Positions 1 through 35,816 of a stretch of 35,816 nucleotides of DNA are shown piece after piece. Every line of letters begins with the position of its first letter. Within the stretch, counting starts at the first letter, position 1. The position numbers and the translations under genes are program-made. The stretch comes from Chitinophaga pinensis (GTDB taxonomy: Bacteria > Bacteroidota > Bacteroidia > Chitinophagales > LD1), in the NCBI GenBank assembly GCA_945867505.1, contig CAMBIM010000007.1, positions 1 to 35,816 of the forward strand, read 5' to 3'. Below the pieces are notes generated by a model. The model did no database searches and had not been told where the DNA came from. It saw only the letters and a list, made by a program, of their open reading frames with translations.

Positions 1-962
1 TGAACTCCATTATCATCATTACCGATGGCAACGAGAACTGCGATGGTAATCCGTGCGCAGCTTCGCAGAAGTTGTTAGACAAAAGGATTTCGCTTCGTCC
101 GTTTATTGTAGGCTTAAATGGCGGAGAAAATTTTATTGACAAACTAAAATGTATAGGCGCTGTGCTGGACACTAAAGACGAAGCATCACTTTACAACACC
201 GTGGGTGTAATTATTAAGCAAACGCTCAATACTACCACCACCCAGGTGAATTTGCTCGACCAAAACGGCAGCCCAACCATTACCAATATATCGTTTACAC
301 TTTACGACCACGCCAGCGGAAAAATTCTTTACAACTTTGTGCATACACTTAACGAAAAAGGAAATCCTGATACACTTTATCTAGACCCTGTTGGCGTTTA
401 CGATTTAGAATTGCATACCACACCCACTATTCGCAAAGACAATATTGAGTTAACCGCAGGCATACACAATATTATTGCAATAGACGTTCCTGCCGGTAAG
501 TTAAATGCAGAATGTTTGCAAGCCAATTATGCTAACAACGATGCGCAGGTTGTAGTGCGAGAAAAATCTCAGCAGCGCGGAATATTAAACGTGCAGGATT
601 TAAACTCGCCAGAAAATTATCTGCAAGGGAATTATGAGTTAGAAATTTTGACCAATCCTGAAACAGTTTCAGAAGCCGCAGTATTGGCCATGAACGAAAC
701 TAAAATGACATTGAAGAACTATGGCACAGTTTCTTTAATGGCGAGCGAAAATTTATTGACGAGTATTTATCAATGGAAAAACAGAAGATTAGAAATGGTA
801 GACCGATGGGAAATGAAAGCCAAAACCGAAAGCCGAAAACTGCAACCCGGAGAATATTGGTTGGTTTATAAAACCATTAGCAGTTATGAAAGTGAATCGA
901 CCCGCACGCAAACGTTTAAGGTAGAAGAAGGTAATGTGGTGGTTTTAAATTTGGCTAAATGA
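1..962 (+). CDS. von Willebrand factor A (vWA)-like protein, C-terminal part (5' truncated by window edge)
   Basis: Frame stays open to base 3 (NSIIIITDGNENCDGNPCAASQKLLDKRISLRPFIVGLNG...). Colinear with the vWA region of the next ORF (NVLIIITDGEDACDRDPC...LRPFVIG). The listed TTG start at 72 is only a truncation artefact. Confidence 0.85.
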   Translation, partial: NSIIIITDGNENCDGNPCAASQKLLDKRISLRPFIVGLNGGENFIDKLKCIGAVLDTKDEASLYNTVGVIIKQTLNTTTTQVNLLDQNGSPTITNISFTLYDHASGKILYNFVHTLNEKGNPDTLYLDPVGVYDLELHTTPTIRKDNIELTAGIHNIIAIDVPAGKLNAECLQANYANNDAQVVVREKSQQRGILNVQDLNSPENYLQGNYELEILTNPETVSEAAVLAMNETKMTLKNYGTVSLMASENLLTSIYQWKNRRLEMVDRWEMKAKTESRKLQPGEYWLVYKTISSYESESTRTQTFKVEEGNVVVLNLAK

Positions 963-2365
963 AAAAACAGTTTACAGTTGGCAGTTTACAGTTGGCAACT
1001 AATACAAAGGTGTTTCTCTGTATTTTTATTGCCTACTGCTTACTGCCTACTGTCGCTTTTTCTCAAGAGCGTACCCGCATCCTCTTTCTTCTTGATGCAT
1101 CGTTGAGTATGAAAAACGAATGGAAAGGCGGGAGCAAATGGAACGTGGCAACCTCTTCGCTTTTAGAAATTGCCGACAGTATTTCAAAAATTCCGAATGT
1201 AGAAATGGGTCTGCGCGTGTTTGGCGATTTATATCCCGAGCCGGATAAAAATTGCGGAGATACCCGATTGGCAATTTCGTTCGATACCAATAACGTTTCA
1301 AAATTCAGAAGAAAGTTCGAAGAGCTACGACCAAAAGGAATTACACCTTTGGTGTATTCTATAGAAAAAGCAGCACTTGATTTTGGCGATAAGGGAACAA
1401 AAAATGTGTTGATAATAATTACCGATGGCGAAGATGCCTGCGACCGCGACCCCTGTTCAGTTGGTTTTATTTTGCAGCAGCACAATGTTATTCTTCGTCC
1501 GTTTGTTATTGGTATGAGTTTGCAGCAAAACGTTTTTGCAAAAATGAATTGCATGGGGCAACTCTTTAATACCAACGACCATGCTGAATTTTCTGATGCA
1601 CTAAATACCGCAGTGCTAGAATCTATTGCCAAAACAACTTTGCAGATAAACCTGAACGATGTTAACGGCAAACCCACCGAAACGGCTGTGAATATGACGC
1701 TTTACGATATAGAATTAAATCAACCTAAGTATAACTTCTACCATACGTTGAATGCACGAGGCTTGCCCGATACCATTTCTGTTTCCCATATGTTTAAGTA
1801 TCGCTTACAGGTGCATACTATTCCACCAATAATTAAAGATAGTATTGTGTTGCGCAGAAACACGCACAACGTTATTACTCTAAACGCACCACAAGGTTTT
1901 TTGAATTTTGTTTTGCAGGGAACAACCTCCCAGGTTCACGCCACCGACCGCATTAAATGTTTGGTGCATTTAACGGGCAAATACGAAACGCTGAATGTGC
2001 AGCGTATTAACACAAAAGAAAAATATCTGTGCGGCAATTACGACCTCGAAGTGCTGACCCTTCCGCGATTGACTGTGAAAAATGTAAAGATTGATCAAGG
2101 CAAAACCACCGATGTGCAGATTCCAACTCCGGGCATTTTGACTATTAACAAAACGTTTGAGGCGTACGGAGGGATTTTTATTGTAGAAAAGGGGGCTATG
2201 GGAAAAATCTACGAACTGCATTTGAAAGATAAACAGGAAACGCTGGCACTGCAGCCCGGCAAATACCGTTTGGTTTACCGTTCTAAGAATGCCCGAACAA
2301 TCCACACTAGTGTAGATAAAGAGTTTGAGATAGTGAGTGGCGGAAGTTTAAGTTTGAAGCTTTAA
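959..2365 (+). CDS. Secreted vWA domain protein, tandem paralog of the upstream gene
   Basis: Signal peptide (CIFIAYCLLPTVAFSQ), MIDAS-like DASLSMK, IIITDGEDACDRDPC. ATGA 4-nt overlap with upstream stop. Confidence 0.88.
   Translation: MKKQFTVGSLQLATNTKVFLCIFIAYCLLPTVAFSQERTRILFLLDASLSMKNEWKGGSKWNVATSSLLEIADSISKIPNVEMGLRVFGDLYPEPDKNCGDTRLAISFDTNNVSKFRRKFEELRPKGITPLVYSIEKAALDFGDKGTKNVLIIITDGEDACDRDPCSVGFILQQHNVILRPFVIGMSLQQNVFAKMNCMGQLFNTNDHAEFSDALNTAVLESIAKTTLQINLNDVNGKPTETAVNMTLYDIELNQPKYNFYHTLNARGLPDTISVSHMFKYRLQVHTIPPIIKDSIVLRRNTHNVITLNAPQGFLNFVLQGTTSQVHATDRIKCLVHLTGKYETLNVQRINTKEKYLCGNYDLEVLTLPRLTVKNVKIDQGKTTDVQIPTPGILTINKTFEAYGGIFIVEKGAMGKIYELHLKDKQETLALQPGKYRLVYRSKNARTIHTSVDKEFEIVSGGSLSLKL
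968..1000 (+). repeat. Mini-repeat family A (CAGTTTACAGTTGGCAGTTTACAGTTGGCAACT)
   Basis: Two direct copies of CAGTTTACAGTTGGCA; core CAGTTGGCAA recurs inverted at 30339-30370. Confidence 0.75.
1030..1057 (+). repeat. Mini-repeat family B (TGCCTACTGCTTACTGCCTACTGTCGCT)
   Basis: TACTGCCTACTGTCGCT (1041-1057) matches TACTGCCTACTGACGCT at 8817-8833, 16 of 17 bases. Confidence 0.75.
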
Positions 2366-2389
2366 ATCACTGGCCTAAATTCTTCCAAG

Positions 2390-3376
2390 ATGGCTTCAAC
2401 ACAAACACAAAAGGAAATGACCTTAGCAGATTTCGTTTCAACAGGAAAGAAAGACACCCGTTCTGGTTTTGGAGCAGGCATTTTAGAAGCAGGCAGAAAA
2501 AATGCAAATGTGGTAGCCCTTTGTGCCGACCTTGTAGGCTCTCTTAAACTGGAGGATTTTATTAAAGAATTTCCTGAACGCTTTGTGCAAACCGGTGTGG
2601 CGGAAGCCAACATGATTGGCATTGCGGCCGGTATGACCATTGGCGGCAAAATTCCTTTTGCTACAACCTTCGCCAACTTTGCTACCGGTAGAGTTTATGA
2701 TCAAATTCGTCAGAGTGTGGCGTATAGCGGAAAGAATGTAAAGATTGCTGCATCACACGCGGGGCTTACACTTGGTGAGGATGGAGCTACGCATCAAATT
2801 TTAGAAGACATTGGTTTAATGCAAATGCTGCCGGGAATGGTGGTTATCAATCCGTGCGATTACACCCAAACCAAAGAAGCAACTCTTGCAGCGGCAGAAT
2901 ATGTTGGTCCGGTTTATCTGCGCTTTGGCAGACCTGCATGGCCTATTTTTATGCCCGAAGGAAGTTTTAAACTGGGTAAGGCAATTTTGATGAACGAAGG
3001 AAAAGATGTAACCATTTTTGCCACCGGTCATTTGGTTTGGAAGGCAGTGGAAGCCGCTAAACAATTAGAGGCGGAAGGTCTTTCTGTGGAGCTGATAAAC
3101 ATTCACACCATAAAACCTTTGGATGCCGAAGCAGTTTTAAAGTCAGTTTCGAAAACTAAATGCGCTGTAGTTTGCGAAGAGCATAACCGCATTGGCGGAC
3201 TTGGTTCCGCTATTGCATCTTTGCTTGCGCAAGAACTGCCAACTCCTTTAGAATATGTAGCCGTGAACGATTCGTTTGGCGAAAGCGGAACACCTGACCA
3301 ATTGCTGGCTAAGTATGGTTTAGATACACCGGATGTGGTTGCTGCAGTTAAGAAAGTTGTTGCCCGCAAAAAATAG
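2390..3376 (+). CDS. Transketolase, C-terminal subunit (split transketolase family)
   Basis: RSGFGAGILEAG...VALCADLVGS...FVQTGVAEANMIGIAAGMTIGGKIPFATTFANFATGRVYDQIRQSVAY...HAGLTLGEDGATHQ...DIGLMQMLPGMVVINPCD: transketolase pyrimidine-binding and C-terminal domains. Confidence 0.92.
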   Translation: MASTQTQKEMTLADFVSTGKKDTRSGFGAGILEAGRKNANVVALCADLVGSLKLEDFIKEFPERFVQTGVAEANMIGIAAGMTIGGKIPFATTFANFATGRVYDQIRQSVAYSGKNVKIAASHAGLTLGEDGATHQILEDIGLMQMLPGMVVINPCDYTQTKEATLAAAEYVGPVYLRFGRPAWPIFMPEGSFKLGKAILMNEGKDVTIFATGHLVWKAVEAAKQLEAEGLSVELINIHTIKPLDAEAVLKSVSKTKCAVVCEEHNRIGGLGSAIASLLAQELPTPLEYVAVNDSFGESGTPDQLLAKYGLDTPDVVAAVKKVVARKK

Positions 3377-3429
3377 ATTGCATTTAAACCTTTTGTTAAA
3401 TTGTCTGTCAGAAGCGTAACCTTATACCC

Positions 3430-3996
3430 ATGACAGATAGAAAAATTCTTGACCTTTTTCATTCAGGCTCTGGTAAAGAGCGCGCGTTTACTTTGCTTAT
3501 TGAGCAATATCAGCAAAAAATTTATTGGCACATCCGCAGAATGGTGCAAGACCATGACGATGCCAACGATGTAATGCAAAACGTTTTTATTAAAGTATGG
3601 AATGCGCTCGAAAATTTCCGTGCCGATTCGCAGTTGTTTACCTGGTTGTATCGCATTGCTACGAACGAAACTATCTCGTTTATTAATTCAAGAAATAAAA
3701 AGGCTACTATCAGTTTTGATGGCGCTGATAGTGATGATGACGAGAATAATTATTCGCCATCCAATTATTTGAAAGGCGATGCGCAACCGATAGACGGGGA
3801 GAGTATTGAAGCACGTTTGCAAAAAGCAATTGAGAGTTTGCCCGACAAACAAAAGATGGTTTTCAATCTGCGCTATTACGATGAAATGCCTTACGAGCAA
3901 ATGAGCGAAGTGCTGGGCACCAGCGAAGGTGCGTTGAAGGCAAGCTATCACCATGCCGCGCAGAAGATTGAAAAATATTTACTGGGGCAAGATTAA
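3430..3996 (+). CDS. ECF-type RNA polymerase sigma-70 factor
   Basis: Region 2 (DDANDVMQNVFIKVWNALENFRADSQLFTWLYRIATNETISFI) and region 4 (LPDKQKMVFNLRYYDEMPYEQMSEVLGTSEGALKASYHHA). Confidence 0.95.
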   Translation: MTDRKILDLFHSGSGKERAFTLLIEQYQQKIYWHIRRMVQDHDDANDVMQNVFIKVWNALENFRADSQLFTWLYRIATNETISFINSRNKKATISFDGADSDDDENNYSPSNYLKGDAQPIDGESIEARLQKAIESLPDKQKMVFNLRYYDEMPYEQMSEVLGTSEGALKASYHHAAQKIEKYLLGQD

Positions 3997-4034
3997 ACTT
4001 TGATAAACACCGAACGTCAGACCGAAGCAAAACA

Positions 4035-4790
4035 ATGAAACCAAGCGAAACTATAGTAACGGAATTAAAGGAGATAGCACCGATGCTGTCTAAATTGGAG
4101 AAGAGAAATTTCTACTCGGTTCCCGAAAACTATTTCGTGAATTTTAAGAGCGAAATGTTAAAGCAAGTAAAGTTGAGCGGAGTAGAACAGGAATTGAAAT
4201 CTATTGCTCCCGCGTTATTGAAAGTTAAAATGCAAAGCGCAGTAGAAGTTCCCTATAATTATTTTAATTCCTTCTCTAGCGATTTAATGAAGAAGATTCG
4301 TGCAAATGAAGTGGCTGTTGAATTGAAAGAAATTGCACCAACACTTTCTGAAGCAGGAAAAATAAATCACCTAGAAGTTCCGACCAATTATTTCAATGCA
4401 TTCCCAGAACAAATGATGAAACGTATTGTTGTGGAACATAACACGAAGGAAGTTTCAGCAACTCAACGATGGTTAGAGGCATTAAACAATGTGATTGAAA
4501 ACATTTCTGTTGTTGTTTTCAGACCCAAGTATTCCTTTGCTTTTGCCGGTGTGGCTTCTATACTAATTGTTGCATCAATGCTGTTTACACATGTACAAGA
4601 ACAATGTGCCGATGTAGATTGCAAAATGGCAATGCTCTCCAACGAGGAACTGAATACGTATTTAGATAGCGGAACTGATGAAGAAATTTTTGAGACAGAG
4701 TTTAACACTAAGCAAACCAGCGAACAAGCCATTGAAAACGTATTGAGCAACGTAAGCGATGAAGAATTGAATAATGCCTTAGCAAACTAA
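4035..4790 (+). CDS. Putative membrane anti-sigma-like protein with three N-terminal 43-aa repeats
   Basis: Directly downstream of ECF sigma; single TM (FAFAGVASILIVASMLF); three ELKxIAP...VPxNYFxxF repeats. Confidence 0.7.
   Translation: MKPSETIVTELKEIAPMLSKLEKRNFYSVPENYFVNFKSEMLKQVKLSGVEQELKSIAPALLKVKMQSAVEVPYNYFNSFSSDLMKKIRANEVAVELKEIAPTLSEAGKINHLEVPTNYFNAFPEQMMKRIVVEHNTKEVSATQRWLEALNNVIENISVVVFRPKYSFAFAGVASILIVASMLFTHVQEQCADVDCKMAMLSNEELNTYLDSGTDEEIFETEFNTKQTSEQAIENVLSNVSDEELNNALAN
4062..4448 (+). repeat. Three in-frame 129-nt/43-aa tandem protein repeats
   Basis: ELKEIAPMLSKLEKRNFYSVPENYFVNF.. / ELKSIAPALLKVKMQSAVEVPYNYFNSF.. / ELKEIAPTLSEAGKINHLEVPTNYFNAF.., exact 43-aa spacing. Confidence 0.9.
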
Positions 4791-4800
4791 AACAATAAAA

Positions 4801-5274
4801 ATGAGAACAATGAAAAACATAATGACAGTTGCTATATTATTAGCAGTGATTTTTGCCGCAAACGCGCAGGCTCCACAACAACCGCTACGCGAGCCAGGCG
4901 GTAAAGGGGAGAAAATTGAAGCCCTGCGTATAGCTTTTATTTCGCAGCAATTAAACCTTACACCGCCAGAAGCGCAAAAGTTTTGGCCGGTTTACAATCA
5001 GTTTAATGGCGATATGAAAACGCTACGTCAAAACTTTAAGATGGATGCAAACGGACAATTAACTGCTGACCAGCAATTAGATTTTGAGCAGAAGAAGTTG
5101 GATTTAAAGAAGAAATATAAAAGCCAATATGAGGCCGCTATTGGAAAAGATAAAGTTAACCAGTTGTATAATTTAGAAAAGCAGTTTCATGATAAGTTGA
5201 AAGAAATGCGCGACCAACGCCAACAAAACGGAAACGGGCAGCACGGTGGAGGAAAGCAAGGGGGAAGATTTTAA
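4801..5274 (+). CDS. Small secreted protein, Spy/CpxP-like helical type
   Basis: Signal peptide (MTVAILLAVIFAANAQA), then FISQQLNLTPPEAQKFWPVYNQFNGDMKTLRQ and charged helical C-terminus. Confidence 0.6.
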   Translation: MRTMKNIMTVAILLAVIFAANAQAPQQPLREPGGKGEKIEALRIAFISQQLNLTPPEAQKFWPVYNQFNGDMKTLRQNFKMDANGQLTADQQLDFEQKKLDLKKKYKSQYEAAIGKDKVNQLYNLEKQFHDKLKEMRDQRQQNGNGQHGGGKQGGRF

Positions 5275-5293
5275 TTGATGGAAGTTTTAAAAT

Positions 5294-5331
5294 AAAAAGG
5301 GCGTTCCGCAATTCTGCAGAACGCCCTTTTT
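5294..5331. terminator. Rho-independent-like hairpin
   Basis: AAAAAGGGCGTTC (5294-5306) pairs with GAACGCCCTTTTT (5319-5331), followed by T-rich tract. Confidence 0.85.
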
Positions 5332-5346
5332 ATTTTTTTCAAATCG

Positions 5347-5376
5347 TTGGCAATTCATCATTAGCTTTTACATTCG
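5347..5376 (+). promoter_or_regulatory. Putative Bacteroidota primary-sigma promoter for fumC
   Basis: TTG (5347-5349) - 19 nt - TACATTCG (5369-5376), near the TTTG-N19-TAnnTTTG consensus; 20 nt before ATG. Confidence 0.5.
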
Positions 5377-5396
5377 CCCTCGCTAAAACAAAATAA

Positions 5397-6800
5397 ATGG
5401 CTGAATTCAGAAAAGAAAAAGATACGATGGGAATTGTAGAAGTTCCCGCTAATGTTTATTGGGGCGCCCAAACACAACGCTCTATAGAGAATTTTCAAAT
5501 AGCGCAGGATATAAATAGAATGCCGAAAGAAATTATTGGCGCGTTTGCTTATCTTAAAAAAGCTGCTGCGCTTACCAATTTTGATGCCGGTGTTTTAGAA
5601 AAATCTAAAGCAGAAATTATTGGCACAGTGTGCGATGAAATTCTTGCAGGTAAATTAGATGACCAGTTTCCGCTTGTAGTTTGGCAAACCGGTTCGGGCA
5701 CGCAAAGTAATATGAACGTAAACGAAGTGGTAGCTTACCGTGCTCACGTTTTGCTTGGCGGAAGTTTATTAGATGAAAAAAAGCAATTGAACCCGAACGA
5801 TGATGTCAACAAATCACAATCGAGCAACGATACTTTCCCCACGGCCATGCACATTGCGGCGTATAAAATTTTAATGGAGGTAACTCTACCAGGAATTAAA
5901 AAACTGCGTGACACGCTTGCCTTAAAATCGAAAGAGTTTATGGGTGTTGTTAAAATCGGTAGAACGCACTTGATGGATGCTACTCCGCTCACACTTGGTC
6001 AGGAAATTTCGGGTTACGTATCGCAACTTAACCACGGTATAAAAGCAGTTGAAAACACACTTTCGCATTTATCAGAACTTGCTCTTGGCGGAACAGCTGT
6101 TGGAACAGGAATTAATACACCACCTAATTATGATGTAAACGTAGCTAAGCATATTGCTACTCTTACAGGTCTGCCATTTATTACTGCAGAAAATAAATTT
6201 GAAGCGTTGGCGGCTCATGATGCCATTGTAGAAGCGCATGGTGCATTAAAAACGGTTGCTTGCTCGCTTATGAAAATTGCGAACGATATTCGTTTGCTTT
6301 CAAGCGGTCCGCGTTGCGGTATTGGTGAGCTTTTTATTCCAGATAACGAACCGGGTTCATCTATTATGCCGGGCAAAGTAAATCCAACCCAATGCGAAGC
6401 CATGACCATGGTAGCTGCGCAAGTTTTGGGTAACGATGTTGCCATTAACATTGGTGGAGCAACCGGCCATTTCGAATTGAATGTTTTTAAACCGGTAATG
6501 ATTTACAACTTCCTACATAGTGCGCGTTTGATTGGCGATGTATGTGTTTCCTTCAACGATAAATGTGCAATAGGAATAAAACCAATTGAAGAAAATATTA
6601 AGAACAACTTAAATAACTCGTTGATGCTGGTAACGGCACTCAACACAAAAATTGGTTATTATAAAGCAGCCGAAATTGCTCAAACAGCCCACAAAAACGG
6701 AAAGACTTTAAAGCAAACAGCTGTTGACTTAGGCTACCTAACAGCCGAAGAATTTGACCAATGGGTTGACCCTAAAACAATGGTTGGTAATTTGAACTGA
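5397..6800 (+). CDS. fumC: Class II fumarate hydratase
   Basis: [51 protein letters not shown] signature. Confidence 0.96.
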
Positions 6801-6834
6801 ATTAGTTTTATACATTCACGCCACAAAAATTAAC

Positions 6835-7647
6835 ATGAAAAAACTTTACTTCTTTATCACATCAGTGCTTTTTAGCATTCAAACAATTTTTGCAGCAGGC
6901 TGCACCATTGATTCTACTAACACACAATTTTTTTCTCCAAGGCCAGACAGTATTCCTTGTATTGAAAGAGGCGTGGCTTACACACAAATAATTCAAATTA
7001 ATATTCCTAGCTCAATTGATATAGGACCCTTTGTAGGTTTCCCTGCGGGCATAATTATTCTAACTGTTGACTCCATGCAAATTGATTCATTAACAGGTTT
7101 CCCAACAGGATTATTATACGAGCTAAATCCGGCATCTGGTCATTTTTTAGGTGGCGATAATGGATGTTCTCAAGTTTCTGGAACTACCAATGACCCCACA
7201 GGAAATTATCCATTGAGTGTTAATGGAACAATTTCAGTAAGTGGTATTCCCGGAGGCTTCGGCTTTCCACCAGATACTACCTTTGATTTAGCGCAAGCGC
7301 AAGGTATGTCGGGCATGTTTAACTTATCTGTAGATGTGATTAATACTGGAGATGTTTGTCGCCCAAGTACTAGTATTCGCGATTTTAATGCAGAGTTAAA
7401 TTCGCTTGTTCAGGTTTATCCAAACCCAAACAATGGAGTTTTTGATTTACGTTTAAATGCTGGCAGAAGAATAAATGGCGAAGTTGTAATTGTGGATGTT
7501 ACCGGAAGAAGCGTTTATTCGCAGCCGCTTGATGTGGTTGGTTTATACAATACGACTATCAATCTTTCGCAATTTGGCAAAGGGCTTTACACCGTTCAAA
7601 TTAGAACTTCAGAAGGCTTTGCATCAAAAAGCATTTCAATTGAATAA
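6835..7647 (+). CDS. T9SS type A sorting-domain secreted protein
   Basis: Signal peptide; C-terminal VYPNPNNGVFDLRL...GEVVIVDVTGRSVYSQ...GLYTVQIRTSEG. Confidence 0.85.
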   Translation: MKKLYFFITSVLFSIQTIFAAGCTIDSTNTQFFSPRPDSIPCIERGVAYTQIIQINIPSSIDIGPFVGFPAGIIILTVDSMQIDSLTGFPTGLLYELNPASGHFLGGDNGCSQVSGTTNDPTGNYPLSVNGTISVSGIPGGFGFPPDTTFDLAQAQGMSGMFNLSVDVINTGDVCRPSTSIRDFNAELNSLVQVYPNPNNGVFDLRLNAGRRINGEVVIVDVTGRSVYSQPLDVVGLYNTTINLSQFGKGLYTVQIRTSEGFASKSISIE

Positions 7648-7698
7648 TCTTACTTATTTTTAAACTTCATTAAACATAAAAACAACCAAAAACAGAAA

Positions 7699-8484
7699 AT
7701 GAAAAAAATCTACTCTTTGCTGGCTTCAGTGCTTTTTGCCTTTGCCGCACACGCTCAATGCACTATTGACCAAAACAACACAGATTTGTTTAACCCAAAC
7801 CCAAATAACGTACCATGTGCGCAAGTAGGAACGGCTTACAACCAAACTTTGCAATTTTATATTCCTGTATCCAGAGATATTACTGTTGTGGGTCAAAGTG
7901 TTACTGTTTTTATTGATTCAGTCGTTCTTAATACCGTTACAGGCTTACCTGCTGGATTAAACTGGACAGCAAATCCGGTTGGGCCTCTTTATTTACCAGA
8001 TACTCACGGTTGTGGTCAAACTGTTGGAACTACAAACGCTGCTCCGGGTAACTATCCTATTTCTTTTGACGGACGAGTTTACATGAACGGCTCTTTGTTT
8101 GGCTTTACCGTAGATACTTCATTTACTCTCGATCAACTAATACAACAGGAATACGGAAAAACATTCTCGATTGATGTGGTTGCACAAGGTGCATCTTGCA
8201 CTCCAACAGGAATCAATAATTTCAATGCTGCTTTAAACGCTGCTTTGTCAGTTTACCCTAACCCAAGCAACGGAAACTTTGAAGTTAGATTAAACGCTGC
8301 CAGCCGTGTAAACGGAACATTGAATATTGTAGATGTAACCGGAAGAATTGTTTACACGCAACCATTAGATGTAGTAGGTTTATACAACACAAGCGTTGAT
8401 TTAACTACTTTCTCTAAAGGTCTTTATACCGTTCAATTAAGAACGGCTAACGGTGTAGCTTCTAAGAGTATTTCGGTAGAGTAA
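7699..8484 (+). CDS. T9SS type A sorting-domain secreted protein, tandem paralog of 6835-7647
   Basis: Parallel architecture (CTIDxxNT...PCxxxGxAYxQ) and nearly matching sorting domain (VYPNPSNGNFEVRLNAASRVNGTLNIVDVTGRIVYTQPLDVVGLYNT). Confidence 0.85.
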   Translation: MKKIYSLLASVLFAFAAHAQCTIDQNNTDLFNPNPNNVPCAQVGTAYNQTLQFYIPVSRDITVVGQSVTVFIDSVVLNTVTGLPAGLNWTANPVGPLYLPDTHGCGQTVGTTNAAPGNYPISFDGRVYMNGSLFGFTVDTSFTLDQLIQQEYGKTFSIDVVAQGASCTPTGINNFNAALNAALSVYPNPSNGNFEVRLNAASRVNGTLNIVDVTGRIVYTQPLDVVGLYNTSVDLTTFSKGLYTVQLRTANGVASKSISVE

Positions 8485-8534
8485 CAATACCTCTCCTTCC
8501 CGCTAAAACGGGGTGAAACAAAAAGGGACTTTAA
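8484..8534. repeat. Mini-repeat family H-like (CCTCTCCTTCCCGCTAAAACGGGGTGAAACAAAAAGGGACTTTAAATA)
   Basis: GGGACTTTAAAT resembles GGGAACTTTAAATGC at 33165-33179; located exactly between two genes. Confidence 0.5.
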
Positions 8535-8572
8535 ATACAAACAGCCATTCTTTCGAGTGGCTGTTTGTATTT
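8533..8572. terminator. Hairpin between convergent genes (1)
   Basis: AAATACAAACAGCCA / TGGCTGTTTGTATTT, 15-bp stem, 10-nt loop. Confidence 0.75.
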
Positions 8573-8575
8573 TGT

Positions 8576-8608
8576 ATAAGTTCCACTTTTATAAAAAGTG
8601 GAACTTAT
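8576..8608. terminator. Hairpin between convergent genes (2)
   Basis: ATAAGTTCCACTTTT - ATA - AAAAGTGGAACTTAT, perfect 15-bp stem, abutting the purD stop. Confidence 0.65.
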
Positions 8609-8610
8609 GG

Positions 8611-9903
8611 TTAACGGAACTCATACCCAATATCCTTTCTGTAATACTTTCCTTCAAAGTTTATTTTCTCAATAGCAGCATTCGATGTAGCCACCGCTTC
8701 ATGAATATCTTTTCCGTAAGAAGTAACGGCTAAAACTCTTCCGCCATTCGTAAGAACTTTATCTCCATCCCGTTTTGTTCCTGCATGAAATACTATTGTA
8801 TTTCCCTGCTCACTGCTACTGCCTACTGACGCTATTCCAGTTATCTCTTTTCCTTTTTCATAATCTCTAGGATAACCTCCCGATGCTACAATTACAGTGG
8901 CGCAAGCGCGTTCATCAATTTCAATATTCTCTTTGGCTAAAGTGCCGTTGCCAACTGCCACTAATAATTCTACTAAATCGTTTTTGATACGAGGTAAAAC
9001 TATTTCCGTTTCTGGGTCGCCCATGCGGCAATTGTATTCAATTACATGAGGCTCACCATCTACATTCATAAACCCGATGTAGATAAAACCTCTGTAAACA
9101 ATATTGTCTTTTTTCAATCCTTCAATTGTTGGAATAACAACGCGCTCTTCTACTTTTCTCATCAGCGCTGCATCTACAAACGGAACGGGTGAAATGCAGC
9201 CCATGCCACCGGTGTTTAATCCTGTATCGCCTTCGCCAATGCGTTTGTAATCTTTTGCATTAGGAAGAATTTTGTAATCCACTCCATCCGTCAAGACAAA
9301 AACAGAGAACTCAATTCCTTTAAGAAATTCTTCAATCACCACTTTGGCACTTGCCTTACCGAATTTATTTTGCTCAATCATTTCGCGAAGATTTTCTTTC
9401 GCTTCGCCATGTTCTTCAATTATCAAAACACCTTTACCGGCCGCCAAGCCATCAGCCTTTAAAACAATAGGTGGAGTTTGTTCATCAATAAAATCGAAAC
9501 CGTCTTCTAAGTTTTCGATGGTAAATTCTCCGTAAGCCGCAGTTGGAATATGATGGCGAACCATAAACTGTTTCGCAAATGCTTTGCTGCCTTCTAATTG
9601 CGCACCGGTTTTTGATGGACCGATAACAGGAATATTTTTCAACTCTGCTTTCGATAGAAAATAATCGTAGATGCCATTTACCAAAGGGTCTTCGGGGCCA
9701 ACTACAACCAAGTCAATTTCGTTTTCGAGAACAAATTTCTCAATGGCATCAAAATCGTTCACGCCAATCGCTACGTTTTCGCCATGCTGTAAAGTTCCCG
9801 CATTTCCGGGAGCAATAAAAAGTTTTTCGCAAAGCGGGCTTTGGGTAAGTTTCCAAGCAAAAGCATGTTCACGACCACCAGAACCAAGTAAGAGAATTTT
9901 CAT
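8611..9903 (-). CDS. purD: Phosphoribosylamine--glycine ligase
   Basis: MKILLLGSGGREHAFAWKL; VVGPEDPLVNGIYDYF; LKADGLAAGKGVLI; FNCRMGDPETE-like motif. Start placed at 9903; the ORF-track start at 9933 lies in a mini-repeat. Confidence 0.95.
   Translation of the reverse strand: MKILLLGSGGREHAFAWKLTQSPLCEKLFIAPGNAGTLQHGENVAIGVNDFDAIEKFVLENEIDLVVVGPEDPLVNGIYDYFLSKAELKNIPVIGPSKTGAQLEGSKAFAKQFMVRHHIPTAAYGEFTIENLEDGFDFIDEQTPPIVLKADGLAAGKGVLIIEEHGEAKENLREMIEQNKFGKASAKVVIEEFLKGIEFSVFVLTDGVDYKILPNAKDYKRIGEGDTGLNTGGMGCISPVPFVDAALMRKVEERVVIPTIEGLKKDNIVYRGFIYIGFMNVDGEPHVIEYNCRMGDPETEIVLPRIKNDLVELLVAVGNGTLAKENIEIDERACATVIVASGGYPRDYEKGKEITGIASVGSSSEQGNTIVFHAGTKRDGDKVLTNGGRVLAVTSYGKDIHEAVATSNAAIEKINFEGKYYRKDIGYEFR
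8805..8833 (-). repeat. Mini-repeat family B copy inside purD
   Basis: Minus strand AGCGTCAGTAGGCAGTAGCAGTGAGCAGG; encodes the loop ASVGSSSEQG; matches 1041-1057 with one mismatch. Confidence 0.7.
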
Positions 9904-9919
9904 TTTGTTTTTGTCTTTT

Positions 9920-9955
9920 CTCCCCTCTCCCATTGTAGAGGGGGCAGGGGTGAGT
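9920..9955. repeat. Mini-repeat family G (CTCCCCTCTCCCATTGTAGAGGGGGCAGGGGTGAG)
   Basis: CCCCTCT...AGAGGGG hairpin plus GGCAGGGGTGAG tail; related to 33228-33257. Confidence 0.6.
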
Positions 9956-10139
9956 TTCAGAATTTATGGCACGAATCTAAAATCGCAACGGACACATTCG
10001 CCCTTATATTCTCCACATTCTGCCATAAATTCTACAAAAAATTATAAGTGTGGTTCTTGATTGGCAACAGCGAACCAAAAGACAATAAAACTTTTAGTTT
10101 AGCGTCCCTTTAAAAATTACCAATCAAAATATTCAGGAA

Positions 10140-13469
<3,330 letters not shown>

Positions 13470-13470
13470 A

Positions 13471-13501
13471 TAAAGAAAGCGGGCTAAGCCCGCTTTCTTT
13501 A
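13471..13501. terminator. Bidirectional terminator between secA and comM-like gene
   Basis: TAAAGAAAGCGGGC - TAA - GCCCGCTTTCTTTA, 14-bp stem between convergent genes. Confidence 0.85.
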
Positions 13502-13512
13502 TTTCTAAGTAA

Positions 13513-15051
13513 TTACATCGCCCAATCTTCTCTGTCCAAACTTCTGAATTGAATAGCTTCAGCAAGATGTTCCGTTTTTATTTCCTCATTTCCAGCAAGG
13601 TCAGCAATGGTGCGGGCAACTTTAATAATGCGGTTATAAGCGCGAGCCGATAGATTTAACTTTTGCATAGCGCGGCTCAACAAATTTTTACCGGCATCGG
13701 TAATGGTGCAAATTTCTTCTACCATCTGCGGTTCCATTTGCGCATTGCTATACAGATTCGCTTTCCCTTCAAAACGTTTTTCCTGAATTGCCCGCGCTTG
13801 AATAACGCGTGCGCGTATACTCTCGCTGGTTTCAAATTTTCTTGAACTCGAAAGTTCTTTAAACGCCACTGGTGTAACTTCCACATGCAGGTCAATTCTA
13901 TCCATCAGCGGACCCGAAATTTTGTTCAAATATTTTTGAACCACACCGGGAGCGCATACACATTCCTTTTCCGGGTGATTGTAATAGCCACAGGGGCAAG
14001 GATTCATAGAAGCGACAAGCATGAATGAAGCGGGATAAGTGATAGAAACTTTCGAGCGCGAAATGGTTACACATCTTTCTTCCATTGGCTGTCGCATTAC
14101 TTCCAACACTGTGCGTTTAAATTCAGGCAACTCATCTAAAAACAAAACACCATTGTGGGCTAAAGAAATTTCTCCCGGTTGCGGATTACTTCCGCCCCCG
14201 ACTAAACCTGCGTCAGACACGGTATGATGTGGCGAACGAAATGGCCGCTGATAAATGAGTGCGCAGTCTTTCCCAAGCTTACCGGCTACTGAATGAATCT
14301 TTGTGGTTTCCAATGCTTCGTTTAAGCTTAAAGGAGGAAGAATAGTGGGGAAACGTTTTGCCAGCATAGTCTTACCTGCACCGGGTGGACCAATTAGAAT
14401 TACATTATGTCCGCCAGCGGCTGCTATTTCCAAGGCGCGTTTAATATTCTCCTGGCCCTTTACATCCGAAAAGTCAAATTCGCTTTTCAGAATATTGTTC
14501 TCAAATTCTGCACGCGTATCAACTACCGTTGGTTCAATTTTTTCTCTGCCTTCTAAAAACTCAATCACTTGGCGCAGCGTTTCAACACCTATCACTTCTA
14601 TGTTATTTACAATAGCCGCTTCGCGGGCGTTTTGTTTGGGGAGTATAAATCCTTTGAACTTTTCTTTACGTGCTTGTATAGCAATAGGCAACGCTCCTTT
14701 AATAGGCTGAATAGTTCCATCCAGCGATATTTCACCCATAATCACATACTTATCCAGTAAATCAGTTTCAATTTGGTGCGATGCAGCAAGTATTCCTATT
14801 GCACCTGGCAGGTCGTATGCGGTTCCTTCTTTACGAACATCAGCAGGCGAAAGGTTAATGACAATTTTTCTGCGCGGCATTTCAAAGCCATTATGCTTAA
14901 TGGCAGTTTCCATTCTATGCCACGACTCTTTTATGGCATTGTCAGGCAGACCAACCATAAAAAAATTTTGACCAGTTTCTACACTAACTTCTACTGTAAT
15001 AGTAGCGGCATCAACCCCATAAACGGCACTGCCAAATGTTTTTACGAGCAT
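13513..15051 (-). CDS. YifB/ComM family Mg-chelatase-like AAA+ ATPase
   Basis: [67 protein letters not shown]. Confidence 0.95.
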
Positions 15052-15107
15052 AAATTAAAAATAGAAATATTGAATTGGTTTCATAGTCTAACCAATGAAC
15101 TTAGCTG

Positions 15108-15743
15108 CTAAGGCTTAAAATCAGGATTGGCTGCTCTGCGTTTTTTTACGCGCTCGTATAAAAACGAAATAGGATTGCTGAACTTTGCCTTTGGCGTAAT
15201 ATGCGAATATTTTGGCGGAGCAATACCGGCTATGGATATTTTATTAATGTCTTTAGCATCCATAAACGCATCAATAAATTCTTCTTTGCTGTGGTAGGGA
15301 TAAATGATTACATCTTTAATTTTTATAAAGTCGTGTATCAACTGAATCTCCATTGTGTAATACTTACCCGAATCAATATCGCTGATGTGAATATTCTTAG
15401 AGATGTAGCCCGTTGATGAAAACTTCAGCGTATCATAGGGGTAAACATACATGGTAAAATTCCCTTCATTGTCGCAGGTAACTCCTCTTCCATTTTTTAT
15501 GAATACTACGTTTGCTAACGGAATAGGTGCTTTTGTTTGCACATCTACCACCTTTCCCTTAATCAAAAATTTTCCGGCTGTGTAATCGTAATTAAGTTGG
15601 GCAAAGCAGACGATAGAAGATAGACAATAGACGATAGACAGCAGCCATCCTTTGTTTATTACTTTTCTATAAATATAACTTGTCTGAATCATTCGGATTG
15701 TGGTAAAAATAAAATCCCTGCCGTAATAAACGACAGGGATCAA
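15108..15743 (-). CDS. Secreted protein with carboxypeptidase-regulatory-like domain
   Basis: Signal peptide SIVYCLSSIVCFAQ, then KFLIKGKVVDVQTKAPIPLANVVFIKNGRGVTCDNEGNFTMYVYPYDTLKFSSTGY. Likely true start is the internal MIQTSYIY. Confidence 0.7.
   Translation of the reverse strand: MIPVVYYGRDFIFTTIRMIQTSYIYRKVINKGWLLSIVYCLSSIVCFAQLNYDYTAGKFLIKGKVVDVQTKAPIPLANVVFIKNGRGVTCDNEGNFTMYVYPYDTLKFSSTGYISKNIHISDIDSGKYYTMEIQLIHDFIKIKDVIIYPYHSKEEFIDAFMDAKDINKISIAGIAPPKYSHITPKAKFSNPISFLYERVKKRRAANPDFKP
15608..15642 (-). repeat. Mini-repeat family C (minus strand CTGTCTATCGTCTATTGTCTATCTTCTATCGTCTG)
   Basis: Shares CTGTCTATCGTCTxTTGTCTA (20 of 21) with 28597-28617; encodes the signal-peptide core. Confidence 0.8.
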
Positions 15744-15770
15744 ATCTTGTTGTGAATCTTTTGCTTTTTG

Positions 15771-16232
15771 TTAAGCTACTACAGCTTCTGCTACCACTTC
15801 AAAAGCAACTGTCACTTTATGGCTTTGTCCTAAACCTACTTCAGCGGTATAGCTGCCAAGGTTTTTTACTTCGCCTTCTACGATAGTTATCTTTCTGCGG
15901 TCAACTTCCACCTGCAATTGGTCTTTAATAGCTTCTGCTATATGGTAAGCCGAAACACTTCCGAAAATTTTTCCGGTAGTTCCCACCTTAGCCACAATCT
16001 TAACAGGAGCCGAAGTTAAACGTGCTGATATTACATTGAATTGCTCCAACAGTTTTGCTTCGCGTTTTTCGCGAGCCTTTACTCTGCCGGCAAGTTGTGC
16101 CAAAGCTCCTTCGCCTTTCATTACCGCAAACCCTTGAGGAATGAGGTAGTTCAAACCGAAACCCGGACGAACTTTAACCACGTCATCTGCGTAGCCAAGT
16201 TTTTCTACATCTTTTATAAGTATAAGTTCCAT
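15771..16232 (-). CDS. rplI: 50S ribosomal protein bL9
   Basis: MELILIKDVEKLGYADDVVKVRPGFGLNYLIPQGFAV. Confidence 0.97.
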   Translation of the reverse strand: MELILIKDVEKLGYADDVVKVRPGFGLNYLIPQGFAVMKGEGALAQLAGRVKAREKREAKLLEQFNVISARLTSAPVKIVAKVGTTGKIFGSVSAYHIAEAIKDQLQVEVDRRKITIVEGEVKNLGSYTAEVGLGQSHKVTVAFEVVAEAVVA

Positions 16233-16260
16233 TGTTTAATCTTTAATTGGTTTACCGATT

Positions 16261-16536
16261 CTATTTCAACAAATCTGCTACGTATGGCAGAATGGCAATA
16301 TGACGCGCGCGTTTAATAGCTTGCGAAATCTTGCGCTGATATTTAAGTGAGTTACCACTCAATCTGCGCGGAAGAATTTTTCCTTGCTCGTTGATGAACT
16401 TCAATAAATATTCAGGGTCTTTGTAATCAATGTATTTAATACCGTTCTTCTTAAAGCGGCAGTATTTCTTTTTAACCAGACCAATTTTGGTAGCGGTTAA
16501 ATATTTGATGCTATCGTTTGGTTTCTGTGTGCTCAT
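16261..16536 (-). CDS. rpsR: 30S ribosomal protein bS18
   Basis: [64 protein letters not shown]. Confidence 0.97.
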
Positions 16537-16907
16537 ACGGTTGCCTCTTTTGTAGTGTTAACTTTTTTGTTTCTTCCAACTAAACCAGCGCGCTTGTCAT
16601 CGTTGTATTTAACAGCGAATTTGTCAAGCTTTACGGTCATGTAGCGTAACACGTTTTCATCGCGTCTAAACGCAATTTCCAAAGTGTCAACAGCTTTTCC
16701 GTTGCCTTTAAATTCTACCAAATGGTAGATACCGGTTGTTTTTTTACCAATTTGGTAACGAAGGTTTTTAAGCCCCCAATGTTCTTCATGAACAATCTCA
16801 GCTCCGTTGGACTTGAGAAGCTCAACATAATTGCTGATGCTTTTCTTGGCGTCATCTTCCGATAACACGGGAGTGAGAATTAATACTGTTTCGTACTGTG
16901 TCAGCAT
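16533..16907 (-). CDS. rpsF: 30S ribosomal protein bS6
   Basis: [66 protein letters not shown]. 4-nt overlap with rpsR; start placed at 16907. Confidence 0.95.
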
Positions 16908-16971
16908 GTTTCTCTGCTTTTTTGGGTTTATCCGGCGCAATATCGCACAGGGTTTTAAAAAATTTGGACGG

Positions 16972-17002
16972 CAAAGATATTCCGATAGGCGGGATTTCCA
17001 AA
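16972..17002 (-). promoter_or_regulatory. Bacteroidota primary-sigma promoter for rpsF operon
   Basis: Minus strand TTTG (17002-16999) - exactly 19 nt - TATCTTTG (16979-16972), perfect match to TTTG-N19-TAnnTTTG. Confidence 0.8.
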
Positions 17003-17014
17003 TGGTTCAACTAC

Positions 17015-17115
17015 TTATGGGGTTTCCGCTCGCAAAGCCTCGCGGTCGCGCTATCCGTTCCAAGTCCTCGCCCCAAAGCGGGCTGCGGGCTTTCCACTAC
17101 TATCGCTAACCCGAA
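17015..17115. repeat. GC-rich intergenic island, probable dispersed repeat
   Basis: TGGGGTTTCCGCTCGCAAAGCCTCGCGGTCGCGCTATCC...CCCCAAAGCGGGCTGCGGGCTTTCCACTACTATCGCTAACCCG: base composition visibly unlike surroundings; imperfect internal duplication GGTTTCCGCT/GGCTTTCCACT. No second copy in this window. Confidence 0.5.
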
Positions 17116-17145
17116 GAGCTAGTTTTGTCCTTCACATCATTACTA

Positions 17146-17784
17146 CTATTGCGCCACAAGCACCACGTACGACCCTTCGCCAGCCCGCAGGTATAGTTGG
17201 TCGCCCTTTAACTCGTAAGTAGTGGAATGTTCAAGCATGTAGCTAACTATACGCTCCATTTGCTCGTTCGGGTCAACGCACTTCATTTTGGTGTAGCCAA
17301 TTCCGCTAAATGAAATTTTTCTGCCTTCAGCTTTTACCGTTCCGCGCAAACTGTTGCAAACTATGCGTCCGCTAATGCGGCTGTTGGTTATATTGAATTT
17401 TAAAAAGTAAGTAGTGTCCTGCAAACTCATGGTATGCCCGTTATCGCGAATAGCCAGCAGGCGCCATTGCTTACCTTCTAATTTTACAGCAGGGTTGTAA
17501 CCGGTTTTCTTTTTAGATAGAAGTTTTACAAAAGTATAAGCCACTCCGCTTTTAGAAGCCGTTGCTTTTATCTTGTATTCATATCCTTCTTCGTACACAA
17601 AGCCATTGATAGAATCTATACAAACGTTCCAATCGCCTTTCTTCTTTTCCTTCAACTGAATACAATCTGCTCCCGAGCGCAACACTGTGCGGTCAGCTAC
17701 ATAAAGTGTTTTTGTTTTTTGTGCTGAAGCAACAACAAACAATAGACACGAAACTAAAAACAGTATCGCCTTTAAATTTTTCAT
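17146..17784 (-). CDS. Secreted DUF4377 + META (HslJ-like) domain protein
   Basis: TLYVADRTVLRSGADCIQLKEKKKGDWNVCIDSINGFVYEEGYEYKIKA, then LEGKQWRLLAIRD...LKFNITNSRISGRIVCNSLRGTV...ISFSGIGYTKMKC. Confidence 0.7.
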   Translation of the reverse strand: MKNLKAILFLVSCLLFVVASAQKTKTLYVADRTVLRSGADCIQLKEKKKGDWNVCIDSINGFVYEEGYEYKIKATASKSGVAYTFVKLLSKKKTGYNPAVKLEGKQWRLLAIRDNGHTMSLQDTTYFLKFNITNSRISGRIVCNSLRGTVKAEGRKISFSGIGYTKMKCVDPNEQMERIVSYMLEHSTTYELKGDQLYLRAGEGSYVVLVAQ

Positions 17785-19019
17785 GCCAATTCAACCTCTA
17801 CTTGGTTTCTCAAAATATCATCCAGTGTTTCGCGCTTGCGTATGAGGTAATCTTTCCCTTTATGAACCAAAACCTCTGCCGGGCGGAAACGCGAATTGTA
17901 ATTAGAACTCATACTAAAACCATAAGCCCCTGCATTTTGAAAAGCGATGATGTCACCCTCGCGTACTTCGCTCAGTTTTCTATCCCAACCAAACGTATCG
18001 GTCTCGCAGATATAACCCACCACCGTATAAATACGTTGCGTGCCTTCGGGGTTAGAAACATTCACCATGTGGTGATAGGAGTTATAGAACATCGGACGGA
18101 TTAAGTGGTTCATACCCGAATCAACGCCCACAAATACAGTAGCAGTGGTTTGCTTAATCACATTCACCTTGGCCAGGAAAGTCCCGCTTTGGCTCACCAA
18201 AAATTTTCCGGGCTCGAAGAAGAGTTCTAAATCTCTACCATATGCCTTACAAAACTCCTTGAACTTAGCCGTAAGCTTTGTTCCTACTTCCTGAATATCG
18301 GTGTAGTAATCATCAGGCTTGTAAGGAACTTTAAATCCGCTTCCAAAATCTACAAACTCTAAATCAGGGAAATGCTCGGTTACTTCAAACAGAATATCAG
18401 CCGCGCGCAGGAAAACATCTACATCTAAAATATCGCTTCCGGTGTGCATATGCAAGCCGTTCACGCGAATTTTCGCGCTCTTAATTACCCGCTCTAAATG
18501 GCGCATTTGGTAAATAGAAATACCAAACTTAGAATCAATATGTCCGGTGCTGATATTGATGTTACCGCCCGCCATTACATGCGGATTAATCCGCACACAT
18601 ACAGGAACACTTGAACCATACTTATGCCCGAATTGTTCGAGAATAGAAATGTTATCAATGTTTATCTGCACGCCTTCCTTTACCGCCAGCTCAATTTCCT
18701 CCAGCGAAACACAGTTAGGCGTGTAAATAATATCCTTAGGGTTAAAGCCCGCTTGCAAGCCCACCCACACTTCCTGAATAGATACAGTATCAAGCCCGGC
18801 ACCAATGTTCTTGAAAAACTTCAGCACGTTAATGTTATTCAATGCCTTGCATGCAAACTTTATTTTGGTGTTTGCTCCGCTAAATGCTGTTTTCAATTGA
18901 GTGTATTGCCGCTCCATTATGGCGGTATCATACACATACAAAGGCGAATCGTATTTCTCGCACAATTGCGAAACCAGCACACCGCCTATTTCATACACTC
19001 CATTGTTAAGCTGAATCAT
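17781..19019 (-). CDS. lysA: Diaminopimelate decarboxylase
   Basis: PLYVYDTAIMERQY; IKFACKALNNINVLKFFKNIGAGLDTVS; HMHTGSDI; FEPGKFLVSQSG; ICETDTFG; GAYGFSMSSNYNSRFRPAEVLV. Confidence 0.95.
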   Translation of the reverse strand: MIQLNNGVYEIGGVLVSQLCEKYDSPLYVYDTAIMERQYTQLKTAFSGANTKIKFACKALNNINVLKFFKNIGAGLDTVSIQEVWVGLQAGFNPKDIIYTPNCVSLEEIELAVKEGVQINIDNISILEQFGHKYGSSVPVCVRINPHVMAGGNINISTGHIDSKFGISIYQMRHLERVIKSAKIRVNGLHMHTGSDILDVDVFLRAADILFEVTEHFPDLEFVDFGSGFKVPYKPDDYYTDIQEVGTKLTAKFKEFCKAYGRDLELFFEPGKFLVSQSGTFLAKVNVIKQTTATVFVGVDSGMNHLIRPMFYNSYHHMVNVSNPEGTQRIYTVVGYICETDTFGWDRKLSEVREGDIIAFQNAGAYGFSMSSNYNSRFRPAEVLVHKGKDYLIRKRETLDDILRNQVEVELA

Positions 19020-19067
19020 ATTGATTTTTTATTGAGAGTGCGAATATAACAGCAGAGAGAGAATTGC

Positions 19068-19125
19068 ATAGTCATCCTATGGCTACAATAAATAATGTCA
19101 TCCTGAACGAAGTTGAAAGACACTT
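19068..19125. repeat. Intergenic mini-repeat family I (GTCATCCTGAACGAAGTTGAAAG)
   Basis: GTCATCCT at 19071-19078 and 19097-19104; non-coding, upstream of lysA and 19204 ORF. Confidence 0.45.
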
Positions 19126-19203
19126 TCACCCAATCGGGGGATTGAACTAACCCTGCTCAACCTGCACATTTGCATCATAATAATTCAAACAAAAACAAAC
19201 GAA

Positions 19204-19902
19204 ATGAAAATGTCAACCACCCAAAACATCAATATGAAATCACTTCTTTCATTTTTCACGCCTGCTCTTTTTGCAAACGGCTTATTCGCCCAAAATACTT
19301 TATCTACTAATCACGCTACAGGTAAGGTGACTTACCGCTTCACTATTCCTGTTAACGTAAATGTAACCAACGAAGAAGCGTATGAAATGGCGAGCAACTG
19401 GTTCAGCGGGCATACTAAAGAGTGCACTCGTTCTAACGTTTCAGTAGCTGCTGAAAACATGAGTGGAGTTAACAAAAGCAATTTGGCAGAAGTAGAGCAT
19501 GAGTTTAAAAACACTGCGCCTGTTCAGTCGCTTGACCCAGCATCTAACCGCATGACAATTAAAGTAGTTACTAAATATTTTGGCGAAAACGGTGGAACTA
19601 TTCACGCGCTTTATGTTCAAGGTTATATGATTTTAACTGTAGAAAACCATCAAATAACCTGCGAAGTGAGTGACTTCCGTTACAATCACTTTAACGAGCA
19701 TAGCTTTCAGTTTAAAAGAATCCAAAACTGGGGCAACTCAACTTCGCTAGACCCGGTTGCCACTTTAGAATACATAGTAGAAAACGAACAAAGCCATGCA
19801 GAATTCAGCAAGTTTTATTCATTCTTAAACAAAGATTTGAATCGTATGGTTGAGAATTTCACTACTGCAGTAAAAGAAAAAGAAGCGCTTGCTTCTAACT
19901 AA
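19204..19902 (+). CDS. Secreted protein of unknown function
   Basis: Signal peptide (SLLSFFTPALFANGLFAQ), uninterrupted 232-aa ORF, followed by terminator. Confidence 0.65.
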   Translation: MKMSTTQNINMKSLLSFFTPALFANGLFAQNTLSTNHATGKVTYRFTIPVNVNVTNEEAYEMASNWFSGHTKECTRSNVSVAAENMSGVNKSNLAEVEHEFKNTAPVQSLDPASNRMTIKVVTKYFGENGGTIHALYVQGYMILTVENHQITCEVSDFRYNHFNEHSFQFKRIQNWGNSTSLDPVATLEYIVENEQSHAEFSKFYSFLNKDLNRMVENFTTAVKEKEALASN

Positions 19903-19918
19903 TAATTATCGACCTTAT

Positions 19919-19961
19919 AAAAAGCGAAAGCCAATCATTTATGATTGGCTTTCGCTTTTAT
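19919..19961. terminator. Strong hairpin between convergent genes
   Basis: AAAAGCGAAAGCCAATCAT / ATGATTGGCTTTCGCTTTT, about 19-bp stem flanked by A- and T-runs. Confidence 0.85.
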
Positions 19962-19974
19962 TTTCTTACTAACT

Positions 19975-21336
19975 TTACTGATGTAATTCATCTCTCATCT
20001 GCTCCACTGTAACCGTATCTTTTATTTTGAAGACATAAATAGCCAGGTAGTAGAGCACCACATTCACCGCCATAATGCCGGCAAATAACCAGAAGTAGCT
20101 TGCCCCTTTATAATGGCTAAAGAAACCGCCCGATTGAATATTGTTGTTGATGTAACTAACTAAAATATTACCTAAGAAGACAGTGAAGAAGAATATGGCC
20201 ATGATGGTGCTCTTCATACTTTTAGGCGCTTGCGAAAACGCGTATTCTAAACCTGTAATGGAAACAAAAATTTCAGCAACCGTTAGCAATACATAAGCCA
20301 GTAACTGCCAGCCAATGCTCAGGGTTACTCCATTGTCAATTTGCTGCTGAATCCAGGCCACCAACACAAACGTAAGCGCAAGTACAATTAAACCCCAGCC
20401 TATTTTTCGCAGTGCAGTAATGCGAATTCCTATATGTTCTAAAAGCGGGTAAATACCGAAACTAAACACCGGTATTAAAATTAAAATAAGCAAAGCGTTT
20501 ACTACTTGTATTTGTTCTTGCAGCCATTCAATACCCATAAAATGCAAATCCATCTTACCGGCTTGTATTACAAATTCACTTCCGTTTTGGTCATACAATG
20601 CCCAAAAGATGGGGATAAATGAAAACACGACCAGCACTTTCCAAACCGACATCACTTGTTCTTTGAAAGGGATTTTTTCTTCGTTACGCGTGTGTTTAGG
20701 CAAAGTGATTTTGTATTTGCTTTTACCTAAGTAGAAAATAACCAAGGCTATAAACATTAAAATACCCGGCACTCCAAATGCCAATGGCGCACCGTAACGA
20801 CTGTTCTTAATTACCGGTGTAATAAGCATAGAAAAGAACGCACCTACATTTATTCCGAAATAGAAAATATCGTAGAGTTTGGCAATGTTGGCATCGCTTT
20901 CATTTTCAAACTGGTCGCCCACCATTACGCTCACATTGGGCTTTACTCCTCCTGCTCCAACAGCAATCAATAACAAGCCTGCATAAAATAACTGGTAGTT
21001 GGTATCGAACATAGCAAGGAACGCATGGCCGATGCAATACACAATAGCGAGGTATAAAATAGTGCGGTATCTGCCCAGAAAATAATCAGCTAAAACTCCA
21101 CCAACAATAGAAAGCAAATAAACCAGCGCAACAAACAAGTGCGTTACTTCATTAGAGTGTGCTTCTGCACCGGCAACCAAAGCAGGATTGTTGGTTGGAT
21201 TAAAAAACTGCGAAATCAAAAACGTAGAAAGAATGGCTTTCATTCCATAAAAACTGAAACGCTCTGCTGTTTCGGTTACTACTATATAGGGGGCTGCTTT
21301 CGGAAAACTTTTAAACCGGTCGAGGATGGATGACAT
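19975..21336 (-). CDS. POT/PTR2 family peptide MFS transporter
   Basis: ETAERFSFYGMKAILSTFL; GGVLADYFLGRYRTILYLAIVY; GAGGVKPNVSVMVGDQF; FYFGINVGAFFSMLITP. Confidence 0.95.
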   Translation of the reverse strand: MSSILDRFKSFPKAAPYIVVTETAERFSFYGMKAILSTFLISQFFNPTNNPALVAGAEAHSNEVTHLFVALVYLLSIVGGVLADYFLGRYRTILYLAIVYCIGHAFLAMFDTNYQLFYAGLLLIAVGAGGVKPNVSVMVGDQFENESDANIAKLYDIFYFGINVGAFFSMLITPVIKNSRYGAPLAFGVPGILMFIALVIFYLGKSKYKITLPKHTRNEEKIPFKEQVMSVWKVLVVFSFIPIFWALYDQNGSEFVIQAGKMDLHFMGIEWLQEQIQVVNALLILILIPVFSFGIYPLLEHIGIRITALRKIGWGLIVLALTFVLVAWIQQQIDNGVTLSIGWQLLAYVLLTVAEIFVSITGLEYAFSQAPKSMKSTIMAIFFFTVFLGNILVSYINNNIQSGGFFSHYKGASYFWLFAGIMAVNVVLYYLAIYVFKIKDTVTVEQMRDELHQ

Positions 21337-21371
21337 GGATTTTATTTGGTTTAAAAATAGAAATTTACGTC

Positions 21372-22811
21372 ATGAAGAAAATTCTGAAACTTCTTGCTGC
21401 GATTATTTTGCTACTTCTTATTCTTCTTTCCATTTGCTTCAAGCCACTCGATACAACTCCCTATCAGCAAACAGAATTTTATAAGAAAGAACTTGCAGCA
21501 GTTGATTCAGTTCTTATAAGCCAAAGCGCAAAGATTTTACATAAGCAAATCTACAGCGGCCACGTGGCTCCTATGTCTTCGCACTCGGCAATTGAAATCC
21601 CGCAATTACAAGTTGGCTGGGCCCGCATCAATCTTCTCCCGCCTTTCACCACGCCAATTGCAATTGATGCACACCGCGGAGGAAAAAATTTTGAAGGAGT
21701 TCACGATTCTATTTATGTGCGGGCTTTTGTGTTTAAACAAGGCGAACATAAAGTTGCATACATCTCTGCCGACCTACTCATTATTCCGCCTTCAGTTACA
21801 AAAATGTTTGCTACTATTTTAAAGAAAGAAGGTTTTGACGAAGACAATATTTTCTTCACCGCCACGCATACACACACCAGCATTGGCGCGTGGTATAATA
21901 GTTACGTAGGTCAACTATTTGCAGGAAAATATGATGAGCGCGTTCCGAAATTCATTGCCGAAACAATCTCGCAGGCTATTATAGAAGCCGAACAAAATTG
22001 CGCCCCGGCAAAGATTGGCTATGGTGAATTTCCTACACGGAAATTAGTTTTCAATCGCTTGATTAGACAAATGGCGCACTTGCCCGATTCGCTAGGTGAA
22101 GTAGATTCGCTGCTGCGTGTGGTGAAAATTGAAAAGGAAACGGGAGAGACTGCTGCTATCATCACCTTTGCTGCACACAATACAGTGTTTCACGAAAACC
22201 TGATGAAGCTTTCTGCTGATTGGTGCGGCATGATGATGAAACAGCTGAACGAATCGGGCAAAGTAAATTTTGCTTCGTTTAGCGCAGGTGCAGTTGGAAG
22301 CCACGGACCTTATGAAGCAACAAAAGATCAAGAAGCAGAAGTGCAATATATGGCTGATGGAGTTGCGAAAATCGTTCTTGAACATTTCGATTCCATTCCA
22401 ACTTCGGTGGTCAGCGGTCAATCGTCAATGGTCTTTCATCACCTGCCGCTTTATTTGCGGGAGCCAAATTTGCGAGTGTCAGACAACATCGTTGTCCGTC
22501 CCTGGCTTTTCAAAAAACTGTTTGGTTATGAGAAAACTTATATCAATACGCTTCAACTCGGCAATATATTTTTTGCGGGAATGCCTTGCGATTTTAGTGG
22601 AGAACTGGTAAACGAAATTGATTCCGCAGCCGACCATAAAAATTTAAAACTGATGGTGACCAGCTTTAATGGCGGTTACACAGGCTATATTACTGATAGC
22701 CGTAGATATAAGTTAAACACTTACGAAACCCGCACTATGGGCTGGTTTGGCGACCACAATGGCGATTATATGAGCGAGATTGTGATGCGTGTATTGTTGA
22801 AAACAAATTGA
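21372..22811 (+). CDS. Neutral/alkaline non-lysosomal ceramidase N-terminal domain-like protein
   Basis: QVGWARINLLPPFTTPIAI; VRAFVFKQGEHKVAYISADLLIIPPSV; FFTATHTHTSIGAW; FAGMPCDFSGELVNEI. Start chosen at MKKILKLLAAIILLLL. Confidence 0.8.
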   Translation: MKKILKLLAAIILLLLILLSICFKPLDTTPYQQTEFYKKELAAVDSVLISQSAKILHKQIYSGHVAPMSSHSAIEIPQLQVGWARINLLPPFTTPIAIDAHRGGKNFEGVHDSIYVRAFVFKQGEHKVAYISADLLIIPPSVTKMFATILKKEGFDEDNIFFTATHTHTSIGAWYNSYVGQLFAGKYDERVPKFIAETISQAIIEAEQNCAPAKIGYGEFPTRKLVFNRLIRQMAHLPDSLGEVDSLLRVVKIEKETGETAAIITFAAHNTVFHENLMKLSADWCGMMMKQLNESGKVNFASFSAGAVGSHGPYEATKDQEAEVQYMADGVAKIVLEHFDSIPTSVVSGQSSMVFHHLPLYLREPNLRVSDNIVVRPWLFKKLFGYEKTYINTLQLGNIFFAGMPCDFSGELVNEIDSAADHKNLKLMVTSFNGGYTGYITDSRRYKLNTYETRTMGWFGDHNGDYMSEIVMRVLLKTN

Positions 22812-22938
22812 CAGAACATAGCTTGAATTCTTTGAACAAAAGCTCGGTGATATTAGAGCAAATAGGCAACAAGTCTTTTATAAAAATGGTGAACCAAATT
22901 CTGTATGACCTTGAACGGATGAAAGCGGTGGCTTCCTC

Positions 22939-23553
22939 TTAGCGAACAATTGTTCTAAAAGTTAAATTCACTCTTGATTTTGAAATTAATTTGGTTGGCG
23001 GCAACCGGTGCAGCCAATTAGTTTGTGTAGTGTCTTTCATTACCAACAAACTGCCGTGTTCTAAAACTACGGAAACGGTTTCTTTATCCTGTTTGTGTTT
23101 GAACGAAAACTTTCGTTCCGCGCCAAAACTTAACGAGCCAATGGCTCCGTTTTTCTTCAAATCTTTTTCTGCATCGCTATGCCACGCCATTCCTTCTTCG
23201 CCAGTGTGATACAAATTGAGCAGGCAGGAATTAAACTGCTCGCCTGTCTTTTCTTCTATCGCAGCTTTTAGTTCCAGCAATTCTTTTGTCCACGGCAAGG
23301 CTCTTTTGGTGGTGTTGGAATAGGTGTATTCAAAATCTGTATCGCCATACCAAGCTACTTTGCGCTTGGTAATGATTAGTTTGCCATAAATAATTGCTTC
23401 ATCATTCTTCCAATCAATATTATTGAGCAAACAAGTTAAGTAGTGGTTAGCTTGCTGTGCAGAAAACAACTTGCCGTAATAATTTACCGTTCCATCTTTA
23501 GGCAACAGATTTATGTGTGAGTCAGTCTCGGTGGAGAATAAATTCATTTTCAT
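22939..23553 (-). CDS. AlkB-like 2OG-Fe(II) dioxygenase
   Basis: RKVAWYGD; LLNLYHTGEEGMAWHSDAEKDL; IGSLSFGAERKFSFKHK; HGSLLVMKDTTQTNWLHRLP; SRVNLTFR. Confidence 0.93.
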   Translation of the reverse strand: MKMNLFSTETDSHINLLPKDGTVNYYGKLFSAQQANHYLTCLLNNIDWKNDEAIIYGKLIITKRKVAWYGDTDFEYTYSNTTKRALPWTKELLELKAAIEEKTGEQFNSCLLNLYHTGEEGMAWHSDAEKDLKKNGAIGSLSFGAERKFSFKHKQDKETVSVVLEHGSLLVMKDTTQTNWLHRLPPTKLISKSRVNLTFRTIVR

Positions 23554-23653
23554 TTAACATTGGTAAAAATCCAATTCACCATAAAAATAACCGCAGTTTG
23601 CAGATTAAGAATAAATTCTACTTTTAGAGAATCAACCAAAGCCCACTACGGTA

Positions 23654-24520
23654 ATGCGAAAATTATTGTTGCTATCTATCGTCCTTTCTTTTATAGCTGC
23701 TTGCAGCAAAACAGAAGATGTAAAAATTACCGGCAACGTTCCTCCGCCCGACCATACTATCGATTCTTCTACTATCAGCATTTACGTAAACAAAGCGTAT
23801 ATCAATTTGCTTGGTCGCGAGCCGGTAGGAAGCGAAAGAAGCGATGCGCTTACCATTTTGCGTCAGAATAATTTTTCGTTAGATAACCGTAAACAATTTG
23901 TAGCTACGCTTTTCTCAAGACAAGAATACACGCGCAATCTTTACAACGTTGCCAACAACGAATATTTGCGCAATCTTGATTCAATGGAGATTGAGCAACA
24001 ATTTTTTGTGTTCAACAATTTTTTGGGCATGCCACAATATGCTGCCTTTTTTGATGCTATTAATTTTGAGCTAGGCCGTCTGGATACGTTGAAAAGAACG
24101 CTTTCGAATATGTATGCGGGCTCAATGGATTACCGTGCTATGCTTTCGCGCATGACCAATAATTATTTCTACGACCAAATAAACATGGGTTCTGAAAATT
24201 TTGTGGTAAGCACGTATCAGAATTTTCTGTTCCGCTACCCAAGCGATGGCGAACTACTTGACGGTAAAATAATGGTAGATGGAAATACTGCTACTATATT
24301 TTTCAAACAAGGCAAATCGAAATACGATTACATAGATATTTTCTTCAAAACTGATGATTATTATGAAGGGCAGGTGCGTTTCATTTTCAAAAAATATTTG
24401 TTCCGCGAACCAAGTTCTGCCGAAATTTATTTGTATGCTAATCTCTACAAGAACACCAACGACTATAAGCAGTTGCAGAAAGAAGTTTTTTCCCTAGATG
24501 AATATGCGGGAATACAGTAA
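23654..24520 (+). CDS. Lipoprotein with repeated DUF4214/DUF1549-like helical motifs
   Basis: Lipobox LSFIAACSK; YVNKAYINLLGREPVGSERSDAL...LFSRQEY, VVSTYQNFLFRYPSDGEL...FFKTDDYY, VRFIFKKYLFREPSSAEI...VFSLDEY. Confidence 0.7.
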   Translation: MRKLLLLSIVLSFIAACSKTEDVKITGNVPPPDHTIDSSTISIYVNKAYINLLGREPVGSERSDALTILRQNNFSLDNRKQFVATLFSRQEYTRNLYNVANNEYLRNLDSMEIEQQFFVFNNFLGMPQYAAFFDAINFELGRLDTLKRTLSNMYAGSMDYRAMLSRMTNNYFYDQINMGSENFVVSTYQNFLFRYPSDGELLDGKIMVDGNTATIFFKQGKSKYDYIDIFFKTDDYYEGQVRFIFKKYLFREPSSAEIYLYANLYKNTNDYKQLQKEVFSLDEYAGIQ

Positions 24521-24564
24521 TCAGCAGCAGGAAGCAGTATATACAAAATGCAAAAACTAATAGC

Positions 24565-25095
24565 ATGAATCGCCCAACATCATTTCTGAATTTCCGAATT
24601 TCCGAATTTCCGAATTTGGCAATCGCGATAATCTTCGCAGTTCTAATATCTCAAACTTCTTGTAACAATGTGAAACGCTACATTTACCAAGTGCAGGAGC
24701 AGGAGTTGTATCAAACAGCTGCGCAAAAGCTAAATCTAAAAACAACCGACCAATTTATTTCTATTGCCTACTCGCATTTGTTCGGCATTTCTATTGCTAA
24801 TAATGAATTAGCAAAGTATAATGTTTCGCTGCAAGCCTTGGGCGACAAAACTACCATGCAGGATATGATTGTAAAAAGTATGATTAACCGTGGAGGAGTT
24901 CAATTGATTACCGATGCCAATATGCGCTCAGATATTCCAGCGTTTATAGAAAGCACGTATCTGCGTTTTTACAACCGCAAACCCAACGAATTTGAGCGTT
25001 GGAAAATGAAAGACTTGATTGAAAAGAATACAGATGCTACGCCTAAAATGATTTACTATTCTATGATGACTAGCGATGAATACCGCTATTATTAA
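24565..25095 (+). CDS. Lipoprotein with two DUF4214/DUF1549-like helical motifs
   Basis: Lipobox AVLISQTSCN; FISIAYSHLFGISIANNEL, FIESTYLRFYNRKPNEFERWK...MMTSDEYRYY. Confidence 0.65.
   Translation: MNRPTSFLNFRISEFPNLAIAIIFAVLISQTSCNNVKRYIYQVQEQELYQTAAQKLNLKTTDQFISIAYSHLFGISIANNELAKYNVSLQALGDKTTMQDMIVKSMINRGGVQLITDANMRSDIPAFIESTYLRFYNRKPNEFERWKMKDLIEKNTDATPKMIYYSMMTSDEYRYY
24585..24620 (+). repeat. Mini-repeat family F: GAATTTCC octamer array (3 exact + 1 variant)
   Basis: TCTGAATTTCCGAATTTCCGAATTTCCGAATTTGGC; encodes LNFRISEFPNLA in the signal-peptide n-region. Confidence 0.85.
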
Positions 25096-25140
25096 GCAAA
25101 ACGAATTGGCTGTTATATTAACATACTTAATACTCTTACA

Positions 25141-26433
25141 ATGAAACGCAAACAGTTTATAAAAAACGCAGCACTTACCGCAGCAGGCAGTATGGTGGTG
25201 CCTTATATTTTACCAAGCGGAAGATTGTTTGCTGCCACCGGTTCGCGAAGGGCAAACCATGTGGTGTTTTGCTTGTTTGCGGGCGGTGTTCGCAATTTAG
25301 AATCTATTCATAAAGCCGAGGGAAACTTAATGCGTAATATGTTGAATGGAACGGAAGCCATTAGTGCTGATATTGCTCCGGGCATTGTGCAATTGCCATC
25401 GCTTACTTCTACTCCGCTTCAAAACGCGGGTACACTTTTTAAAGAGTTCCGATACGCAAGTGGCCCAACCGGTCACTACAACGGTCATACTACCGCCATT
25501 ACAGGAAAGTATTCCGATGAATCTATTCAGCTAAAACAACCGCCAAAATATCCGACAATTTTCGAATACTACCGCAAGCATACTTCGCCAAATACTAGTG
25601 CGCTAAACGCTTGGTGGGTGAGTAACGCGCTTGGACCATATCCGTATTTGAACTACAGTATGTTCGATGGCTACGGAGCAAATTACGGTGCAAACATGAT
25701 TCAACCTTCGTCTATTTTTAATGGCTCGTCAGCTTCTGTTTTAGGAAATCCGCTTACGCTTTCGCAAACCGAAAAAAGCAAGTGCGATATGATGCGCGAT
25801 TTTATGAACGGTCAATTTAAAATTCCGCAGGCGGCTCTTTCATCTGGCATTGTAAATACTGTGGCAGATGCAGAACATTTGCAAACCTGGTTAAACACTA
25901 TGATTTACCAAGTAGCCAATGGGAATATCGAAAACCCATGGGGAACGGGGTTTATGACAGGTGATATGGTAAATGTTTATTTCGGCATCGAAGTAATGAA
26001 AGAATTTAAGCCCGAGTTAATGGTGATAAATATGACCGATGTGGATATTGCACACTTTGATTATACTCAGTATGCAAACGCTATTGGTGTGGCAGATTAT
26101 GCACTTTACAAATTGTGGGATGCTATTCAAACTACACCGGGCATGGCAAATGATACGGTATTGATAGTTGTACCGGAACATGGAAGAAACCAAGATGCAA
26201 ATAGTGTGATAGATGCTTACGGTCGTTACGCGCTTGACCATAACAACGACCAAATGAGCCGCGAAATTTTCTGCATGATGGCGGGTAAGGGTGTGAAACA
26301 AGGACAAGTATTTAGTCAGCAACAAGGCGAGAGTGTTGACGTGGTGCCTACCATTGCTAATATTTTGGGATTCGTTAATGAAATACCTTTCGGGGTTTTA
26401 GATGGAAGAGTTCTTTCAGAAGCGTTTGCATAA
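25141..26433 (+). CDS. DUF1501/alkaline-phosphatase-superfamily-like exported protein
   Basis: Tat-like leader KRKQFIKNAALTAAGSMVVPY; VVFCLFAGGVRNLES; SGPTGHYNGHTTAITGKYSD; NDTVLIVVPEHGRNQDAN. Confidence 0.65.
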   Translation: MKRKQFIKNAALTAAGSMVVPYILPSGRLFAATGSRRANHVVFCLFAGGVRNLESIHKAEGNLMRNMLNGTEAISADIAPGIVQLPSLTSTPLQNAGTLFKEFRYASGPTGHYNGHTTAITGKYSDESIQLKQPPKYPTIFEYYRKHTSPNTSALNAWWVSNALGPYPYLNYSMFDGYGANYGANMIQPSSIFNGSSASVLGNPLTLSQTEKSKCDMMRDFMNGQFKIPQAALSSGIVNTVADAEHLQTWLNTMIYQVANGNIENPWGTGFMTGDMVNVYFGIEVMKEFKPELMVINMTDVDIAHFDYTQYANAIGVADYALYKLWDAIQTTPGMANDTVLIVVPEHGRNQDANSVIDAYGRYALDHNNDQMSREIFCMMAGKGVKQGQVFSQQQGESVDVVPTIANILGFVNEIPFGVLDGRVLSEAFA

Positions 26434-26451
26434 TTTGAAATAAAAACTGAT

Positions 26452-27420
26452 ATGAAGATTACAAAAGTAAATCTCCTTTTATTGCCGGTTGTTATGCTTT
26501 CAGTTTTGCTCGCAATTCATTCGTGCAAAAAGCCGAACGATAATTTGCCGCCAAATCCTTACGATGATATTGACCGAGATGATACCACAACTTATGGTAT
26601 TCCGCTTGACTCACTTACTGTAACTTATGTCCATACAAAAGTGTTTGAAACGCGTTGCGCTTTGCCCGGTTGCCACGATGGGAATTTTGAGCCGGATTTC
26701 AGAACTCCGCAATCATCATTTTCTACCTTGGTTTATGCTTCTATCATTAAAAATAATACGGCAGCAAGTTTTAAATACAGAGTAATTCCTTTTGATACCA
26801 CTAACTCGGTTTTGTATGAGCGCATTACCAACTGTTGTTTTATAACACAAAATGATAGAATGCCGCAAGATGATATTGGAGTGGCGTTACCGGATTCGAG
26901 CATCAACTTAATTGCCTCTTGGATTATGCGCGGTGCGCGCGATATGTTTGGCAATGTAGCAAAACTGCCAAACAAAGAACCGACCATAAATTATTTTGTT
27001 GCGTTCGATACTCTTTCGCTTATACCTCCATTTGCTTTCCCAACTTTGCGATACGATACAGTGCGCATGGATGCTGTTTATTACAATCCGTTTATAGTGC
27101 CGTTGAACAAGAGCGCATTTTATTTTGCCGTTAACGTAACTGACGATAGCACTGCCGATGGCTCTATGTTGGTGAACAAATTGATAATTTCCACTAATGC
27201 CGATAACTTTAGTTCTGCTTCTCAATATACGGGTACGTATGTAAGCTATGGAGGTCTTTCAGTTTGGTTGGCTACGGTTCCCTTAAACAGTTTACCCGCA
27301 AGCGATACGCTATATATGCGCTATTACGTAAACGATGGCGACCATGCAGCTAACACAGAGTTTCCACGCACGGAAATGATATTTCCTTATAAAACTTTTT
27401 GGTCGTTTATCCGCCAATAA
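26452..27420 (+). CDS. Lipoprotein with CX4CH motif (cytochrome-like)
   Basis: Lipobox VLLAIHSCKKP; VFETRCALPGCHDGNFEPDFRTPQSSFSTLV; PQDDIGVALPDSSINLIASWIMRGA, typical layout of c-type-like lipoproteins. Confidence 0.65.
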   Translation: MKITKVNLLLLPVVMLSVLLAIHSCKKPNDNLPPNPYDDIDRDDTTTYGIPLDSLTVTYVHTKVFETRCALPGCHDGNFEPDFRTPQSSFSTLVYASIIKNNTAASFKYRVIPFDTTNSVLYERITNCCFITQNDRMPQDDIGVALPDSSINLIASWIMRGARDMFGNVAKLPNKEPTINYFVAFDTLSLIPPFAFPTLRYDTVRMDAVYYNPFIVPLNKSAFYFAVNVTDDSTADGSMLVNKLIISTNADNFSSASQYTGTYVSYGGLSVWLATVPLNSLPASDTLYMRYYVNDGDHAANTEFPRTEMIFPYKTFWSFIRQ

Positions 27421-27422
27421 AA

Positions 27423-27881
27423 ATGAAAGTCATGAAATTATTTAGTGCCAATATTTTAATTCTTGCTGGTATTTTGATTTGCTTTTCGGGGTGTAAAAAA
27501 GAAGAACCAATTTCAAAAGTGCCATCAATTAAGTTTCTTTCCATCACTCCAAACCCTGCTGTAAAATACCAGGATGAAATAAAAGTTACGATTGAATACA
27601 CTGATGGTGATGGCGATTTAGGAGAGAATATAGCAGACGCAAAAAATGCTTTTATTACTGATAGCCGCAACAATGTGATTTATGAATTCCGAATTGCGCG
27701 GCTTGCACCTGATAATGCGAACATTATCATCAACGGTCAGCTTATTGTCAATTTAGCTCCACAAGGGTTTATTGATGATAACAACATCACCGAAACTACT
27801 ACGTATTCCATTTACATAAAAGATAGAGCGGGCAACGCAAGTAACACCGTGCAAACTTCTTCTCTGACGATTAACAAATAG
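27423..27881 (+). CDS. Small lipoprotein, Ig-like/beta-sandwich type
   Basis: Lipobox ILICFSGCKKEE; IEYTDGDGDLGENIAD; TYSIYIKDRAGNASNTVQTS. Confidence 0.65.
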   Translation: MKVMKLFSANILILAGILICFSGCKKEEPISKVPSIKFLSITPNPAVKYQDEIKVTIEYTDGDGDLGENIADAKNAFITDSRNNVIYEFRIARLAPDNANIIINGQLIVNLAPQGFIDDNNITETTTYSIYIKDRAGNASNTVQTSSLTINK

Positions 27882-27897
27882 GAATCAGTTTACACGA

Positions 27898-28545
27898 ATG
27901 AATATCGCATCTAAAATTGACCACACACTTTTAAAGGCAGATGCTTCTGAAAAAGAAGTGAAGAAGATTTGTGCCGAAGCTAAAGAGTTTGGTTTTGCTG
28001 CGGTTTGTATTCCCCCGTATTTTGTTCGTAAATGTAAATTGTGGCTAAGCGAAACAAATGTGAAGGTGGCAACAGTAGTTGGCTTTCCTTTGGGTTATGC
28101 GCACACGCCTGCCAAAGTAGAAGAAGCCAGAAGAGCCATTGATGAAGGAGCCGATGAAGTGGATATGGTCATCAATATTATTGCACTAAAAGCTGGCGAT
28201 TGGAATTATTTAAAAAACGAATTAACCAGCGCAGCAACTATTGTTCAGTTACGCGGGGGGAAGTTGAAGGTTATTTTAGAAACTGGTTTATTAACCGATG
28301 CAGAAATAATAAAAGCATGTGAACTGTGTGCAGAAATGACAGTTGATTTTGTAAAAACTTCTACCGGCTTTATTAAACCGGGCGCAACTGTGGAAGCAGT
28401 GAAATTATTGAGAGCAAACCTTCCTAAATCAGTTAAAATAAAAGCAAGTGGCGGAATACGCGATAAAGAATTTGCTTTGCAGCTAATAGCAGCAGGTGCC
28501 GACCGTTTGGGTTGCTCTGCCAGTGTAAGTATAATATCAGAATGA
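27898..28545 (+). CDS. deoC: Deoxyribose-phosphate aldolase
   Basis: IDHTLLKADASEKEVKKICAEA; VATVVGFPLGYAHT; DEVDMVINI; VKTSTGFIKPGATVEAV; KIKASGGIRD. Confidence 0.96.
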   Translation: MNIASKIDHTLLKADASEKEVKKICAEAKEFGFAAVCIPPYFVRKCKLWLSETNVKVATVVGFPLGYAHTPAKVEEARRAIDEGADEVDMVINIIALKAGDWNYLKNELTSAATIVQLRGGKLKVILETGLLTDAEIIKACELCAEMTVDFVKTSTGFIKPGATVEAVKLLRANLPKSVKIKASGGIRDKEFALQLIAAGADRLGCSASVSIISE

Positions 28546-28985
28546 AGATTCAAAGTTCAAAGTTTAAAGTTCAAAGTAATTGCAGATTGGCATTTCTGTC
28601 TATCGTCTTTTGTCTAATGTCTATTGTCTGTTATTCGCAAGACAGCACTGTAGTAACCAGCAACAAAAACTTTACCGTTAAGCAAGATCCGCAGATTGCT
28701 TTGCTGCTTTATAAATACAAAGAATACAATCGCAAGCGTGAATTTGCAGAAGGTTTTCGTATACAGATAATGTATACCGATGTGCGCGATGAAGTTTACC
28801 AAAGCAAAGGCGCGATGTATAAAGAATTCTCCGATTTAAGTTCGTATGTAGAATACGAACAGCCGTATTACAAACTTCGTTTAGGCGATTTCAAGAGCAG
28901 ATTAGAAGCTACTTATTATTTGCAACAGGTAATTGCTTTATATCCCGGAGCATTTATTGTTCGTGATAAAATCAAGATTAAATAA
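28542..28985 (+). CDS. Secreted SPOR-domain protein
   Basis: ATGA overlap with deoC; EGFRIQIMYTDVRDEVYQSKGAMYKEFSDLSSYVEYEQPYYKLRLGDFKSRLEATYYLQQVIALYPGAFIVRDKI. Confidence 0.8.
   Translation: MKIQSSKFKVQSNCRLAFLSIVFCLMSIVCYSQDSTVVTSNKNFTVKQDPQIALLLYKYKEYNRKREFAEGFRIQIMYTDVRDEVYQSKGAMYKEFSDLSSYVEYEQPYYKLRLGDFKSRLEATYYLQQVIALYPGAFIVRDKIKIK
28549..28577 (+). repeat. Mini-repeat family D (TTCAAAGTTCAAAGTTTAAAGTTCAAAGT)
   Basis: Four imperfect 7-nt copies TTYAAAG; encodes IQSSKFKVQS. Confidence 0.8.
28597..28630 (+). repeat. Mini-repeat family C (CTGTCTATCGTCTTTTGTCTAATGTCTATTGTCTG)
   Basis: 20 of 21 bases shared with reverse complement of 15622-15642; encodes LSIVFCLMSIVC. Confidence 0.8.
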
Positions 28986-28993
28986 CGCGAAAA

Positions 28994-30157
28994 TTGAAAG
29001 ACAGAATCAAATCGCTTTCCGAAAAATATTTTCTGCGCGTTGTTGAACTGCGAAGAAAAATTCATGCAAATCCTGAATTGAGTTGGGAAGAAATAGAAAC
29101 ATCAAAATTGGTGGCAGAAGAGTTGATGCGCTGCGGAATTGAGGTACAAACTAAAGTAGCAAAGAATGGAGTTGTTGGAATTTTGAAAGGAAAAAATCCG
29201 AATTCAAAATGTATCGCACTTCGTGCTGATATGGATGCGCTACCAATTCAGGAAGAAAACAAAGTAGATTGCTGCTCAAAAAACGAAGGAGTGATGCACG
29301 CCTGCGGACATGATGTACACACGAGCAATTTGCTGGGTGTGTCCATGATTCTTTCTGAATTGAAAAATGAAATTGAAGGTACAATCAAGTTTATTTTTCA
29401 GCCCAGCGAAGAAAAAATACCGAGTGGCGCAGAAGCCATGATTAAAGCGGGCGTTTTAGAAAATCCGAAACCGGATAAAATTTTTGGTCTCCATGTTTCA
29501 CCCGAATTAGAAGCGGGAACATTTGGTTTTTGCGGTGGTAAATTTATGGCAAGCAGCGATGAAATTTATTTGAAAGTTATCGGTAAAGGCGGACATGCTG
29601 CTCGCATTGAAGAACTAAAGAATCCATTATTGATTGCTGCCGAAATTTTATTGGAACTAAAAACACTAACCGACCCGCAGATTCCTGTAGTGCTTTCGTT
29701 CGGAAAAATTGAAGGCAAAGGCGCAACCAATATTGTTCCTGATGTAGTGGACATTGCAGGAACTCTTCGTTGCTTTGATGAAAATCTTCGAGTGCAATTG
29801 CACAAACAAATTGCATTCATCTGCGAGCGCGTTACCGAAAAATATTTGAGCCATTGCGAAGTAACTATTCTGAAAGGCTATCCGGTTCTCATCAACAACG
29901 AAGAAGTAACAGCCGATGCAAAACAACTTGCACAAGAATTTATCGGCAATAAAAATGTTTTGAATTTACCACCACGCATGGGTAGCGAGGACTTTGCTTA
30001 TTACACACACCAGGTTCCTGCTTGTTTCTATCGACTTGGAGTTGGCAATAAAAAATTAGGAATTACATCAGGTCTTCACACATCTACTTTTAATATTGAC
30101 GAATCTGCTTTGAAAGAGAGCATTGGCTTGATGAGTTGGATCGCACTGAACTCGTAA
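28994..30157 (+). CDS. M20 family metallopeptidase / amidohydrolase
   Basis: RKIHANPELSWEE; ALRADMDALPIQEE; HACGHDVHTSNLLG; FQPSEEKIPSGAEAMI. ORF-track start is a TTG codon. Confidence 0.93.
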   Translation: MKDRIKSLSEKYFLRVVELRRKIHANPELSWEEIETSKLVAEELMRCGIEVQTKVAKNGVVGILKGKNPNSKCIALRADMDALPIQEENKVDCCSKNEGVMHACGHDVHTSNLLGVSMILSELKNEIEGTIKFIFQPSEEKIPSGAEAMIKAGVLENPKPDKIFGLHVSPELEAGTFGFCGGKFMASSDEIYLKVIGKGGHAARIEELKNPLLIAAEILLELKTLTDPQIPVVLSFGKIEGKGATNIVPDVVDIAGTLRCFDENLRVQLHKQIAFICERVTEKYLSHCEVTILKGYPVLINNEEVTADAKQLAQEFIGNKNVLNLPPRMGSEDFAYYTHQVPACFYRLGVGNKKLGITSGLHTSTFNIDESALKESIGLMSWIALNS

Positions 30158-31414
30158 TTACTCTACCACCAACTTTCCACTCTTCAAAAATTCGTATGAA
30201 GAATTTTTTAGTTGATAGAAGTAAAGTCCGACAGCTAACTCATTCACTTTAATTTCTGATTTCAGATTTTGAATTTTAGTTTGAAACACAACCCTTCCAC
30301 TTACGTCCGTAATAGTGAAATTACTTCCTACTAAATCATTGCCGACTGCTAATTGCCAACTGCCAATTGAATTTGGATTCGGAAATACAGAAACTTGAAC
30401 ATCGTTCTTCAAATCACTAATTGCCGTTGCTGCGCTTGGTGTAATTTCTAAAATGCGAACAGGTGTTCCATCACTCCAATTGCTCATGCCGTGCTGCTCC
30501 GGTGTATCGCCAAAAGCATATTCGCAGTTCTGATTGTACAAAGCGCAATCCATTAGCGCATCCTGCAATTTCCATGTGCAGTAGTAATCAAAGGCATCTA
30601 CAGGTCCGTTGCCCGAAGCAAGAATGAATAAATTAGTTTCGCCATTATCAAAAGCTGCATCGCCAGCTAATGGGTCAAAGTGCGAAGCTGTTACCGCAGG
30701 AGAACCATGGTTATCTGCATAAGTATGCACCAAATTTTTGTGCGAAGTAGGCGCGTTTACCGATTGATTGTAAATAGTAGTTCCGGGCGCAGTGCCAACT
30801 ATAATATCATCATTGCTCACTAACGATAAATACGGAACATCGGAAGGGAAAGCAGAATAGTCAGGCATTAAAAAAGAAACCGCGCCTGGTTGCATAGAAA
30901 ATGCGCTTAGCGGTTTAGGCAAACCATATTGCTGATGCAGCATGGTCATGTTTGCCGTTAACAGACCACCCACAGAATGACCAAGAACAAAGAAATTTTG
31001 AATTCTGCCTTTCACATGCCCAGCTTTTTGGATAGTATCAAGTCCGCGTTTAATTCCGTGCGCGCAGCTGTCGTTAAATGTTGTGTTGCTTGTATTCAAA
31101 TCTTTTTGGTAGCGCGGGTAAATTACAATGTTGCCTTTGCGCACCAAGTGCTTGATAAACGCACCATAAAGTTTCGGATTGGTTTCGCCCAAACCATGAA
31201 TAAATACCACAACATTGGCAGAATCTGGTGTTGGTGAGTTCGGTTCATATAGCCAAAAATCGCCACCGCTTCCGTTTGTGCCGTAATCGTATTGAGTTAC
31301 ACCGCCAAAAGTATAATCGCTTCCACCTGGGCCGGATGATGGTTGGTTAGGTTGAGTTTGAGAAAATACTGAAAGCGAAAGAAGAACTGCGATAGGGAGT
31401 AGAAGTTGCTTCAT
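30158..31414 (-). CDS. Secreted alpha/beta-hydrolase-like protein with T9SS sorting domain
   Basis: NVVVFIHGLGETNP; FFVLGHSVGGLLTANM; C-terminal VSVFPNPNS...FTITDVSGRVVFQ...GLYFYQLKN. Confidence 0.82.
   Translation of the reverse strand: MKQLLLPIAVLLSLSVFSQTQPNQPSSGPGGSDYTFGGVTQYDYGTNGSGGDFWLYEPNSPTPDSANVVVFIHGLGETNPKLYGAFIKHLVRKGNIVIYPRYQKDLNTSNTTFNDSCAHGIKRGLDTIQKAGHVKGRIQNFFVLGHSVGGLLTANMTMLHQQYGLPKPLSAFSMQPGAVSFLMPDYSAFPSDVPYLSLVSNDDIIVGTAPGTTIYNQSVNAPTSHKNLVHTYADNHGSPAVTASHFDPLAGDAAFDNGETNLFILASGNGPVDAFDYYCTWKLQDALMDCALYNQNCEYAFGDTPEQHGMSNWSDGTPVRILEITPSAATAISDLKNDVQVSVFPNPNSIGSWQLAVGNDLVGSNFTITDVSGRVVFQTKIQNLKSEIKVNELAVGLYFYQLKNSSYEFLKSGKLVVE
30250..30283 (-). repeat. Mini-repeat family E (minus strand AAACTAAAATTCAAAATCTGAAATCAGAAATTAA)
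   Basis: Short-period degenerate repeat encoding TKIQNLKSEIK in the sorting domain; no second copy in window. Confidence 0.35.
30339..30370 (-). repeat. Mini-repeat family A (minus strand TCAATTGGCAGTTGGCAATTAGCAGTCGGCAA)
   Basis: Tandem TGGCARTT-type units; encodes SIGSWQLAVGN between PNPN and the sorting-domain core. Confidence 0.7.
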
Positions 31415-31570
31415 GATAGAATTTTTTTTGTAACTGAAATGTAAAACTTCTTCCTAAACATTCAAAAATAAATAACGGAAGCCACTTCCTTGAACTTCCG
31501 GTTTTAGGGACACTTCGATTTTTGTGCAAGAGCATAATAAAAGTTGTTGTAACTGAACTAAGTTGTAAGT

Positions 31571-31612
31571 AGTCTACTATCTTTATAGATATAGAGGGAA
31601 ATCATACATTTG
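31571..31612 (+). promoter_or_regulatory. Putative promoter/operator of cysC-cysD-cysN cluster
   Basis: TACATTTG (31605-31612) matches -7 TAnnTTTG, 14 nt before ATG; imperfect palindrome AGTCTACTATCTTTATAGATAT (31571-31592) overlaps the expected -33. Confidence 0.4.
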
Positions 31613-31626
31613 CGCCCCTATTTACA

Positions 31627-32235
31627 ATGCATTTAAAGTCTGAAAATATTCATCCGTTCAATTACTTGCTCTCGCGCGAAAGCAAAGAGCAATTGCTAAA
31701 GCAGCACGCGAAAGTTTTTTGGTTTACAGGCTTGAGCGGTTCGGGCAAAAGCACTATTGCCAAAGGTTTAGAAGAAGCACTACATTTAAAAGGCTTTTAT
31801 ACGGGGGTAATAGATGGCGATAATGTTCGGACGGGAATCAACAGCAATCTTGGCTTTAGCAACGAAGATAGAATAGAGAATATTCGCAGAATTGCAGAAG
31901 TAGCCAAACTATTTTTGCAAAATGGCGCGATTGTTATTTGCTGTTTTGTTTCGCCAACAGAAGAAATAAGAAACCTTGCACGAACAATTATTGGTGCAGA
32001 CGATTTCAAAGAAATTTTTGTGAATACCCCGATTGAAGAATGCGAAAAGCGTGATGTAAAGGGTCTGTATGCCAAAGCACGTAGAGGTGAAATAAGAGAT
32101 CTTACAGGTGTGAATGCGCCCTTTGAAGTTCCTTCAAAACCGGAATTGGAAATTCAAACAAAAAATAAATCGGTAGAAGAAAGTGTAAGCGAAGTTTTGG
32201 AATTCTGTATTCCAATCTTAACCCTTAAATCTTAA
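31627..32235 (+). CDS. cysC: Adenylylsulfate kinase
   Basis: VFWFTGLSGSGKSTIAKGLEEAL; GVIDGDNVRTGINSNLGFSNEDRIENIRRIAEVAKLF; DVKGLYAKARRGEI. Confidence 0.96.
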   Translation: MHLKSENIHPFNYLLSRESKEQLLKQHAKVFWFTGLSGSGKSTIAKGLEEALHLKGFYTGVIDGDNVRTGINSNLGFSNEDRIENIRRIAEVAKLFLQNGAIVICCFVSPTEEIRNLARTIIGADDFKEIFVNTPIEECEKRDVKGLYAKARRGEIRDLTGVNAPFEVPSKPELEIQTKNKSVEESVSEVLEFCIPILTLKS

Positions 32236-32238
32236 ATC
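32215..32238 (+). repeat. Short repeat AATCTTAACCCTTAAATCTTAAATC at cysC 3' end
   Basis: Imperfect CTTAAAT units encode the cysC C-terminus (ILTLKS) and cross the stop codon. Confidence 0.4.
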
Positions 32239-32242
32239 ACGA

Positions 32243-33145
32243 ATGTCTTATACGCTTAATCATTTAAAATCTCTTGAAGCCGAAAGCATTTTTATTCTGC
32301 GCGAAGTAGCTGCGCAATTTCAAAATCCCGCTATACTTTTTAGTGGCGGTAAAGATTCTATTCTTGTTACTTATCTTGCTAAAAAAGCATTCTATCCTGC
32401 TGCAATTCCATTCCCTTTAGTGCACATAGATACCGGTCATAATTTTCAAGAAACAATAGATTATCGAGACAGCTTAGTAAAGAGGTTAAACGCAAAATTG
32501 ATTATAGGTTCTGTTCAGGAATCTATTGATAGTAGCCGAGTGGCAGAAGAAAAAGGTTACAGTGCTTCGCGAATTCGTTTGCAGACAACAACGCTGCTTG
32601 ATACTATTGAGAAATATAAATTTGATGCCTGCATTGGCGGAGCAAGACGCGATGAAGAAAAAGCGCGGGCTAAAGAACGTTTCTTCTCGCATCGCGATGA
32701 GTTTGGGCAATGGGACCCCAAAAATCAGCGACCGGAACTTTGGAATTTATTCAACGGCAGAATGCAGGTGGGAGAAAACTTTCGTGTGTTTCCAATTTCG
32801 AATTGGACGGAATTAGACGTATGGCAATACTTGGCAATGGAAAGAATTGAAATGCCTTCGCTTTACTTTTCGCACAAGCGGAAAGTATTTAATCGCGATG
32901 GGAATTTATTGGCAGAGTCACCATACATTCCTATGAAGCCAAATGAAAATGCAGAAGAGCAGGTGGTGCGTTTCCGCACTATTGGTGATATTACTTCTAC
33001 CGGAGCTACACTTTCTACAGCAGGAACATTGGATGATATTATACAGGAAGTAGCTTCGTCAAGGACCACTGAACGTGGTGGAAGAGCCGATGATAAACGC
33101 GGAGAAAGTTCTATGGAAGACAGAAAGAAGGAAGGATATTTTTAA
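32243..33145 (+). CDS. cysD: Sulfate adenylyltransferase subunit 2
   Basis: LEAESIFILREVAAQFQNPAILFSGGKDSIL; PFPLVHIDTGHNFQET; GGARRDEEKARAKERFFSHRDEFGQWDPKNQRPELWNLFNG. Confidence 0.97.
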   Translation: MSYTLNHLKSLEAESIFILREVAAQFQNPAILFSGGKDSILVTYLAKKAFYPAAIPFPLVHIDTGHNFQETIDYRDSLVKRLNAKLIIGSVQESIDSSRVAEEKGYSASRIRLQTTTLLDTIEKYKFDACIGGARRDEEKARAKERFFSHRDEFGQWDPKNQRPELWNLFNGRMQVGENFRVFPISNWTELDVWQYLAMERIEMPSLYFSHKRKVFNRDGNLLAESPYIPMKPNENAEEQVVRFRTIGDITSTGATLSTAGTLDDIIQEVASSRTTERGGRADDKRGESSMEDRKKEGYF

Positions 33146-33180
33146 CCCCCTATATCCCCGAAAGGGAACTTTAAATGCAA
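33146..33180. repeat. Mini-repeat family H (CCCCCTATATCCCCGAAAGGGAACTTTAAATGC)
   Basis: Fills most of the cysD-cysN gap; tail resembles 8525-8534. Confidence 0.55.
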
Positions 33181-33193
33181 ACGCAAAATTGAG

Positions 33194-34528
33194 ATGATTG
33201 ACATAAAAAACAACGACAACTCTAATTCCTCTCCTTTGGAGAGGTTAGGAGAGGTGGTTTTTAATTCTGCTAGTTACAAGAACATGGAACTTCTGCGTTT
33301 TACAACGGCTGGAAGTGTAGATGATGGCAAATCAACTTTGATTGGAAGATTGTTGTACGATTCCAAATCTATTTTTGAAGATCAATACGAAAATGTAAAA
33401 GCAACTTCTGAACGCAGAGGTGAATCGACTGTCAATCTTGCTTTGTTTACCGATGGCTTAAAAGCTGAACGAGAACAAGGAATTACCATCGATGTAGCTT
33501 ACCGGTATTTTTCTACACCTAAACGTAAATTCATAATTGCCGATACACCCGGACATATTCAGTATACGCGAAATATGGTTACAGGCGCAAGCACTGCTAA
33601 CCTCGCTATCATTTTAGTTGATGCTCGACAAGGAATTGTGGAACAAACTAAACGCCACAGTATTATCGCTTCACTGCTGGGAATCCCCCACATTGCGCTT
33701 TGTGTAAACAAAATGGATTTGGTGAATTACGATGAAGCTGTTTACAATAAAATTGTTTCGGAGTATCGTGAGTTTGCAACGCGCTTAAAAACAAAAGACA
33801 TTCACTTTATTCCAATTTCAGCATTGAATGGTGATAATGTAGTTCACCGTTCAAAAAATATGAATTGGTACGAAGGAGTTACGCTGATGTATTTGCTGGA
33901 AAACATTCACATTGCTTCCGACATCAATCATATTGATTTACGCTTTCCGGTTCAGTTTGTTATTCGGCCATATAGCGATGAATTTCATGACTATAGGGGT
34001 TATGCCGGTAGAATTGCCAGTGGAGTTATTCGCAAAGGCGATAAAGTAACGGTACTGCCTTCGGGCTTTTCTTCTAAAATAAAATCGGTTGAATTGGATG
34101 GAAAAGAATTGGAAGAAGCCTTTGCTCCTCTTTCGGTTACTATTCAGTTAGAAGATGATATTGATATTTCGCGTGGCGATATGTTGGTGCGCGAAGGAAA
34201 TTTACCAAAACAAAGTCAGGATATTGAGGCCATGATTTGTTGGATGAGTGATAAACCGCTACAGCTGAATGGTAAATATTCCTTAAAACATACTACTAAA
34301 GATGTACGTGCTGTAGTAAAAGAAATAAAATACAAACTTGACATCAATACGCTTCATCGCATCACTGAAAATGTTTTGATAGGAATGAATGATGTGGGCA
34401 GAATTACTATTCGCACCACAGCACCTTTGTGCTTTGATGCTTATACCAAAAACCGTGACACGGGTAGTTTTATTTTAATTGATGAAGGAACGAATATCAC
34501 AGTTGGAGCATGTATGATTATTGACTAA
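33194..34528 (+). CDS. cysN: Sulfate adenylyltransferase subunit 1 (GTPase); conserved part starts at 33284
   Basis: LLRFTTAGSVDDGKSTLIGRLLYDSKSIFEDQ; DGLKAEREQGITIDVAYRYF; DTPGHIQYTRNM; no CysC fusion. Confidence 0.95.
   Translation: MIDIKNNDNSNSSPLERLGEVVFNSASYKNMELLRFTTAGSVDDGKSTLIGRLLYDSKSIFEDQYENVKATSERRGESTVNLALFTDGLKAEREQGITIDVAYRYFSTPKRKFIIADTPGHIQYTRNMVTGASTANLAIILVDARQGIVEQTKRHSIIASLLGIPHIALCVNKMDLVNYDEAVYNKIVSEYREFATRLKTKDIHFIPISALNGDNVVHRSKNMNWYEGVTLMYLLENIHIASDINHIDLRFPVQFVIRPYSDEFHDYRGYAGRIASGVIRKGDKVTVLPSGFSSKIKSVELDGKELEEAFAPLSVTIQLEDDIDISRGDMLVREGNLPKQSQDIEAMICWMSDKPLQLNGKYSLKHTTKDVRAVVKEIKYKLDINTLHRITENVLIGMNDVGRITIRTTAPLCFDAYTKNRDTGSFILIDEGTNITVGACMIID
33228..33257. repeat. 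Mini-repeat family G (CCTCTCCTTTGGAGAGGTTAGGAGAGGTGG)
   Basis: Perfect CCTCTCC-TTT-GGAGAGG palindrome plus purine-rich tail; encodes SPLERLGEV if cysN starts at 33194. Confidence 0.7.
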
Positions 34529-34540
34529 AAAATAAAAATC

Positions 34541-34858
34541 ATGAATAGCAAAACAGTAACTGAGCTAAAGCAAATGCTCGACAACAGAGAAAATTTTCAA
34601 TTGATAGACGTTCGCGAAGAGCATGAATTTGAAATCTGCAATTTGAAAGGCGAGTTAATCCCCATGGGTGAAATACCTGATAACGTGGAGAAAATTTCAA
34701 AAGACAAACCGGTGGTAGTTCATTGCCGCAGCGGGAAACGCAGCGGAAATGTGATTCAGTATCTGGAAAGTAATTTCGGCTACACCAATCTTTATAACCT
34801 GGAAGGCGGCATTCTTGCCTGGGCAGATGAGATTGATACTTCTATGCCTAAATACTAA
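34541..34858 (+). CDS. Rhodanese-like domain protein
   Basis: FQLIDVREEHEFEICNLKGELIPMGEI; VVHCRSGKRSGNVIQYL; NLEGGILAWADEID. Confidence 0.92.
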   Translation: MNSKTVTELKQMLDNRENFQLIDVREEHEFEICNLKGELIPMGEIPDNVEKISKDKPVVVHCRSGKRSGNVIQYLESNFGYTNLYNLEGGILAWADEIDTSMPKY

Positions 34859-34926
34859 AGCAGCAGACTGAAACAAGTCGAAACTATTAACGTTCGCTCA
34901 ATTGATTAAATTTGGTATTAGTCAAT

Positions 34927-35816
34927 ATGCTGAACCGCTTAAACCATACCTTCTCTAAACTGGTAAACCACGAACTTCGAACAGCTCAAATGCTGTTCTT
35001 TTTCGTTACTGCTGGTTTCACCGCCTTCGTTTTTTTTGGCGATAACTTACCGGTTAAGGGGCCAATAAGCCATCAAATGCTTAACGCAATTGACGCCATT
35101 ATTGCCGGCTCTATTCTGATAGGACTTTTATTTTTAAAACGGATTCAGGAGAAATATCAAATATGCGCCTATGTGTTTATGTACACCATGAACACTGTAA
35201 ATATTTTCTTACTCTACGGCACTTCATTCAACATTCAATATTCCTATCAGTTTATTGTAGCATATACTATTTCGGGGTGGTTTTTCCGAAGCAAAAAAAG
35301 TTGGCTTGTTCATACTATCATCATGAACGTATTGTTGTTATTCGTCACTTTGGTAAGCGAACATAACGGAAACACTACTTTCGATTTTTATGCCACCTAT
35401 ATCATTGCATCTTTCGCACAGGCCATCTTAATTCATTTCCGGTTTACCATTGAAGAGCGCTTAAAGGACAGCGAAAAAAAATATCGGCTTTTGGCAGAAA
35501 ACTCCTTTGATATAATTTGTATTCACAAAGAAGACGGACGAATGGAATTTATCAGCCCTTCTATTAAACGGCTTTTAGGCTACACTCCTGAAGAACTTAC
35601 CGGGCACCGACCTTACGAAATAGTTCACCCCGATGACCGCCACATTATCCGTAATCTAAATTTAGCTGAGCGCAATCACCCATCAATCTATAGCCCTTCG
35701 CAATACCGGTTACGCCATGCAGAGGGTCATTATATTTGGGTGGAAACAATTTTTGTTCCGCTGGATAGCGAGGATGGAACGGAGCACTTGGTACTAAGCC
35801 AAAGCCGCGATATAAG
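34927..35816 (+). CDS. Membrane PAS-domain sensor protein (probable histidine kinase), 3' truncated
   Basis: Translated by hand from ATG 34927: multi-TM N-terminus, then SEKKYRLLAENSFDIICIHKEDGRMEFISPSIKRLLGYTPEELTGHRPYEIVHPDDR, a PAS domain. Missing from ORF track because no stop occurs before the edge. Confidence 0.82.
   Translation, partial: MLNRLNHTFSKLVNHELRTAQMLFFFVTAGFTAFVFFGDNLPVKGPISHQMLNAIDAIIAGSILIGLLFLKRIQEKYQICAYVFMYTMNTVNIFLLYGTSFNIQYSYQFIVAYTISGWFFRSKKSWLVHTIIMNVLLLFVTLVSEHNGNTTFDFYATYIIASFAQAILIHFRFTIEERLKDSEKKYRLLAENSFDIICIHKEDGRMEFISPSIKRLLGYTPEELTGHRPYEIVHPDDRHIIRNLNLAERNHPSIYSPSQYRLRHAEGHYIWVETIFVPLDSEDGTEHLVLSQSRDI

Follow-up and report, generated by a model that had tools for sequence, protein, structure and literature searches.

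A five-gene lipoprotein-rich module of Bacteroidia with partial homology to DUF1501 systems

INTRODUCTION

DUF1501 proteins and their partners (DUF1549/DUF1553, PSCyt and DUF1800 proteins) are found in abundance in Planctomycetes, Verrucomicrobia, and some Proteobacteria; no function is given for them in the literature that we searched. A stretch of Chitinophaga pinensis DNA (35,816 nucleotides of contig CAMBIM010000007.1, hereafter the window) raises the question of whether such a system can exist in another form. From the letters alone, five same-strand genes in it (g1 to g5) had been predicted to be a reduced DUF1501 system with its parts split over separate lipoproteins. Here we ask whether these genes belong together, to what they are related, and what they might do. 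All coordinates refer to the plus strand of the window.

RESULTS

The five genes form one conserved block

ORF calls on the window recovered all five genes on the plus strand, tightly packed, with intergenic gaps of 44, 45, 18, and 8 bp from g1-g2 to g4-g5. Their order and strand are unchanged in 12 congeneric genomes, where the flanks mostly differ, and wider sampling gave the same picture; among 67 loci retrieved, order and strand are conserved in all 53 for which the five genes were called. The original prediction would have fallen had the order been kept in no other genome, and it is kept far beyond the genus, the carriers being many uncultured Bacteroidia. Among Bacteroidia genomes sampled across families, about one in four has the block, as against <2% of the phylum sample (mostly near-complete genomes). 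The pairwise-distance matrices of g1 to g5 correlate with r = 0.69-0.85 (permutations ≤0.17), as expected of genes that are inherited together. These are real genes making up one module, whose spread across Bacteroidia had been missed by the original prediction.

g3 is a DUF1501-like protein with a Tat-type leader

The product of g3 (25141..26433) is predicted to be a 430-residue Tat-type exported protein of the alkaline-phosphatase superfamily. It aligns with DUF1501 over its full length at 91-92% in hhalign, in line with the predicted family; the window protein scores 19.3 bits against PF07394, under the 27-bit gathering cut-off, and the best family member reaches 3e-5. We compared the signature residues in 58 module sequences with those in 23 bona fide DUF1501 proteins (9 PSD-linked and 14 DUF1800-linked), and they are kept, in order: His-112 (25474..25476), invariant in the module and in both comparison sets; D302-I-A-H305 (26044..26055), a DUF1501 DxH motif longer by one residue; E346-H-G-R349 (26176..26187), the EFGR motif; and D366-H367 (26236..26241), the DH motif. 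The exceptions are the module's DxxH in place of DxH, Asp for Glu-346 in 4 module sequences, and single PSD-linked sequences. One position differs consistently, in that Arg-51 is invariant in module g3 where DUF1800-linked DUF1501 proteins have the Asp of GGNDG and most PSD-linked ones have Ser, so that catalysis by g3 may be altered or lost.

The leader of the window protein, KRKQFIK, which had been called Tat-like, has RK at the twin-arginine position; among the scored sequences of the family, 50 have RR there and 9 have RK, and the genome encodes TatC. Some g3 members match Pfam Sulfatase, and a PDB sequence search with g3 gave a weak or chance match to LtaS2 (E = 0.089).

g4 is a PSCyt1-like lipoprotein

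The 322-residue lipoprotein encoded by g4 (26452..27420; Cys-25) combines a PSCyt1-like domain with a C-terminal region of predicted β-strands. The CX4CH motif already remarked upon in the original prediction, C69-A-L-P-G-C74-H75 (26656..26676), is invariant in all 55 aligned members and is found in 64 of 65 ORFs, the sole exception being a shortened ORF. Met137-Pro138 (26860..26865), also invariant, aligns with the MPP of PSCyt1 and makes the methionine a candidate axial ligand; the two cysteines, the histidine, and the methionine are thus all retained across 55 diverse members. Against PSCyt1 (PF07635) g4 aligns domain-wide, including C..H, MP, and WI..GA, at 97% in hhalign (E = 8.8e-11). 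There is no Pfam PSCyt1 match in g4, and the CXXCH heme motif is absent, with CX4CH in its place; matches to the c-type cytochrome family TIGR03806 occur in 9 of 55 members. Motif and profile together bear out the cytochrome-like part of the prediction to the extent that g4 is PSCyt1-like and a putative cytochrome. Cytochrome c assembly genes, present in 17 of 18 genomes of the genus, make covalent heme in g4 possible.

g1 and g2 carry repeated helical units

A 288-residue lipoprotein (Cys-17) with an NMGxENFV motif is encoded by g1 (23654..24520), and three DUF4214/DUF1549-like helical units can be delimited in it. Unit 1 (residues 38-100; 23765..23953) aligns with the start of DUF1549, unit 2 (residues 178-236; 24185..24361) contains the ENFV motif that aligns with NENFARE of DUF1800, and unit 3 (residues 238-288; 24365..24517) is defined by repeat sub-profile comparison. 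The 176-residue lipoprotein of g2 (24565..25095; Cys-33) has one degenerate unit (24748..24912; 64% to g1 unit 1) and one clear unit (24934..25092; 96.5% to g1 unit 3). In sub-profile hhalign comparisons the three g1 copies score 95.0-96.7% among themselves and the clear g2 copy 95-96.5% to g1 units 2 and 3, compared with ≤1.3% for the non-repeat middle of g1, so the predicted three and two repeats stand, one of the latter being degenerate.

The prediction had also tied these units to DUF1549 or DUF4214, and at the sequence level such a relation is found. Thirty of the 59 g1 family members match DUF4214 (PF13946; best 2.1e-10), and on these matches we regard the g1-g2 units as related to it, the window g1 itself lying at 15.9 bits, under the 23.2-bit gathering cut-off. 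For DUF1549 the data are suggestive, not conclusive; the pooled g1/g2 unit scores 62.8% (E = 7e-5; controls ≤0.6%) with an alignment that falls on the LTGLPP...SPAY start of the domain, and 2 of the 59 members match PSCyt2/DUF1549 (PF07583) at E < 0.01 (best 3.5e-4). The top profile match of whole g1 is DUF1800 (PF08811; hhalign 46.6%, E = 2e-4), and Pfam gave no DUF1800 match among the g1 family members. The helical unit therefore matches DUF1549/DUF1553 and DUF1800 weakly, yet above controls, and the DUF1553 core was not found in the module proteins. These alignments suggest that DUF4214, DUF1549, DUF1553, and DUF1800 may have one helical unit in common.

A PDB sequence search with g1 returned a phycobilisome linker, ApcH, and protein A, all weak or chance matches; the first is consistent with the Pfam PBS_linker matches seen in 15 of 59 g1 members.

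g5, lipoprotein signals, and a clade with T9SS cargo

The last gene, g5 (27429..27881), encodes the small Ig-like lipoprotein that was predicted, of ∼150 residues and with CKKEEP following the lipobox; a start close to 27429/27432 is likelier than one at the upstream TTG (27399), which would overlap g4. The module lipoproteins in the family have a CKK[E/D]-type consensus following the lipobox, comparable with the LES of PMC5080379.

In one module clade (support 100/100) the block runs on into a gene for a ∼1,170-residue CUB/PKD protein with a type IX secretion system (T9SS) type-B sorting domain (CHU_C/TIGR04131), and in some of these loci PorP/SprF lies 3' of the cargo. This linkage, which is new here and was missed by the original prediction, connects the module with the cell surface. 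The Tat-type leader of g3 and the lipoprotein-export-like signal of the family, as read from the sequences, point the same way. g1 to g5 are not known T9SS components, and in the window there is no TIGR04131/CHU_C cargo gene 3' of g5.

DISCUSSION

We consider it highly probable that g1 to g5 are a co-inherited Bacteroidia envelope module, partly homologous to two known pairings of DUF1501, and that in it two repeat lipoproteins and a separate PSCyt1-like lipoprotein take the place of the large partner. With the PSCyt1-DUF1549-DUF1553 (PSD1) + DUF1501 pair of Planctomycetes/PVC, which we also found in Bacteroidota (loci L188-L195), it shares the clustering of a PSCyt1-like domain with putative DUF1549-like units and an exported partner of the DUF1501 type; however, PSD1 is a large fused protein with CXXCH, whereas the module has three lipoproteins, CX4CH, and an additional Ig-like lipoprotein. 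With the DUF1800 + DUF1501 pair it shares the DUF1501 partner, and g1 aligns weakly with DUF1800, NENFARE corresponding to NMGxENFV, although DUF1800 is a single protein of ∼500 residues without a cytochrome domain and its partner has Asp in place of Arg-51. That pair is chitin-synthase-linked in some Proteobacteria (PMC5122149). It is present in this genome as well, and by eye the module and DUF1800 genes gave no clear pattern of mutual exclusion in 41 genomes. The original view of a DUF1501 system reduced and split over lipoproteins thus largely holds, firmly for the DUF1501 signature and the PSCyt1 similarity and suggestively for DUF1549. Given the DUF1501-like g3, the PSCyt1-like g4, and the helical g1-g2, the module would represent a third layout of a DUF1501 protein with a helical partner (and PSCyt), spread over four lipoproteins.

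From the gene order, co-inheritance, homologies, conserved motifs, and sister-clade linkage observed, we infer a complex with a heme, a catalytic activity, and a client. g3 would be a folded metal-dependent protein leaving the cytoplasm via Tat, and g1, g2, g4, and g5 would go to the outer membrane, probably in part to its outer face, as a scaffold that brings a one-electron heme domain and the DUF1501 enzyme up to a secreted client, either a polymer or a protein. The complex might then alter, attach, or process this surface client through redox-gated or redox-coupled chemistry of the phospho/sulfo type, the client in the sister clade being the co-encoded CUB/PKD protein. This mechanism of Tat-exported enzyme, lipoprotein scaffold, and surface client is in our view rather doubtful, and the explanation as a whole, identity and mechanism together, is tentative and falls somewhat short of an even chance. 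Several observations count against it: the window's own branch has no linked T9SS cargo; congener G011 has sister-clade-like cargo at a contig edge and lacks the module; g2 (C-NNVKR) and g4 (C-KKPND) of the window depart from the export signal; catalysis by g3 may be compromised by Arg-51; the literature searched holds no biochemistry of any DUF1501 protein; and the AlphaFold models of g1 (pLDDT 46.9) and g4 (pLDDT 42.9), built on shallow alignments of six sequences, are too low in confidence for use.

Two other readings of the surface module each seem to us unlikely. In one, g4 conducts electrons during oxidative attack on external (sulfated or phosphorylated) glycans, with g3 stripping substituents and the other lipoproteins binding. 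The PSCyt1 homology and TIGR03806 matches of g4 and the Sulfatase matches among g3 members suit this, as does the situation in freshwater Verrucomicrobia, where sulfatase genes are often found close to PSCyt genes, some of which have carbohydrate-binding modules (PMC5615132). Neighbor clustering, however, yielded no CAZyme, SusCD, or transporter family that recurs; the gene family most often linked codes for a T9SS type-B surface protein and not for an enzyme. The other reading is a non-catalytic adhesion or anchoring complex, with g3 as a pseudoenzyme and CX4CH serving as a structural or metal site; the sister-clade cargo with its CUB/PKD domains, Arg-51, the repeat lipoproteins, and the Ig-like g5 speak for it. 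Here it is the conservation of the remaining DUF1501 signature residues that argues to the contrary, together with the invariant cysteines, histidine, and methionine of g4, which exceed what a scaffold needs.

A nucleoside/peptide salvage operon is far less probable than either. In the window, deoC and genes for a SPOR protein and an M20 peptidase lie closely spaced behind g5 in the same orientation, but this linkage is retained only in the two nearest relatives, and in the region retrieved from the other congeners, some of whose contigs end near g5, there is no deoC/SPOR/M20 match. We therefore reject membership of the module in a deoC/M20 operon as largely refuted.

Returning to the preferred explanation, its most specific form would be a so far unrecognized accessory machine of the outer membrane that serves dedicated T9SS type-B surface proteins, modifying or anchoring them, and that pairs a Tat-exported DUF1501 enzyme with a CX4CH cytochrome lipoprotein. 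We regard this form as distinctly improbable; if true, a DUF1501 system could for the first time be assigned a role. The compact module is split into small individual lipoproteins and in one clade adjoins a T9SS cargo, and so offers separable parts and a named client, which makes the question of DUF1501 function testable in Bacteroidota. Within the genus, a search for such cargo returned mostly generic PKD/CHU_C tails.

Results and Discussion

Five same-strand genes had been predicted from the sequence, and they were borne out at 23654-27881 on the + strand of contig C7, part of a 2.94-Mb genome that is 74% complete, with intergenic gaps of 44, 45, 18, and 8 bp. Lipoboxes are present in the helical-repeat proteins g1 and g2, in g4 (CX4CH), and in g5 (Ig-like), and the DUF1501-like g3 carries the leader KRKQFIK. 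The cluster observed in the original prediction is confirmed, and its interpretation is supported at the level of sequence within the limits stated here; judged from these comparisons, the module is a previously undescribed variant of DUF1501 systems. A neutral/alkaline ceramidase-like protein (PF04734; 21330-22811, +) lies just 5' of it, as in one close relative (L021/L026).

The gene order, whose conservation had been proposed as a check, is kept elsewhere. Twelve of the 17 other genomes of the genus have g3, and all 12 carry the whole block, contig ends aside, in mostly different flanks, deoC-SPOR-M20 following the module only in the two closest congeners. Among 67 loci fetched, order and strand are kept in all 53 with five called genes (median gaps -14 to +12 bp). 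In six class-level loci (L126, L128-L131, and L136) the module has an M20-type dipeptidase gene 5' of it, a position unrelated to that of the downstream M20 in the window. The pairwise distance matrices of g1-g5 are correlated with one another (0.69-0.85, no permutation exceeding 0.17), as expected for co-inheritance, which alone fits either functional linkage or mere chromosomal linkage. In the order, 71 of 299 genomes matched the g1 profile, and in the class, 76 of 295 matched the g4 profile; the phylum-level g3 search matched 3 of 297, all within the same class, in a list of mainly near-complete, very low-contamination genomes sampled unlike the other two. Given this difference in sampling, the module may be commoner in lineages with less complete genomes, which are probably uncultured.

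The assignment of g3 to the alkaline-phosphatase superfamily stood, resting on Pfam matches: sub-threshold ones to DUF1501 and Metalloenzyme for the protein in the window, and ones to Phosphodiest and Sulfatase for other members. Its profile aligns full-length with DUF1501 proteins of DUF1549 loci (92%) and of DUF1800 loci (91%), and signature residues are largely kept: His-112, Asp-302, Gly-348, Arg-349, Asp-366, and His-367 are common to all or nearly all sequences in a joint alignment of module, PSD-linked (beside PSCyt1-DUF1549-DUF1553, or PSD1, proteins), and DUF1800-linked sets. Glu-346 is Asp in four module sequences, and the DxH histidine is shifted by one residue, giving DxxH. At the GGNDG position, 58 module sequences have an invariant Arg-51, whereas DUF1800-linked proteins have Asp and PSD-linked proteins mostly Ser; the residues LES that follow agree between the module and PSD-linked sets. 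The predicted Tat-like leader is present; most family members have RR there and this genus has RK, and TatC is encoded in the genome. By analogy with its family, g3 would be Tat-exported and metal-dependent.

The second half of the DUF1501 partnership appears to be represented by the lipoproteins. Three repeats had been proposed in g1 and two in g2; those of g1 are clear, matching one another at 95-96.7% probability (sub-profiles of class-wide alignments), as is g2 unit 2 (95-96.5% to g1 units 2-3), but g2 unit 1 has degenerated, matching g1 unit 1 at 64%. The unit-free middle of g1, a control, gave ≤1.3%. The proposed relation to DUF4214 is seen in 30 of 59 g1 members (best 2e-10), alongside matches to the phycobilisome linker domain (15), DUF1553 (4), and DUF1549 (2); that to DUF1549 is suggestive, the pooled g1/g2 unit aligning with the start of the domain at 62.8% (E 7e-5). 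The pooled unit matches the C-terminal part of PSD1 proteins at 30%, and DUF1800 is matched by g1 unit 3 at 40% and by whole g1 at 46.6%, with controls across these comparisons at ≤0.7%. This pattern suggests that one helical unit may be shared by DUF4214 and the DUF1501 partner families DUF1549, DUF1553, and DUF1800.

No Pfam family matches g4. Its N-terminal half aligns with the PSCyt1 domain with which PSD1 proteins begin (97%, E 8.8e-11), pairing CX4CH with CXXCH, MP with MP, and WI..GA with WI..GA, and with the PSCyt part of neighboring membrane proteins (94.8%). The CX4CH lipoprotein was correctly called: Cys-69, Cys-74, and His-75, like Met-137, are invariant in 55 sequences, nine of which match the c-type cytochrome family TIGR03806. 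The g4 protein may bind heme, and 17 of the genus's 18 genomes encode cytochrome c assembly genes.

After the lipobox Cys, all four lipoproteins share the family consensus K-K-[E/D], which resembles K-(D/E)2, the signal for surface export in Capnocytophaga canimorsus (PMC5080379). In the window g5 fits that signal well, g1 partially, and g2 and g4 do not; the consensus hints weakly at surface export.

DUF1501 clusters in PVC bacteria are noted without function in one report (PMC4452313, citing Kamneva 2012), PSCyt/PSD genes are described as frequent and so far functionless (PMC5615132), and chitin synthase genes are accompanied by DUF1800-DUF1501 pairs (PMC5122149). Literature searches, with subscription journals mostly outside their reach, found neither a paper that names DUF1501 together with DUF1549 nor a description of this block. 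DUF1800-DUF1501 pairs also occur in the window's own genome, on C107 (L157, two in tandem), C133 (L158), and C304 (L156), so both layouts coexist in one genome. Planctomycete-type PSCyt1-DUF1549-DUF1553 plus DUF1501 loci occur in rare Bacteroidia genomes (L188-L195), in most of which a further membrane protein contains a CXXCH (PSCyt1-like) part.

The function of the module is now testable through a sister clade linked to T9SS. One clade of the g3 tree (support 100/100) contains all 20 loci with a protein of ∼1,160-1,190 amino acids after g5 (a few longer or shorter by ORF call); its sole unlabelled member, L151, is cut by a contig end. Pfam scans, run on three of these cargo proteins, identified CUB, PKD, and CHU_C domains in each; NCBIfam scans, run on two, gave scores above the TIGR04131 cut-off for both; and the assignment of the remainder relies on their length and on clustering of the sequences. 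A PorP/SprF protein comes next in at least three loci (TIGR03519, well above cut-off). Several genomes hold both module versions; that of the window has only the version without T9SS cargo. The congener G011 has a related CHU_C cargo cut at a contig edge (L218, G011:C82:1-8000) and no detectable module, which may reflect either an assembly gap or a stand-alone cargo. The mechanism proposed for the module is a working hypothesis that we hold tentatively. T9SS type-A sorting tails (Por_Secre_tail) occur on two proteins of the window, at 30158-31414 (-) and 6835-7647 (+), which indicates that the host uses T9SS; the former protein also has a weak chlorophyllase-like hydrolase match.
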